Assembly (NCBI RefSeq): GCF_020176715.1
Contig: NZ_JAIVMF010000013.1
Location: 1 to 64,000, forward strand
Direction of reading: 5' to 3'
DNA length: 64,000 nucleotides
Source of the DNA: Stappia stellulata
GTDB taxonomy: Bacteria; Pseudomonadota; Alphaproteobacteria; Rhizobiales; Stappiaceae
Under the pieces are notes generated by a model. It worked only from the letters and a program-made list of their open reading frames with translations, was not told the origin of the DNA and ran no database searches. This document shows, one piece after another, positions 1 through 64,000 of the stretch. A program made the translations under genes and the position numbers. The first letter of the stretch is position 1; each line of letters opens with the position of its first letter.

Positions 1-730
1 CTTCAAGAGCAGCGACCGCACCTATGGCGCACGCTGCATCTGGCACGATGTCCTCGCCGATGGCTTCGCCTGCGGTCTGCACCGCGTCGAGCGGCTGATG
101 CGGGAGAACGGCCTGCGGGCGCGACCCCGCCGGCGTGGGCTACCGAAGGACACGGGCGAGCGTGCAGCGGTATCGCAAAGCCGTCTCAACCGCGCGTTCG
201 AGGCGGCGGCTCCAAACCGCAAGTGGGTGGCCGACTTCACCTATCTCTGGACCGCGGAGGGATGGCTTTATGTCGCCGCCGTCATCGACCTGTTCTCCCG
301 CCGCGTCGTCGGCTGGGCGATGAAGGCCGAGATGACGGCCCAGCTCGTCACCGACGCCCTCATCATGGCGATCTGGAGGAGAGGCAGGCCCGACAGCCTC
401 ATGCATCATTCGGATCAGGGGAGCCAATATACGAGCGGGCAGTTCCAGCGCCTGATGGCCGACCACGGCATCACCTGCTCGATGAGCCGATCGGGCAATG
501 TCTGGGACAATGCGGCGATGGAGAGCTTCTTCTCCTCGCTCAAGACCGAGCGCACAGCCCGCAAGGTCTACAGGACGAGGGACGACGCCAGGGCGGATGT
601 GTTCGATTACATCGAGCGCTTCTACAATCCGCGGCGCAGGCACTCGACACTGGGCTACTTGAGCCCCGTGGAGTTCGAGGAACGAGCTATGCTAGCTTAA
701 CCTCGTGTCCGAAAAACCGGCAGCAGGCCA
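1..730 (+). mobile_element. IS3-family insertion sequence, right part
   Basis: The window opens inside an IS3-family element. It contains the 3' part of the OrfB transposase and, just after its stop, a terminal inverted repeat. Read inward from the other strand this begins TGGCCTGCTGCCGGTTTTTC at 730, as IS3-family ends typically begin with TG. OrfA and the left end lie outside the window, so neither the target duplication nor full integrity can be judged. The element ends ten bases before the stop codon of the neighbouring GGDEF-EAL gene, whose reading frame it leaves intact. Confidence 0.85.
2..700 (+). CDS. IS3-family transposase OrfB, C-terminal part
   Basis: DDE-type integrase-like transposase that cuts and joins element ends; in this family it is normally made as an OrfAB fusion by a programmed -1 frameshift. 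The frame is already open at base 2 and encodes about 232 residues up to the stop at 698-700, so roughly the first fifth of OrfB is missing. The retained HTH_21-like segment (YGARCIWHDVL) is followed by the catalytic core. The first Asp is in WVADFTYLW, the second in HHSDQGSQY and the Glu in AAMESFFSSLK. The C-terminus is the usual RRRHSTLGYLSPVEFE. All three acidic residues are present, so this copy may be functional. Confidence 0.92.
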   Translation, partial: FKSSDRTYGARCIWHDVLADGFACGLHRVERLMRENGLRARPRRRGLPKDTGERAAVSQSRLNRAFEAAAPNRKWVADFTYLWTAEGWLYVAAVIDLFSRRVVGWAMKAEMTAQLVTDALIMAIWRRGRPDSLMHHSDQGSQYTSGQFQRLMADHGITCSMSRSGNVWDNAAMESFFSSLKTERTARKVYRTRDDARADVFDYIERFYNPRRRHSTLGYLSPVEFEERAMLA

Positions 731-739
731 TGTGGCCGC

Positions 740-3700
740 TTACCCCGGCAGGCGCGGAGGGGTTTGGCAGAGGGTTTCGATGTCGGTGGTGGGGCGGCCG
801 ATCAGGTAGCCTTGCACGAAGTCGCAGCCGCAGGCGCGCAGGAACGCGAGTTGCGCCGCGGTTTCCACGCCTTCGGCGATCACCGTCATGCCGAGACTGT
901 GGGCCAGGTCGACGATGGAGCGCACGATCACCGCGTCGCCGCCGCCCTCGCCGACATTGTCGACGAAGGACCTGTCGATCTTGAGCCTGGAGACCGGGAA
1001 GCGTTTGAGGTGGGCGAGGGAGGCGTAGCCGGTTCCGAAATCATCCATCGCGATCCCGAAGCCCATCGCGCGCAGCCGCTCAAGCGTGTTGGCAACCTGG
1101 TCCGTCGCCTTGTCGAGCAGCACCGTCTCGGTCACCTCCAATTCGAGGCGGCACGGCGTCAGGGCGAAGCGCACCAGGCATTTCGCCAGCCAGTCGGCAA
1201 ACCCCGGATCCTTCAGTTGCGACGTGGCGATGTTGATCGCGACATGGCCCGGCACGATGCCGGCGGCTTCCAGACGCTGGAGATGCTTGCAGGCGCCCTC
1301 GATGACGCATTGACCGAGCTGGACGCCGAGGCCGCTCTCCTCGGCGACGGAAACGAATTCCAGCGGCGGCACCGGCGCCCCCTGGTAGGTCCAGCGCGCC
1401 AGCGCCTCGAAGGAATAGACGCCGGAATCGGTCATCGACACGACCGGCTGCAGGGCGATGGCAATCTGTCCGCCTGGAATGCCGGCGCGCAGGGCCTCGG
1501 CCAGGGCGTGGCGCCGTTCAACTCCGTGGCGCAGTTCGGGGTTGAACAGGGTCCAGCCGTTCCGCCCGCGCGCCTTGGTCTGGTAGAGCGCGATATCGGC
1601 GTTCTTCAAAAGGTCCGGCGCGCTCGCGCCATCCCTCGGGTAGACGGCGACACCCAGGGACACGCCTGGCCACATGCGTTTGCCTTCAAAGCTCACCGGG
1701 CGGCTCAGCAGGGCGTGCATCGTATCGATCGTTTCGACGAGCGCCTCGGCCGTATCGTGTCCGGCGAGGAGGAGGGCGAATTCATCGCCGCCCAGCCGCG
1801 CGACATGGCTGTCCTCCTCGACCATTGCGCGCAGCCGTTCCGCGACCGCGATCAGCAGCTTGTCGCCCGCATCATGCCCCAGCGTGTCGTTGACGGTCTT
1901 GAAATGGTCGAGATCGACGACCGCCACGGCACCCTGCGCACCGTCGGTGCCGGCCCGCGCCAGGGCCGCCTCGATCTCGCGCATCACCACTGCGCGCACG
2001 GCGAGCTTGGTCAGTCCGTCTGTCTCTGCGATGGCCCGGATCGCCAGTTCCGCCTGTTTCACGGCGGTGATGTCCGTGTGAACGCCGACGGTCACGCCGG
2101 AGACCGAGCGTCTTTCGCGGATCTGCAGCCAGCGACCGTCTGCAAGCTTTTGAACCTCGCCGTCGGCCTTCGGGTTGCGGTGCCGTTCCAGTCTTGCCTC
2201 CAGCCAGCGCCGGCGCTCCTGTTGGGTCATGCCGGAATGGGCGTAATGGTCCGCGGCGAGCCCGCTTTGCAGGATGTCCTCGAAGCGGGCGCCGATCTGC
2301 ACGGCCGCGGCCGCCGGGCCGTGCAGGTCGAGCGCGGAGCGGTTGTGGAGGATCAGCCGGTCCTCGCGGTCGTAGGCCTCGATCGCGTCGGGAATGGTGT
2401 CGATCACGTCCTTGAGCAATGCGCGCGCCTCCTGAAGGTCCCGCCGCTGCTCCTCGTCCCGGGTGATGTCGATGAAACTGGCGATCACCTCGATGTCGTC
2501 GTTCAGCTCGGACGGGGCGATGCGTGCGTTGACCTGCAGCCAGCGGATGGTGCCGCCGGGCAGCCGGATCCCGACCGTGTCGTTGCGGATGGGCTTGCGG
2601 GTGCGCAACACGATCGAGGAGGGCATTTCTTCGGCGGGGCGCGGCCGGCCGTCCAGATAGACGGTGGCCCAGCGCGGATCCGCCAACTCCCGACCGGTCA
2701 TCTGCTCTTCGGTCAGGTCGAGAAGCCGGCAGGCCTCCGGATTGCAGCCGATGATCTCGCCGGACGCGTCGTGGCGCACGATCCCGGCCGCGACGTTTTC
2801 GACGATGGCGCTGGTGCGCTGTCGGGCCTCGACCAGCTCGGTCACATCGGTGTGCACCCCGACAAACCCCTCGACGCGGCCGCCGGCGCCGACAATCGGC
2901 CGGATTGTCAGGTCGACCCAGTAGAGATGGCCGGATTTCGACCGGGTCAGCAACTGGCGGCGGATTTCCCGCCGGGCCGCCAGGGCTTCGGCAATCTCGG
3001 CAAGGGTCGAGGGATCTGTCTCGGGACATTTGAGCAACTCGTCCGCCATCCTGCCCCGCGCCTCTTCGAAACTGAATTCGGTTCGGCGCTCGAACGCCGG
3101 GTTGACCCATTCGATGCGGCCGTCGAGGTCGCAGAGGATCACCGTGCTGTCGACGGCCCGGATCACGATATCGGAGCGGCGGAGCGCCCGGGACATGTCC
3201 TCGCGGGCGCTGACGTCGCGGGCCACGCCCCGGTAGCCGCAGAACGCGCCGCTCTCGTCCTGCATCGCCCGGCCGCTGAGCTCGACCCAGAGGATGCGGC
3301 CGTCCCGGCGACGCAGCGCGAAGACGACGTCGGAGATGGGCTGGCGCGCCTCCATCCGCTCCCTGAGGGTCTGGCATCCGCCTGCCGGCGGCGGATCGTC
3401 GTCGGCGAGATCCCAAAGCCGCGCGCCGATCCAGCCCGACAGGTCGAGGCCGAGCCGCTCGCCGTCGCCGAGCACCTCGGTGACGCGATGGGCCGCATCG
3501 GTGTCCCAGACCCAGTCGGAGGAAACGTCGAGATAGTCGCGCAGGCGCTTGTGCGCGCTTTGCAGGCGCTGCTCCGCGCGGGCCCGCAGGGTCTGGTCGA
3601 CGGACACGCCGACGCCGCCGACGATGTGTCCCGCAACGACGATGGGCGAGATCGTCGTCTCCGAGATCACACGGCCGCGGGCCGTGTCCATTTCGCGCTC

Positions 3701-3964
3701 GTAGCGAACCTCTTCCCCGGCGATCACCCGCAGGTGCATCTCGAGCCATTCGCGTCCGAGCTCGGGTCCGAGGCCGGTTTCCGTCGGCGCGAGGCCGGTC
3801 ATGTCACCGAAGGTGTCGCGGTCCAGCGCATTCTGAAAGGCGTAGCGTCCGAAACGATCGAAAATCCAGGCCGGTTGACCGAGTGCACCGAGCGCCGCGA
3901 TCAGGCTGTCGCAATTTTGGAGGAGATCGTGGTCCGGCCTCGAACCGGATTGCAGTCCGTCCAT
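740..3964 (-). CDS. multi-PAS sensor protein with GGDEF and EAL domains
   Basis: Probable bifunctional cyclic-di-GMP enzyme, soluble because no membrane segment is visible. About five PAS/PAC repeats fill the first 640 residues. They are followed by a GGDEF domain (motif RLGGDEF near residue 725) and an EAL domain (EALARW near 850, MDDFGTG near 975, QGYLIGRP near the end). Catalytic motifs of both domains look intact. The usual RxxD product-inhibition site before GGDEF is not seen (EEDS occupies that place). I prefer the ATG at 3964, which has GGAG at good spacing; an ATG 30 bases upstream is also possible and gives 1084 residues. The gene stands alone, and its stop lies ten bases from the IS3 end. 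The sensed signal is unknown; PAS domains may bind a cofactor or small ligand. Confidence 0.9.
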   Translation of the reverse strand: MDGLQSGSRPDHDLLQNCDSLIAALGALGQPAWIFDRFGRYAFQNALDRDTFGDMTGLAPTETGLGPELGREWLEMHLRVIAGEEVRYEREMDTARGRVISETTISPIVVAGHIVGGVGVSVDQTLRARAEQRLQSAHKRLRDYLDVSSDWVWDTDAAHRVTEVLGDGERLGLDLSGWIGARLWDLADDDPPPAGGCQTLRERMEARQPISDVVFALRRRDGRILWVELSGRAMQDESGAFCGYRGVARDVSAREDMSRALRRSDIVIRAVDSTVILCDLDGRIEWVNPAFERRTEFSFEEARGRMADELLKCPETDPSTLAEIAEALAARREIRRQLLTRSKSGHLYWVDLTIRPIVGAGGRVEGFVGVHTDVTELVEARQRTSAIVENVAAGIVRHDASGEIIGCNPEACRLLDLTEEQMTGRELADPRWATVYLDGRPRPAEEMPSSIVLRTRKPIRNDTVGIRLPGGTIRWLQVNARIAPSELNDDIEVIASFIDITRDEEQRRDLQEARALLKDVIDTIPDAIEAYDREDRLILHNRSALDLHGPAAAAVQIGARFEDILQSGLAADHYAHSGMTQQERRRWLEARLERHRNPKADGEVQKLADGRWLQIRERRSVSGVTVGVHTDITAVKQAELAIRAIAETDGLTKLAVRAVVMREIEAALARAGTDGAQGAVAVVDLDHFKTVNDTLGHDAGDKLLIAVAERLRAMVEEDSHVARLGGDEFALLLAGHDTAEALVETIDTMHALLSRPVSFEGKRMWPGVSLGVAVYPRDGASAPDLLKNADIALYQTKARGRNGWTLFNPELRHGVERRHALAEALRAGIPGGQIAIALQPVVSMTDSGVYSFEALARWTYQGAPVPPLEFVSVAEESGLGVQLGQCVIEGACKHLQRLEAAGIVPGHVAINIATSQLKDPGFADWLAKCLVRFALTPCRLELEVTETVLLDKATDQVANTLERLRAMGFGIAMDDFGTGYASLAHLKRFPVSRLKIDRSFVDNVGEGGGDAVIVRSIVDLAHSLGMTVIAEGVETAAQLAFLRACGCDFVQGYLIGRPTTDIETLCQTPPRLPG

Positions 3965-3994
3965 CGCGCGCTCCGCTTTGGGAACAGGGGGCAT

Positions 3995-4318
3995 GCGGCC
4001 ATCGGCTAGCCGGACCCCACCGGCTGGTCACACCTTCGCAGATAACCACAGCAGTGACTGAGTCGTTAGAGAAACCTTGCAAGTCTGATGCGCGGATCCT
4101 GTTTAAATCAACAAGGAGGACGCAAGACCTCGTTCGGGCGATATGTGGCGATCATCTGTGGCATGGCGCAGGCTGGCAAACGCCGCGCGGCGCGTCTCTC
4201 AGGCGCCTCCCGGAACGTCGCTTGCGCAAAAAGGGCCGTTGATCGGCCGGCAAATCACGATGAAAATTGATTTTTCATCCCGGTTTGGTATCAGGACATC
4301 ATAGACGCCTTGCGCGCC
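3995..4318. other. intergenic region before tRNA-Arg
   Basis: No convincing gene. It should hold the promoter of the GGDEF-EAL gene (leftward) and of tRNA-Arg (rightward). The only structure seen is an AT-rich perfect inverted repeat: arms GATGAAAA (4259-4266) and TTTTCATC (4272-4279) around a 5-base loop, about 40 bases upstream of the tRNA. It could be a regulator site or part of the tRNA promoter. An AAGGAGGA stretch near 4121 has no start codon at usable distance. Confidence 0.5.
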
Positions 4319-4395
4319 GGTCCCGTAGCTCAGCAGGATAGAGCATCAGATTCCTAATCTGAGGGTCGCAGGTTCGAATCCTGCCGGGATCACCA
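4319..4395 (+). tRNA. tRNA-Arg (anticodon CCU)
   Basis: A complete cloverleaf can be drawn. The acceptor GGTCCCG (4319-4325) pairs with CGGGATC (4385-4391), with one G-T pair. The D arm begins GCTC, the anticodon stem TCAGA/TCTGA encloses the loop TTCCTAA, and the T arm GCAGG/CCTGC encloses TTCGAAT. The discriminator is A and the CCA end is encoded. The CCT anticodon reads the arginine codon AGG. Confidence 0.95.
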
Positions 4396-4570
4396 CTTCC
4401 TTGTCCTCGACAGCCGCGATCTCCTGCAACGCCCGATGGGCCGCGTCCATGGCGCTGGCATCGGGACGGTCCGGCTGTGCGGCGCCTCCCGTCAGGAAAA
4501 GCCCGCGCGCCTGCGCCGGACGGTCGGGGCATCCCGACCATTGATCCACCCAAAGCAATGACCAGCTCAT
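4346..4570 (-). CDS. short hypothetical protein overlapping tRNA-Arg antisense
   Basis: A 74-residue frame starting MSWSLLWVDQW with a strong ribosome site (GAGGGGGGAACGC before the ATG). It has no recognisable domain. Its last 16 or so codons read through the antisense of the tRNA T and anticodon arms, giving the familiar spurious tail IPAGFEPATLRLGI. The upstream part may be a real small gene whose 3' end was replaced by the tRNA, or the whole frame may be chance. No neighbour gives a hint of function. Confidence 0.3.
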   Translation of the reverse strand: MSWSLLWVDQWSGCPDRPAQARGLFLTGGAAQPDRPDASAMDAAHRALQEIAAVEDKEVVIPAGFEPATLRLGI

Positions 4571-4851
4571 GCGTTCCCCCCTCGATTGCCCAATCCCTTC
4601 TCGCGCTCCCGGACCGTTTGCCGTGTGGCAGGACCGGTCGTCGCGAGGCAGCACTCAATGGTAGGAAGCTAAAGCGGCATCCGCAACGGTTGCATACGTT
4701 GTCATATGCAATCTGACGATTTCGCTCGGATTTGCGGCTTTCCGTGCGGGTGTTCCGGACCGTGTCCTGCCCGGGCGCGGGGAGAGGCGTGAAACCGGTC
4801 GCAGGCAAGGCGCGCGGGCGTTGCGCCCGCGCGTATAGGAAGCGACGCCGG

Positions 4852-5109
4852 TCAGCAGCCGTTGGGTCGCTGCGGTCCGAGGTCGATCTGGCATTCGTTG
4901 GTGAGCGCGCCGATCGCAGCGCCGCCAACCGCACCGGCGGCCGCGCCGACCAGCACGGGGCCGCCCGCAACCGCCATGACACCTGCGCCGGCGGCGGTCC
5001 CGATGGCGCCGCCCGTCACGCCGCGCTCGAACCGGTTCGAGCCGCAGGCGCTCACCATCAGCGCGAGAGCGAGAATGCCGGCGATGCCGGCGGATCGAGG
5101 AAGACGCAT
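4852..5109 (-). CDS. glycine-zipper lipoprotein
   Basis: Small outer-envelope lipoprotein of 85 residues. An N-terminal signal ends in the lipobox LMVSACGS, so Cys22 should be acylated. The rest is a Gly/Ala-rich double membrane-spanning glycine zipper (TGGAIGTAAGAG, GAAAGAVGGAAIGALT) and a short cysteine-containing tail. Such 2TM glycine-zipper lipoproteins are common in rhizobia and are often linked to envelope stress, but the specific role is unknown. The start at 5109 is chosen because AAGGA lies eight bases upstream; an ATG three codons earlier would overlap that site. Divergent from ettA. Confidence 0.8.
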   Translation of the reverse strand: MRLPRSAGIAGILALALMVSACGSNRFERGVTGGAIGTAAGAGVMAVAGGPVLVGAAAGAVGGAAIGALTNECQIDLGPQRPNGC

Positions 5110-5314
5110 GACACACATCCTTGGGGTTTGCCCAGCCCGCCGCGATCCTGACGCCGCTTGGTGAACGGCGGGTAAACGCAAGGCGGGCAATCGCACGACC
5201 GGCGGCATGGACAGGCGGGTGCGGCTGCCGCGCGGGCCTTGCTCCCGGGCGGCGCTTCGACTAAGACAACACCCCAGTTTCCCCTCACCTGTATCAGCGG
5301 AGTGGCAGGCACCT

Positions 5315-6970
<1,656 letters not shown>

Positions 6971-7000
6971 TCCTTCCCGGGGACGACCTGAAGACTACCG

Positions 7001-7036
7001 ACGGCGGGCCTGACCGGGCCCGCCGTTCCTGTTTTC
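7001..7036 (+). terminator. rho-independent terminator after ettA
   Basis: A perfect 10-bp stem, ACGGCGGGCC (7001-7010) with GGCCCGCCGT (7017-7026), a 6-base loop and a T-rich tail (TTCCTGTTTT). It lies 30 bases after the ettA stop. Confidence 0.85.
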
Positions 7037-7139
7037 GCCATCGGCAACCGGGTTTTCATTCCCGGCGGTTTGGTCTTTAAAGGGTCGCAGGAGAACTTGT
7101 GGCGGCGGAGGCCACCGGCAAAGGCGAGGACGGCGCGCG

Positions 7140-7757
7140 ATGACTGCGGATCTGTTTGGACGGGAGACGGCCGACGACCTCGAGATCGTGCCGGCGCGCA
7201 AGGTGACGGGGCTGGTCTCCAAGGTCTATGCGACCCCCGATGCCGATGATTTCCAGACCCGCTGGACGGCCGCGCTCAAGCTCGGCTTCGAGGGGATTGC
7301 CGGCGACCGCCATGCCGGCTTCACCCGCAAGTCGGGCGGGCGCGAACCCTGGTACCCGCGTGGCACGGAAATGTGCAACGAGCGCCAGATCTCCATTGTC
7401 TCGCTGGAAGAGCTGGCGGCGATCGCCAAAGCCATGGACATCCAACGTGTCGACGCCGGCTGGATCGGCGCCAATGTGCTGACGGAAGGCCTGCCGCGGC
7501 TGACGCTGCTTCCGCCGCGCACGCGGATGGTCTTCGCCGGCGGGGTGGTGCTGCGCGTCGACGGCGACAACAGCCCTTGCCGGATCGCCGGTGGCGCCAT
7601 TGCCGCGCATTACCCGGAGCGGGAGGGGCTGGACCTCAGTTTCGCGCGGCTTGCCCGGCGCCAGCGCGGTCTTGTCGCCTATGTCGAGCGCCCCGGCGTG
7701 ATCCGGCCGGGCGAAGAGGTCGTCGCCCATGTGCCCGAGCACTGGCTCTATCGCTGA
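7140..7757 (+). CDS. MOSC domain-containing protein
   Basis: A 205-residue stand-alone MOSC protein (molybdenum cofactor sulfurase C-terminal type). The family carries sulfur on a conserved cysteine, here in DNSPCRIAGG, and acts in molybdenum cofactor chemistry or in reduction of N-hydroxylated compounds together with a redox partner. The N-terminus (KVTGLVSKVY) and GIAGDRHAGF are typical. GAGGACGG precedes the ATG. It is convergent with the DUF2293 gene, four bases apart. The actual substrate cannot be told from the sequence. Confidence 0.88.
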   Translation: MTADLFGRETADDLEIVPARKVTGLVSKVYATPDADDFQTRWTAALKLGFEGIAGDRHAGFTRKSGGREPWYPRGTEMCNERQISIVSLEELAAIAKAMDIQRVDAGWIGANVLTEGLPRLTLLPPRTRMVFAGGVVLRVDGDNSPCRIAGGAIAAHYPEREGLDLSFARLARRQRGLVAYVERPGVIRPGEEVVAHVPEHWLYR

Positions 7758-7761
7758 GCCA

Positions 7762-8085
7762 TCAGACGCCGTCGTCCTCGTCGCAGGTGACGCGGCGCGC
7801 CGATCCCCAGTGTTCCAGAACGGCGTTCATGTCGTCGATGACGAAAAAGCGCGCCGCATCCCGCTCGTAGCCGTCCTCAAGCAGCGCGTCATAGTCGGTG
7901 TGTTCATGGCGCACGCGCGCGGCGAGCGCCTGCCACAGGGCGATCGACGGCGGCAGATGGCGCAAGTGGCCGGCGAGCGCGGCCTCGATCACCGGCTCTG
8001 AATCGGAAAAGGGAATGCGCGGCGCCATCAGCCTTAGCTGTTTGCGCATGTCCTTTTGCCGTTTGGTGCCGCCGCCGCGCTGCAT
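7762..8085 (-). CDS. DUF2293 domain protein
   Basis: A 107-residue protein of a family known mainly from Alphaproteobacteria. The conserved core is visible as LRHLPPSIALWQAL, VRHEHTDYDALL and GYERDAARFFVIDDMN. It has a basic N-terminus, no signal peptide and no membrane segment. Function is unknown. The ATG has GAGGGCGG upstream. It is separated from the upstream LuxR-type gene by nine bases, so the two are probably cotranscribed. Confidence 0.82.
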   Translation of the reverse strand: MQRGGGTKRQKDMRKQLRLMAPRIPFSDSEPVIEAALAGHLRHLPPSIALWQALAARVRHEHTDYDALLEDGYERDAARFFVIDDMNAVLEHWGSARRVTCDEDDGV

Positions 8086-8094
8086 TTTCCGCCC

Positions 8095-8724
8095 TCACAC
8101 CAGCCGTGCCATCAGCGTCGCGAATTCCGCGCGGCTGGCAACGCCGAGCTTGGCGTAGATCGTCTTGCGATGGGTTCTGAGCGTGTTCGCGCTGATGTTG
8201 AGCCCGTCGGCGATCTCGGCCTCGGTCCTGGGCGAGGCGAGCGAGGCGGCAACGGCGGTTTCGCGTTCGGTGAGAGAGAACACCATCCTGAGCCGGGGTT
8301 CCAATGCGGCCGGGACCGTGTCGAGAAGCGTCAGGATCAGGACGGCGCCGGTTTGCCTGCCCGGCGTCGCGCGGGCGCCGGCCGGCGGCAGGGTGACGGG
8401 GTGGAGTTCGGCAAACAGCGGACGCGGGCTGTTGGCCAGCGTCAGATCGCGGGGCCGTTTCGCGCTGCCCGTCGGATCGAAAACCGCGGCGAGCGCCCCG
8501 GAAAAGCCGCGCTGGGCCAGAGGATTGACGAATTCCAGCCGATCGCCACTGCGCTCGCAGGGCGTGAACAGCTTTTCCGTTTGCCGGAGGTGCAGGGCGA
8601 ATTCGTTCTGCGCGGCGACCTTGGCCAACCGGTCCAGCACGAAGGCGGCCCGCGCCTGGGTGTCGAGGATCCGAAACAGAACGGCCATGCTGCTGATGGA
8701 GGAAACGTCGGTGCCTTCGATCAT
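8095..8724 (-). CDS. LuxR-type helix-turn-helix regulator, short N-terminus
   Basis: A 209-residue transcription regulator. The last 65 residues are a LuxR/GerE domain (FSLTERETAVAASL, then ISANTLRTHRKTIYAKLGV). The first 140 resemble the PAS-like region of longer (about 370-residue) rhizobial LuxR-type proteins and lack their front half. The frame is closed 24 bases upstream by the oxyR stop codon, which is in the same frame, and there is no good ribosome site. The gene may be a truncated relic or be translated by coupling to oxyR. It lies between oxyR and the DUF2293 gene on one strand. Target genes are unknown. Confidence 0.7.
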   Translation of the reverse strand: MIEGTDVSSISSMAVLFRILDTQARAAFVLDRLAKVAAQNEFALHLRQTEKLFTPCERSGDRLEFVNPLAQRGFSGALAAVFDPTGSAKRPRDLTLANSPRPLFAELHPVTLPPAGARATPGRQTGAVLILTLLDTVPAALEPRLRMVFSLTERETAVAASLASPRTEAEIADGLNISANTLRTHRKTIYAKLGVASRAEFATLMARLV

Positions 8725-8748
8725 GGCCGCGATTGCGACGTGCCTGGA

Positions 8749-9693
8749 CTACAATGTCAAGATGTTGTCGTCGGCAATCCCCGGTTGGCGCGGGGAGGCG
8801 AGCGGCCGCTCGAGCGCGTCGAGGATGCAATCGCCGAGCGCGTCGAAATCGCGTTTGCGCGGCGAGGAGCGGCGCCACGCGAGGCCGACGCTGCGTTGCG
8901 GCTGCGGGTCGGTGAAGCGCAGGAGACTGACCCGGTCGTCGCGGACCTCCACCGAGGCGCAAAGCTCCGGCAGCAGCGTCACGCCGTAGCCTGCCGCCAC
9001 CATCTGCATCACGGTGGACAGGCTCGTCGCGCCGAAGGTCGAGCGCCCCTCGGGACGCACGCCCTCGCAGTAGTTCAGCGCCTGGTCGCGCAGGCAATGG
9101 CCTTCCTCGAGCAGGAGCAGCGTCGATCCGTCGATGCTTGACGGCGCAATGCGCGTGCGCTCGTCGAGATCGGGGCGGTTGCGCACCGCAAGCAGGAAGC
9201 GGTCGTCGAACAGGGCGCGGCTCTCGATGTCGGTTCCCTCCAGCGGCAGCGCCGCGAGGATCACGTCGAGGTTGCCCTGGCCGAGCTCGCTCAACAGCCC
9301 CTGTGTCAGCGTTTCGCGCACCTGCAGGTCGACATTCGGATAGGCCTCGGTCAGCGCCGGCAGCACACGCGGCAGCAGATAGGGCGCGATCGAGGGAATG
9401 ATGCCGAGCCGCAGCGACCCGGTGAGGACCTCGCCGGCGTGGCGTCCATAGTCGAGCAGGTCGCGGCTTTCCGCGAGGATGCGCGCGGCCCGTCGGGCGA
9501 TCTCGCGGCCCTGTTCCGTCAGACGCACCGCATTGGGCTGGCGCTCAACCAGCGCGATGCCGAGCGTTGCCTCAAGCTCGCGGATCTGCATCGAGAGTGC
9601 CGGTTGCGACACCGAGACCGCATCGGCGGCGCGGCCGAAGTGCAGATGATGGGCGAGGGCGTCGAAATAGCGGAGCTGTCTGAGGGTGAGCAT
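8749..9693 (-). CDS. oxyR: hydrogen-peroxide-sensing LysR-type regulator OxyR
   Basis: A 314-residue LysR-family activator. An N-terminal winged HTH (LTLRQLRYFDALA, QPALSMQIRELE) is followed by a periplasmic-binding-like sensor domain. The redox pair is visible in LEEGHCLRDQALNYCEG, aligning with Cys199 and Cys208 of E. coli OxyR, and the downstream ATSLSTVMQMVAAGYGVTLLP also matches OxyR. On peroxide exposure the two cysteines form a disulfide and the protein activates catalase and peroxiredoxin genes. None of those is adjacent here, so its targets lie elsewhere. The ATG at 9693 is chosen over an upstream TTG. Confidence 0.9.
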   Translation of the reverse strand: MLTLRQLRYFDALAHHLHFGRAADAVSVSQPALSMQIRELEATLGIALVERQPNAVRLTEQGREIARRAARILAESRDLLDYGRHAGEVLTGSLRLGIIPSIAPYLLPRVLPALTEAYPNVDLQVRETLTQGLLSELGQGNLDVILAALPLEGTDIESRALFDDRFLLAVRNRPDLDERTRIAPSSIDGSTLLLLEEGHCLRDQALNYCEGVRPEGRSTFGATSLSTVMQMVAAGYGVTLLPELCASVEVRDDRVSLLRFTDPQPQRSVGLAWRRSSPRKRDFDALGDCILDALERPLASPRQPGIADDNILTL

Positions 9694-9846
9694 GCCTGAC
9701 AAGTATTCTTATCGGTGGCGCAAATCAATGTGGCTGTGCCTTATGCCCTGGGACGGGATCGGCCACAGGCCCGTCCGCGGGTGCTTTCAACTCCCTTTAA
9801 CCCGCTTCTGGAATGGTGGAGCGATCGCGATGGGGAGACGGACATC

Positions 9847-10914
9847 ATGACAGCGGCCGCCCGCCGTCCCGGACTGGATGTGTTGCGGGTCCTGGCCGTC
9901 GCGGCCGTGGCCTGGTTCCACTTCGGCTTTCGCATGCAGGTCACCGGCGAGGCGGGCCCGCTGATGGCCGGCGACCCGGGCGGGCTGGCGCGCTACGGCT
10001 ATCTCGGCGTGTCGGTCTTTTTCGCCATTTCCGGCTATGTGATCTCGATTTCGACCGAGGGCCGCGATGCCTATGGCTTTGCGGTCGCCCGGATCGCGCG
10101 GCTGTGGCCGACCTATGTCGTGTGCATGAGCCTGACGGCTGCGGTCATGCTCGCGGTGCCCGAGCTCGGCCTTCCCGTCGGCCTGACGCAATATCTCGCT
10201 AACCTGACCATGCTCGCCCCGTTCCTCGGCCAGCCCTTGATGGACGGCGCCTATTGGTCGATCGTCGCGGAAATCATCTTCTACGGCTGGGTTGGACTGC
10301 TGATGGTCGCCCGGGTCTGGCGTAACTGGCAGGTCTGGGTCGCCGCCGTCTGGCTGGTGATCGCGGCGCTCGACCTCGCTGTCGTGGAGAGCGACCTGCT
10401 GCGCCGCCTGCTCCTGACGGAGTTCGCCGGCTTCTTCGCCTTCGGCATGATGCTGCGCGCGCTGGAGCGCGGGGAGACGGCCGCCGGGGTTGTGCTCGTC
10501 GCCGCCTTCGTGCAGGCGCTTGCCGGCGCGGCCGCCGGTGCGGCCAAACTGCCGGAGGCCTATGCGGGGGCTGTCTTCTCGATCCCGGTCGTCCTGGCTT
10601 GCGTCTCTGCCGGCTTGCTGGTGCTTGCCCTGCTCGTGCGGCTGCCGGCCGGCGCCGTGCCGGTTGGCCCGGTGTCCCTTGCCGGACGCGCGACCTACCC
10701 CTTCTACCTGCTGCACCAGCACATCGGCTATGCCGCCTATTTCCTGCTGGTGCCGGCCATCGGTTTTGCCGGCACCACGCTGGCGCTGATCGCCGGCCTG
10801 ACCGCGGTCGCGCTGCTGATCTCGAGCGTCTTGGAAACGCCGGCGGCGCGCGCGATCCGGGCGTTCGGCGCCGGGGTGCGGGCTTTTGCCCTTGCCCGGA
10901 TCAGGGCCGCCTAG
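9847..10914 (+). CDS. acyltransferase 3 family membrane protein
   Basis: An integral inner-membrane protein of 355 residues with about ten hydrophobic segments, of the acyltransferase-3 (OafA/YrhL-like) family that O-acetylates or otherwise acylates surface sugars. Diagnostic features are the N-terminal LDVLRVLAVAAVAWFHF with the catalytic-type histidine, LGVSVFFAISGYVIS, and the C-terminal YPFYLLHQHIGY. The start is the ATG after GGGGAGACGG. Its stop codon overlaps the stop of the convergent trmO-like gene (shared CTAG). No polysaccharide genes adjoin, so the acceptor is unknown. Confidence 0.85.
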   Translation: MTAAARRPGLDVLRVLAVAAVAWFHFGFRMQVTGEAGPLMAGDPGGLARYGYLGVSVFFAISGYVISISTEGRDAYGFAVARIARLWPTYVVCMSLTAAVMLAVPELGLPVGLTQYLANLTMLAPFLGQPLMDGAYWSIVAEIIFYGWVGLLMVARVWRNWQVWVAAVWLVIAALDLAVVESDLLRRLLLTEFAGFFAFGMMLRALERGETAAGVVLVAAFVQALAGAAAGAAKLPEAYAGAVFSIPVVLACVSAGLLVLALLVRLPAGAVPVGPVSLAGRATYPFYLLHQHIGYAAYFLLVPAIGFAGTTLALIAGLTAVALLISSVLETPAARAIRAFGAGVRAFALARIRAA

Positions 10915-11423
10915 GACTCCTCCTCCTCGCGCCAGCCGACGCGCGCCTGTGGCACGCTGTCGGTTCCGGCGAAATAGGGCTTGATGTCCACAAGCGGCGT
11001 GCCGTCGACACAGTCGAGGCCGCGCACGTCGAAGCCGTCGGGGCGCATGGCAACCAGCTCCACCACCGACAGGGCCACCGGGTTCGGCCGGATCGGCGAG
11101 CGCAGGGCGAAACAGCCGTGCGGGCGGGCGGCGAAGGACGGCGCTTGCACGACCAGGTCGCGGCGGGCTTGATGCATCCAGTAGAGCAGGTAGAGATGGC
11201 TGCAGGTCTCCACCGAGGCCAGTCCCTCGCGAAACGCCGGCCGGAGGTGGACCCGGCAAACGGCATCGCTGCCACGCCCGTTGCGGGGGCAATCCTGCGT
11301 CGTTTTCCAGGGTGTTTCGATGTGGCCGATGAAAATGATGCCGGCATTTTGCGGCATTTGTGCCGGGTCGGTCGCCAGTTTCTGCTCTCCGGGCCTTGGC
11401 GATTTTGCCGAGGGGTGGGTCAT
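10911..11423 (-). CDS. trmO: TrmO/TsaA-like SAM-dependent tRNA methyltransferase
   Basis: A 170-residue protein of the YaeB/UPF0066 family. In E. coli the member TrmO methylates N6 of t6A37 in threonine tRNA. The typical N-terminal strand IIFIGHIETPW, the RPNPVALSVVEL segment and the LDCVDGTPLVDIKPYF motif are all present. It is shorter than the 235-residue E. coli protein because it lacks the C-terminal extension, which is common in this family. The ATG has GGAGAG upstream. Convergent with the acyltransferase gene. Substrate specificity of this short form is inferred. Confidence 0.82.
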   Translation of the reverse strand: MTHPSAKSPRPGEQKLATDPAQMPQNAGIIFIGHIETPWKTTQDCPRNGRGSDAVCRVHLRPAFREGLASVETCSHLYLLYWMHQARRDLVVQAPSFAARPHGCFALRSPIRPNPVALSVVELVAMRPDGFDVRGLDCVDGTPLVDIKPYFAGTDSVPQARVGWREEEES

Positions 11424-11663
11424 TCAGCTCTCCTGGTGGCGTGCGCGATGCGCGGTGTCGCGCGCAGTGTTTCCCCGAAACGGCCAGCCTGTCACCCGGT
11501 GCGGGCCGAATGCCTCGAATTTTAGTCGAAATCGTCGAAAACTCTGCTCTTGTTCGATTCAAACAAGCTTAAGTCTTGAGGAGCGTGGATTCATTTTTGT
11601 TCATCCGGCGCGTGGTAAATCTCGAATCATGAAGTCTTTGACCACAGCAAGGCGATGTTGATC

Positions 11664-12737
11664 ATGGCGAACACGGAGCTTGTAAACTTCGAGGCCTTGG
11701 CGCTGGAGGACGATATGTCCCGGCGCAACGATCTGGCGCGAAACGTCGCGACGCTCTTTTCGTTCACCTCGGAGACCTGTTCGGACGAACAGATCGAAAC
11801 CTACGATCATGTGCTGGTGCGCCTGGCGGACATGGTGGAGGCGCAGGCGCGGGCGTTCATCGCCGATCGGCTCGCGAAACTGCGGCGCGCCCCGGAAAAT
11901 ACGGTGCGCCGGCTGGCCCAGGACGAGATTGTCGTTGCCCGTCCGCTGCTGGAACGCTCCACGGTTCTGCGCGATGTCGATCTCATCGAGATTGCCCGCG
12001 ACTGCGGCGACGATCACCGTATGGCGATCGCGACCCGCGAGATCCTGTCGGAACTGGTGACGGATGTGCTGGTCGAGGAGGGCGGCGATCCGGTGAAGCG
12101 CGCGGTCGCGGAAAACGCCGGTGCCAGCCTGTCGTCCTTTGGCGTGTCGCGCCTGCTGGATGCGGCGTCAATCGACGAGGAGCTGCAACTGGCCCTTGCC
12201 GAGCGCGGCGACCTGCAGGAGGCCGAGATCTCGCGCCTTGCGGAACTCGCCGGCGAACGCGTGCGCATTCGCTTGTTCGAGGCGGCCGGGTCCGGTGCCG
12301 AGGCGCTTCCGGCGGCGGCGAAGGCTGCCGCGCAACGCCTGTCCAACGATTTCTGGCTGCAACGCTACGACTTCGAAACCGCCATGGGGCGGGTTCTGGC
12401 ATTGGCGCGGGGGCCGGGGCTCGACGAGCAGACGCTGTTGCGGTTTGCCGAGCAGGACCGCTTCGCGGAAGTGGTGGCGACCTTCGCCATGCTGGGCGAC
12501 ATCGGACTGGAAGAGGCCAAGCACTGGATGGTGCGTCTCGACACCGACCCCTTCCTGATCGTGGCCAAGGCCTGCGGGCTGAAAGCCACGACCGTCGACA
12601 CGCTGCTCACCATCGGGCCGTGGCGGTACCGCCTACCGGCGGCGGAGCGTGCCAGGGTGGTCGAGCGTTACGCCAGCATCATTCCGCAGTCGGCGCGGCA
12701 GCTGCTCAATCAGTGGCAGGGCCGTCTGGCGAGCTGA
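11664..12737 (+). CDS. DUF2336 domain protein (first copy)
   Basis: An alpha-helical cytoplasmic protein of 357 residues with a DUF2336 region of HEAT-like character over most of its length (AREILSELVTDVLV, GVSRLLDAASIDEELQLALAERGDL). The family is alphaproteobacterial; function unknown. AAGG sits 11 bases before the ATG at 11664; an ATG three codons earlier is almost on top of it. A second DUF2336 gene lies at 22755. Upstream is a 230-base region with an inverted repeat CTTGTT/AACAAG (11549-11567) that may be part of the promoter. Confidence 0.8.
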   Translation: MANTELVNFEALALEDDMSRRNDLARNVATLFSFTSETCSDEQIETYDHVLVRLADMVEAQARAFIADRLAKLRRAPENTVRRLAQDEIVVARPLLERSTVLRDVDLIEIARDCGDDHRMAIATREILSELVTDVLVEEGGDPVKRAVAENAGASLSSFGVSRLLDAASIDEELQLALAERGDLQEAEISRLAELAGERVRIRLFEAAGSGAEALPAAAKAAAQRLSNDFWLQRYDFETAMGRVLALARGPGLDEQTLLRFAEQDRFAEVVATFAMLGDIGLEEAKHWMVRLDTDPFLIVAKACGLKATTVDTLLTIGPWRYRLPAAERARVVERYASIIPQSARQLLNQWQGRLAS

Positions 12738-12865
12738 CGGGCGAGGGCGCACGCCGCCCTCGGCCGGGCCCGGCGCAGGCGTGCCGGCGTTTCAAGGCAA
12801 TCTCTTCGGCGGCCGCGTTCCTGCTTGGCTTTCATGGGCGCCGGCGTCTATTGTCCGCTGATTAT

Positions 12866-12886
12866 AACCCGTTGTTTTGACGGGTT
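12866..12886. promoter_or_regulatory. perfect inverted repeat upstream of the MscS-type gene
   Basis: AACCCGT (12866-12872) and ACGGGTT (12880-12886) around a 7-base loop, ending 19 bases before the ATG. It could be an operator or an mRNA leader hairpin. No T-tract follows, so it is unlikely to be a terminator. Confidence 0.4.
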
Positions 12887-12905
12887 TACAGGCGGGGTTT
12901 TTCAA

Positions 12906-15212
12906 ATGGCACGCGACTGTGGATCGGGATGTCCGTCCGGACGCGCGGTGAGGCGTCTTTTTTTGCTTGCGTTTCTGGCGCTCGCATCTCTTTCCGGTTT
13001 CACCCAGAAAGGTCATGCCCAGACCGACGCCCCGGCGGCCGGCCCCCCCGCTGCGGCGGAGGCGAGCGCGCCGTCGTCGCCTTCGGACGGCCTGTCCGCG
13101 GGCGGCGATCACCGGGTTCTGGTCTTCAAGGTGCGCGATGCCCTCGGGCAGGCGCTGCAGTCACTCGATGCTCTGCCGCAGCTGACAACGCGCGCGCTGC
13201 TGGAACGTTCGCCGGACGGCACGCTGGACTGGGTCTGGAAGACCGCCGTCGTGCTGGTGCTGGCCATCCTGGCGGGAACGGCGGTCCTGCGCCTCGTCGA
13301 GCGCTGGGGCCGGTTGCGCTTCCTGCGCTTTTACGATGCGGCAACGCCCGAACGGGCCGACAGGATCGCCTATCTCCTGTCGCGGGCCGCGATCATGGCG
13401 GTCGCCCTTGCCGGATTCGCGGTGGTGGCGGTGGTGATCGCGCTCGCCTTCGTTTCCGGGCATCCGCCGTCGCGCGTCACCGCGCTGGTCGGGCTGGAGG
13501 CGGTTGCCACCTTCCTGTTGCTGCGCATCGTCTTGCTCAATGTGCTGGCGCCCGGCGTTTCCGCCCAGCGGATGCTGCGTCTTGAGGATCGCGATGCACA
13601 CGGCCTGTACCGGTCTCTGATCGGGCTTGCGGCGCTTTCGCACGCGCTGTTTGCCCTGTGCGGCTGGATGGCGGCGATGGGGCTCGACCCGAATGCCCAC
13701 AAGCTCGCGCTGATCGTCGCGACCGGCGTCGCCTGCCTGCTTCTCTCGGCGGTGGTGGTGTTTTACCGGAAGGCGCTGACCGGCCTGATCGCCGCCCCGC
13801 AGGAGGGCGGGACCGTCCTCGGCGCCGGGCACCGCGTCGTCACGTTGGTCTGGCTTCCGCTGACGTTGCTGTATTTCGCAGGCGCCTTCCTGGTCTCCTC
13901 CGTGCGGGTGCTGCTCGATCTGCCGGCGGCGCTCGGGCTCGTCGGCGCGCCGATCATGGCGCTGCTGATCTGGGCCGTCGGTTATGGCGTGCTCGTGCTG
14001 GTGATCGACAAGTGGCTGTTGCCCCGGCTCGACAGCGACAGCGCCCAGGCGCAGGCGGCGGAAGATATCGCCCGTGCCGCGGTGACCCAGGGCGAAAGCG
14101 TCGACGAGGATGCAAGCCTTGCCCAGGCGCGCGCCGAGGCGATGGATGCGGAAGGCGCGCGCACGCCCTACCGCCGGCTGCTGGAGCACGGCGCGGCGAT
14201 CCTCTCGCTGGTGGCGGCCGCCGCCTTTCTGTTCAGGACCTGGGGCATCCCGCTCACCGACGACAGTTTCTTTCTCGCCAACCTGTTCGAGATCGGGCTG
14301 ATCCTGTTTCTGGGGTATATGGCCTATGAGGCCGTTGCCATCGCCATCGACCGCCAGATCGTTCTGGAGGGCGGCGGCGCGGACAAGAAGGACGACGATC
14401 ACGAGATCGGCGGAGCGGGCGAGAGCCGCCTTGCGACCCTTCTGCCGATCTTCCGCAATTTCCTGCTGATCTCCATCGTGGTGATCGCCGGCATGATCGC
14501 CCTGTCGCAGGTCGGGGTAAACATCGCGCCGCTCTTCGCCGGTGCCGGCGTCGTCGGTCTGGCGGTCGGCTTTGGCGCGCAAACGCTCATTCGCGACATT
14601 TTCTCGGGTGCGTTTTTTCTGGTCGACGATGCCTTTCGCAAGGGCGAATACATCGACATCGGCGACGTGAAGGGCACGGTGGAAAAGATCTCGATCCGCT
14701 CCATGCAGCTACGCCATCACAACGGCCCGCTGAACACTGTGCCCTTCGGCGAGATCCGCTTCGTGAAGAACTTCTCGCGCGACTGGGCGGTGATGAAGCT
14801 CGCCTTCCGCGTCACCTATGACACCGACGTGGAAAAGATGCGCAAGCTGATCAAGAAGTTCGGCCAGGAGCTGCTCGAGCACCCCGATTACGGGCCGAAG
14901 TTCCTGCAGCCGGTGAAGTCGCAGGGCGTCACGGCACTGGAGGATTCGGCGATGATCGTGCGCGTCAAGTTCATGACGCGGCCGGGCGACCAGTTCGAAT
15001 TGCGCAAGGTGGTCTACGCCGGCATCCGCGACCTGTGCGAACGCGAGGGCATTCATTTCGCCCACCGCGAGGTCACGGTGCGCGTGTCGCAGGATCCCAA
15101 CGATCCGCGCGAGTTCTCCGAGGCGGAGAAGAAGGCAATCGGCGGCGCCGTGCTCCCCACCCTGGAAGAGGGGCAAGGCGCAGGCGCCGCGACCGCCGCC
15201 GACGGCCGCTAG
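12906..15212 (+). CDS. MscS-family mechanosensitive channel with large membrane N-terminus
   Basis: A 768-residue inner-membrane protein. A signal peptide (cleavage near GHAQ) leads into a short periplasmic part. About nine hydrophobic segments follow, then the MscS core at residues 525-725: pore helix region AGAGVVGLAVGFGAQTLIRD, beta domain RKGEYIDIGDVKGTVEKI and VPFGEIRFVKNFSRDW, and a C-terminal alpha/beta domain. The family opens under membrane tension to release osmolytes. The size and extra helices put it with the large MscK/YbdG-like group rather than small MscS. The start is the ATG that gives the signal peptide. The C-terminal tail is acidic and Ala/Gly-rich. Confidence 0.87.
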   Translation: MARDCGSGCPSGRAVRRLFLLAFLALASLSGFTQKGHAQTDAPAAGPPAAAEASAPSSPSDGLSAGGDHRVLVFKVRDALGQALQSLDALPQLTTRALLERSPDGTLDWVWKTAVVLVLAILAGTAVLRLVERWGRLRFLRFYDAATPERADRIAYLLSRAAIMAVALAGFAVVAVVIALAFVSGHPPSRVTALVGLEAVATFLLLRIVLLNVLAPGVSAQRMLRLEDRDAHGLYRSLIGLAALSHALFALCGWMAAMGLDPNAHKLALIVATGVACLLLSAVVVFYRKALTGLIAAPQEGGTVLGAGHRVVTLVWLPLTLLYFAGAFLVSSVRVLLDLPAALGLVGAPIMALLIWAVGYGVLVLVIDKWLLPRLDSDSAQAQAAEDIARAAVTQGESVDEDASLAQARAEAMDAEGARTPYRRLLEHGAAILSLVAAAAFLFRTWGIPLTDDSFFLANLFEIGLILFLGYMAYEAVAIAIDRQIVLEGGGADKKDDDHEIGGAGESRLATLLPIFRNFLLISIVVIAGMIALSQVGVNIAPLFAGAGVVGLAVGFGAQTLIRDIFSGAFFLVDDAFRKGEYIDIGDVKGTVEKISIRSMQLRHHNGPLNTVPFGEIRFVKNFSRDWAVMKLAFRVTYDTDVEKMRKLIKKFGQELLEHPDYGPKFLQPVKSQGVTALEDSAMIVRVKFMTRPGDQFELRKVVYAGIRDLCEREGIHFAHREVTVRVSQDPNDPREFSEAEKKAIGGAVLPTLEEGQGAGAATAADGR

Positions 15213-15275
15213 CTGTTTGCAACAAGGCGTGCGACCGGGGCGCGGTCGGGGCGCGCGCAATGGACCCGACAAAAT

Positions 15276-15516
15276 GGGGTGCCGGCATGTCCGGCACCCC
15301 GTCAGGCTGCTGACAAAGGTGGAGCTGCTCCAGGCGTCATACCGGGCAAGCGTCAGCGCGACCCGGTATCGGAGAGCCAAAGGCCTATAATTTTCAAGCC
15401 AAAAGAAGCCGACAGGCAGTGCCTCCCCGATCCCGGCTCTCATTGCATTCGGCCGGGATGACGATTCTTCAGGGCTTGTCATCACTCTCGCGGGGTGCCG
15501 GCATGTCCGGCACCCC
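15276..15516. repeat. composite palindromic repeat (two hairpins enclosing an inverted REP pair)
   Basis: Arms GGGGTGCCGG and CCGGCACCCC with loop CATGT occur twice in identical form, at 15276-15300 and 15492-15516. Between them, unit 1 at 15336-15378 starts GTCATACCGGGCAAGC and ends CCCGGTATCGGAGAGCC. Unit 2, on the opposite strand at 15463-15422, starts GTCATCCCGGCCG and ends GCCGGGATCGGGGAGGC. The two units are clearly related and face each other, as in BIME-type REP clusters. Such units are mobilised in other bacteria by RAYT transposases; none is in the window. Confidence 0.75.
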
Positions 15517-15589
15517 GTTTCCGCATTGCGGGATCGCAAGGGACCCGTCGCCGCCGGAAACGCAAGGCTTGAACGGCGTGCGATATAGG

Positions 15590-15607
15590 TATAAAGATAT
15601 GTTTATA
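15590..15607. promoter_or_regulatory. probable SahR operator
   Basis: TATAAAGATATGTTTATA is a palindrome with 16 of 18 positions symmetric, 21 bases before the sahR ATG and very AT-rich against a GC-rich background. Its position fits an autoregulatory ArsR-family operator overlapping the promoter of the sahR-metF-metH operon. Confidence 0.7.
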
Positions 15608-15628
15608 TCTTAGTCGCGAGGGTTCGGC

Positions 15629-16654
15629 ATGTCCGACAACACACAGTTCAGCCTCGATCAGCTCAGTCTCGAGAGCCTGCTTGCCGGTCTGCGAAATGCC
15701 GGCGAGGCGACGCGTCTCAGGCTGCTGGCGCTTCTGGCGGATGGCGAATTGACGGTCAAGGATGCCACCGTCATTCTGGGCCAGAGCCAGCCGCGGATCT
15801 CGCGTCACCTGAAGCTTCTGACCGAGGCGGGGCTGGTGCAGCGTTTTCCGGAAGGGGCCTGGGTGTTCTATCGCCTCGGCGACGGGGCGATGGGCGATCT
15901 GGTGCGCCTGCTGCTGTCGCGGCTCGATCCGCAGGATGCGGTGCTGGCCGGGGACCGGGTGCGCCTTGCCGCAACCCGTCGCGCCAAGGCGGAAGCCGCG
16001 GCCGCCTTCTTCGCCTCCAAGGCCAAGACCTGGGACCAGGAGCGCTCGCTTCATGTGCCCGAGGCCGCGGTGGAGGAGGCGATCCGCGCGGCCATCGGCG
16101 ACAAGCCCTTCGGCGCGATGCTGGATCTGGGAACGGGCACCGGCAGCCTGCTGTCGCTGTTGCGCGATCAGTATTCCCAGGCGCTCGGCATCGATGCGAG
16201 CCATGACATGCTGACCGTCGCCCGCGCCAATCTGGCGCGTCAGGGCGTGAAGAGCGCGCAGGTGCGTCAGGGCGACATTCATGCGCTCAATGTGCCCACC
16301 GACAGTTTCGACCTGATCTCGATCCATCAGGTGCTGCATTATCTCGACGACCCCGGTCGCGCCATCGAGGAGGCGGCGCGCGCGCTGCGTCCCGGCGGAC
16401 GGCTGCTGATCGTCGATTTCGCGCCGCACAGTCTCGAATTCCTGCGCGATACCCACGCTCACCGTCGTCTCGGTTTCGCGCATGATCAAATGAACCGATG
16501 GCTCGCCGATGCCGGCCTCGATGTCGTTCTCACCCGCGATCTGGCGCCCGATGCCGGGGATGCCGATCGCCTTACCGTCACCATCTGGCTGGCCCGCGAT
16601 CCGCGCATTGTGTCGGATCTGCCGGAGCTCAACATGACCCAGGAGGTCGCCTGA
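15629..16654 (+). CDS. sahR: ArsR-type regulator fused to a SAM-dependent methyltransferase domain (SahR-like)
   Basis: A 341-residue cytoplasmic protein. Residues 20-90 form an ArsR winged helix (LTVKDATVILGQSQPRISRHLKLL). Residues 120-285 form a class I methyltransferase fold with the cofactor loop LDLGTGTGSLL, GIDASHDML and the acidic residue in VRQGDIHAL. The arsenic-binding cysteines of classical ArsR are absent. In Proteobacteria, SahR regulators of this design sense S-adenosylhomocysteine and repress methionine-cycle genes; sitting directly ahead of metF and metH fits that exactly. The methyltransferase fold probably serves as the ligand pocket. It is followed after one base by metF, so translation is likely coupled. 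Confidence 0.85.
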   Translation: MSDNTQFSLDQLSLESLLAGLRNAGEATRLRLLALLADGELTVKDATVILGQSQPRISRHLKLLTEAGLVQRFPEGAWVFYRLGDGAMGDLVRLLLSRLDPQDAVLAGDRVRLAATRRAKAEAAAAFFASKAKTWDQERSLHVPEAAVEEAIRAAIGDKPFGAMLDLGTGTGSLLSLLRDQYSQALGIDASHDMLTVARANLARQGVKSAQVRQGDIHALNVPTDSFDLISIHQVLHYLDDPGRAIEEAARALRPGGRLLIVDFAPHSLEFLRDTHAHRRLGFAHDQMNRWLADAGLDVVLTRDLAPDAGDADRLTVTIWLARDPRIVSDLPELNMTQEVA

Positions 16655-16655
16655 C

Positions 16656-17570
16656 ATGCCGTCCACTGACAAGTTCCGCCGCTTCGAGCTTGGCTCCGGC
16701 GCCGATGTTTCCGTGTCCTTCGAGTTCTTTCCGCCCAAGTCGGAAAAGATGGAAGCCTCGCTGTGGCGGGCCGTGGAGCGCCTGCAGCCGCTGTCACCGA
16801 ACTTCGTATCGGTGACCTATGGCGCGGGCGGCTCGACGCGCGAGCGCACCCACCGCACGGTGGAGCGCATCCTGCGCGAGACCGATCTTTCGCCGGCCGC
16901 GCATCTGACCTGCGTCGGCTCCTCGCGCGCGGAGGTCGATGCGATCGTGCGCGATTATCAGGCGCTCGGCGTCAAGCACATCGTCGCGTTGCGCGGCGAT
17001 CCGATGGAGGGCATCGGCGCGATCTACAAGCCGCAGCCCGACGGCTATGCCTATTCCTGCGACCTGGTCGAGGGCATCCGCCGCATCGGCGATTTCGAGG
17101 TTTCGGTCTCCGCCTATCCCGAGCGCCATCCCGAAAGCCCGGACTGGGCGACCGAGATCGACAACCTGAAGCGCAAGGTGGATGCCGGCGCGACGCGGGC
17201 GATCACCCAGTATTTCTTCGACAACGACCTGTTCGAGACCTTCCTGGAAAAGGTCCGCGCCGCCGGGATTGATATTCCGATCGTTCCGGGCATCCTGCCG
17301 ATCGTCAACTTCGAGACGACGATGGTGTTTTCCGCCAAATGCGGCACGTCGATCCCGGACTGGCTGGTGCGCCGCTTCGCGGGCCTCGACCAGGATGTGG
17401 AGACGCGCAAGCTGGTCGCCTCGGCGGTGGCCTGCGAGCAGGTGCTCGACCTCGTCGACCGGGGCGTCAGCGACTTCCATTTCTACACGATGAACCGCGC
17501 CGAACTGACCTATGCGATCTGTCACACGCTGGGCCTGCGCCCGGCGCCGGAAGAAAAGCAGGCGGCCTGA
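16656..17570 (+). CDS. metF: 5,10-methylenetetrahydrofolate reductase
   Basis: FAD enzyme of 304 residues that reduces 5,10-methylene-THF to 5-methyl-THF, the methyl donor for MetH. The barrel motifs are present: [13 protein letters not shown] at the N-terminus, [23 protein letters not shown] and the C-terminal [13 protein letters not shown]. The length fits the bacterial enzyme of about 295 residues without a regulatory domain. It has a strong AGGAGG site inside the end of sahR and lies one base after the sahR stop. MetH starts eight bases after its stop, so the two enzymes that act in sequence are made from one transcript. Confidence 0.96.
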
Positions 17571-17578
17571 GAGCAGAT

Positions 17579-20500
17579 ATGACCAATTCAAAGAACGCAG
17601 CGGCGATCCTCAATGCCGCCGCCCGCGAGCGCATTCTCGTTCTCGATGGCGGCATGGGGACGATGATCCAGGACCTGAAGCTGGACGAGGCCGGCTTTCG
17701 CGGCGAGCGCTTCAAGGACTGGAAAAGCGACCTGCAGGGCAACAACGACCTGTTGAACCTGACGCAGGGCGAGGCGATCCGCGACATCCACGTGGCCTAT
17801 CTGGAGGCCGGCGCGGACATCGTCGAGACCAACACCTTCTCCTCCACCACCATCGCCCAGGCCGACTACGGCATGGAGGAGCTCGCCTATGAGCTCAACC
17901 TGGAAGGCGCACGCGTGGCGCGGGCCGCCTGCGACATCGTCACGGAGCGCGAGCCGCATCGCCCGCGCTTCGTCGCCGGCGCGCTCGGGCCGACCAACCG
18001 CACGCTGTCGATCTCGCCGGACGTCAACAACCCGGGCTTCCGGGCCGTGTCCTTCGACGAGATGAAGATTGCCTATGCGCAAGCCGCGCGCGGCCTCATC
18101 GAGGGCGGCGCCGATCTGCTTCTGGTCGAGACCATCTTCGACACGCTGAACGCCAAGGCGGCGCTCTTCGCCATCGACGAGGTGTTTGAGGAAATCGGCC
18201 GCAAGCTGCCGGTGATGATTTCCGGCACGATCACCGATCTCTCCGGGCGCACGCTGTCGGGCCAGACGCCGGAAGCCTTCTGGAACTCGCTGCGCCATTC
18301 CAGCCCGTTCTCCTTCGGGCTGAACTGCGCGCTGGGCGCCAAGGAAATGCGTGCTCATGTCGCCGAGCTGTCGCGCATTTGCGACACGCTGGTCAGCGCC
18401 TATCCGAACGCGGGCCTGCCCAACGAATTCGGCGAATACGACGAAAGCCCCGAGGCGATGGCCGAGCTGGTCGGCGAGTTCGCCAAGAGTGGGCTGGTCA
18501 ATATCGTCGGCGGCTGCTGCGGCACGACGCCGGAGCACATTCGCGCCATCGCCGAGGCGGTGGCCCCGCATGCGCCGCGCGTCGTGGTCGAGCCGCCCCG
18601 GCGCATGCGCCTGTCGGGTCTGGAGCCCTTCGTGATCACGCCGGAGACGAATTTCGTCAACGTCGGCGAGCGCACCAATGTCACCGGCTCCGCCCGCTTC
18701 CGCAAGCTGATCAAGACCGGCGACTATGACACCGCGCTGGAGGTTGCCCGCAGCCAGGTGGAAAACGGCGCGCAGATCATCGACGTGAACATGGACGAGG
18801 GCCTGCTCGATTCCAAGGACGCGATGGTCACCTTCCTGAACCTGGTGGCGGCCGAGCCGGACATCGCCCGCGTCCCGGTGATGATCGACAGTTCCAAGTG
18901 GGAGGTGATCGAGGCCGGCCTGAAGTGCGTCCAGGGCAAGGCCGTGGTCAACTCCATCTCCATGAAGGAGGGGGTCGAGGCCTTCATCGCCCAGGCGAAA
19001 CTCGTGCGCCGCTATGGCGCGGCGGTCGTCGTCATGGCCTTCGACGAGGACGGCCAGGCCGACACGCAGGCCCGCAAGACCGAGATCTGCAAGCGCTCCT
19101 ATGAGCTGCTCGTCAACGAGGTCGGCTTTCCGCCGGAAGACATCATTTTCGATCCCAATGTCTTCGCGGTCGCGACCGGCATTCCCGAGCATGACAACTA
19201 CGGCGTCGATTTCATCGAGGCGACGCGGTTCATCCGCGAGAACCTGCCGCATGCGCATGTGTCGGGCGGCGTGTCGAACCTGTCGTTCTCCTTCCGCGGC
19301 AACGAGCCGGTGCGCGAGGCGATGCACTCCGTGTTCCTCTATCACGCCATTCAGGCGGGCATGGACATGGGCATCGTCAACGCCGGCCAGCTTGCGGTCT
19401 ATGACGATCTCGATCCCGAGTTGCGCGACCTGTCCGAGGACATCGTCCTCAACCGCCGCTCGGATGCGACCGACCGGCTGCTGGACGCGGCCGAGCGCTT
19501 CAAGGGCAAGGGCGGCAAGCAGCGGGTGCAGGACCTCGCCTGGCGCGAGTGGCCGGTGGAAAAGCGCCTCGAGCATGCGCTGATCAACGGCATCACCGAC
19601 TATATCGACACCGATGTGGAAGAGGCGCGCGCGCGCGCGGACCGGCCGCTGCATGTGATCGAGGGACCGCTGATGGACGGCATGAATGTCGTCGGCGATC
19701 TCTTCGGCGCGGGCAAGATGTTCCTGCCGCAGGTGGTGAAATCCGCGCGCGTGATGAAGCAGGCGGTCGCCTATCTGATGCCCTACATGGAAGCGGAGAA
19801 GCGCGAGCAGGGCATCGAGAACATGCCGAGCGCCGGCAAGATCCTGATGGCCACCGTCAAGGGCGACGTCCATGACATCGGCAAGAACATCGTCGGCGTC
19901 GTGCTCCAGTGTAACAATTTCGAAGTGGTCGATCTCGGCGTCATGGTGCCGGCCGCGAAGATCCTGGAGACGGCGAAGAAGGAGAAGGTCGACATCATCG
20001 GGCTCTCCGGCCTGATCACGCCGTCGCTCGACGAGATGTGCAACGTGGCGGCGGAAATGGAGCGCGAGGGCTTCGACGTGCCGCTTCTGATCGGCGGCGC
20101 GACCACCAGCCTGATCCACACGGCGGTGAAGATCCACCCGAACTACAAGCGCTCCCAGGCGGTCTATGTCACCGACGCCAGCCGGGCGGTCGGCGTCGTC
20201 TCCAAGCTCTTGAGCGAGGAACATCGCGACAGCTACATCGAGGGCGTGCGCGCGGATTACGTCAAGGCGGCGGAAACCCATGCGCGCTCGCGCTCGGGCG
20301 GCAAGCGCACCTCGATCGCCCAGGCGCGGAGCAACAGCTTCAAGCCATCCTTCGACGCCTATGCTCCGGTCGCCCCGTCCTTCCTGGGGACGAAGGTCAT
20401 CGACGACGTGTCGCTTGAGGATCTCGCCAGCGCCATCGATTGGACGCCGTTCTTCTCCACCTGGGAGATCAAGGGCACCTATCCGGCGGTCCTGACCGAC

Positions 20501-21310
20501 AACCGCTACGGTCCAGCGGCATCGGCCCTGTTCGACGACGCAAGGCGCATGCTCGACGAGATCGTGCGCGACCGGCTGCTGACCCCCAAAGGCGTGGTCG
20601 GCTTCTGGCCGGCGGCGCGCCGCGGCGACGACATCGTGCTCTATGAGGACGAGGACCGCGCCCGCGAGCGCACCGTGCTGCACACGCTGCGCCAGCAGAT
20701 GCAGCGCGGGCAGGGCGGGCGTGCCAACCTGGCGCTGGCGGATTTCGTTGCCGGGGAAGACAGCGGCATTGCCGACTATCTCGGCGGCTTCGCGGTCACC
20801 GCCGGCCACGGCGAGGACGAGCTTGTCTCGCGCCACGTCGAGGCCGGCGACGACTACAACAAGATCCTGGCCCAGGCGCTCAGCGACCGGCTGGCGGAAG
20901 CCTTTGCCGAGCGGCTGCACGAACGGGTGCGCAAGACGCTTTGGGGCTATGCGCCGAAGGAGGACCTGTCGGTCGAGGATCTGATCGCCGAGCGCTACCA
21001 GGGCATTCGCCCGGCGCCCGGATATCCCGCGCAGCCCGACCACACGGAAAAGGCCACGCTGTTCGATCTGATGGACGCGCCCAACACGGCCGGCATCACG
21101 CTCACCGAGAGCTATGCCATGTGGCCGGGGTCGTCGGTGTCGGGACTCTATTTCGCCCATCCCGACAGCCACTACTTCGGCGTCGGCCGCATCGAGCGCG
21201 ACCAGATCGAGGATTACGCCGTGCGCAAGGGCTGGGACCTGGCAACGGCGGAGCGCTGGCTCGCGCCGATCCTCAATTATGATCCGGTACAGCGGGAGGC
21301 GGCGGAGTAG
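17579..21310 (+). CDS. metH: cobalamin-dependent methionine synthase
   Basis: Transfers the methyl group of 5-methyl-THF to homocysteine through methylcobalamin. The 1243 residues hold all four modules. The homocysteine domain has zinc cysteines in GLNCALGA (about 247) and [10 protein letters not shown] (about 313). The pterin domain starts near 345 ([11 protein letters not shown]). The B12 cap and Rossmann module has the lower-ligand motif DVHDIGKN near 762. The C-terminal SAM-dependent reactivation domain ends with the [11 protein letters not shown] region. It is full length, unlike the split or core-only forms of some Rhizobiales. The ATG at 17579 gives the conserved start before [13 protein letters not shown]. 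Last gene of the sahR-metF-metH operon. Confidence 0.97.
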
Positions 21311-21349
21311 ACACCGCCCGACCTTCGGAACCTGTCCGCCCCCCTTCAT

Positions 21350-21384
21350 CGGCCCGCACAGACCATGTCCGCGCGGGCCGTTTG
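21350..21384 (+). terminator. probable terminator after metH
   Basis: An 8-bp stem, CGGCCCGC (21350-21357) with GCGGGCCG (21373-21380), followed by TTTGC, 40 bases after metH. The loop is 15 bases and the T-tract short, so strength is uncertain. Confidence 0.55.
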
Positions 21385-21506
21385 CGTCGCCTCTGTGCCG
21401 CTGAATAGATCGTTTACAAAAACAGCCCTAATCACCGTTCGCGTAGCGGCATATCTTCGGAAACAGAAAACGGTGCCGCCTGGCACCACCAATTCCGGAG
21501 ATTGAT

Positions 21507-22121
21507 ATGAGCAAATCCCTGACTGTCCTGAAGGTCGATTCGTCGGCCCGCCGCGAAGGCTCCGTCACCCGCCGCCTCGCGGATCGCGCAATTACCGAAC
21601 TGGGTGAGGGCGGCACCGAGGTCACCACGATCATTCGCGACGTCGCCGCCGGCCTGCCCGTCGTCGACGAGGCCTGGGTGGCGGCGAATTTCACGGACCC
21701 GGCCGAGCGCAACGCAGACCAGAAGGCGCGGCTTGCGCTGTCCGACACGCTGGTTGCCGAGGTCAAGGCGGCCGACGTGCTTCTCATCGGCGTGCCGATC
21801 TACAATTTCGGCATTCCCGCAGCCCTCAAGGCGTGGGTGGATCTGATCGCGCGGGCCCGCGAGACCTTCCGCTACACGGAGAACGGACCGGAAGGGCTGC
21901 TGACGGACAAGCGGGCAATCCTGCTGCTGGCCTCCGGCGGTACCACCGTCGGTTCGGAGATCGACTTCGCCACCGGATACCTGAAACACATCATGTCGTT
22001 CATCGGGATCACCGATGTGACCGTGATTGCCGCCGATCGGCTGATGTTCGATGCGGAGGAAAGCCTCGCAGGGGCCGAGCGCGGTGTCAGCGACGCGGCA
22101 ATCCGTCTGCGGGCCGCCTGA
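21507..22121 (+). CDS. azoR: FMN-dependent NADH:quinone/azo reductase
   Basis: A flavodoxin-fold oxidoreductase of 204 residues in the AzoR/AcpD family. It uses NADH and FMN to reduce quinones and azo compounds by two electrons and probably protects against electrophilic quinones. Visible family features are the phosphate-binding SSARREGSVTRRL at the N-terminus, VPIYNFGIPAALKAWVD, and the ASGGTTVG region contacting FMN. GGAG lies six bases before the ATG. Monocistronic, closed by a strong terminator downstream. No regulator adjoins. Confidence 0.92.
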   Translation: MSKSLTVLKVDSSARREGSVTRRLADRAITELGEGGTEVTTIIRDVAAGLPVVDEAWVAANFTDPAERNADQKARLALSDTLVAEVKAADVLLIGVPIYNFGIPAALKAWVDLIARARETFRYTENGPEGLLTDKRAILLLASGGTTVGSEIDFATGYLKHIMSFIGITDVTVIAADRLMFDAEESLAGAERGVSDAAIRLRAA

Positions 22122-22125
22122 CACT

Positions 22126-22164
22126 GCCGGTCCGTGCTTCCGGTCCGTGCTGTCGGTCCATGCC
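22126..22164. repeat. three 13-bp tandem repeats after azoR
   Basis: GCCGGTCCGTGCT, TCCGGTCCGTGCT and GTCGGTCCATGCC lie head to tail immediately after the azoR stop. No function is apparent. The array may vary in copy number between strains. Confidence 0.6.
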
Positions 22165-22284
22165 GGGTGGGGAGGGTGGCGCCGGGCGTCATCATACCCG
22201 CCCGAGGCGGGGCACCGGGGTCGCGCGCCGCACGCGAAAGTTGCTGGCCGGGCGCCTTGTGGGTCAAGGCGCCCTGCAAAATGC

Positions 22285-22316
22285 ACCGCGCACGAAAGGT
22301 GCGCGGTCTCTCTTTG
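22285..22316 (+). terminator. terminator between azoR and the 27-residue gene
   Basis: A perfect 9-bp stem, ACCGCGCAC (22285-22293) with GTGCGCGGT (22299-22307), loop GAAAG, then CTCTCTTTG. The opposite strand has TTTTG after the stem, so it may also stop the convergent small gene. Confidence 0.75.
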
Positions 22317-22334
22317 TTGAGGGGTCTGGATGCT

Positions 22335-22418
22335 CTAGATCAATCCGACCACGATCGCTGCCACGAAGACAAAGGCGGCGAAAACGGCGATTACATTGAG
22401 ATTGCGGACAAGTGTCAT
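22335..22418 (-). CDS. 27-residue single-span membrane peptide
   Basis: A tiny frame encoding MTLVRNLNVIAVFAAFVFVA plus AIVVGLI. One basic residue (Arg5) is followed by an uninterrupted hydrophobic helix of about 20 residues, the layout of a single-span inner-membrane microprotein. GGGAGG sits seven bases before the ATG, one of the best ribosome sites in the window, and a terminator lies beyond the stop. I do not know a characterised homologue. Confidence 0.6.
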   Translation of the reverse strand: MTLVRNLNVIAVFAAFVFVAAIVVGLI

Positions 22419-22754
22419 GGTTCGGCCTCCCGCATTCTTTCTATGCGTTAATGGTATGTTACCCGGCCCGGCGCGCAAAGCGAAAAAGATGCTGCGCTGC
22501 AATGCGGAAGGGACAAATTTTTCCACCGCCGCGCTTGATGCAACCCAACGTATTGATTTCATGTCGTTCGCGATGCGACAGCGCGTCGCGGTGGCGGGCG
22601 TCTCCGCGCGCGGTCACCGGGCTTCCGGTTGCGGGCCGAAGATTACGTAGCGTCGTGTCGCGAATATTGAGCATAGGTTGTATTTGCAACGATTAACGAG
22701 AATGAAACCCCCGCATTCTAGTTTTTTCCGGAAAAGGTCGTGAAGGAAAACGCA
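22419..22754. other. intergenic region before the second DUF2336 gene
   Basis: No gene apparent. It must carry divergent promoters for the 27-residue gene and the DUF2336 gene. A small inverted repeat GTTG/CAAC (22677-22690) and an AT-rich stretch (22655-22740) are the only features seen. Confidence 0.45.
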
Positions 22755-23831
22755 ATGAATGCGACGCAACTTGCCGAGTTGGCGCGCAATGGATCGGCAG
22801 AAAGCACGGGCGAACTTGTCTCGGCGCTCACCGATCTGTTCTGTCGGGCGCCGGACGATGAGCGCGAGCGTGTCAGCCTTGTGTTCGGCGATATTGTCCT
22901 GCGCGTGCTGGATCGGCTTGAATGTGCCGCGCGGTCTGCGCTGTCGCAGCGGATCGCGGAAGACGACGAGGCGCCGAAGGACCTGTTGAAGGCGCTTGCT
23001 GCGGATCAGGACCTTGAGGTTGCCGCGCCCGTTCTGGAGCAGTGCCGCGGCCTGTCCGATCAGGATTTCGCGGAGGTCGCGGAGGAAGTTCCCGCGAGCC
23101 ACTTGCTGGTTTTGTCCCGGCGCAAGGCAATCAAGCCCGTGTTGACGCGGGTTCTGGCACAGCGCGGCGAACCGCAGGTGCTGCACGCGCTGACCCGCAA
23201 TCAGTCCGCTGTCATCGGCGTCGATTCCTTCGATCTTCTGGTGGCGCGGGCGCGCAAGGATGTCGAGCTTCAGGAAGCGCTCAGCGAACGGCCCGACATT
23301 CCCGAAAGCGCCGCGGAGCGGCTCGTTCCCTTCCTGTCGCGCGAGATGGCGCAGCGGATCAAGGATCTCAACGTCAACGAGGTGCTCGTCAAGGCGATCG
23401 CCGAACGCGCCGCGCGCGAGGTCGAGATCCAGTTGCGCGAGTTCAACGGCGCCAAGTCGAAGACCGAACAGCTGATCGATGCCGCCGTTGCTGGATCGGT
23501 CCCCATCGACACGGCAGTGGGCGCCTTTGCGGACAAGGATCGCGCCTTCGAGCTGGGGCAGTTGCTGGCGCGTACGGTCGGCTGGCCCGACAATGTCGTC
23601 GTCCCGCTGGTGTTTCGGGAGGACGACATGCCGATCCTGTTCCTCTGCCGCCTCAGCGGGGTCACGGATGCGGCCTACATGAAGATCGTGCGCATGCGCG
23701 CGAAGCGGATGCGGCTGTCATCGACCGCCTCGAGCGAGGCGATGCGCAAATACGCAGAGCTGAGCGAGGAAGCGGCCCGCAGCGCCTTCAAGGCGATGGC
23801 GCAGAAAATGAAGCTGCCCGCCAAGATCTGA
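22755..23831 (+). CDS. DUF2336 domain protein (second copy)
   Basis: A 358-residue helical cytoplasmic protein of the same family as the gene at 11664. The N-terminal regions correspond (LVSALTDLFCRAPDDERERVS against LARNVATLFSFTSETCSDEQ), as does the central helical repeat (VLEQCRGLSDQDFAEVAEE). Beyond the shared family the two proteins are well diverged, so they are old paralogues rather than a recent duplication. AAGGA lies seven bases before the chosen ATG; a GTG five codons upstream is an alternative. Function unknown; no operon partner. Confidence 0.8.
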   Translation: MNATQLAELARNGSAESTGELVSALTDLFCRAPDDERERVSLVFGDIVLRVLDRLECAARSALSQRIAEDDEAPKDLLKALAADQDLEVAAPVLEQCRGLSDQDFAEVAEEVPASHLLVLSRRKAIKPVLTRVLAQRGEPQVLHALTRNQSAVIGVDSFDLLVARARKDVELQEALSERPDIPESAAERLVPFLSREMAQRIKDLNVNEVLVKAIAERAAREVEIQLREFNGAKSKTEQLIDAAVAGSVPIDTAVGAFADKDRAFELGQLLARTVGWPDNVVVPLVFREDDMPILFLCRLSGVTDAAYMKIVRMRAKRMRLSSTASSEAMRKYAELSEEAARSAFKAMAQKMKLPAKI

Positions 23832-23871
23832 GACACGAGCTATGCGCCTCAGGCGGGCCGCCGGTGACCTG

Positions 23872-25146
23872 TCATTGGGCCGCCACCCCGGACGTCGCTG
23901 TCGCAAGACAGCCCTCAAGCCAGTGGGCGGCCTTCAGTGTCTTGCGGTCGTCGCCATAGGCACCGATGGTCTGGACCCCGAGCGGAAGGCCCGCCGCACT
24001 CCGCAGACCCGGCACATTCGCCGCCGGCGCGCCCATCAATGTCCACACGCGGTTGAACACCGACGACCCGGTCGAGGCCAGGCCGATGGGCGCCATGCCG
24101 GGTGCCGACGGCGTGACCAGCACATCCACCTTCGACTGGATATCGGCAAAGGCACGGCGCGCCTGGTCCGCGGTGCGTTGCGCGTCGTCATAGGCGCCTG
24201 ACGACAGGGCAGCGCCTTCCTCCAGCGTCTCGCGCAGGACCGGGCTCAGCTTTTCCGGCGCGAGGTCGACCTCGGCTGCCAGGGCGCGCGCTGCCTCATA
24301 ATCCTGGATCGTCTTGTGCGCGGCAAAAGCTTCGCGAAAGACCGGTGGCAGCGAGATCGATGTGACCGCCGCGCCGGCGCGTTCGGCCGCGATGCGGACA
24401 CGCTCGAGCGCGATGGTCATTTCCTCGTCCGCCTGCGCCCAGGGCTGCGGTTCGACGAACCCGAGTCTCGGCGGGGTTGGAACCTCGCCATCCACCCGCC
24501 AGTCGCGGTCGGCCAGCGCCCCGGCGCCGAAAGCGACATCGGCAATGCCCTTGGCGAAGACGCCGACCGTATCCAGCGACCAGGAGAAGATCTTCACGCC
24601 GACCGCGGGAAGGCGTCCGAAGCTCGGCTTGAAGCCGGCGATGCCGCAAAAGGCCGCCGGCCGGACAACCGAGCCGCCGGTCTGCGTGCCGAGCGCCAGG
24701 GGAAAGAAGCCGGCCGCAACGCCGGCAGCCGACCCCGAAGAGGATCCGCCCGGCGTGTGTTCGAGATCGTGGGGATTGCGCGTCGGTCCGGGGCTGAAGA
24801 AGGCGAACTCCGTGGTCACCGTCTTGCCGAGAATGGCGGCGCCGGCACGGCGCGCCAGCGCGACCACGGCCGCATCCACGGCCGGGCGGTAGCCGTCATG
24901 GATCGGCGAGCCGTAGGCAGTGGCCCGGTCGCCGGTCTCGATGTTGTCCTTCACGCCCATCGGCATGCCGGCGAGCGGCCCGTAGGTGCTGCGCGCGGCG
25001 GCGCGCGCGGCTTCCACGTCGACGGACACGAAGGCGCGGATTTCCGGTTCCCGCGAGGCAATCGTCGCTGCGATTTCGTCGTAAAGCGCGTCGATCGACA
25101 GGGTGCCTGCATCCAGTCTGCGCGCGATGTCGAGGGCTGACAGCAT
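23872..25146 (-). CDS. amidase (amidase-signature family)
   Basis: A serine hydrolase of 424 residues with the Ser-cisSer-Lys triad. The lysine is in PMGVKDNIE (about 66), the serines in the glycine/serine-rich TPGGSSSGSAAGVAAG, followed by LGTQTGGSVVRPAAFCG. It hydrolyses amides to acid and ammonia. The family includes AtzE- and GatA-like enzymes, and there is nothing to fix the substrate; it is shorter than GatA, and no gatB or gatC adjoins. GGAGGAATCG precedes the ATG. It follows PPK2 by 66 bases on the same strand and may share its transcript. Confidence 0.88.
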   Translation of the reverse strand: MLSALDIARRLDAGTLSIDALYDEIAATIASREPEIRAFVSVDVEAARAAARSTYGPLAGMPMGVKDNIETGDRATAYGSPIHDGYRPAVDAAVVALARRAGAAILGKTVTTEFAFFSPGPTRNPHDLEHTPGGSSSGSAAGVAAGFFPLALGTQTGGSVVRPAAFCGIAGFKPSFGRLPAVGVKIFSWSLDTVGVFAKGIADVAFGAGALADRDWRVDGEVPTPPRLGFVEPQPWAQADEEMTIALERVRIAAERAGAAVTSISLPPVFREAFAAHKTIQDYEAARALAAEVDLAPEKLSPVLRETLEEGAALSSGAYDDAQRTADQARRAFADIQSKVDVLVTPSAPGMAPIGLASTGSSVFNRVWTLMGAPAANVPGLRSAAGLPLGVQTIGAYGDDRKTLKAAHWLEGCLATATSGVAAQ

Positions 25147-25212
25147 CGATTCCTCCCGTTTCAGGAATCAGATCTTGCCGACAATCGAAGGAACTTCAAG
25201 CGTTTGCGGCGT

Positions 25213-26310
25213 CTAGGCGTTGCGTTTTTTGTCCGGGTGCAGGGTCTTTCCGAGAATATGGCTGTCGCGGCCGATCACATGGGAGCTGGTCCCGACAATG
25301 AGGTTGTCGGGCGCGCGTACCACCGAATGGTCCTTGTTCGGATAGGGCAGGTTCGCCAGAAAGTGGCGCATGCAATTGAGCCGGGCGCGCTTCTTGTCGT
25401 CGGACTTGACCACGGTCCAGGGCGCATCGGCGGTGTCGGTGTAAAAGAACATCGCCTCCTTGGCTTCCGTGTAGTCGTCCCACAGATCCATGGACGCACG
25501 GTCGATGGGCGAGAGTTTCCACTGCTTCAGCGGGTCCGTCTCGCGAGACTTGAAGCGCCGGCGTTGTTCCTCGCGCGAGACGGAAAACCAGTATTTGAAC
25601 AGGCGGATGCCGGATTGCGCGAGCATCTGTTCGAATTGCGGGCACTGGCGCATGAAGTCGAGATAGTCGTTGGGACTGCAGAAGTTCATCACCCGCTCGA
25701 CGCCCGCGCGATTGTACCAGGAGCGGTCGAAGAAGACGATCTCGCCTCCGGAGGGCAGCCACTGGATGTAGCGCTGGAAATACCATTGCGACCGTTCGCG
25801 GTCGGAGGGCTTGGTCAGGGCGACCACCCGCGCGGCGCGCGGGTTCATGTGCTCCATGAAACGCTTGATGGTGCCGCCCTTGCCGGCTGCGTCACGGCCC
25901 TCGAAGAGGAGGACAACCTTCTGGCCGGTTTCCTCCACCCAGCGCTGGGCCTTCAGCAGTTCGACTTGAAGCGCGGCCTTCTGGCTCTCGTATGTCTTGC
26001 GGCGCATCTTGTCCGCATAGGGGTAGGCGCCGGTCTCGAAGATGTCGCGCACCGCCTGCGGATCGTGGCGCATCTCGGCAAGCGTGTGCCGGCGTGCGGC
26101 GCCGCTCGCCGCCGCTCGCCGGCGGGCCTCGGTGTCGTGCGTCTCCCCGCCGGCGTCCGCCGCAACCGGTGCGGCCGTCGGCAGCGGTTCGGGCGCCGCG
26201 TTCGGGGCGATGCCGGTGTCTGTGGTGCTCGGGTCGGTGGTGTCGATGGTATCGGGGTCGACGGTGGTGGGATCGATGGGGAAGGTCTTGTCGGTCTTGT
26301 CTGCCGGCAT
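25213..26310 (-). CDS. ppk2: polyphosphate kinase 2
   Basis: A cytoplasmic kinase of 365 residues that moves phosphate between polyphosphate and nucleoside diphosphates. The PPK2 core covers residues 95-350 and has Walker A FEGRDAAGKGGTIKR, the lid-region RVVALTKPSDRERSQWYFQR and Walker B FFDRSWYNRAGVE. The length of the core indicates a single-domain (class I type) enzyme. The first 60 residues are an unusual Asp/Thr/Pro-rich extension followed by an Ala-rich stretch, probably disordered. Amidase lies downstream on the same strand. Whether it favours ADP or GDP cannot be read from the sequence. Confidence 0.93.
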   Translation of the reverse strand: MPADKTDKTFPIDPTTVDPDTIDTTDPSTTDTGIAPNAAPEPLPTAAPVAADAGGETHDTEARRRAAASGAARRHTLAEMRHDPQAVRDIFETGAYPYADKMRRKTYESQKAALQVELLKAQRWVEETGQKVVLLFEGRDAAGKGGTIKRFMEHMNPRAARVVALTKPSDRERSQWYFQRYIQWLPSGGEIVFFDRSWYNRAGVERVMNFCSPNDYLDFMRQCPQFEQMLAQSGIRLFKYWFSVSREEQRRRFKSRETDPLKQWKLSPIDRASMDLWDDYTEAKEAMFFYTDTADAPWTVVKSDDKKRARLNCMRHFLANLPYPNKDHSVVRAPDNLIVGTSSHVIGRDSHILGKTLHPDKKRNA

Positions 26311-26504
26311 TGAGTGGTCCGCCTGGTCTATTGTCCGGCGTTCGCCGGTTGTTGATGACAGGAAGGACCCCTATCACGCAACGGAAGGCGCGTCGTTGAT
26401 ACCGGTCAAACCTTCGCGGTGGCGGCAGAATGCGGCTTTGCCGGCAAGGTTGTCCCTTGCCGGCGCGGCTTGCGGTCGTCGTGCCGTGCGGCTGCGACTG
26501 TCGA

Positions 26505-27059
26505 TCAGCGGCAAAGCTTCTGTTTGCCCGAATAGGTGGTGAAGCGTCCGGTGTTCGGGTTGAAGCTGCGATACTTGGTGGAGCAATAGCGATACCATTC
26601 GCGGGTCCAGGGCTCCGGCCGGTCGTAGCCGACCACGACGGGCGGGGCCGGACGGTAACCGCCATTGTCATAGACCGGGGCCGGGCGGTAGCCGCGGTTG
26701 TCATAGACCGGGTCGGGGTAGGCCGGGCCGTAACCGCGCGGGTGACGGGGCTCGTAGATCGGCTCCGGGTCGATGTACTGGGGGCCGCTCAAGGCCGAAC
26801 CGATCATGGCGCCGGCCGCAAGGCCGATCACGCCGATGGCCAGAGCCGCGCCGATGTCGTCGTTCTTGTTGCGGTGGCGGTTCTGGTGGCGATTGCCGCG
26901 ATTGGGGCGAAAGGCCTGATGCTGACCGCCATGGTCGCGCCAGTGGCGTTTTCCGCCGCCGGCTTCCGCCACGGAGAAGGAGGGCAGCAGCATCGCACCG
27001 GCGAGCGTTGCGACGAGCACTCGGGAAGTCAGGCTCTTGAGGGTGACGGGCGTGGTCAT
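26505..27059 (-). CDS. BA14K family protein (first of a pair)
   Basis: An exported protein of 184 residues. A signal peptide ends near SVAEA; a His/Asn/Arg-rich stretch, a Gly/Ala hydrophobic segment (ALAIGVIGLAAGAMIGSAL) and a Tyr/Pro-rich region follow. The C-terminal BA14K motif has paired cysteines: WYRYCSTKYRSFNPNTGRF to KQKLCR. The family is named after a 14-kDa Brucella immunoreactive protein; some members are said to bind carbohydrate. GGAG lies before the ATG. The next gene upstream encodes a paralogue. Confidence 0.85.
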   Translation of the reverse strand: MTTPVTLKSLTSRVLVATLAGAMLLPSFSVAEAGGGKRHWRDHGGQHQAFRPNRGNRHQNRHRNKNDDIGAALAIGVIGLAAGAMIGSALSGPQYIDPEPIYEPRHPRGYGPAYPDPVYDNRGYRPAPVYDNGGYRPAPPVVVGYDRPEPWTREWYRYCSTKYRSFNPNTGRFTTYSGKQKLCR

Positions 27060-27171
27060 GCGGGCGGCTCCTTGCGTGTGTCGCGGTAACGACGATGACA
27101 CGAAGATGCCACCCGCCACTTGAACCGGTGCTGAGACGGCCGTTCATCCGCCGTTCAGGAAAGTCGAGGCC

Positions 27172-27750
27172 TCAGCGGCAGAAGCGATAGCGGCCCGAAT
27201 AGGCGAGATAGTAGCCGGTGCGCGGGTTGAAGCTGCGGTACTTGCGCGCGCAATAGGCATACCATTCCGGCGACCAGGCGGGGGCGCCGCGATAGACGCG
27301 TCTCGGGGCGGGGCCATAATAGCGTCGGGGCGCGATTGCCTGCTGGGCGATCAGCCCGGTGGCGAGACCGATGATGCCCGCGGCGGCAGCGCCGTTTCCG
27401 CCATAGCCGAAATAGACCCCGCTTCCATAGCGTGGGTAGGGCCGATACGCCGGATAGGGGCGATACGGACGGTAGGCCCGATAGGGACGATACGGACGGT
27501 AGGCGCGATAAGGCCGATAGGGGCGATAGGCTTGGCGGGGGGCATGCCTGTAGATGCGCTGGCTGCGATAACGCGGCGCCTCATAGCCGTGGTAATAGGG
27601 CGCGCGGACGGTGTCGGGCTGGGCGGACGCCGGTCGTGGCGCCAGCGGCAGCGACAGGGCGAGGGCGAGAACGCCGGCGAGCCCGAGGCGCAGGCTGTGC
27701 GGGGGCGTGCCGGTGCCGGCGAAACGGAAGAAACGCTGGACCAGGGACAT
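27172..27750 (-). CDS. BA14K family protein with Tyr-Arg-Pro repeats
   Basis: A 192-residue exported protein. Its signal peptide ends around RPASAQ. The middle is a run of YRPYRPYRA-type repeats, about ten units and very basic and aromatic. A Gly/Ala hydrophobic segment and the BA14K C-terminus (WYAYCARKYRSFNPRTGYY to RYRFCR) follow. AAGGAG precedes the ATG. The C-terminal 30 residues closely resemble the neighbouring BA14K gene, so the two arose by duplication. The repeat region suggests binding to an acidic partner such as polysaccharide or lipid A, which is inference only. Confidence 0.85.
   Translation of the reverse strand: MSLVQRFFRFAGTGTPPHSLRLGLAGVLALALSLPLAPRPASAQPDTVRAPYYHGYEAPRYRSQRIYRHAPRQAYRPYRPYRAYRPYRPYRAYRPYRPYPAYRPYPRYGSGVYFGYGGNGAAAAGIIGLATGLIAQQAIAPRRYYGPAPRRVYRGAPAWSPEWYAYCARKYRSFNPRTGYYLAYSGRYRFCR
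27440..27535. repeat. tandem repeat encoding YRPYR units
   Basis: A degenerate run based on CGATA-GG units within the second BA14K gene, coding on the minus strand for alternating Tyr-Arg-Pro residues. Likely prone to slippage and length variation. Confidence 0.65.
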
Positions 27751-27948
27751 GGCGGGTCTCCTTTCACGAACGGATCGGCCGGCGCAAGCCAGTCCCGCCG
27801 ATCCTGCCATTTCCATCATGGACGGCCTTCAATGTGGCGAGAGCGTGGCCCGGCGCGCGGGCGCGCGCGTCGCGCCATGGCGTCATCGGGATTTGCATTG
27901 GAGCCTTGGCGCGGGCAAAACAGGAGCGATCCATGCGCGTCCGGCGCC

Positions 27949-28743
27949 ATGGACCAGATGCCTGGAGAGCCTGCCATCGCCGAGCGCCCGCAAAAGACCG
28001 ACCCGATCCGGCCCACGGACGACGAGGCGATCGCGCTTGCGCGCAAGCTCGTGCGGCTGGCGCGCTTCGGGGCGCTTGGCGTTATTGATCCGGGGTCCGG
28101 CGCGCCTTTCGTATCGCGCGTTGCGCTGGCGACCGAGATGGACGGATCGCCGGTGATGCTGGTCTCCGCGCTGTCGACCCACACGAAGGCGCTTCTTGCG
28201 GATCCGCGTTGTTCGCTGCTTGTCGGCGAACCCGGCAAGGGCGATCCGCTCGCCCATCCACGCCTCACGCTCATGGGCACGGCGCATCCCTTTGCCGCCG
28301 ACGATCCGGCGCTGCCGCATGCGCGCCGCCGCTACCTGATGCGTCATCCCAAGGCGAAGCTCTATGCGGATTTTTCCGATTTCGCCTTTGTCCGCATGGA
28401 GGTGGCGCGGGCGAGCCTGAACGGCGGCTTCGGCAAGGCCTATGAGCTGCTGCCCTCCGATTTCCTGCTGGAGCGCGCGTCGCTCGGCGGGTTCTTGGAC
28501 ATGGAGGAAGGCGCTATCGCGCATCTGCATGCCGACCATCCCGATGCGGTGCGGCTTTACGCCGAGCGGCTGGCGCGGGCGGGCCAGGGGGCGTGGCAGC
28601 TTTCCTCGCTCGATCCGCAAGGGCTTGATTTCGTCGATGGCGACCGGGTTGCCCGGCTCGCCTTCGATCCGCCGCTCGCCGGGCCGCAGGACCTGCGCCC
28701 GCGCCTCGTTGCCCTTGCGAAACAGGCGAGAGACAGCGAATGA
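27949..28743 (+). CDS. flavin split-barrel (HugZ/PNPOx-like) protein
   Basis: A cytoplasmic protein of 264 residues in the pyridoxamine-phosphate-oxidase-like superfamily. The N-terminal split barrel (LARFGALGVIDPGSGAPFVSR, MLVSALSTHTKALLADPRCSLL, HPRLTLMGTA) is followed by a DUF2470-type C-terminal domain (IAHLHADHPDAVRLYAERL). Two-domain proteins of this shape include heme-degrading HugZ, but heme binding is not shown by the sequence. Its stop codon overlaps the first possible ATG of the next gene. Confidence 0.82.
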   Translation: MDQMPGEPAIAERPQKTDPIRPTDDEAIALARKLVRLARFGALGVIDPGSGAPFVSRVALATEMDGSPVMLVSALSTHTKALLADPRCSLLVGEPGKGDPLAHPRLTLMGTAHPFAADDPALPHARRRYLMRHPKAKLYADFSDFAFVRMEVARASLNGGFGKAYELLPSDFLLERASLGGFLDMEEGAIAHLHADHPDAVRLYAERLARAGQGAWQLSSLDPQGLDFVDGDRVARLAFDPPLAGPQDLRPRLVALAKQARDSE

Positions 28744-28796
28744 TGGCCGCACGAGCGACTGCCACCGATGACGCGATCTTGAGGGAGAACCGACGC

Positions 28797-29729
28797 GTGA
28801 AATCCCGTTTCCTTCGTCTGCCGGGTATGCCGGGCAACCGGCCGGGCGTGCTGCTGGCAGCCCTTGCGCTTGCCCTGTGCGCGGCCGTGTCCGCCCCGGC
28901 TCAGGCGCAATACCGGCTGGCGCCTTTCAAGGACCGCCTGTTCGACTATCCAGGCATGCTCGCCGGCAAGCCGCAGGACGCCTTCGTCATCGTCGACTAC
29001 GACAAGCGCCGCGACATCCACCGTCGCGACAAGGTGTGGGAGCGGCAGGTGCACGGCGAATATGTCTCGATGAAGCCGCGCAGCACGCAGGAAGACCTGA
29101 CGCTCACCGCCAATGGCCGCACGATCACCTACATGCGGGTGGGAACGCCGCGGGGCGCCAAGTCGATCGTGATTTACATTCACGGTCAAGGCGGTAACAG
29201 ATTTCAGGGAATGAATGACGTCAGCTTTGGCGGCAACTTCAACCGCATCAAGAACCTGATGGTCCGCAATTCCGGCGTCTACATCACGCTCGACGTCAAG
29301 AATTTCAAGGGCCAGGGCGAGGCGGACGTCAAGGCGCTGATGCAGCACTACACGCGCCAGGCGCCGGGCGCGCGCGTCTATGTCGCCTGCGGGTCGATGG
29401 GCGGGGCCTTGTGCTGGCGTCTGGCCAAGGACAACGCGGCTTCCGCAATGATGGGCGGGATCCTGCTGATGGGGTCGACGTGGGACGAAGGTTTCCTGTC
29501 GAGCGCCACCTTCCGCACCGCCCGGCTGCCGATCTATTTCGGGCACGGCAGTTGGGACGAGGTCTACGACTGGAAGAAGCAGGCCGGGTTCTTCGAGCGG
29601 CTCAAGGCACGCAATCCGCGCTATCCCGCGCGCTTCGCCCTGTTCGAGACGGGCACCCACGGAACGCCGATCCGCATGACGGACTGGCGGCTGGTGCTCA
29701 ACTGGATGTTCGCCGCCACCGGCCGGTGA
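28797..29729 (+). CDS. secreted alpha/beta hydrolase
   Basis: A protein of 310 residues with a signal peptide (hydrophobic LLAALALALCAAVSAPAQA). The hydrolase fold shows VIYIHGQGGNRFQG (oxyanion loop), the nucleophile elbow ACGSMGGAL and the C-terminal histidine in ETGTHGTP. The start is the GTG at 28797, which has GAGGGAGAA eight bases upstream and gives a clean signal peptide; an ATG at 28740 overlapping the previous stop would add 19 residues. Substrate unknown. It is probably cotranscribed with the preceding split-barrel gene. Confidence 0.8.
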   Translation: MKSRFLRLPGMPGNRPGVLLAALALALCAAVSAPAQAQYRLAPFKDRLFDYPGMLAGKPQDAFVIVDYDKRRDIHRRDKVWERQVHGEYVSMKPRSTQEDLTLTANGRTITYMRVGTPRGAKSIVIYIHGQGGNRFQGMNDVSFGGNFNRIKNLMVRNSGVYITLDVKNFKGQGEADVKALMQHYTRQAPGARVYVACGSMGGALCWRLAKDNAASAMMGGILLMGSTWDEGFLSSATFRTARLPIYFGHGSWDEVYDWKKQAGFFERLKARNPRYPARFALFETGTHGTPIRMTDWRLVLNWMFAATGR

Positions 29730-29839
29730 ACGATGCGGGGCAGTCCGGCGAAACGACGTGAAACAGTGTGTTTTCGGGTGTAGCCTACCCAGGATTGCGC
29801 GTCTGCGAGGCAAGGCGTGCCGGGATCCTGGAGGGCGAC

Positions 29840-30967
29840 ATGCAAAGCTTCAAGCTGACGGCCTGGAATATCGAGCATTCCGACAAGCTTCTGGATGAAC
29901 TAGACGCGACCGATCCGGATGCCCGCGCCAGGGCGGAGGCCCGCCGGGATGCGATCGCGGAAGAGATCGCCGCGCTTGATGCCGATATCCTGCTGGTCAC
30001 CGAGGGACCGAACGGCGAGGCGCGGGCGGCCGCTTTTTTCGATGCGGTGGCGCCGGGATACCGTCTGGCCGTGCGGGGAAGCGCCGACCGCAGGGACTAT
30101 GGCATGCGCGGTACGGACGCGACGACCGGGCGGCAGTGGATCTGGTTTCTGGTTCGCGAGAGGGCGCCGATCACGACGTCGCTGGTTCATCTCGACCGCT
30201 GGCAAGCGCTCGCGGAAGCCAGTTCCGGCGGCGCGCATGCGAACGGGCGCTGGGACGTGTCCTTTCCCAAGTTCGGCGACGAAACGCTGTCTTTCGACAT
30301 CGACCGCAACCACGGACACTGGCGTCACCCGCAGGTGCTGCTTGCCGAGATTGACGGGGCGCGGTTCGAGGTGATCGGGGCGCATTGCAAGAGCAAGTTC
30401 ACGCGCGTGCGCGGGCGTGGAGAACCGCTGGACGCGGATTTTTTCGCCAACAATCCGAAACTCGTGGCCGAGCTGATCAAGGCCCGCACGAAGATCACCA
30501 CCGAATGCGCCGACATCCGCCACTATGTGGATGCGCGTTTCGAGGCGGATCCGGGGGCTGCAATTATTGTCGCCGGCGACCTCAACGACGGACCCGGCAA
30601 GGAGCGGATCGAACGCCGGTTTCTCTATCACGATCTGATCGGCGCGCTGCAGGGCGAGGTGTTCTTCGCCAGGCGGTTTCTCAATCACGCGCTGTTCGAT
30701 GCGCCGGAGGATACGCGCTGGAGCGTCCATTTTCGAGACAAGCTCGATCCCGGCCGCGATCCGAACATCCTGCTCGATCATATCCTGTTTTCGCAAAGCT
30801 TCACCGGCAACCGCCAGGTGACGCCCTTCGCCTATCGGGCGCGGGCAGGCGGTGGATGCGTTGAGCACGATGTCCATCACGCGGTGACGGGGCCGCGTCC
30901 GCAGCACGCGCTGACAAGCGATCACACGCCGGTGTCGATGGTGTTCGACAAGCGACCGGCTGCGTGA
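29840..30967 (+). CDS. endonuclease/exonuclease/phosphatase family protein
   Basis: A metal-dependent phosphodiesterase of 375 residues with no signal peptide. Active-site elements of the EEP fold are all seen: the Asn in LTAWNIEH, the metal-binding Glu in LLVTEGP, the His in GAHCKSKF, the Asp/Asn pair in IIVAGDLNDGPG, the Asp in LLDHILFSQ and the Asp-His in TSDHTPVSM. GGAGGGCGAC precedes the ATG. The substrate could be nucleic acid, phospholipid or an inositol phosphate. It converges on the chemoreceptor gene with only four bases between stops. Confidence 0.85.
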   Translation: MQSFKLTAWNIEHSDKLLDELDATDPDARARAEARRDAIAEEIAALDADILLVTEGPNGEARAAAFFDAVAPGYRLAVRGSADRRDYGMRGTDATTGRQWIWFLVRERAPITTSLVHLDRWQALAEASSGGAHANGRWDVSFPKFGDETLSFDIDRNHGHWRHPQVLLAEIDGARFEVIGAHCKSKFTRVRGRGEPLDADFFANNPKLVAELIKARTKITTECADIRHYVDARFEADPGAAIIVAGDLNDGPGKERIERRFLYHDLIGALQGEVFFARRFLNHALFDAPEDTRWSVHFRDKLDPGRDPNILLDHILFSQSFTGNRQVTPFAYRARAGGGCVEHDVHHAVTGPRPQHALTSDHTPVSMVFDKRPAA

Positions 30968-30971
30968 AGGA

Positions 30972-32735
30972 TCACGCCGCGCGGATGTTCGCCAGGAAGG
31001 TGTCCAGCTCCCGCTGAAGCAGGCTCGATTGCTCCGAGAGGTTCTCGACCGTCGACAGCACCTGTCGGGCGCTGGCGCTGGAATCGACCGCTCCGGCGCT
31101 GACGGAGTTGATCGAGCAGGTGATATCGCCGCTTCCTTCCGCCACTTCGCTCACGTTGCGGGCGATCTCGGCGGTCACGGCGGTCTGCTCCTCGACGGCC
31201 GAAGCGATCGAGGAGATCTGGTCGTTGATCAGTCCGATGGCCTCGACCACCGCGGCAATCGCCTGTGCGGTGTCCGCCGCGCCGGACTGCATGTCCTTGA
31301 CCTGGGTGCTGATGTCTTCGGTTGCCTGGCCGGTCTGCCCGGCGAGCAGCTTCACCTCGCCGGCGACGACCGCAAAGCCCTTGCCGGCTTCCCCGGCGCG
31401 GGCCGCCTCGATGGTGGCATTCAGCGCCAGCAGGTTGGTCTGGGCGGAAATGTCGTTGATCAGCTTGACGACATCGTCGATCCGGGTTGCCGCCTGCGCC
31501 AGTCCGTCGACCGTTTCGCTCGAGCGCCTGGCGTTGCGCGTCGTTTCCCCGGTCGCGCCGAGGGCGGCGCTGACCTGGCGGCTGATTTCGCTGATGGAGG
31601 CGGAGAGCTCTTCCGCCGCGCTCGCCACGGTCTGGACGCCGGTGGAGGATTGTTCCGCGGCAGCGGCCACCGTATTGGCGTTGTCGGAGGTCTTGCGGGC
31701 GTTTTCCGCCATCTGGATCGCGGTCGCCTCCAGCTCGCTGACGGCGGAGGCAATGCCGTCGGAGACCCGTTTCACCGTGGCCTCGAGATTGTCGGCGAGG
31801 CGCATCGTGGCTTCGCGTTTCTCCAGTTCGATCCGCTCTTCCTCTTCCTTGGCCTGGGCCTGAAGGCGCTGGATCTCGATGGTCTTTTGGCGGAATTCGG
31901 TGAAGGCTGTGGCAAGTTCGCCGATCTCTCCGCCGGCGCGCGTGTCGAGTTCGATCGACGTATCATTCTGGGCGAGCCGATTGAGGGCATTGACGACGGC
32001 TCGCAAGGGGCGGCTGATGCCCAGGATGGCGAGAAGCAGCGAAAACACGACACCTGTGACAATGGCGGAGCCGGAGATGACGGCCATCAGAAGGAAGGCG
32101 GTCTCTTCGTGAGCCTTCGCAGTTTCAACGGACGTGGTAACAAAGCGGTTCAACTCCGTTGTCAGTCTTTCCAGTTCGCCGTTCAGACGAGCCTGTTCGG
32201 CTTCAACCTCCGCAGCAAGCCGTGTGGCGCTGGTCAGGTCACCTGCCTTGATATGATCGACAACGGTGTGGATGTGATCGTCGTAAATCTTGTGTTCCTG
32301 TTCGATAGTCTTCAACTGGTCAAGAACGTTTTCGTATTTGGCGCGTTGTTCTTCCGTTTGGGCGATGGCGATGCCTTTTTCGGCAATCTTCTCCGCCGCG
32401 AGGATTTCTTCGTCGACGAGTGCGGCAAGCCTGAACAGGGTGTCCGTCAGGCTGTCAAACGAGTCCGTCTGCCCGGCCGATCCGACATTCCCGACCCGCA
32501 ACAGGCGCTCAAGAAGAATTGCCTGCTCGAGTTGATGAAGGCTGACCTTTGAGACATTGGTCGTCAGGGGAACGGTCTCGGTTGCAATCTCTTCCAGCTC
32601 GACCCCGATCTGTTGCATCTGCATCAGACCGATGCCTGCAATCGACAGCATCATGATGCCGAGAAATCCAACGAGTGCGAGGATTTTGGCGGAAACGCCC
32701 GCCAGTCGGCTTGAACGCTTGTGCATGTCGGGCAT
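30972..32735 (-). CDS. methyl-accepting chemotaxis protein
   Basis: A membrane chemoreceptor of 587 residues. It has TM1 ([18 protein letters not shown]), a mostly helical periplasmic domain of about 190 residues (possibly HBM-like, a four-helix binder of small acids), TM2 near residue 210, HAMP, a coiled-coil linker and the signalling hairpin with the conserved tip [20 protein letters not shown]. No C-terminal pentapeptide for CheR/CheB is present. It starts at the ATG with AAGGA upstream; the longer frame has no ribosome site. No che genes adjoin. Ligand unknown. Confidence 0.92.
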
Positions 32736-33111
32736 GACAGTGTCCTTGTCTCGAGAAACGCTAAGCCACTTGAGGTTGAGTCGCTTTCTCAATTACACAG
32801 CGGAAATCGTTAATTTTCGATACTCTTCGTGGCTCATGGAAGTAGTTTTCAAAAAGTCGTGCCACTGATCAGTAAAAATACGATTCTTATTGTCATAAGA
32901 GCGGATGGTTGTTCAAACCGAATGCCTTTCCGATGCCGTATATCTTCGCGGATGTCGGCATTCCGGGACGGTCCAAGGCGCCCTGTCGGTATCAAGGGGT
33001 GCCTATTCCGGATGGTTCGGGCCGAAAAAGAACCGGCCCCCACGGTTGCGGAGGCCGGTCTGATCAAGGCTTCGGTTCTTGGCGGGGAGGGCGCGCGGCC
33101 GCGCGCCCCGG
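32736..33111. other. AT-rich intergenic region between chemoreceptor and oxoprolinase genes
   Basis: No gene apparent. The stretch 32766-32930 is markedly AT-rich and should contain the leftward chemoreceptor promoter. It also holds an inverted repeat CTTAT/ATAAG (32886-32899). The right half holds the oxoprolinase terminator. Confidence 0.5.
33022..33059 (-). terminator. rho-independent terminator of the oxoprolinase gene
   Basis: On the minus strand the stem ACCGGCC/GGCCGGT (33059-33053 and 33038-33032) is followed by TCTTTTTC, about 50 bases past the stop. Confidence 0.8.
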
Positions 33112-36714
<3,603 letters not shown>

Positions 36715-36805
36715 GATGCGTCTCTCCCAGTTTGTCCTAGCCCGTCACGACTGTGCGGCGCGAGCGCGCGCACCCAGCGTATCGGAAGATGTCTCGCGCT
36801 CATTC

Positions 36806-36831
36806 CAATAATTTATCGATAAAATGTCAAT
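36806..36831 (-). promoter_or_regulatory. conserved promoter element upstream of the oxoprolinase gene
   Basis: The plus strand reads CAATAATTTATCGATAAA then ATGTCAAT, containing the perfect palindrome TTATCGATAA (36813-36822). It matches 22 of 26 positions of the element at 41316. On the minus strand it includes TTGACA, so part of the conservation may be a -35 box. It probably binds a regulator common to both transcripts. Confidence 0.65.
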
Positions 36832-36876
36832 GAAAAACGGTTGCCGGATTTCGGCGGTCGCTTCATGCCCTATGCA

Positions 36877-36910
36877 AAACGCCCCGCTCGACGGGCGAGG
36901 CGGGGCGTTT
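36877..36910. terminator. terminator after the TRAP operon
   Basis: A perfect 11-bp stem, AAACGCCCCGC (36877-36887) with GCGGGGCGTTT (36900-36910), and a 12-base loop, 32 bases past the dctM stop on the minus strand, ending in TTTTGC there. The A-T closing pairs make it potentially bidirectional. Confidence 0.85.
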
Positions 36911-36941
36911 CGCAGAGGTTACTCGTGGCGGCTTGCCCCGG

Positions 36942-38249
36942 TCACGGGCGGTTTCGCATGTTGTCCGGCAGCCAGGTGGCGAGTTCCGGAACGGCGATGA
37001 GCACGAAGACCATGGCCACCATGATCGCGAACATCGGCAGGGCCGCCTTCGATATGTAGCCCATCTCATGCCGGGTGATGCCCTGGAGCACGAAGAGGTT
37101 GAAGCCGATCGGCGGCGTGATCTGCGCCATTTCCACGACGATCACCACGAAGATGCCGAACCAGATCATGTCGATGCCGGCCGCGCGCACCATCGGTTCC
37201 ACCACGGCCATGGTCAGCACGACGGCGGAGATGCCGTCGAGGAAACAGCCGATGACGATGTAGAACACCAGGAGCGCCATCAGCAGCTCGAACCGCGACA
37301 GCTCCATCGAGGCGATATATTCCGCGATGGCCCTCGGCAGGCCGGTAAAGCCCATCGACAGCGTCAGGAAGGCGGCGCCGGCGAGGATCAGGGCGATCAT
37401 CGCGGAGGTGCGGGTCGCGCCCATCAGGCTGTCGAGGAAGGTCGACCAGGTGAGCGAGCCCTGCCAGGCGGCAAGCACCAGCGCTCCGATCACGCCGATC
37501 GCCGCGGCCTCCGTCGCCGTTGCAAAGCCCGCGTACATCGAGCCGATCACGGCGAGGATCAGCATCATCACCGGGATCAGGAAGCGGGCGTTGCGGATTT
37601 TTTCGACGAAGCTCATCGGCGGTTCGGGATCCGGCTTGTAGGTCTTCGACAGCTTCGCGTAGATCGCCACATAGCCCATGAACATCGCGGCCAGCACCAG
37701 CCCCGGCAGGACGCCGGCCATGAACAGCTTGGTGATGGATTCATTGATGGTCACGCCATAGACGATGAGGATCAGCGAGGGCGGGATCATCAGCCCAAGC
37801 GTTGCCGCGCCCGCCAGCGTGCCGATCACCATGTGTTCGGGGTAGTTGCGCCGCCTGAGTTCGGGGATCGACATTTTTCCCACGGTCGTCAGCGTCGCGG
37901 CCGAGGAGCCGGAGACGGCGGCAAACACCGTGCAGCCGACGATGTTGGTGTGGACGAGCCCGCCGGGAAGCCGCGCCATGAAGGGCGAGAGGCCGCGGAA
38001 CATGTCCTCCGACAGGCGCGTTCGGTAGAGGATTTCGCCCATCCAGATGAAGAGCGGCAGGGCGGTCAGCGTCCAGGACGACGACGAGGCCCAGATCACC
38101 GTGATCATCGCATCGCCGGCGGGCCGCGAGGTGAAGAGCTCGACGCCGACGAAGGCGACGCCGATCAGGGCGAGGCCGACCCAGACACCGGTGCCGAGCA
38201 GCAGGAACAGGACGAAGAGGAAGAGGACGACGGGGGCAAGCGATTCCAT
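36942..38249 (-). CDS. dctM: TRAP transporter large permease (DctM)
   Basis: The channel subunit of a Na+-driven TRAP transporter, 435 residues with about 12 membrane segments. Typical DctM motifs are ALPLFIWMGEIL, AAVSGSSAATLTTVGKM, AATLGLMIPPSLILIVYG and ITPPIGFNLFVLQG. It starts at the ATG giving MESLAPVVLFLFVLF. It is preceded by the small permease at five bases and followed by a strong terminator. Confidence 0.94.
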   Translation of the reverse strand: MESLAPVVLFLFVLFLLLGTGVWVGLALIGVAFVGVELFTSRPAGDAMITVIWASSSSWTLTALPLFIWMGEILYRTRLSEDMFRGLSPFMARLPGGLVHTNIVGCTVFAAVSGSSAATLTTVGKMSIPELRRRNYPEHMVIGTLAGAATLGLMIPPSLILIVYGVTINESITKLFMAGVLPGLVLAAMFMGYVAIYAKLSKTYKPDPEPPMSFVEKIRNARFLIPVMMLILAVIGSMYAGFATATEAAAIGVIGALVLAAWQGSLTWSTFLDSLMGATRTSAMIALILAGAAFLTLSMGFTGLPRAIAEYIASMELSRFELLMALLVFYIVIGCFLDGISAVVLTMAVVEPMVRAAGIDMIWFGIFVVIVVEMAQITPPIGFNLFVLQGITRHEMGYISKAALPMFAIMVAMVFVLIAVPELATWLPDNMRNRP

Positions 38250-38254
38250 CGGCG

Positions 38255-38788
38255 TCACTCCCCGTGGCTCTGTTCGGCGGTGTCGGACTTGATGCCGGCA
38301 TCGCCGCGAAAAAGGACGCGAAGGAAGTGGTCCGTCATCGCAATGGCAAGCAGGATGGCGCCGGCGCTCATCGCCAATTGCGGGATCCAGAGCGGCGTGG
38401 CGTCCTGGCCCTGGCTGACGTCCTTGAACTTCCACGACCAGTAGGTCGCCTTGACCGCATAGCGGGCGAGGAACCAGGTGAGCACCGTGCCGATGGCGAA
38501 ACACCAGATCTCAAGCCATCGCCGCTTCGGCCCGAGGGCGTTCAGCAGGATGCTGACACGGATGTGCGAGCCGTGGTTGAGCGCATGGGCGAAGGCGAAA
38601 AAGGAGGCCGCCGCCATGGCGTAGCCGGCGTAGCTGGTCGCGCCGGGAAAGGTCAGCCCGGTCCAGCGCGCGACCATCTGGCCCACGATGATTGCGAGAA
38701 TCGTCACGAGGCTGAGGGCGGCCAAGGCGCCGCCGGCGAGATACAGGCCGTCCAGGAACCGGCGCAATCCGCGTCCGAGAGCTGTCAT
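38255..38788 (-). CDS. dctQ: TRAP transporter small permease (DctQ)
   Basis: A four-helix membrane subunit of 177 residues that pairs with DctM. Characteristic elements are LVTILAIIVGQMVARWTG, the SYAGYAMAAASFFAFAHAL segment and GSHIRVSILLNALGPK, followed by an amphipathic middle and the WIPQLAMSAGAILLAIAM helix. It lies between the binding-protein and large-permease genes; the dctP-dctQ gap contains a strong hairpin. Confidence 0.92.
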   Translation of the reverse strand: MTALGRGLRRFLDGLYLAGGALAALSLVTILAIIVGQMVARWTGLTFPGATSYAGYAMAAASFFAFAHALNHGSHIRVSILLNALGPKRRWLEIWCFAIGTVLTWFLARYAVKATYWSWKFKDVSQGQDATPLWIPQLAMSAGAILLAIAMTDHFLRVLFRGDAGIKSDTAEQSHGE

Positions 38789-38847
38789 GGGTCCGTCCGA
38801 TGGTTGGATGGCAGGCCGGCGTTCGGGCCGCTGCCGGGCGCAAGGGA

Positions 38848-38880
38848 CGGCGGCCGCGAAGACGCGCTTCGCGACCGCCG
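38848..38880 (-). promoter_or_regulatory. intercistronic hairpin between dctP and dctQ
   Basis: Stem CGGCGG-C-CGCGAAG with CTTCGCG-A-CCGCCG, that is 13 pairs with one mismatch and a 5-base loop. No U-tract follows. In transporter operons such hairpins commonly stabilise the 3' end of the binding-protein message so that it is made in excess over the permeases. Confidence 0.6.
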
Positions 38881-38896
38881 GAGCATCTTGCCCTCG

Positions 38897-39883
38897 TTAC
38901 ATCGCCTTGTAGGCGTCGACGATGGCCTTGCCCTTGTCGCCGGCCGACTCCAGCCATTCGGCCGTCATCGTCTCGCCGATCTTGGCGAGATCCGCCTTGA
39001 GCTGGTCGCTCGGATCGGCAACGGTCATGCCGTTGGAGGCGAGGCCTTCCAGCGTGAAGGTGGTGTAGGCCTTGGCCTTCTCCAGACCTTCCGTTTCGGC
39101 GGTTGCAGCGCAGCCGCGGATCACGTCCTTGCTGGCGTCCGACAGGCCGTCCCAGGCATCCTTGTTGACCATCACGGCGTTGCGCGGCAGCCAGGCGTCG
39201 ACCGCATAGAAATGCGAGACGTTTTCCCAAAGCTTGCGGTCGTAGCCGGTCGCACCCGAGGACACCATGGATTCGGCCACACCGGTGGCGAAGGCCTGCG
39301 AGACTTCCGCCGCCTCGATCTGCACCGGGAGCATGCCCGTCAGTTCGGCAAGCTTGGCGGTTGCCGCATTGTAGGCGCGGAACTTCAGGCCTTCCATGTC
39401 GGCAACCGACTCGACCGGCTTGTTGAAATACATGCCCTGGGGCGGCCACGGCACGGTGTAGAGCATCACCAGGTTCTGCTCTTCCAGCGCGGAGCCGACT
39501 GCCTCTTCGGCCGCCGACCACAGCTTGACGGAATCGTCGAAGGAGGTGGCGAGGAAGGGAATGCTGTCGATGCCAAACAGCGGGTCCTCATTGGCATGGG
39601 CGGAGAGCAGGCGCTCGCCGATCTGCACCTGGCCGGTCTGGATCGCGCGCTTGATGTCGGCGCCGCCGAACAGCGAACCGCCCGGATGGGTGACGATCTC
39701 GATGTCGCCGCCAGTGCCCTCGGTGACGCAGGCGGCGAAGACCGCGGCGTTCTCGGAGTGGAAGTTGGAGGCCGAATAGGCCAGCGGCATGTCCCATTTT
39801 TCCGCTGCCGCCGGTGCGGCAAAGGCAACCGCGACAAGGGCGGTCGAGGCAAGTGCCGTGGTGGTCTTGATGAGTGTCGTCAT
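38897..39883 (-). CDS. dctP: TRAP transporter substrate-binding protein (DctP)
   Basis: A periplasmic receptor of 328 residues with a signal peptide ending at AAPAAAEKW. The DctP fold shows NFHSENAAVFAACV, IEIVTHPGGSLFGGADIKRA, PWPPQGMYFNKPVES, the MEGLKFRAYN segment with the arginine that normally holds the substrate carboxylate, and VSSGATGYDRKLWE. GGAGGAGAAAC precedes the ATG. The carboxylate-binding arginine implies an organic acid substrate. Context suggests oxoproline, a hydantoin derivative or a D-amino acid, but this is inference. Confidence 0.94.
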   Translation of the reverse strand: MTTLIKTTTALASTALVAVAFAAPAAAEKWDMPLAYSASNFHSENAAVFAACVTEGTGGDIEIVTHPGGSLFGGADIKRAIQTGQVQIGERLLSAHANEDPLFGIDSIPFLATSFDDSVKLWSAAEEAVGSALEEQNLVMLYTVPWPPQGMYFNKPVESVADMEGLKFRAYNAATAKLAELTGMLPVQIEAAEVSQAFATGVAESMVSSGATGYDRKLWENVSHFYAVDAWLPRNAVMVNKDAWDGLSDASKDVIRGCAATAETEGLEKAKAYTTFTLEGLASNGMTVADPSDQLKADLAKIGETMTAEWLESAGDKGKAIVDAYKAM

Positions 39884-39949
39884 TCTCTGTTTCTCCTCCA
39901 GGTTTGCGCAGCGGCCAATCGGCGCGGTGCGCGAAATCTGTCTCCGGGT

Positions 39950-39968
39950 ATCCGGCTTTCCGCCGGAT
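39950..39968 (-). promoter_or_regulatory. small hairpin between dadA-like gene and dctP
   Basis: ATCCGGC (39950-39956) and GCCGGAT (39962-39968) with loop TTTCC, in the 123-base gap between the two genes. It may be an RNA-processing or attenuation site; no T-run follows. Confidence 0.4.
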
Positions 39969-40006
39969 CTTATGATGTCGCGGCCCGTGCCGCGCGTGGA
40001 TTCACT

Positions 40007-41260
40007 CTAGACGGCGAACCGCCCGGGCGAATAGGGGGCCATGTCGATGTTCGGCGTGCGGCCCGCGACGAGATCGGCGACGATCCTCGCCGTTCGCGGT
40101 CCGCCGGTGAGTCCGACATGGTGGTGTCCGAAGGCCATCAGTACGTCGCCGTGACGCGGCGAGGGACCGATGACGGGAATGGAATCGGCCGGCGCCGGAC
40201 GGTGGCCCATCCAGCGGGTGACGGTTTCCCAGCGCAGCGTCGGCATCGCGCGCCGGGCCTGGGTTTCCAGCACCTTGAAGGGGGCGGCGCTCGGTCCGGC
40301 GGTCAGCCCGCCGAACTCGACGATGCCGGCAAGCCGGATGCGTCCCTCCAGCGGTGTTGCGACGAATTTTCCGGCCGTCATCATCAGCGGCGCGCAAGGA
40401 TAGGCGCTCGGCGCCTCGAGCTCCAGGTGATAGCCGCGCTCGCTCTCCATCGGCACGTCGATGCCGAGCTGGCGGCCGAGATCCTTCGACCAGACGCCGG
40501 CGGCGAGCACGGCGCGGTCGCAACCGATCGCGCCGGTATCGCTCTCAAGGGCCGTCAGGCGACCGTCCTCGAAGCGGAACCCGCGGACATCGGCGCGCAG
40601 GATGCGCCCGCCAAGGCTCTCGAAATGGGCCGCCAGATCCTTGACGTAGCGACCCGGGTCGCCGATCACGCCGTGGTGCGGCAGGCGGACGGCGAAGCGG
40701 TTTTCCGGGCCGATCAGCGGCTCGTAGTCGTGAAGCTCGGTGTCTTCCAGCAGGTCCCAGCGAAAGCCTGCCGCGCGGCGCAGCGACCAGGCGAAGCCGT
40801 CGGCCTCGAAGGCCGCCCGGTCGCGGTAGACATAGAGATAGTCGCTTTCGCGCAGCCAGCGTTCCGCGCCGGTGCCCCTGGCAAGCGCCTGATGCTGTTC
40901 GAGGCTGTCGCCGATCACCGGCAGGAGGGCGGCCGCGATGCGGCGGGTCTCGGCTTCCGTGCAATGGGACAGATATTTCGCCAGCCAGGGCAGGAGCCTC
41001 GGCAGATAGGACCAGCGCAGGAAGAGCGGGCTTTGCCGGTCGAGGAGCATGCGCGGCGCCTTGGCCGGCAGTCCCGGCACCGTCACGGGCACCACGGCAC
41101 AGGATGCAAGCACCCCGCCGTTGCCGTGGGAGGTCGCCTCGCCGGGGGCGATCCGGTCGACCAGAGTCACGTCGTGGCCGTCGCGCGCCAGCCAGATCGC
41201 GGTCGCGACGCCGACGATCCCGGCTCCGATGACGGCCACAGTCGCGCGCTCGTCGCTCAC
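40007..41260 (-). CDS. FAD-dependent D-amino-acid dehydrogenase-like oxidoreductase
   Basis: A 417-residue DAO/DadA-family flavoprotein. The N-terminal dinucleotide site is VAVIGAGIVGVATAIWLARDG with the acidic end LVDR. SHGNGGVLA follows, and near the C-terminus RPAPADSIPVIGPSPRHGDVLMAFGHHHVGLTGGP. Such enzymes oxidise D-amino acids or related amines to the keto acid and pass electrons to the respiratory chain. The start is the GTG at 41260, with AAGGGGGGAA upstream. First gene of the leftward TRAP transcript; its promoter carries the 26-bp conserved element. Confidence 0.87.
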   Translation of the reverse strand: MSDERATVAVIGAGIVGVATAIWLARDGHDVTLVDRIAPGEATSHGNGGVLASCAVVPVTVPGLPAKAPRMLLDRQSPLFLRWSYLPRLLPWLAKYLSHCTEAETRRIAAALLPVIGDSLEQHQALARGTGAERWLRESDYLYVYRDRAAFEADGFAWSLRRAAGFRWDLLEDTELHDYEPLIGPENRFAVRLPHHGVIGDPGRYVKDLAAHFESLGGRILRADVRGFRFEDGRLTALESDTGAIGCDRAVLAAGVWSKDLGRQLGIDVPMESERGYHLELEAPSAYPCAPLMMTAGKFVATPLEGRIRLAGIVEFGGLTAGPSAAPFKVLETQARRAMPTLRWETVTRWMGHRPAPADSIPVIGPSPRHGDVLMAFGHHHVGLTGGPRTARIVADLVAGRTPNIDMAPYSPGRFAV

Positions 41261-41315
41261 GCAGTTCCCCCCTTGCACACTCCCGAAAGAGTGTCCTTTC
41301 TGACAGGGCGGCTGT

Positions 41316-41341
41316 CAATAATTTGTCGATAACTTGTCAGT
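41316..41341 (-). promoter_or_regulatory. conserved promoter element of the dadA-like/TRAP operon
   Basis: Plus strand CAATAATTTGTCGATAAC then TTGTCAGT, 55 bases upstream of the GTG start. It differs from the element at 36806 at four positions only. The core TTGTCGATAA resembles the dyads bound by FCD-type GntR repressors. It also sits in the divergent promoter region of the racemase-like gene, so it could control both directions. Confidence 0.65.
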
Positions 41342-41511
41342 ATATTTCAGAGGTTGTGGGCTTTGGTTTTTTGCAATCCGGGGCCGGTTCGTGTTCCCCG
41401 GCCGGACGGTGCGGTGCTTGACCGCGCGCGTCTTGCGCCGTCTTCTCAGACAATCTTGCCCAAAGCCGCAAGGGCGAGCCGTCTCTCCCGCTGCCGCCAC
41501 CGGAGTTTGAC

Positions 41512-42234
41512 ATGACCGCAAGCGTTCAAGAGCCCCCGCGCGCCGCCGTCGGCGTCCTGATGCTCGACACCCGCTTCCCCCGGATCCCCGGCGACATTGG
41601 AAATTCGCAGAGCTTCGATTTTCCCGTGCGCTATGCCGTCGTGCCGCAAGCCTCGCCGGTGCGGGTGGTGGAGGACCGGGCGGAGGGGCTGCTTGAGGCC
41701 TTCGTGACCGCCGGGCGGATGCTGGTGGAGGAGGGGGTGAGCGGCATCACCACCTCCTGCGGACTGCTGTCGCTGTTTCAGGACGAGCTGAAGGCGGCGC
41801 TCGGCGTGCCGGTTGCCGCGTCGTCGCTGATGCAGGTGCCCTTCGTCGACCGGCTGCTGCCGCCGGGCCGGCGGTGCGGCATTCTCACCATTTCCGCGCC
41901 CGCGCTGACGCATGCGCATCTCGATGCCGCGGGGTGCGCGCGCGACACGCCGGTCGGCGGGACGGAAGGCGGGCGGGTCTTCACCCGCGCCATTCTCGAC
42001 AATGCGGCCCATTTCGACGTCGCGGCAGCGCGCGCCGACAACATACAGGCCGCACGCGACCTGGTGGGCCGGCATCCGGAGGTCGGCGCGATCGTGCTGG
42101 AATGCACCAACATGGCCCCCTATGCGGCCGATGTCGCGGCGGCCACGGGACTGCCGGTCTATTCCATTGTCAGTTTCGTCAATTGGTTCCAGGCCGGACT
42201 GGCGCCCGAACGGTTTCCCGCCCCGGCGACCTGA
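41512..42234 (+). CDS. Asp/Glu/hydantoin racemase family protein
   Basis: A 240-residue protein of the aspartate/glutamate racemase superfamily. It shows GVLMLDTRFPRIPGDIGN at the N-terminus and two catalytic cysteines, one in ITTSCGLL and one in VLECTNMAPY, placed as in two-base racemases. It would invert a D/L amino acid or hydantoin stereocentre, which fits the D-specific oxidoreductase and the oxoprolinase next to it. GGAG lies eight bases before the ATG. It is transcribed away from the dadA-like gene and is followed after 70 bases by a MarR-type regulator. Confidence 0.85.
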   Translation: MTASVQEPPRAAVGVLMLDTRFPRIPGDIGNSQSFDFPVRYAVVPQASPVRVVEDRAEGLLEAFVTAGRMLVEEGVSGITTSCGLLSLFQDELKAALGVPVAASSLMQVPFVDRLLPPGRRCGILTISAPALTHAHLDAAGCARDTPVGGTEGGRVFTRAILDNAAHFDVAAARADNIQAARDLVGRHPEVGAIVLECTNMAPYAADVAAATGLPVYSIVSFVNWFQAGLAPERFPAPAT

Positions 42235-42304
42235 TCGCCGGTTGCCCTTGCAGCGCCTCCTGCCGTAGCCTGACGGCCCGTTGCTATCGAGGCAGAAAAG
42301 CTTG

Positions 42305-42847
42305 ATGTCAGATCCGCTCCCACCCGCCGAGGGCCCGCGTGGCACCGTTGGACCGGTGGTGTCCGCCGCCCATCTCGCGTCCGGTGCGATGCCTGCGCTT
42401 TCCGAGGTCGAGTTCGCGATGACCATGATGGTCAACGCCTATCACCGCTGGATGGTGCGCTGCATGGCGGCCGCCGGCGCGCCCGGCATGAGCCCGCTCG
42501 ACACGCTGGTGCTGCATTCGGTCAATCACCGCGGACGACCGAAATCGCTGGCCGACATCTGCCTCGTGCTCAACATCGAGGACACGCACACGGTCACCTA
42601 CGCGCTGAAGAAGCTGCAGAAGGCGGGGCTGGTCGAAACGGGCCGCAGGGGCAAGGAAAAGACAGTGGCGATCACCGCTTCGGGAGAGGCGACCTGCATG
42701 GAGTACCGCCGCCTGCGCGAGGCGCTGCTGGTCGGGCCGGTCAAGGATCTCGGCATGGATGAAACGGAACTGTCGCGGCTTGCGGCAATGTTGCGCTCGG
42801 TGTCGGGTCACTACGACCAGGCCGCGCGCGCGGCCGCTGCGATGTAG
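42305..42847 (+). CDS. MarR-type winged-helix regulator
   Basis: A 180-residue DNA-binding protein. The winged helix is seen in TLVLHSVNHRGRPKSLADIC, DTHTVTYALKKLQKAGLVET and GRRGKEKTVAITASG, framed by helices for dimer formation. Such regulators usually repress a neighbouring catabolic gene set until a small molecule binds. Its place beside the racemase-like gene makes it the best local candidate to act on the shared promoter elements, although those look more GntR-like. The start is the ATG giving MSDPLPPAEG. Confidence 0.82.
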   Translation: MSDPLPPAEGPRGTVGPVVSAAHLASGAMPALSEVEFAMTMMVNAYHRWMVRCMAAAGAPGMSPLDTLVLHSVNHRGRPKSLADICLVLNIEDTHTVTYALKKLQKAGLVETGRRGKEKTVAITASGEATCMEYRRLREALLVGPVKDLGMDETELSRLAAMLRSVSGHYDQAARAAAAM

Positions 42848-42849
42848 GC

Positions 42850-42878
42850 AGCCGGACACGCCGGCGACGGGTCCGGCT
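42850..42878. terminator. possible terminator hairpin between convergent genes
   Basis: An 8-bp perfect stem AGCCGGAC/GTCCGGCT with a 13-base loop between the MarR gene and the convergent GGDEF-EAL gene. There is no T-run on either side, so termination is uncertain. Confidence 0.4.
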
Positions 42879-42897
42879 ATGTCAGGCTCTTGAAGGA

Positions 42898-45066
42898 TCA
42901 GGCGACCTGCGTCCTGGCGAGTTCCGTCTCCTGGGCGGCGACTTCGGTCTTGTCGTCTTCCGCGTTTGCGTCTGCGTCCGCCTCTGTCTCTGTCTCGGCG
43001 TCAGGCTCTGCGTCGAGATCGAGCACCGGGATTCGCGCCTGGGCGGTGGCCGGATCGTTTTCCGTCAGATCCATAGGCCGGCCGAACAGGAAGCCCTGCA
43101 CCTTGTCGCAGCCGGCGGCGCGCAGCAGCGTCACCTGGGTTTCGTTCTCCACGCCCTCGGCGGTGATGGTGACGCCGAGCGAGCGGCCGAGCCCGACGAT
43201 GGAGGCCACGACGGCGTCGGTCGTGCGGTTCTTGCCGAGCGTCGCGACGAAGGAGCGGTCGATCTTGATCGTGTCGAAGGGAAAGCGCGACAGATAGCTC
43301 AGGCTGGAATAGCCGGTGCCGAAATCGTCCATGGCAACCGAAACGCCCATTTCGCGCACATGGGTCAGTGTCTTCACGACCGCATCGGTGTCGGAAATCA
43401 GCAGGCTTTCGGTGATCTCGATTTCCAGGCGGCCGGGAGCGAGGCCGCTGGTCTTGAGCGCATGCGCGACCCGCTCTTCCGTCTTGCCGGGCCGGAACTG
43501 GGCCGGCGAGACATTGACCGCGATTGTCAGGCTGCTGTCCGTCCAGGCCGCGGCCTCCACGCAGGCCCGGTTCAGCACCCAGGACCCGATTTCCTCGATC
43601 AGGCCGGCTTCCTCGGCGATCGGGATGAAGATGGTGGGCGAGATGGTCCCCTTGTCGGGATGCTCCCAGCGCAGCAGCGTCTCGTAGCCGGACAGCCTGA
43701 GGTCGGCGAGGGCGAACTGCGGCTGGTAGAGCAGGCGGAATTCGTCCTGCTCCAGCGCCTTGCGCAGGTCCGCCTCCAGCTCCTTGCGCTGTTGCGCCTC
43801 CGCATCCATGTCCGGCGAATACCACTTGAAGGTCGAGCGCCCGGAGTGTTTCGCCCGGTAAAGGGCGAGGTCGGCGCAATGGAGCAGACGCGAAGCGCGC
43901 CAGGTCGCCTCGCGCGCCTGCGCCACGCCGATCGACAGGGAGATCTGCAGGTCCTTGCCGCTGATCCGCGTCGGGGTGCGGGTCGCCTCGATCATCGTCG
44001 CGGCGAGGCGCGTCAGCGCCTTGCGGTCGGTGTCGATCGCGATCAGGACCGCGAACTCGTCGCCCGACAGCCGCGCCACGGTGTGATTGCCGAAGACGGA
44101 CCGCAGCCGGTCCGCGATCACCTGGAGAAACAGGTCGCCCACCGCATGGCCATGCGTGTCGTTGATCTGCTTGAACTTGTCGACGTCGATCAGCATCACG
44201 GCGATGTTGGTCGCCTTGGCGTGGGCCAGGCGCAGTGCCTCGTTGAGCTTGGTCGCAAAGACGGTGCGGTTGGGCAGGCCGGTCAGCGCATCGTGATGGG
44301 CCAGGAACTGGATCGTCTGGCTGTCCTTCAGCCGGTCGCGGAAGCGCACCCAGACGAAGAAGCCGGCAAGCAGCATCGCGGTGGCGCAGAGCGCGATCAT
44401 GATCGCAAGGCCGAACCGCAGGAAATCCGTTAGGAACAGCCCGGTCGTCTTCTGGTCGTTGAACACCACCAGGACGCCGGCGACACGGGATCCGTTGAGG
44501 ATCGGCAGCGCGATTGTGCTTGGTCCCCGCGCTCCGCCGGTGAAGGTTTCAGGCACCTTGATTGCCGGTTTGCGGGTGCGGCGCGCTTCCTCCAGCAGTT
44601 CGCGCGTTCCGGGCATGGTCAGGAGGGCGTCGGCGTCGCTCGGCGCGGTCTTTGTCTCGCTCTTGAGGGTTGCATCCTGATCGCCGTCTTTGGAAAACCA
44701 GACAACGGCCAGTGTGTGGACGTCGTCATGCGTTTCGAGGTGCCGGATGAAACCATCGACCAGGAATTTCAGCTTGGCCGGTGAAACAAGGGGACTATCC
44801 TCGACCGCCCCGGTCATTTTCCAGGTGTCGATGGAGGAGCGCAGGCCGGAGCCTGTTGCGGAGGATGCGGTCAGACTGCTGCCGGCGGTGCTGACATACT
44901 CCTTCAGTTCGCGTTCGAACCGATTGGCGTCATCCATCGCATCGCGGCTGTAGAGTGAATGGGAGAACCAGAGATTCGCGCTGTGGATCGCGCCTGCAAA
45001 GGCGACCACAATCAAAAATCCGCCGGCGGCGCCCGCCAGTTTCTTGAATCTACGCAAACCGTTCAC
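42898..45066 (-). CDS. membrane-bound GGDEF-EAL cyclic-di-GMP protein
   Basis: A 722-residue protein with TM1 near 15-32, a periplasmic sensor region of about 180 residues, TM2 near 213-235, a GGDEF domain and an EAL domain. The GGDEF signature is SGDEF (near 335) and the EAL signature is ETL (near 460). The remaining EAL metal and catalytic residues are present (VNVSP, EITES, MDDFGTG, KIDRSF, TAEGVE). Phosphodiesterase activity is therefore likely, while cyclase activity is less certain. The last 30 residues form a highly acidic Asp/Glu/Ala tail. It begins at a GTG with GGGGAAG upstream. Ligand unknown; no partner gene. Confidence 0.9.
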
Positions 45067-45219
45067 CGTGTCTTCCCCGCTTGGAAGCCCGTCTGGGACC
45101 TAAGGCATTATGACAAGGGGAAGTTTCCAGACACTGAATCGGGCCGGCTGCGAGCTTTGCCGCGGCGCATGTGCTTTTCGGCCTGCCGAATGGGCGGGCA
45201 ACGCAAGAAGGAGACTGCG

Positions 45220-46635
45220 ATGACCAATGGATCGACGCGCAGGGAGACGGACTCCATGGGAGCCGTGGAGGTTCCCGCAGAGCGCTACTGGGGCGCGCAG
45301 ACGGAACGGGCCCGCCACAATTTCGCGATCGGGCGCGAGGGGTTTCCCATCGAGATCGTTCATGCGCTGGCCCGCATCAAGGCAGCCGCCGCGCGGGCGA
45401 ATGAAAGGCTTGGAACGCTGGACGACGAGCGGGCGCGGTTGATCGTCGATGCGGCGAAGGAAATCGTCGCCGCGCGTCACGACGGCGAGTTTCCCTTGAG
45501 CGTGTGGATGACCGGCTCCGGCACCCAGGCCAACATGAACGTCAACGAGGTGATCGCCAACCGGGCGATCGAGATGACCGGCGGCACGCTCGGTTCCAAG
45601 GATCCCGTCCATCCCAACGATCACGTCAACCGCTCTCAATCCTCCAACGACGTGGTGCCGACCGCGCTCAATATTGCGGCGGCGGTCATGATCGAGACGC
45701 GGGTGATCCCGGCGGTGGGTCTCCTGCGCGACGCGCTGCGCGCCAAGGCGGAGGTCTGGTCGGGTCTGGTCAAGATCGGCCGCACCCATATGCAGGATGC
45801 GGTGCCGATGACACTCGGGCAGGAATTCGCCGGTTATGCCGGCATGCTCGACGACAATCTCGGGCGGCTCGCCTTCGCCCGCGACGGGCTGATGCCGCTT
45901 GCCATCGGCGGAACGGCGGTCGGCACGGGCCTGAACGCGCCGGACGGCTTCGACAAACTCGTGGCGGACGACCTTGCCCGCCAGACCGGCCTGCCGTTTC
46001 GGCCCGCGACCAACAAATTCGCGGTCATGGGCGCCCATGACGCCATGGTGATGGCGTCGGGCGTCCTGCGCACGCTGGCCGTCTCGCTGCACAAGATTGC
46101 CAATGATATCCGCCTCCTGTCCTGCGGTCCGCGCGCCGGTTTCGCCGAACTGCTGCTGCCGGAAAACGAGCCCGGCTCCTCGATCATGCCGGGCAAGGTC
46201 AATCCGACCCAGTGCGAGGCGCTGGCGATGCTGACGCTGGAGGTCTGCGGGCTGGATGCGGCAACGGGCATGGCCGGGGCCGGCGGCCTGCTGGAGATGA
46301 ACGTCTACAAGCCGCTGATTGGCTACAATGTCGTGACCGGTTGCCGGCTGCTCGCCGACGGCATGGAGCATTTCACCCGCCACGCCATCGAGGGAACGCA
46401 GGCCAACGAGGCCCGGCTGGCGGACACCGTGTCGCGCTCCTTGATGCTGGTCACGGCGCTGACGCCGGAGATCGGCTACGACAAGGCGGCGGAGATCGCC
46501 CACCACGCGCATCACGAGGGCACGACGCTGCGCGAGGCGGCGCTGGCGCTCGGTCATGTCGACGCGGCGACCTTCGACCGGATCGTCGACGCGGGTGCGA
46601 TGACGGGGGCAATGCCCGCGCCGGGCCCGTCCTGA
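45220..46635 (+). CDS. fumC: class II fumarate hydratase
   Basis: Interconverts fumarate and malate in the citric acid cycle; iron-free, oxygen-stable form. 471 residues. The superfamily signature [15 protein letters not shown] lies near 320. Other typical segments are [32 protein letters not shown] and [16 protein letters not shown]. An excellent AGAAGGAG site lies upstream of the ATG. It stands alone, divergent from the GGDEF-EAL gene. Class II enzymes are often induced when oxidative stress inactivates iron-sulfur fumarases, but no regulator site is evident here. Confidence 0.95.
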
Positions 46636-46840
46636 ACTACCGGGCCGGCGGGTCTCAACCGTCGGGCGAAGCTGTGCTATCAGGCGGGATGAAGGTCTTT
46701 CGTGAGTCGGGGCAATCATCATGACGGGATGTGACATCGTGGCCGGCCACATGCCGGTGGATGCGGCGCGCACCGTGGCCGGGCGAGCCGCCCGCCGGTG
46801 TGCCTGCGCCGCCGGTTCGAGCGAATAGGGGCGGGCCGCC

Positions 46841-47539
46841 GTGAGCATCTGGTCCCGCATCAGCACGATCGCCGCCCAGATCGGCGCCGGCGGCATCCAT
46901 GTGGTCGACCGCATCGTGCAGTTCATCGTCACGGCGGGGGACGGGCGCGAGGACCGCTCGGTCGCCTTCACCGTGGCGATGATCGCGCTGTCCGCCAAGA
47001 TGGCCAAGGCGGACGGCGTCGTCACCGGCGAGGAGGAAATCGCCTTTCTCGATGTCTTCGACATCCCCGACGGCGAGGAGCGCAACGTGGCGCGGCTGTT
47101 CAATCTCGCCAAGCAGGATGTCGCCGGGTTCGAGACCTATGCGGAGCGGCTGGCGGCGCTGTTTCCCGAAGACTCCGACATCCGCATCGACATTCTCGAC
47201 GTGCTGTTTCACATCGCCAAGGCGGACGGCGTGGTGCATGAGCACGAGATCGCCTATCTGCGGCGGGTCGCGGAGATTTTCGGGCTGGACGCGCGGGCCT
47301 TCGACCAGATCCTTGCCCGGCACACGCGCGACGGCGCCGACCCCTACGTCATGCTCGGCATCGCACCAGACGCCTCGGATGCGGAGATCAAGCGCCATTA
47401 CCGCAAGCTCGTCACCGAGACCCATCCCGACCGGCTGGTGGCGCGCGGCGTGCCGGAGGAATTCGTGCGCATCGCCAGCGACCGCCTGGCGGCGCTGAAC
47501 GGCGCCTATGCCAAGATCGCCGCCGAACGCGGACTGTGA
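46841..47539 (+). CDS. TerB-like and J-domain protein (DjlA-like)
   Basis: A 232-residue co-chaperone-like protein. A TerB-type helical domain covers residues 25-150 (MIALSAKMAKADGVVTGEEE and the repeated DVLFHIAKADGVVHEHE). A C-terminal J domain covers 165-232, with DPYVMLGIAPDASDAEIKRHY and the essential HPD motif in TETHPDRLV. It would recruit DnaK. The N-terminal membrane segment of E. coli DjlA is absent, so this form is probably cytosolic. GTG start with AGGGGCGGG upstream. The following amidase gene starts 76 bases downstream. Confidence 0.87.
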   Translation: MSIWSRISTIAAQIGAGGIHVVDRIVQFIVTAGDGREDRSVAFTVAMIALSAKMAKADGVVTGEEEIAFLDVFDIPDGEERNVARLFNLAKQDVAGFETYAERLAALFPEDSDIRIDILDVLFHIAKADGVVHEHEIAYLRRVAEIFGLDARAFDQILARHTRDGADPYVMLGIAPDASDAEIKRHYRKLVTETHPDRLVARGVPEEFVRIASDRLAALNGAYAKIAAERGL

Positions 47540-47615
47540 GACTGTACGACACGCTGGACAGCGCGCGGCGGCGGCGCTATCGCCGCCCCAACGCTTTACC
47601 CCGAACGGAACCCGC

Positions 47616-48377
47616 ATGAGCCAGAAGACGGACACCAGCCTGCCGACGCGGCTGCGCCCCTCGCCGAACCACAACGAGCGCCCCGAGGGCTGCCGGATCG
47701 ACACGCTGATCCTGCATTACACCGGCATGACCAGTGCCGAGGCGGCGATCCGGCGGCTGTGCGACCCGCGCGCCGAGGTGTCGGCGCATTATCTGGTCGA
47801 GGAGGACGGCGCGCTGCACCAGCTGGTGCCGGAAGCGCGCCGCGCCTGGCATGCGGGCGTTTCCTTCTGGCAGGGCGCGCGCGACATCAACGACCGTTCC
47901 ATCGGCATCGAGATCGTCAATCCCGGTCATGAATTCGGCTATCGGGCGTTTCCGGGCGCGCAGATCGAGGTGGTCGTCCAGCTGTGCCTCGATATCTGCC
48001 GGCGCCACGGGATCCGGGCCGAGCGGGTGCTGGCGCATTCCGATGTCGCACCGGCGCGCAAGGAGGATCCGGGCGAGCTTTTTCCCTGGGATGCACTCGC
48101 GCGGGCCGGCGTCGGCTTGTGGCTGGAGCCCGAGCCGATTTCCGGCGGCCGCTTCTTCCAGGAGGGCGACAGCGGCCAGCCGGTGGAGGCGTTGCAGTCG
48201 ATGCTGGCGCTCTTCGGCTATGAGGTCGAAATCGACGGCGTCTATGACACGCAAACGCGGCTGGCGGTGACCGCGTTCCAGCGTCATTTCCGCCCCGAAC
48301 GGGTGGATGGCGTCGCGGACATGTCGACGATCACGACCCTTCACCGATTGTTACAGAACCGACCCGCGCCAGGGTGA
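47616..48377 (+). CDS. N-acetylmuramoyl-L-alanine amidase with peptidoglycan-binding domain
   Basis: A zinc amidase of 253 residues that cuts the lactyl-alanine bond of muropeptides. The amidase_2 domain shows the zinc histidines in LILHYTGM and LAHSDVAPARKEDPG, with SAHYLVEEDG between. PG_binding_1 lies at the C-terminus (QPVEALQSMLALFGYEVEID, DTQTRLAVTAFQRHF). No signal peptide is visible, so it may be a cytosolic AmpD-like recycling enzyme or use another export route. The domain order is that of AmiD-type proteins. Confidence 0.9.
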   Translation: MSQKTDTSLPTRLRPSPNHNERPEGCRIDTLILHYTGMTSAEAAIRRLCDPRAEVSAHYLVEEDGALHQLVPEARRAWHAGVSFWQGARDINDRSIGIEIVNPGHEFGYRAFPGAQIEVVVQLCLDICRRHGIRAERVLAHSDVAPARKEDPGELFPWDALARAGVGLWLEPEPISGGRFFQEGDSGQPVEALQSMLALFGYEVEIDGVYDTQTRLAVTAFQRHFRPERVDGVADMSTITTLHRLLQNRPAPG

Positions 48378-48462
48378 CCGGCAGCCGGGTCAAAGAGGGG
48401 ACAAGTCGCCGCCGCGTTGTCGTGCAATTCGTGCCAAACTCTGGCCATAGTGTCCGGAATCA

Positions 48463-48476
48463 GCGCAATTTTGCGC
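48463..48476. promoter_or_regulatory. perfect palindrome upstream of the transglycosylase gene
   Basis: GCGCAATTTTGCGC in an AT-rich stretch (48461-48530) about 115 bases before the start codon; a half copy GCGCAATTT overlaps it. It may be an operator; no known regulator is assigned. Confidence 0.35.
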
Positions 48477-48591
48477 AATTTCGTCAATTTCTACGTAACA
48501 TTTCGTGATTTTTCGCGCCGGATTTTGGTCTTACCCCAGCGTCATACCCCCGCCCTCACAACAACGACGAACCCTCTTGAAGGTCGGGTAC

Positions 48592-49089
48592 ATGACGATT
48601 GCGAAACGCACGAACCTCATCGCTGCGCTTGTCTTGGCGTTGGCGGTTGGCGCCTGCCAATCCACAGCGGTGTCGACCACGACGGTCAATCCGGCGCTCC
48701 TGGAAGCCGGCGCCAAGGCGCAGAAATACGATGCGATGATCCGTGCCGAGGCACGAAAACACGGAATTCCGGCAGACCTTGCCCATGCGATTGTCCGGGT
48801 CGAAAGCAACTACAATCCTAAGGCGCGCGGCCGGGCCGGCGAAATCGGGCTGATGCAGATCAAGCCGCAGACGGCACGCGGCGAAGGCTTTCGCGGCGGT
48901 GCGAGCGCCCTCTACGATCCCAAGACCAACATCAAATACGGCATGAGCTATCTGGCGGGCGCCCACAAGCGGGCCGGCGGCGATCTGTGCGGCACGATCC
49001 TGCGCTACAACGCCGGCCACTACGCCAAGCGAATGAACCCGGTCAGCCGCCGCTATTGCTCCAAGGTGAAGCGCCTGCTCGACAGCTAA
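48592..49089 (+). CDS. lytic transglycosylase lipoprotein
   Basis: A 165-residue SLT-fold enzyme that cleaves the glycan strand of peptidoglycan with 1,6-anhydro product. The lipobox LAVGACQS marks an anchored lipoprotein with Cys22. The catalytic Glu is in IVRVESNYNPKA, and GEIGLMQIKPQTA and ILRYNAGHYA complete the family pattern. The protein is small, containing essentially only the catalytic domain. AAGG lies before the ATG. It is preceded by another cell-wall hydrolase gene (amidase) on the same strand, separated by 214 bases. Confidence 0.92.
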   Translation: MTIAKRTNLIAALVLALAVGACQSTAVSTTTVNPALLEAGAKAQKYDAMIRAEARKHGIPADLAHAIVRVESNYNPKARGRAGEIGLMQIKPQTARGEGFRGGASALYDPKTNIKYGMSYLAGAHKRAGGDLCGTILRYNAGHYAKRMNPVSRRYCSKVKRLLDS

Positions 49090-49094
49090 ATCGC

Positions 49095-49733
49095 TCAGCT
49101 TCCGGGTGGATCCGTCGGGACGAGCGGTGCCAAGGCGCGCGCTTCCTCCCGCGGTGCCCCGGCAAGCCCGCGGGCGGTGCCGGCCCTGTCGCCGGCCGAC
49201 TTCGCCTGGTTGAGCTTCCAGACGCCGTCGAGCGCCTCCACATGGAGCTCGATGCCGACGATCCCGCGCAGCATGACCTCGATGTAGTCCGCCGGCGCCT
49301 CGGCCATGGTCCAGGGGGCCGGCTGATCGGCCTCGTTCTGGTCGGTCAGGGCGTCGAGCATGGCGCGAAGCGCGACCGGATCGTCGATGGTGGTGAGCCG
49401 GCCGCGCGCCTCCACCGCGATATAGGCCCAGGTGGGAACCGCCTTGCCGGTCGTCCGCTTGGTCTCGTACCAGCCGGGCGAGACATAGGCATGCGGTCCC
49501 TGAAACAGCGCAAGCGCCGGGATGCCCGCGCCGATCGCCCGCCAGTGCGGGTTGGCGCGGGCGAGGTGGCCGCGCAGCCGCAGAGCGCCATCGGCCGTCT
49601 CGTCGACCACCATCGGCACCTGGGTGCAGGCGAGACCGCCTTCGCCGGTGAACACGGCCGCAAGCCGGATCTCGCGCATCGCCTCGATCAGCGCGGTGCG
49701 GTCCGAGACACGGCTCGCCTCGATCGCATACAT
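49095..49733 (-). CDS. paiB: PaiB-like FMN-binding regulator
   Basis: A 212-residue protein of the PaiB family. In Bacillus, PaiB affects sporulation and degradative-enzyme genes; elsewhere it is a split-barrel FMN protein of unclear role. Markers are the DETADGALRLRGHLARANPHW segment, LALFQGPHAYVSPGWYETK and VPTWAYIAVEARG. The start ATG overlaps the stop of the upstream PNPOx-like gene by one base (TGATG), so they are translationally coupled. Together with that gene it lies divergent from a MocR regulator. Confidence 0.85.
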   Translation of the reverse strand: MYAIEASRVSDRTALIEAMREIRLAAVFTGEGGLACTQVPMVVDETADGALRLRGHLARANPHWRAIGAGIPALALFQGPHAYVSPGWYETKRTTGKAVPTWAYIAVEARGRLTTIDDPVALRAMLDALTDQNEADQPAPWTMAEAPADYIEVMLRGIVGIELHVEALDGVWKLNQAKSAGDRAGTARGLAGAPREEARALAPLVPTDPPGS

Positions 49734-50437
49734 CAGGTCTTGTCTCCCTTGGACGCCGAGGCCTCGCCGCGCGCCTCCAGGAAGGCGTCGAGCGACGCGG
49801 GCCTTGGCACGGTTGCGTCGAGCGCCGGATCGGGGTGCACCGCCACGGCCCGTTTGGCAATATCGATCACGCCCGCCCAGATTGGCAACGCGTAATCCTC
49901 CGCGTCGTCGACCGGCGGCCCCTCCCGCCGCTTCATGGTGATGTGCTCCACATCGACGGCGATTACCCCGGTGGCGCGCTCTTCCTTGTCGCTCATCGGG
50001 CGGACCTCGTCCCAGCGACCCGGCAGAAGGTGATCGGTCAGGGCAACCAGCGCTTGATGCTTTTCCTCTGCGTCCGAAACCTGCCGTGCGGTGCCATGGA
50101 TCATGACGCAGCGATAGTTCATGGAATGGTGAAAGGCCGACCGCGCCAGGACCAGCCCGTCGAGCAGGGTCGCCGTGAGGCAGACCGGAACGCTTGCGCC
50201 CAGCCGCTTGACGATGCGCGTCGCCTTGGCGCCATGGAGATAGATTGTCTCTCCAATCCGTGCGTGGATCATCGGGATCACCATCGGTCGCCCGTCGTCG
50301 ATGAACCCGACATGGGAGAGAGCCACCCGGTCCAGCACGGCCCAGGCGTCGGCCTCCTGCGTCACGGCGCGTTTGCGCGCCCGGATGCGGGCGTGTGGCG
50401 GAAGCCGGTCTGAGGATGCGGTCGGTGTCTCGGTCAT
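49733..50437 (-). CDS. pyridoxamine 5'-phosphate oxidase-like flavin protein
   Basis: A split-barrel FMN protein of 234 residues related to nitroimidazole-resistance NimA-type proteins (LDRVALSHVGFIDDGRPMVIP, YLHGAKATRIVKRLG, VCLTATLLDGLVLARSAFHHSM, YRCVMIHGTARQV). AGGACAGG precedes the ATG. It is coupled to paiB and divergent from the MocR gene, an arrangement in which the MocR protein typically controls this gene. The residues that bind pyridoxine phosphate in true PNPOx are not obvious, so vitamin B6 oxidase activity is not claimed. Confidence 0.83.
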   Translation of the reverse strand: MTETPTASSDRLPPHARIRARKRAVTQEADAWAVLDRVALSHVGFIDDGRPMVIPMIHARIGETIYLHGAKATRIVKRLGASVPVCLTATLLDGLVLARSAFHHSMNYRCVMIHGTARQVSDAEEKHQALVALTDHLLPGRWDEVRPMSDKEERATGVIAVDVEHITMKRREGPPVDDAEDYALPIWAGVIDIAKRAVAVHPDPALDATVPRPASLDAFLEARGEASASKGDKT

Positions 50438-50496
50438 GATGCCTGTCCTGTTCGCGTGACGTGAGGCTTTGCCCCGGCGGGCGAAATGTGCCATGA

Positions 50497-50544
50497 AACT
50501 GGCTCCTGAAAAGTGCCGCTTTTCAAATTTTGAAAGTACCAGTT
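50497..50544. promoter_or_regulatory. probable MocR operator region
   Basis: Nested inverted repeats fill the divergent promoter. The outer pair AACTGG (50497-50502) and CCAGTT (50539-50544) encloses a perfect TGAAAAG/CTTTTCA hairpin (50507-50525) and a further near-palindrome CTTTTCAAATTTTGAAAG. The right arm touches the MocR start codon. Confidence 0.6.
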
Positions 50545-51999
50545 ATGGAAACCGCGGGTCTTTCCCTGTCGCGCGACAGCGCCGTTCCCCTGTCGGAGCA
50601 GATCTACCGGGGCCTGAGGGCGGCCATTGGCGACGGGCGCTTGCCGGCGGGCGGAAAGCTGCCGTCCAGCCGCAGGCTCGCCGCAGCGCTCGACGTGTCC
50701 CGCAACACGGTGACGGCGGCCTATGAGCTGCTTGTCGCGGAAGGGGTCGTCACGGTGCGTTCCGGCACAGCGCCGCGGATCGCCGAGACGCTTCCGCAAC
50801 CGCCGGCCGCGGTGCCGGAGACGCCGCAGCCGGCGAGATCCGCGCTCTCGCAGCGCGGGCAACGTTCGGCCGCCAATCCCTGGGCGGCGACCCGCAGGAT
50901 CGCCGGTGGCCGACTTGAACCCGGCACGCCGGCGCTCGACTGCTTTCCGCGCGATGCCTGGGGCCGCTGTCTGCGGCGCGCCGCGCGCACAATCCCCTCT
51001 GCCGGCCTCTTCTATGATCAACCCTCGGGTCTCCTTGTCCTGAAAGAGGTGCTGGCGCGCTATCTTGCGGCGGAACGCGGCGTGCGGGCGCGGGCCGACA
51101 CCATCCTGATCACGCCGTCGACCCAGGCCAGCCTGTCGCTGCTGGCCACCTGTCTCGCCGATCCGGGAGACACCGTGTGGCTGGAGGACCCCGGCTATCT
51201 CGGCGCCAGGGCGGCCTTCGATACGGCCGGCCTGCGCATCGCGGCGATGCCGGTCGACGATCACGGCGCGGATGTGTCGGCGATGGCCGCACGGGCGATG
51301 CCGCCGCGCCTGATCTATGTGACGCCGTCGCATCAGTATCCGATGGGCGCGCGCATGCCCTTGCCGCGCCGGCTCGCGCTGCTGGAAACCGCAAGGCGCG
51401 CGGGCGCGGTCGTGCTTGAGGACGACTATGACAGCGAGTTCCTGTTCGAAGGCCGCCCTGTCGCCGCCCTGCAGGGTCTCGCCGAAGGAGCGGAGGCGAT
51501 CTATCTCGGCACCTTCGCCAAGAGCATGATCCCGGGTTTGCGGCTTGCCTATATGGTGGTGCCGCAGCCTCTGGCGGCTCCCTTGAGCGCGGCGCAGCGC
51601 GCCGCCGGCCTCTATGCCGGGGCTATCCCGCAGGCGGCGCTTGCCGATTTCATCGATGGCGGCCATTACCGCGCCCATCTCAAACGGATCAGGGCGCTTT
51701 ACCAGACACGGGGGCGCTATCTGGCAGGGACCTTGCGCGCCGCGCTGGGCAACCGGGTCCAGGTGGCGGATCCGGTCGGCGGCGTGCAGCTGGCGGCCCG
51801 CTTCGCGCAATCGGTCGACGACCGCAGGCTTGCCGATGCGGTGAACGCGGATGGTTTCGGTGTCGCCGCCCTGTCCGCCTATGCGCTTGAGGCGGACGCG
51901 CGCGGCCTTGTGATCGGCTTTGCATCGGCGACGCAAGCCGATGCCGCCGCCTGCGTCGCGGCGGTGGCGGCGGCGCTTGACGCGCAACGGTCCGGTTGA
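50545..51999 (+). CDS. MocR-type GntR/aminotransferase regulator
   Basis: A 484-residue regulator. A GntR winged helix at residues 10-75 (PLSEQIYRGLRAAIGDGRLP, LAAALDVSRNTVTAAYELL) is joined by a linker to a fold-type I aminotransferase domain. The PLP lysine is in LGTFAKSMIPGLRLAY, with LEDDYDSEFLF carrying the ring-binding Asp. MocR proteins use PLP or an external aldimine as signal; PdxR is the best known. The divergent flavin gene is the likely target. The ATG directly abuts an operator arm and no ribosome site is seen, so the mRNA may be leaderless. Confidence 0.88.
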   Translation: METAGLSLSRDSAVPLSEQIYRGLRAAIGDGRLPAGGKLPSSRRLAAALDVSRNTVTAAYELLVAEGVVTVRSGTAPRIAETLPQPPAAVPETPQPARSALSQRGQRSAANPWAATRRIAGGRLEPGTPALDCFPRDAWGRCLRRAARTIPSAGLFYDQPSGLLVLKEVLARYLAAERGVRARADTILITPSTQASLSLLATCLADPGDTVWLEDPGYLGARAAFDTAGLRIAAMPVDDHGADVSAMAARAMPPRLIYVTPSHQYPMGARMPLPRRLALLETARRAGAVVLEDDYDSEFLFEGRPVAALQGLAEGAEAIYLGTFAKSMIPGLRLAYMVVPQPLAAPLSAAQRAAGLYAGAIPQAALADFIDGGHYRAHLKRIRALYQTRGRYLAGTLRAALGNRVQVADPVGGVQLAARFAQSVDDRRLADAVNADGFGVAALSAYALEADARGLVIGFASATQADAAACVAAVAAALDAQRSG

Positions 52000-52060
52000 A
52001 AATCACTGCCCGGCGAAAGGGTTGCTTGACCGGGGCGCGGGCGGCGCCTAGGTGTCGCGG

Positions 52061-52455
52061 GTCAGTCGGCTGGACGGCCGCTCCCGCAAGCACGGAAACG
52101 TCGCGGGGGAGGAAAGTCCGGGCTCCACGGAAAAACGGTGCCGGGTAACGCCCGGCGGGGGCGACCCCAGGGAAAGTGCCACAGAAAGCAAACCGCCGGG
52201 GCTCAGGCTCCGGTAAGGGTGAAAGGGTGGGGTAAGAGCCCACCGCGCGACCGGTAACGGAAGCGGCACGGTAAACCCCACCGGGAGCAAAACCGAATAG
52301 GGGCGACGCGGAACCGCAAGGTTCCGGCCCGTTTCCAGGCCAGTCGCCCGGGTAGGTTGCGTGAGGCGTTCGGCAACGAACGTCCCAGATGAATGGTCGT
52401 CGCGTGCGGCGCTTGCGCCGTGCCATACAGAACCCGGCTTAGAGGCCGACTGACA
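52061..52455 (+). ncRNA. rnpB: RNase P RNA (type A)
   Basis: Catalytic RNA of the tRNA 5'-maturation enzyme. P1 pairs GTCAGTCGGC (52061-52070) with GCCGACTGAC (52445-52454). Conserved core elements are all visible: GAGGAAAGTCCGGGCTCC near 52110, CAGGGAAAGTGCCACAGAAA near 52170, the AAACCCCACCGGGAGCAA segment near 52272, GTAGGTTGCG near 52351, and the ACAGAACCCGGCTTA P4 strand near 52427. The size of about 395 bases fits bacterial type A. A T-run at 52464-52468 follows. Confidence 0.96.
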
Positions 52456-52564
52456 CTTGTCCCCTTTTTGCGAATGGTCCGGCGCGCGCGTCCCGCGGCC
52501 CCGTCCCATGCCGCCCCGGTCCAGACCATCCCATGCCGGTCCATGCCTGATGGAAGGCTTTGAC

Positions 52565-52597
52565 GTGTCGGCGGCGTGTCGGCGGCGTGTTGGCGGC
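52565..52597. repeat. three 11-bp tandem repeats
   Basis: GTGTCGGCGGC, GTGTCGGCGGC, GTGTTGGCGGC in direct tandem, followed by a partial GCGG. No obvious role. Confidence 0.65.
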
Positions 52598-52791
52598 GCG
52601 GGGACAGCAAGGATCCGTTTACCATGAGGCGCGAAGCTGTGGAGCGATGTGCGCTGCAGCATCGGCAATTCGCGTCCGGAATCGCGGATTTGTGCGCCGC
52701 GGGCGGCATTTTGTTTTTCGCAACTCATTCTTAAGCTTAACCGTGGATAACTGTTTCGTGGCGCGTGACACGCCTTGGGGGAGGGGGTCAA

Positions 52792-52845
52792 ACCATCGGA
52801 TTCCATTGACGCCCATGAGGTCCCATGCTATCCCAAATCATCCCG
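52792..52845 (-). promoter_or_regulatory. MraZ-box-like TGGG ladder upstream of mraZ
   Basis: On the minus strand TGG or TGGG recurs every 10 bases. Plus-strand positions are ACCA 52792, TCCA 52802, CCCA 52812, CCCA 52822, CCCA 52832 and CCCG 52842. E. coli MraZ binds direct TGGGN repeats with 5-base spacers, that is the same 10-base period. The ladder lies 160-210 bases before mraZ and runs on the opposite strand to the gene. Confidence 0.6.
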
Positions 52846-53002
52846 TTTCGACGTGAGGCGACGGGTCCAAGGCAAACAACGGATCGGGGAAGTGTCCCGA
52901 CCGCAGCGGGTTGCGCTGCGGTGTACGGCATCCGTTTGTCCGGTGAGTGGGGGTTTGGCTGGAGCCGGGCAGTAGCTGTCCGGCCGTGGGGCGAGAGATC
53001 GA

Positions 53003-53464
53003 ATGGCCGGCTTCGTGTCGCATTACACAAATCGGCTCGACGCCAAGGGGCGCGTTTCCGTTCCCGCGCCTTTTCGTCAGGCGCTTGTGCGCGACGGTTT
53101 CGAAGGTCTCTACTGCTTTCCCTCTCCGCACCATCCGGCCATCGATGCCGGTGGCAATCAGCTCGTTGCCCAGATCGAGAAGCGCCTGCTTGGCGTCGCC
53201 ACGCTGACGGAGGATCACGATGCCCTGTCGACGGCCTTCTACGGCGCCAGCGAAACCCTGAAGATCGACGGCGACGGCCGGGTGATGCTCAGCGAGGAGC
53301 AGCGCCACCATGCCTGTCTCGACAATCAGGTCACCTTCGTCGGCCAGGGCTACAAGTTTCAGATCTGGGAGCCGGAGCGCTTCAAGGCGCATCGTGCGGA
53401 TGCGATCAAACGCGCCATGGACGTGCTGGCACAGCAGTCGGCAAAAGCGGCGGGTGCGGCATGA
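53003..53464 (+). CDS. mraZ: transcriptional regulator MraZ
   Basis: A 153-residue double AbrB-fold DNA-binding protein that controls the dcw operon. The two DxxxR signatures are DAKGRVSVP near residue 13 and DGDGRVMLS near residue 90. A short Ala-rich tail follows. First gene of the operon; its stop overlaps the rsmH start (ATGA). Autoregulation through the upstream TGGG ladder is likely. Confidence 0.95.
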   Translation: MAGFVSHYTNRLDAKGRVSVPAPFRQALVRDGFEGLYCFPSPHHPAIDAGGNQLVAQIEKRLLGVATLTEDHDALSTAFYGASETLKIDGDGRVMLSEEQRHHACLDNQVTFVGQGYKFQIWEPERFKAHRADAIKRAMDVLAQQSAKAAGAA

Positions 53465-54501
53465 TGGCGGCGGCACCCCGATCCGACGGTTCGCAAGATG
53501 TATCGAAGCGACCGCATGTGCCGGTTCTTCTGGCGGAGGTGCTCGAGGCGCTGGCCGCGAAGCCCGGCGACGCGATCGTCGACGGCACCTTCGGCGCTGG
53601 CGGCTATTCCCGCGCCATCCTGGAGACCGGGGCGCGGGTGATCGCCATCGACCGCGATCCCGACGCGATTGCCGGCGGCACGCCGCTTGTCGCGCAGTCC
53701 GCCGGTCGTCTCGATCTGGTCGAGGGGCGGTTTTCCGATCTCGACGTCCATGTGCGCGACCTCGGCCTGTCGAGTGTGCAGGGCGTAGTGCTCGATCTTG
53801 GCGTTTCCTCGATGCAGCTCGATCAGGCGGAGCGCGGGTTTTCGTTCCGCCACGACGGGCCGCTCGACATGCGCATGGAGCAAAAGGGCCTGTCCGCCGC
53901 GGATGTCGCAAACCTCATGCCGCAGCGGGACCTGACGCGGGTGATCGGTATTCTGGGCGAGGAAAAGCGGGCGTCCTCCGTGTCGCGGGCGATCTGTGAC
54001 CGCCGGGCGGAAGCCCCGTTCACGCGCACGTCGGATCTGGCGGCGGTGGTCGAGAAGGTGGTCGGACGCTCGTTCAAGGGCAAACAGATCCATCCGGCGA
54101 CGCGCACCTTCCAGGCGCTGCGCATGTATGTGAACCGCGAGTTGGAGCAGATCGTCGACGCGCTGGCCGCGGCCGAGCGGATCCTGGCGCCGGGCGGACG
54201 CCTCGTGGTGGTGACCTTCCACAGTCTGGAAGACCGCATCGTCAAGCGCTTCCTGGCCGATCGCACCCGCACACGTGCGGGCGGGTCGCGCCATCTGCCG
54301 GAAACCGACGTGCCGCCGCCGACCTTCGAGCTTGCCTTCAAGGGCGCGCGGGAGGCGGGCGAGGACGAGGTCCGGGACAACCCGCGCGCGCGCTCGGCGC
54401 GCTTGCGCGCGGCCCTGCGCACCGATGCGCCGGCACGAACCGACATGCCGGACAATCTCGGCGTTCCGCGCCTGGCCACCCTCGAACAGGCGGACGGATA
54501 G
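53461..54501 (+). CDS. rsmH: 16S rRNA (cytosine1402-N4)-methyltransferase
   Basis: SAM-dependent enzyme of 346 residues that methylates N4 of C1402 in the ribosomal P site. Motifs are HVPVLLAEVLEAL, DGTFGAGGYSRAIL (SAM loop), VIAIDRDPDA, VVLDLGVSSMQLD, RTFQALRMYVNREL and VVTFHSLEDRIVKRF. It starts at the ATG overlapping the mraZ stop by four bases, indicating coupled translation. The C-terminus is longer and less conserved, as is common in rhizobial forms. Confidence 0.96.
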   Translation: MMAAAPRSDGSQDVSKRPHVPVLLAEVLEALAAKPGDAIVDGTFGAGGYSRAILETGARVIAIDRDPDAIAGGTPLVAQSAGRLDLVEGRFSDLDVHVRDLGLSSVQGVVLDLGVSSMQLDQAERGFSFRHDGPLDMRMEQKGLSAADVANLMPQRDLTRVIGILGEEKRASSVSRAICDRRAEAPFTRTSDLAAVVEKVVGRSFKGKQIHPATRTFQALRMYVNRELEQIVDALAAAERILAPGGRLVVVTFHSLEDRIVKRFLADRTRTRAGGSRHLPETDVPPPTFELAFKGAREAGEDEVRDNPRARSARLRAALRTDAPARTDMPDNLGVPRLATLEQADG

Positions 54502-54505
54502 AGCG

Positions 54506-54862
54506 ATGACACGCTATCTGAATATCTTCCTGGTGATCGGGGTCCTGGCGGCCGCCGCCACCGTCTACGACATGAAGCACGATGCGGAGCGGGCGGCAGA
54601 GCGTGTCGCCAACCTGCAGCAGCGCATCGACGAGGAACGCGAGCAGCTCAAGCTGCTGCGCGCCGAATGGAGCCTGTTGAACGATCCCGGCCGCCTGCAG
54701 CGGCTGGTCGAGCGCTACAACGACCACCTCAACCTCCAGCCGCTCGAGGTCGAGCAGATCACCCGTATCGAGGATGTGCCGATCAAGCCGATGAAGCTCG
54801 AGCCGATCGGCGGCGACAACGCCCTTGGCGGCTATGCCGGCACGCAGCCGGTCGTGAGATAG
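54506..54862 (+). CDS. ftsL: cell division protein FtsL
   Basis: A 118-residue bitopic division protein. One N-terminal membrane helix (YLNIFLVIGVLAAAATVYDM) is followed by a periplasmic coiled coil (AERVANLQQRIDEEREQLKLLRAEW, quoted in part) and the conserved NDPGRLQRLVERY segment. It forms the FtsQLB complex that activates FtsWI. It lies four bases after rsmH and directly before ftsI, the usual order. Confidence 0.9.
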   Translation: MTRYLNIFLVIGVLAAAATVYDMKHDAERAAERVANLQQRIDEEREQLKLLRAEWSLLNDPGRLQRLVERYNDHLNLQPLEVEQITRIEDVPIKPMKLEPIGGDNALGGYAGTQPVVR

Positions 54863-54872
54863 GGGAGCCGTG

Positions 54873-56588
54873 ATGTCGAAGAGCGATCAGCCCGTCTCCT
54901 TTCTCCAGCGCCGCACGGTGGGGGAGCGTCATGTTCCGCGCGGTCCCTCGACGCGGGCGGTGCGTTCGCGCGTCTATATGGCGATGGCGGTGTTTGCCCT
55001 TGTCTATCTGGCCATCGGCGGCCGCCTGGTCATGCTCGGCTTCAGCGAGGAAGCGGAGACCGCCTCCTATATCTCCGCGCAGGACAGCGTTGCCGCCTCG
55101 CGGCCCGATCTCCTCGACCGCAACGGCCAGATCCTGGCGACCGACATCAAGACCGCCTCGCTCTATGCCGAGCCGCGCAAGATCATCGACGTTGACGAGG
55201 CGCTGGAAGGCATCGCCAGCGTTTTGCCGGAACTCGGCACGGACGCGGTGCGCCGCCGGCTGGCCAGCAATGCGGGTTTCATCTGGCTGAAGCGCGAGCT
55301 CACGCCGCGCCAGCGCACGAAGCTGCATGACCTCGGCATTCCGGGCATCGGCTTCCTTGAGGAAAACAGCCGTTTCTATCCCGGCGGTCCGACCGCAAGC
55401 CACATCGTCGGCTCGGTGAATGTCGACAACAAGGGCATCTCCGGCATGGAGCTTGCCGTCGACAAGGCCTGGCTCGGGGAACTCCAGGACCTGGGGTTCG
55501 CCAGCGACCGCCGGCCGATGGAGGGCGTCAGCCTGTCCGTCGACCTGCGCGTTCAGCATGTGGTGCGCGACGAGCTGGCGAAGGCGCTGGAACGCTACAA
55601 GGCGATCGCCGGCGTCGGCATCGTGCTCGATGTCCGGACCGGCGAGGTGATCGGCATGTCGTCGCTGCCCGACTTCGATCCCAACGACCGGGCGCAGGCG
55701 CTGGAAAAGAACCGGCTCAACCGCGCCACCGGCGGCGTGTTCGAGATGGGGTCGGTGTTCAAGGCTTTCACCGTTGCCATGGCGCTCGACAGCGGCAAGG
55801 TGACGATGGACGACAGTTTCGACGCCACCCGCCCCTTGCGCGTCGGCCGGCGCACGATCAACGACTTCCACGGCAAGCGACGCATTCTCTCGGTCGCGGA
55901 GACCTTCATCTATTCGTCCAACATCGGGACGGCGAAGATGATGCTGGCGGCCGGGGTCGACACCCAGAAGGCCTTCATGGAGCGCATCGGGCTGACGACG
56001 CGCACCGAGACGGACCTTCCGGAGGTGGCGACGCCGCTGCTTCCGCCGAAGTGGAACGAGCTTGCCGCGATGACGATCTCCTTCGGTCACGGCATTTCCG
56101 TCACGCCGATGCAGACGGCGGTGGCAACGGCCGCGCTCGTCAACGGCGGCCGTCTCATTCCCCCGACGTTCACGCCGCGCAGCGAAGCTGAGGCGAACGG
56201 GCTCGCCCAGCAGGTGATCGATCCCAGGACCAGCGAGATCATGCGCTATCTGTTCCGGCTAAACGTGCTGAGCGGATCGGGGCGCCGCGCCGAGGTTCCG
56301 GGCTATGTGGTCGGCGGCAAGACCGGCACGGCGGAGAAGATCGAGAACGGCCGCTATGTGTCCGACAAGCGCCGCAACTCCTTCCTCTCGGCCTTCCCGA
56401 TGGACGATCCGCGCTACGTCGTGCTGGTCGTGCTCGACGAGCCCAAGCCCGAACGCGAGGGCATCGGCGCCACCGCCGGCCTGAACACCGCGCCCACCAC
56501 ATCGGCCATCATTCGCAGGATTGCCCCCACGCTGGGTGTTTTGCCCAAATTCGGAGATAAGACGGAGACCGTTTCAATCGCCTACTGA
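54873..56588 (+). CDS. ftsI: septal peptidoglycan transpeptidase FtsI (PBP3)
   Basis: A monofunctional class B penicillin-binding protein of 571 residues. After a basic cytoplasmic tail comes one membrane helix near 37-55, a pedestal domain with RPDLLDRNGQILATD, and the transpeptidase. The serine is in EMGSVFKAFT (about 296), SxN in YSSNIGTAK (about 348) and KTG in VGGKTGTAEK (about 485). It crosslinks septal wall with FtsW. A GTG one codon upstream is an alternative start; AGGGGAG serves either. Confidence 0.95.
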   Translation: MSKSDQPVSFLQRRTVGERHVPRGPSTRAVRSRVYMAMAVFALVYLAIGGRLVMLGFSEEAETASYISAQDSVAASRPDLLDRNGQILATDIKTASLYAEPRKIIDVDEALEGIASVLPELGTDAVRRRLASNAGFIWLKRELTPRQRTKLHDLGIPGIGFLEENSRFYPGGPTASHIVGSVNVDNKGISGMELAVDKAWLGELQDLGFASDRRPMEGVSLSVDLRVQHVVRDELAKALERYKAIAGVGIVLDVRTGEVIGMSSLPDFDPNDRAQALEKNRLNRATGGVFEMGSVFKAFTVAMALDSGKVTMDDSFDATRPLRVGRRTINDFHGKRRILSVAETFIYSSNIGTAKMMLAAGVDTQKAFMERIGLTTRTETDLPEVATPLLPPKWNELAAMTISFGHGISVTPMQTAVATAALVNGGRLIPPTFTPRSEAEANGLAQQVIDPRTSEIMRYLFRLNVLSGSGRRAEVPGYVVGGKTGTAEKIENGRYVSDKRRNSFLSAFPMDDPRYVVLVVLDEPKPEREGIGATAGLNTAPTTSAIIRRIAPTLGVLPKFGDKTETVSIAY

Positions 56589-56670
56589 CCGGAGCCGGCG
56601 CGAACCGGGGTCGCACCAAAGGTTCGCATCCGCTCCCAACGACGACGCACACCAGATATTGGCGCACAAC

Positions 56671-59600
56671 ATGCTGCTCAAGGACCTTGCCGGCGAACAG
56701 GTGCTCGCCGCACCCGAGTTCGAAACCGAAATCGCCGGATTGTCCGCCGACAGCCGAACGGTCTCGGACGGATTTCTTTTCGCAGCCCTCAAGGGCGCGA
56801 CCAGCGACGGGACCCGCTTCATCGAGGATGCGCGCGCTGCCGGCGCAAGCGCCGTCCTCGTCGGCCAGGACGTTTCCGCGCAGACGCTGGAAAGCCTCGG
56901 CGACGGATTTCCCGTCATCGTCAGCGACGATGCGCGCCGCACGCTGGCGCTGATGGCGGCGCGCTTCCATGCCGACCAGCCCGAAACCGTGGTCGCTGTC
57001 ACCGGAACCAGCGGCAAGACGTCGGTTGCCGTCTTCGCACGGCAGATCTTCGCCGCCGCCGGCCACAAGGCGGCCAGTCTCGGCACCATCGGAACGGTGA
57101 CGAGCGCGGGCGCGAATTACGGCGGCCTGACGACGCCGGATCCGGTCTCGCTTCACCAGACGCTGGCGCGGCTTGCCCATGACGGCATCACCCATGCCGC
57201 GCTGGAGGCCTCCAGCCACGGGCTCGACCAGCGCCGGCTCGACGGCGTGCGCCTCGCGGCCGCCGGCTTCACCAATCTGGGCCGCGACCATCTCGACTAT
57301 CATGCGGATGTCGAGGACTATCTCGCCGCCAAGCTGCGCCTGTTCGACACGCTTCTTCCCGACGGGAGGACCGTCGTTCTGGAACCGGAGGCCCCCTATG
57401 CCGACCGGGTGATGGCGGTTGCACGCGAGCGTGGCCTTCCGCTTTTTACCGTCGGAGACGGGGGCGAAGATCTCGCCCTCAAGGCCATTCGCCACGACGG
57501 TTTCATGCAGGTGCTCAGCCTTCAGACCGAGGACGGCCCCCGCGAGATCCGTCTGCCGCTCGCCGGCCGTTTCCAGGTCTCCAATGCGCTGATCGCGGCG
57601 GGACTTGCGATTGCTGGCGGTGTGACCACCGACGTGGCGCTTGAGGCGCTGGAAAGCCTTGAAGGCGCGCCCGGGCGGCTGGAGCTCGTCGGCGAGAGCG
57701 ACGACGGAGCGCTCGTCTTCGTCGATTACGCGCACAAGCCCGATGCGCTCGACACCGCGCTTGCGGCTCTTCGCCCCTTCACCAAGGGGCGGCTGATTGT
57801 CGTCTTCGGCGCGGGCGGCGACCGCGATGCCGGCAAGCGCCCGCTGATGGGCGCGGCCGCTGCGCGTCAGGCGGACGTGGTGATCGTCACCGACGACAAC
57901 CCGCGCAGCGAGGATCCGGCCGCGATCCGCAGCGCGATCCTCGAGGCGGCCCCTGGCGCGCTGGAAATCGGCGACCGGCGCGATGCGATCGAGGCGGCGG
58001 TCGGCATGTTGCAGGCGGGCGATGTGCTGTGCATCGCCGGCAAGGGCCATGAGCCGGGGCAGATCGTCGGCGACGAGGTGCTGCCCTTTTCCGACCATCA
58101 GGTCGCGCGCACAGCCCTTGCCGCCATTGCCGAGAGCGACCTGTTCGCCGCCTCCGAAGACGATGCCGGAGGGTTCGAACTGGATCTCGCGGCCCTTCTG
58201 GAGGACGAGGCGCCGGCCGGGAATACGCCGGAGGTGGACGAGGCGGCGGAAGGCACTCCGGACGTGGACGGCGTGTCGCTGGACGACCAACTGGCTGCGG
58301 CCCTTCTCGATGAGTTGGGCGGCGATGCCGGCCGGACCGATGCCGATGAACCTGCTGAATCTGATGTCGCTGAAGCCGAGGAAGCCGACGACGGGATCTT
58401 CGCGGATGCCGACGAGGGGCCGGACAGCGACGCAACGGCCGGAGGCGATGGCGAGGCAGACGCTGGCGAAGGCGAAGACGACGCGTTGTTTGCCGATCGC
58501 GACGACGCGGTCATGGCCGACGCGCTGACGACGGACGGCCAAGACGACATCGACACCGAAGAGACGGTCGAAGACGCCGGCGAACCGGATCAGGCGGAAG
58601 CCGAGACCGAGGCAGATGAAACCGAGCTCTCCGCGACCCTTGCCGAAAAGACCGAGGACGGGGAAGCGGACGCGGACGAAGCGGACCTTCGCGAGGGGGA
58701 CGTTGACGCTCCTGTCAAACCGGCCGACGCTGACGCGGATGATGCCACCGGGGAAAACGCCGAGGAAGAGCCCGACGCGTCGCGTGAGTTCGCCGATGCG
58801 GTACTCCCTGCGGCTGCTGCCGCGGCCGCGGCGGCCGTTGCCAAGGGGAGCGAGCCGCAGACGTTCGAACCTCTTCCCGAGCCGGACGACAGTCGTCCGC
58901 TTTGGACGCTGGACGAGATGGTCGCGGCGACCGGCGGCCGGGCCGAGGGTGTGGAGGCCGGCGCGGCGATTTCCGGCCTCTCCATCGACAGCCGCACGAT
59001 CCAGCCCGGCGAGGCGTTCGTTGCGATTGCCGGTGAGCGGTTCGACGGTCACGATTTTGCCGGCGCCGCCCTTGAGGCCGGTGCGACCCTTGCCCTCGTG
59101 TCCGCGGCCCGGCGCGCCGACCTGCCCAAGGACGGGCGCTATCTGATCGTCGCGGACGCGCTTGAGGGCTTGCGCGATCTGGCGCGGGCATCGCGGGCGC
59201 GCAGCCGGGCGCGGATCGTCGCCGTCACCGGCTCGGTCGGCAAGACCAGCACCAAGGACATGCTGAAACTGGCGCTGGATGCCTCCGGCAAGACCCATGC
59301 GCCCGTCGCCTCCTTCAACAATCACTGGGGCGTGCCGCTGACGCTGGCGCGCATGCCGGCAGATTGCGCTTTCGGCGTCTTCGAGATCGGCATGAACCAT
59401 GCCGGCGAGATCACGCCGCTGGTCCGGATGGTGCGTCCGCATGTCGCCGTCATCACCACGGTCGCGGCGGTTCATCTGGAGTTCTTCGGCTCCGTGGAGC
59501 GGATCGCCCAGGCCAAGGGCGAGATCTTTCTCGGGCTCGAGCCTGGCGGGCTTGCGCTCCTCAACCGCGACAACGACCAGTTCGATCTCCTGACCTATCT

Positions 59601-60318
59601 GGCAAAGACCGCCGGCGTGCGCCGTATCGCCACCTTCGGGCGCGAGGGGCCGGCCGACGCCCAGGCGGAACGCGTGTCCGCGCAGGTCGCCTGCAGCTCG
59701 ATTTCCGGCCATATCTTCGACCAGCCGATCACCTACAAGGTCGGTGCGCCGGGTCAGCATCTGGTCACCAACAGCCTCGCCGTGCTCGCGGCCGTTGCGG
59801 AGCTTGGCGGCGACCTGGCGCTCGCCGGTCTGGCGCTTGCGAATTTCCGCGCACCCAAGGGCCGCGGCGCGCAGATCGCCCTGCGATTGCCGGAGGGCTC
59901 GGCCACGGTGATCGACGAAAGCTACAATGCCAATCCCGCCTCGGTGCGCGCAGCGCTTTCCCTCCTGAAGGAAACCCCGATCTCGCGGCCAGGGCGGCGC
60001 ATTGCCGTACTGGGCGACATGCTCGAGCTCGGCGAGGCGGAAGGCCGGCTGCATGCGGATCTCATCGGACCGGTCACGGAAAGCGAGGCGGACCTCGTCT
60101 ATTGCGTCGGCGAACGCATGCACGAGCTCTGGGACCTCTTGCCGAAGCACCTGCGCGGCGCCTATTCCGAAGAGGCGGCGAGCCTGAGGCCGCTGCTTCT
60201 GGAAGACGTGCGCCCCGGCGACGTCATCATGATCAAGGGATCTCTCGGCACCCGCATGGGGCCGCTGGTCGAGGCGCTGAAGCGCGAATTTCCCGTCGAG
60301 GACGACGGAGCCGAATAG
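56671..60318 (+). CDS. murE-murF: bifunctional MurE-MurF ligase with long acidic linker
   Basis: One 1215-residue polypeptide carries two successive ligases of peptidoglycan precursor synthesis. Residues 1-490 are MurE: substrate loop [12 protein letters not shown] loop TGTSGKTS, and DDNPRSEDP, the motif specific for meso-diaminopimelate. Residues 742-1215 are Mur[15 protein letters not shown] loop [19 protein letters not shown] and [10 protein letters not shown]. They are joined by about 251 residues (58141-58893) that are low in complexity, very rich in Asp, Glu and Ala, and end in a poly-Ala run. In most bacteria the two are separate, adjacent genes; MurE-MurF fusions are known in Bordetella. 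There is no stop or start signal at the junction. The ATG lies 82 bases after ftsI and has only a weak ribosome site. Confidence 0.95.
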
Positions 60319-60326
60319 GACGCCCG

Positions 60327-61412
60327 ATGCTGTATTTTCTCGTCGAATTCGCCGACCAGTTCTCCGCGCTTAACGTGTTCCGCTACATCACGTTCCGCAC
60401 CGGCGGCGCGATCATGACGGCGCTGCTGTTCATCTTCCTGTTCGGGCCGATGATCATCAACTCGCTGCGCACCCGCCAGGGGCATGGTCAGCCGATCCGC
60501 GCCGACGGGCCGCAGAGCCATCTGCTGACCAAGAAGGGCACGCCGACGATGGGCGGCCTGATGATCCTGTCGGGCATGATCGTGGCGACCCTGCTCTGGG
60601 CCAATCTGCTCAATCCCTATACCTGGATCGTGCTGGGCGTGACCGTCGGCTTCGGCCTCATCGGCTTCTACGACGACTTCCTGAAGGTCGCCAAGGCCTC
60701 GCACAAGGGCTTCAGCGGGCGCATGCGTCTCGGTCTGGAATTCCTGATCGCCGGCACTGCCGCCTGGTGCGTCACCTTTCTGGAAGGCGATGTCTACGGC
60801 ACCTCCATCGGGTTCCCGTTCTTCAAGGACCTGGCGATCAATCTCGGGATCTTCTTCATTCCGTTTGCGGCCTTCGTCGTGGTCGGTGCGGGCAACGCGG
60901 TCAATCTGACCGACGGGCTGGACGGGTTGGCGATTGTGCCCGTGATGATCGCCTCCGCCTCCTTCGGCCTGATCGCCTATCTCACCGGCAACGCGGTGTT
61001 CTCCGACTACCTGCAGATCCATCACGTGGCGGGCGCGGGCGAACTGGCGGTGCTGTGCGGCGCGGTGATCGGGGCGGGGCTCGGCTTCCTGTGGTTCAAC
61101 GCGCCGCCTGCGGCGATCTTCATGGGCGACACCGGGTCGCTTGCGCTCGGCGGCATGCTGGGCGCCATCGCGGTCGCAACCAAGCACGAGATCGTGCTGG
61201 CAATCATCGGCGGGCTCTTCGTGCTGGAGGCCGTGTCGGTGATCGTGCAGGTCGCCTCCTTCAAGCTGACGGGCAAGCGCGTCTTCAAGATGGCGCCGAT
61301 CCACCATCATTTCGAGCATCTCGGCTGGACCGAAAGCCAGGTGGTGATCCGCTTCTGGATCATCGCCGTGGTTTTGGCGCTGGTCGGGCTGGCCACGCTG
61401 AAGCTGAGGTGA
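60327..61412 (+). CDS. mraY: phospho-N-acetylmuramoyl-pentapeptide transferase
   Basis: An integral membrane enzyme of 361 residues with ten helices that makes lipid I from UDP-MurNAc-pentapeptide and undecaprenyl phosphate. Catalytic motifs are [34 protein letters not shown] and the HIS loop [13 protein letters not shown]. It starts eight bases after murE-murF. It uses the product of MurF directly. Confidence 0.97.
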
Positions 61413-61416
61413 GGAC

Positions 61417-62826
61417 ATGATCTCCGCAACCTCCTTCGCGGATCGCGACGTCGCCCTGTTCGGGCTCGGCGCCTCGGGCCTGTCGGCAGCGCATGCGCTC
61501 AAGTCCGGCGGCGCGCGCGTGCACGCCTTTGACGACATGCCGGAACGCCGTCAGACGGCGATCTCGTCCGGCATCCCGGTCGTCGACCTGAAGTCGGCGA
61601 ACTGGTCGGTGTTCGACGCGCTGGTGCTGGCGCCGGGGGTGCCGCTCACCCATCCGACGCCGCACTGGAGCGTCAATCTCGCCCGCCAGCAGGGCATTCC
61701 GGTGATCGGCGACATCGAACTGTTCTGCCGGGAGCGCCAGACGCATGCGCCCGACGCGCCCTTCGTGGCGATCACCGGCACCAACGGCAAGTCGACCACC
61801 ACCGCGCTGATCAGCCATTGCCTCGCCCATGCCGGTCACGACGTAGCGATGGGCGGCAACATCGGCGTGCCGATCCTCGACCTGCTGCCGCCGGCGCGCG
61901 GGCGGGTTCATGTGGTTGAATGCTCCTCCTACCAGATCGACCTGGCGCCGAGCCTCGATCCCTCCATCGGGGTCTTGCTGAACATCACCGCGGACCACCT
62001 CGACCGTCACGGCTCGCTGGAGCATTATGCCGCCGTGAAGGAACGGCTGATCGCCGGGAGCCGGCTTGCGGTCGTCGGTGTCGACGACGGTCTGAGCGCG
62101 GCAATCGCGGACCGTGCCGAACAGGCGGGTGTCGAAACCCTGCGCCTGTGCGTGCGCCATCCGGTGACCCACGGGGTCTATGCCGAGGGCAGCAAGCTCT
62201 ATGTCGCCGAGGACGGGGCGCAGCGCGAATTCTACGATCTGGCGCCGGTGACCTCGCTGCGCGGCGCGCATAATGCGCAGAATGCGGCCGCCGCCGTGGC
62301 CGTCTGCCGGGCGCTCGGGCTCACCGACAAGGCGATCCATGCCGGGCTTGCCTGTTTTCCGGGACTGGCGCATCGCATGCAGGTGGTGGCCCGCGACGGG
62401 CAGGTGCTCTTCGTCAACGACAGCAAGGCGACCAATGCCGATGCGGCGGAGCGGGCGCTCACCAGTTTCGAACGCATCCACTGGATCGCCGGCGGCCGCG
62501 CCAAGACCGGTGGTATCGCGTCGCTTCAGCCGCATTTCCCCCGAATCGCAAAAACCTATCTGATCGGCGAGGCGGCGGAGAATTTTGCCGGCGTGCTCGA
62601 AGGCCATGTTCCCTACGAGCGCTCGGGAACGCTGCAGGCGGCCGTCGAGGCGGCGGCACGGGATGCGGCGGCGGATGCGCGCGCGCACGGCGGGGAAGCG
62701 GTGGTGCTGCTGTCGCCGGCCTGTTCGTCCTTCGACCAGTTCCCGGACTTCGAGGCGCGCGGGCGCGCCTTCGTCGAGGCCGTGCGCCGCATTGTGCCGC
62801 AGGCGACCGAACAGGAGACCGTGTGA
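61417..62826 (+). CDS. murD: UDP-N-acetylmuramoyl-L-alanine:D-glutamate ligase
   Basis: A cytoplasmic ATP ligase of 469 residues that adds D-Glu to UDP-MurNAc-L-Ala. The N-terminal Rossmann domain ([18 protein letters not shown]) is followed by the ATP loop [14 protein letters not shown] near residue 122, the Mg-binding [10 protein letters not shown] region and the C-terminal domain with [12 protein letters not shown] and [12 protein letters not shown]. The start is four bases after mraY. The stop overlaps the ftsW start by one base. Confidence 0.96.
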
Positions 62827-63983
62827 TGGTGAGCCGTGCCGACAGAAGCCCGTTCGCCGAATGGCTTTGGACCGTCGATCGTTACCTGTTCGCCGGTTTC
62901 GTGATACTGATGATCGGGGGTATCGTTCTGTCCTTCGCCGCAAGCCCCGCGGTGGCGGAACGGCTCGGCATCGACAGCTATCACTTCATCAAGCGGCAGG
63001 CCGTGTTCCTGGTGCCGGCGCTCGCCCTGATGCTGGGGGTCTCGGCGCTCAGCCCGCGCATGGTGCGGCGGGTGGCGCTGGTGGTCTTCGTGGCATCGCT
63101 TGCGCTGATGGTGGCGACGCTCTTCGTCGGCATGGAGGCCAAGGGCGCGCGGCGCTGGGTGATGATCTTCGGCTTTTCCATCCAGCCGTCGGAGTTCCTC
63201 AAGCCGGCTCTGATCGTGCTGGTGGCCTTCCTGCTGTCGGAAGGTGGCCGGCGCCCCGAGGTGCCCGGCTCTCTGTTTTCCATCCTTTTGTTCGTCATGT
63301 CGGCGGCGCTTCTGGTTGCCCAACCGGACTTCGGCCAGACGATGCTCCTCATGCTGGTGTTCGCGGCGCTGTTCTTTCTCAACGGCCTGCCGTGGGTGGC
63401 GATCGTGCCCATCGGCGCGCTGGGGGCCGGCGGCATTCTGGCGGCCTATATGACGCTGCCGCACGTGCAAAGCCGCGTCGACCGGTTTCTCGATCCAAGC
63501 TCCGGCGATACCTTCAACGTCGACCGCGCCATCGAGGCCTTCGTCTCGGGCAGCTGGTTCGGACGCGGTCCGGGCGAAGGAACGATCAAGCGGGTGCTGC
63601 CGGAAAGCCATACCGACTTCATCTTCGCGGTGGCGGCGGAGGAGTTCGGCATTCTCGTCTGCCTGATCCTGGTGCTGGTCTTCACCTTCGTCGTGCTGCG
63701 CGGGCTTGGTCACGCCGCCCGCGACACCGATCCCTTCGGCCGGCTGGCGACGGCGGGACTGATGGTTCTTTTCGGCATCCAGTCCTGCATCAACATGGCG
63801 GTGAACCTGAACCTGATGCCCGCCAAGGGCATGACGCTTCCCTTTATCTCCTACGGCGGCTCCTCGCTGCTGGCGACGGCGCTGTCCATGGGCTTCGTGC
63901 TGGCGCTGACGAGGCGGCGCCCGCAGGCATCGCGCACCGACAGTGTGGTCGTCTCCCGGCTGTCGCCGGCAAAACTGACCTGA
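62826..63983 (+). CDS. ftsW: septal peptidoglycan glycosyltransferase FtsW (SEDS)
   Basis: A SEDS polymerase of 385 residues with ten membrane helices that polymerises lipid II at the septum with FtsI. Motifs are KRQAVFLVPALALML, GARRWVMIFGFSIQPSE, AQPDFGQTMLLM with the catalytic Asp, LPESHTDFIFAVAAEEFG and LPFISYGGSSLLATA. The start is the ATG in TGATG at the murD stop; a GTG further downstream is an alternative. The large extracellular loop is of normal length. Confidence 0.95.
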   Translation: MVSRADRSPFAEWLWTVDRYLFAGFVILMIGGIVLSFAASPAVAERLGIDSYHFIKRQAVFLVPALALMLGVSALSPRMVRRVALVVFVASLALMVATLFVGMEAKGARRWVMIFGFSIQPSEFLKPALIVLVAFLLSEGGRRPEVPGSLFSILLFVMSAALLVAQPDFGQTMLLMLVFAALFFLNGLPWVAIVPIGALGAGGILAAYMTLPHVQSRVDRFLDPSSGDTFNVDRAIEAFVSGSWFGRGPGEGTIKRVLPESHTDFIFAVAAEEFGILVCLILVLVFTFVVLRGLGHAARDTDPFGRLATAGLMVLFGIQSCINMAVNLNLMPAKGMTLPFISYGGSSLLATALSMGFVLALTRRRPQASRTDSVVVSRLSPAKLT

Positions 63984-63991
63984 GAGCGGGC

Positions 63992-64000
63992 ATGGCATCG
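63992..64000 (+). CDS. murG: start of murG, cut by the window end
   Basis: An ATG eight bases after the ftsW stop, preceded by GAGAGCGGGC, begins a frame of which only three codons (Met-Ala-Ser) are inside the window. In the conserved dcw order the next gene is murG, the lipid II-forming glycosyltransferase. The assignment rests on gene order only. Confidence 0.5.

Follow-up and report, generated by a model that had tools for sequence, protein, structure and literature searches.

The fused gene and its surroundings

The window is a 64,000-nucleotide stretch of a contig from Stappia stellulata. At positions 56671-60318 of its plus strand lies a single open frame of 1215 codons, which runs from an ATG at 56671 to a TAG at 60316-60318 and contains no internal stop. 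As the first-pass annotation had claimed, MurE and MurF are encoded together in this one frame. The features of the locus are the following:

54870..56588, + strand: upstream neighbour, open frame for an FtsI-like transpeptidase, 82 bases before MurE-MurF
56671..58137, + strand: MurE domain, predicted UDP-MurNAc-dipeptide:meso-DAP ligase, residues 1-489 (NF001124 above cut-off, DNPR motif)
58138..58875, + strand: acidic linker, predicted to be disordered, residues 490-735 (tblastn boundaries, pLDDT, charge-hydropathy, Cys count)
58276..58317, + strand: short acidic amphipathic motif of 14 residues, residues 536-549 (AlphaFold2 helix and motif count)
58444..58484, + strand: two-copy 21-base in-frame tandem repeat in the linker (repeat search)
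58810..58837, + strand: poly-Ala tract of the linker, GCG/GCC repeats, residues 714-722 (repeat search)
58876..60315, stop at 60316-60318, + strand: MurF domain, predicted D-Ala-D-Ala adding ligase, residues 736-1215 (NF010693 above cut-off, P loop)
60327..61412, + strand: downstream neighbour, MraY-like open frame, its ATG 8 bases past the MurE-MurF stop

Going by their sequences, we take the upstream frame to be FtsI and the downstream frame to be MraY. The boundaries of the linker were set by tblastn of the MurE and MurF parts.

Both ligases are complete within the one reading frame. The Pfam models Mur_ligase_M, Mur_ligase_C and Mur_ligase each match two stretches of the fused protein. The MurE part scores 732 bits against the NCBIfam equivalog NF001124 (cut-off 476), and the MurF part 740.5 bits against NF010693 (cut-off 544). 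The model for the bifunctional MurE/MurF protein, NF008896 (PRK11929), reaches 843.7 bits in two stretches, below its equivalog cut-off of 1023. Judged by these model matches, the protein has the architecture of NF008896, yet by score it is not a member of it. The ATP loops and substrate motifs, which had been described as intact, are so: MurE has GTSGKTS at residue 112, the Lys region AAKLRLF at 219 and DNPR at 409, and MurF has GSVGKTSTK at 854 and DESYNANP at 1082. These motifs (P loop, carbamylated Lys region, DNPR, DESYNANP) presumably have their usual roles. Across 38 fused proteins, the GK(T/S) of the P loop, the Lys of AAK, and NPR are invariant columns. Because a search of the genome with the whole fused protein (E up to 0.001) gave only the fusion locus and one weak match further on (E 2.6e-4), no separate murE or murF was found there.

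Distribution of MurE-MurF fusions

The fusion is present in 33 of 87 genomes of the family, and these make up three whole genus groups: Stappia (g1, 14/14), a neighbouring or sister group that includes Stappia sediminis (g3, 3/3), and Pseudovibrio (g6, 16/16). The match identities of the Stappia stellulata locus (L048) equal those of the G012 locus (L004) in g1. In 31 of the 33 the gene is contiguous in one frame. In the other two (G005 and G030) it is split at contig ends, the break lying inside a (Glu-Ala)n run, and each half stays open in frame as far as the break; L186, which carries the MurE of G030 and was flagged as fused via a cross-match, was read instead as a contig-end piece. The remaining 54 genomes of the family, whose groups include Breoghania (g2), Pannonibacter (g4) and Roseibium (g7), each have at least one listed MurE match, with open frames of at most 637 codons, and are not fused. 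Ten of them read as separate genes (G014-G016, G020-G022, G024, G025, G045 and G085).

A survey of fusions and their linkers across the order had been proposed with the first-pass annotation. In an order sample of 297 genomes, 293 of them with a MurE match, every open frame longer than 900 codons was read, a procedure that would miss genes cut by contig ends. It found 26 fusions among the 293, of which seven lie in the family and have long linkers, and 19 lie outside it (families f11, f18, f41 and f42) with linkers of 0-22 residues. In a class sample (142 genomes, 130 with a match; G392, with an open frame of 778, is left out of the count), the fusions outside the family are G443, G460 and G476, with linkers of 5, 5 and 18 residues. 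A phylum sample (150 genomes, 141 with a match, with some overlap) yielded G625, with a linker of 17, and G166, which is already in the order count; it leaves out G604, whose best MurF match lay on its MurE. A Rhizobiaceae locus (L081) is fused with a linker of 4 residues. One further genome, G421, was first flagged as fused and then left uncounted, because its frame ends at 803 residues and the MurF match stops at residue 260. The other long open frames proved not to be fused (G161, G120, G225, G330, G252, G314, G343, G297, G332, G241, G346, G134, G098, G274, G305, G185, G535, G545, G566, G552, G570 and G606).

The fusions outside the family have the same domain order in one frame; unlike in Stappia, their linkers of 0-22 residues include no long acidic region. 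Linkers of more than 100 residues were seen only in g1, g3 and g6 across the family, order, class and phylum samples. Three neighbouring genus groups have the fusion as a rule, and near-linkerless fusions also occur elsewhere in the order. The impression that the arrangement is unusual for an alphaproteobacterium thus holds for the length of the linker, when set against fusions outside the family, and not for the fusion itself.

Like the Stappia protein, the Bordetella pertussis fusion has MurE and then MurF in one chain. It is described in PMC6420597 as a flexible elongated molecule of 945 residues with a linker of about 20, as against 1215 and 246 residues here. Bordetella had been cited as the known case, which is correct as published; Pseudovibrio spp., alphaproteobacteria of the same family as Stappia, are also named in that account among the organisms with fused MurE-MurF. 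What is new is the long acidic linker; the fusion, Pseudovibrio included, is already in print. In the titles and abstract beginnings of the literature on MurE-MurF fusions, no mention of a long acidic linker was found, and a literature search found no paper on Stappia MurF. A 2023 PNAS paper reportedly deals with a MurE-MurF complex and may treat the long linker. The solved chain 8f5d ('Multifunctional fusion protein', 803 aa) matches the MurE and MurF parts in a single chain, the MurF match starting 6 residues after the MurE match, and so has no long linker as matched.

That the single frame hides a missed stop or frameshift, or that MurF is made from an internal start, is almost certainly wrong. 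A search for a stop or frameshift between the domains found none, and such an explanation is excluded because 30 other contiguous fused genes exist in three genus groups; moreover, every tandem array in the linkers has a period divisible by three. As for two chains, start codons preceded by GAGG-like letters do occur near MurF in some relatives (e.g., G013), as is expected by chance where DNA is rich in GAG, and proteolysis of a disordered linker would be possible. Against this, the window's last in-frame start ahead of MurF is ATG 615, at a distance of 121 codons; after it, the frame in this genome is free of ATG, GTG and TTG until residue 749, which is already inside MurF. The window linker has six in-frame starts, none with a Shine-Dalgarno-like site (starts were inspected in 12 of the 31 genomes), and no promoter- or terminator-like site was found within 58000-59000.

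Origin of the fusion

Of 102 unfused loci (some genomes being counted twice), 93 have murF in the +2 frame with respect to murE, with -7 to 41 bases between the MurE and MurF domain matches. Therefore, a fusion would usually need a frame change as well as the loss of a stop.

A tree of the MurE and MurF domains (61 rows) places Stappia and g3 with an unfused clade of Roseibium, Pannonibacter and g5, with a bootstrap of 99; under another model, with 39 rows, support for this grouping is 83/69. A test that forces all fused rows of the MurE and MurF tree into one group does not reject that grouping (p 0.133). Nor does a second tree decide the matter (p 0.439); it was built from 14 frames of the surrounding cell-wall cluster in 20 genomes, chosen mechanically and possibly including shadow frames. 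On these trees, the long-linker fusion may have arisen once or twice.

Composition and predicted disorder of the linker

The acidic linker had been put at about 250 residues, and this description stands: it has 246 residues, of which 86 are Asp or Glu (35%), with 23% Ala, 3% Lys and Arg, a net charge of -79 and no Cys. Its acidity exceeds the local background. The richest 200-residue stretch of the fused protein has 39% Asp and Glu, while the best 200-residue value among 35 long window frames picked mechanically is 22% and the median 15%; this background evidently lacks the MurE-MurF frame itself, perhaps displaced by an opposite-strand shadow frame. An acidic trend of the whole cluster was considered and rejected, since neighbouring cell-wall cluster frames reach at most 25% Asp and Glu per 100 residues in three genomes. 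Within the cluster, the strong acidity therefore looks confined to MurE-MurF.

These properties recur across the 31 contiguous genes, in which linker length ranges from 17 to 692 residues with a median of 247. Stappia and g3 have linkers of 192-376 residues, and Pseudovibrio of 17, 118, 124, 164, then 222-295 and 692. The fraction of Asp and Glu per linker is 0.23-0.40 and the net charge -6 to -234. When pooled, Asp and Glu make up 34% of linker residues in g1 and g3 and 32% in Pseudovibrio, and Lys and Arg 2.8% and 4.2%, compared with 8.4-10.5% in the domains. Cys is absent from all 8040 linker residues, compared with 214 of 29941 domain residues.

The absence of a fold signature in the linker, as first described, is borne out by structure prediction. 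In an AlphaFold2 model of residues 16-1215, built with 38 fused sequences, the mean pLDDT is 80.6 and both ligases are well predicted, while pLDDT falls below 50 over residues 495-536 and 549-729. The pTM is 0.51, and therefore no firm mutual arrangement of MurE and MurF is predicted. The charge-hydropathy score of the window linker is -0.28, and it is negative, on the disordered side, in all 30 linkers longer than 100 residues. By low predicted order, high net charge and low hydropathy, the linker is predicted to be an intrinsically disordered region.

Drift, repeats and probable growth of the linker

In 12 pairs of relatives, dN/dS is 0.10-0.44 in the linker and 0.02-0.11 in the domains, and gap columns number 6-94 in the linkers, compared with none in 23 of 24 domain comparisons. 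The lowest linker values (0.10 and 0.14) come from two pairs of very close Pseudovibrio and are near the domain values; in these pairs the sequence itself, beyond bulk properties alone, would seem to be under constraint. Overall, alignments and composition indicate that the linker keeps its acidity, low Lys and Arg, lack of Cys and predicted disorder, while its sequence is quickly lost and its length drifts.

The likely source of linker length is in-frame tandem repeats. Tandem arrays number 46 in the 24.1 kb of linker sequence and 13 in the 89.8 kb of domain sequence, and codon-shuffled linkers give 6-19 arrays per round over five rounds. The periods of all 46 linker arrays are multiples of three, as is required to stay in frame. 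The hexamer that is repeated varies from species to species: GAAGCC x93 in G029, GAGCCC x20 in G013, GCAGAC x17 in G010 and GAAGCA x11 in G008. Twelve of the 31 linkers have no tandem array. The repeats of the window linker itself are modest, namely the one two-copy 21-base repeat and the one poly-Ala tract listed above.

On another reading, the junction may have grown by slippage after the fusion and been kept because it is harmless, its acidity being simply what stays soluble. This is unlikely, though credible. It would fit the range of 17-692 residues with no fixed sequence, the long hexanucleotide runs with different units in different species and the relaxed dN/dS in most pairs. It would also fit P. 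exalbescens DSM 16456 (G031), which has a linker of 17 residues although it shares 80% (MurE) and 85% (MurF) identity with G041, whose linker has 164. Against it, linker dN/dS is below 0.45 in all 12 pairs; net charge, Lys/Arg depletion and the absence of Cys are kept across widely differing linkers; and 30 of the 31 linkers are longer than 115 residues (118-692), compared with 0-22 in fusions outside the family.

Unless its assembly is wrong, G031 would indicate that one species can live with a short linker. With 17 residues in G031 and about 120 in G033 and G040, great length cannot be a general requirement.

A candidate motif near the MurE end

The linker of the window protein has one predicted helix of potential interest, at residues 537-549, where the first ten-residue block has a pLDDT of 60. 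This helix coincides with the motif [DE][DE]xPhixxPhiPhi. Otherwise, helix is predicted in the linker only at 506-510 (five residues), in the poly-Ala run and where the last MurE helix tails off. The motif is present in 12 of 20 representative linkers, compared with a shuffle mean of 3.4, and none of 1000 shuffles was as high. Fifteen of its 16 copies lie at linker positions 18-75, and there is a single copy across all MurE and MurF domains of the 20 representatives. In g3 and Pseudovibrio alone it is found in 6 of 12 (1.9 in shuffles; 4/1000 as high), and in Pseudovibrio alone in 4 of 10 (1.7; 65/1000 as high). It is missing in eight representatives (G009, G013, G029, G031, G032, G033, G040 and G041). 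The motif was framed after the sequences were seen, and the rows are related by descent; it is therefore a lead only.

An earlier candidate, [LIVF]D[LFI]..[LIVM] within 40 residues of MurE, occurs in 8 of 19 representatives compared with 0.36 in shuffles (0/2000 as high), and was set aside as not universal because it is absent in 5 of 8 Stappia and both g3 representatives. Shared hydrophobic clustering was likewise rejected, with only 1 of 30 linkers beyond shuffles at p < 0.05.

It had been suggested that the linker is a platform, with short motifs that bind a membrane or cytoskeletal partner (MurG, MraY, MreB or another) and the rest acting as spacer. As the main role of the linker this is improbable. 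The position of [DE][DE]xPhixxPhiPhi, its near absence from the domains and its coincidence with a predicted helix would agree with docking, as would the several conserved islands in six close Pseudovibrio linkers, which have a mean identity of 85% across the MurF junction. In the eight Stappia representatives, however, conserved islands occur only at the two ends of the linker, and the motif is post hoc. The Bordetella MurE-MurF is reported to interact with MurG in PMC6420597, with a linker of only about 20 residues, so that interaction can do without a long linker.

Proposed role of the linker

The other suggestion made with the first-pass annotation was that the linker tethers the two enzymes and passes UDP-MurNAc-tripeptide from MurE to MurF. 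The two ligases do catalyse consecutive steps, and hand-over is also raised in PMC6420597. Against it, the model fitted there to the Bordetella fusion has an extended shape that puts some 35 A between the active sites. For an ideal chain with assumed constants, the effective concentration would be about 15 mM at 20 residues, about 0.17 mM at 246 and 0.03 mM at 692, and lengthening therefore works against proximity. UDP-MurNAc-tripeptide is anionic, as is the linker, and like charges repel. Because the local concentration drops and the substrate shares the charge of the linker, hand-over is unlikely to be the reason for the length; as an explanation of the linker, it is very improbable and lacks support here.

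A slightly better than even chance is given to a different reading, in which the linker would be a polyanionic, disordered, expanded spacer, selected for bulk charge and disorder, lengthened by repeat slippage and possibly carrying a docking motif. The single chain would supply the two ligases in a 1:1 ratio. The spacer would keep MurE and MurF sterically and electrostatically independent, thereby leaving each free for its own partners or oligomerisation. Selection would act on bulk charge and disorder, with repeat slippage supplying the length. More weakly, a partner may dock on the short acidic amphipathic helix that recurs close to MurE. A works-like comparison is alphaproteobacterial FtsZ, an unrelated division protein described as having a long disordered internal region (PMC13170164).

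A more far-reaching form of the spacer reading is fairly doubtful. Slippage would tune the spacer, making the distance between the ligases a fast-evolving and strain-variable property held only to 'long, acidic, disordered', and the docking helix at the MurE end would recruit a partner and concentrate precursor synthesis. Such a slippage-tuned spacer may have two separate origins, one in Pseudovibrio and the other in Stappia together with g3.

As essential enzymes, Mur ligases are targets for antibacterials, and it is an open question whether they act as a complex. One family offers a natural series of linker lengths from 17 to 692 residues, beside relatives with separate genes, which makes proximity, stoichiometry and partner recruitment directly testable against each other. 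The fused protein would also be an example of an essential bacterial enzyme in which what is kept of a disordered region is its composition, with the tandem repeats still visible.

Genes and open frames in the window

Two RNA genes and one long open frame, antisense to almost the entire MurE-MurF gene, were recorded:

4319-4392, plus strand, tRNA gene (Rfam RF00005, 71 bits)
52062-52457, plus strand, RNase P RNA, bacterial class A (Rfam RF00010, 301 bits)
56509-60150, minus strand, open frame of 1213 codons

The RNase P RNA gene is located upstream of an mraZ-like frame. The minus-strand mechanical frames that overlap this RNA are probably not genes, and the 1213-codon antisense frame is read as a shadow frame produced by GC-rich codons.

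Short-linker fusions in other families

In the order-wide survey, a MurE-MurF fusion with a short linker was encountered in every sampled genome of families f11 (11/11) and f41 (5/5), for example at loci L167, L168, and L160, and is probably fixed in both. In the MurE+MurF domain tree (61 rows), these fusions are separate from those of Stappia and Pseudovibrio.

Conservation and repeats within the linker

In six Pseudovibrio core species (loci L033-L040), the final ~40 linker residues, directly before MurF, are conserved, with a mean identity of 85% for this island, a figure that includes the MurF start; the middle of the linker drifts in the same species. The segment preceding MurF is a candidate binding peptide in these species.

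In genome G029 (locus L127), the linker contains 93 copies of GAAGCC, encoding (Glu-Ala)93, within an essential gene. The assemblies of two other fused genomes, G005 and G030, are both broken within similar (Glu-Ala)n runs. The G029 run is likely to be a hypermutable length marker.
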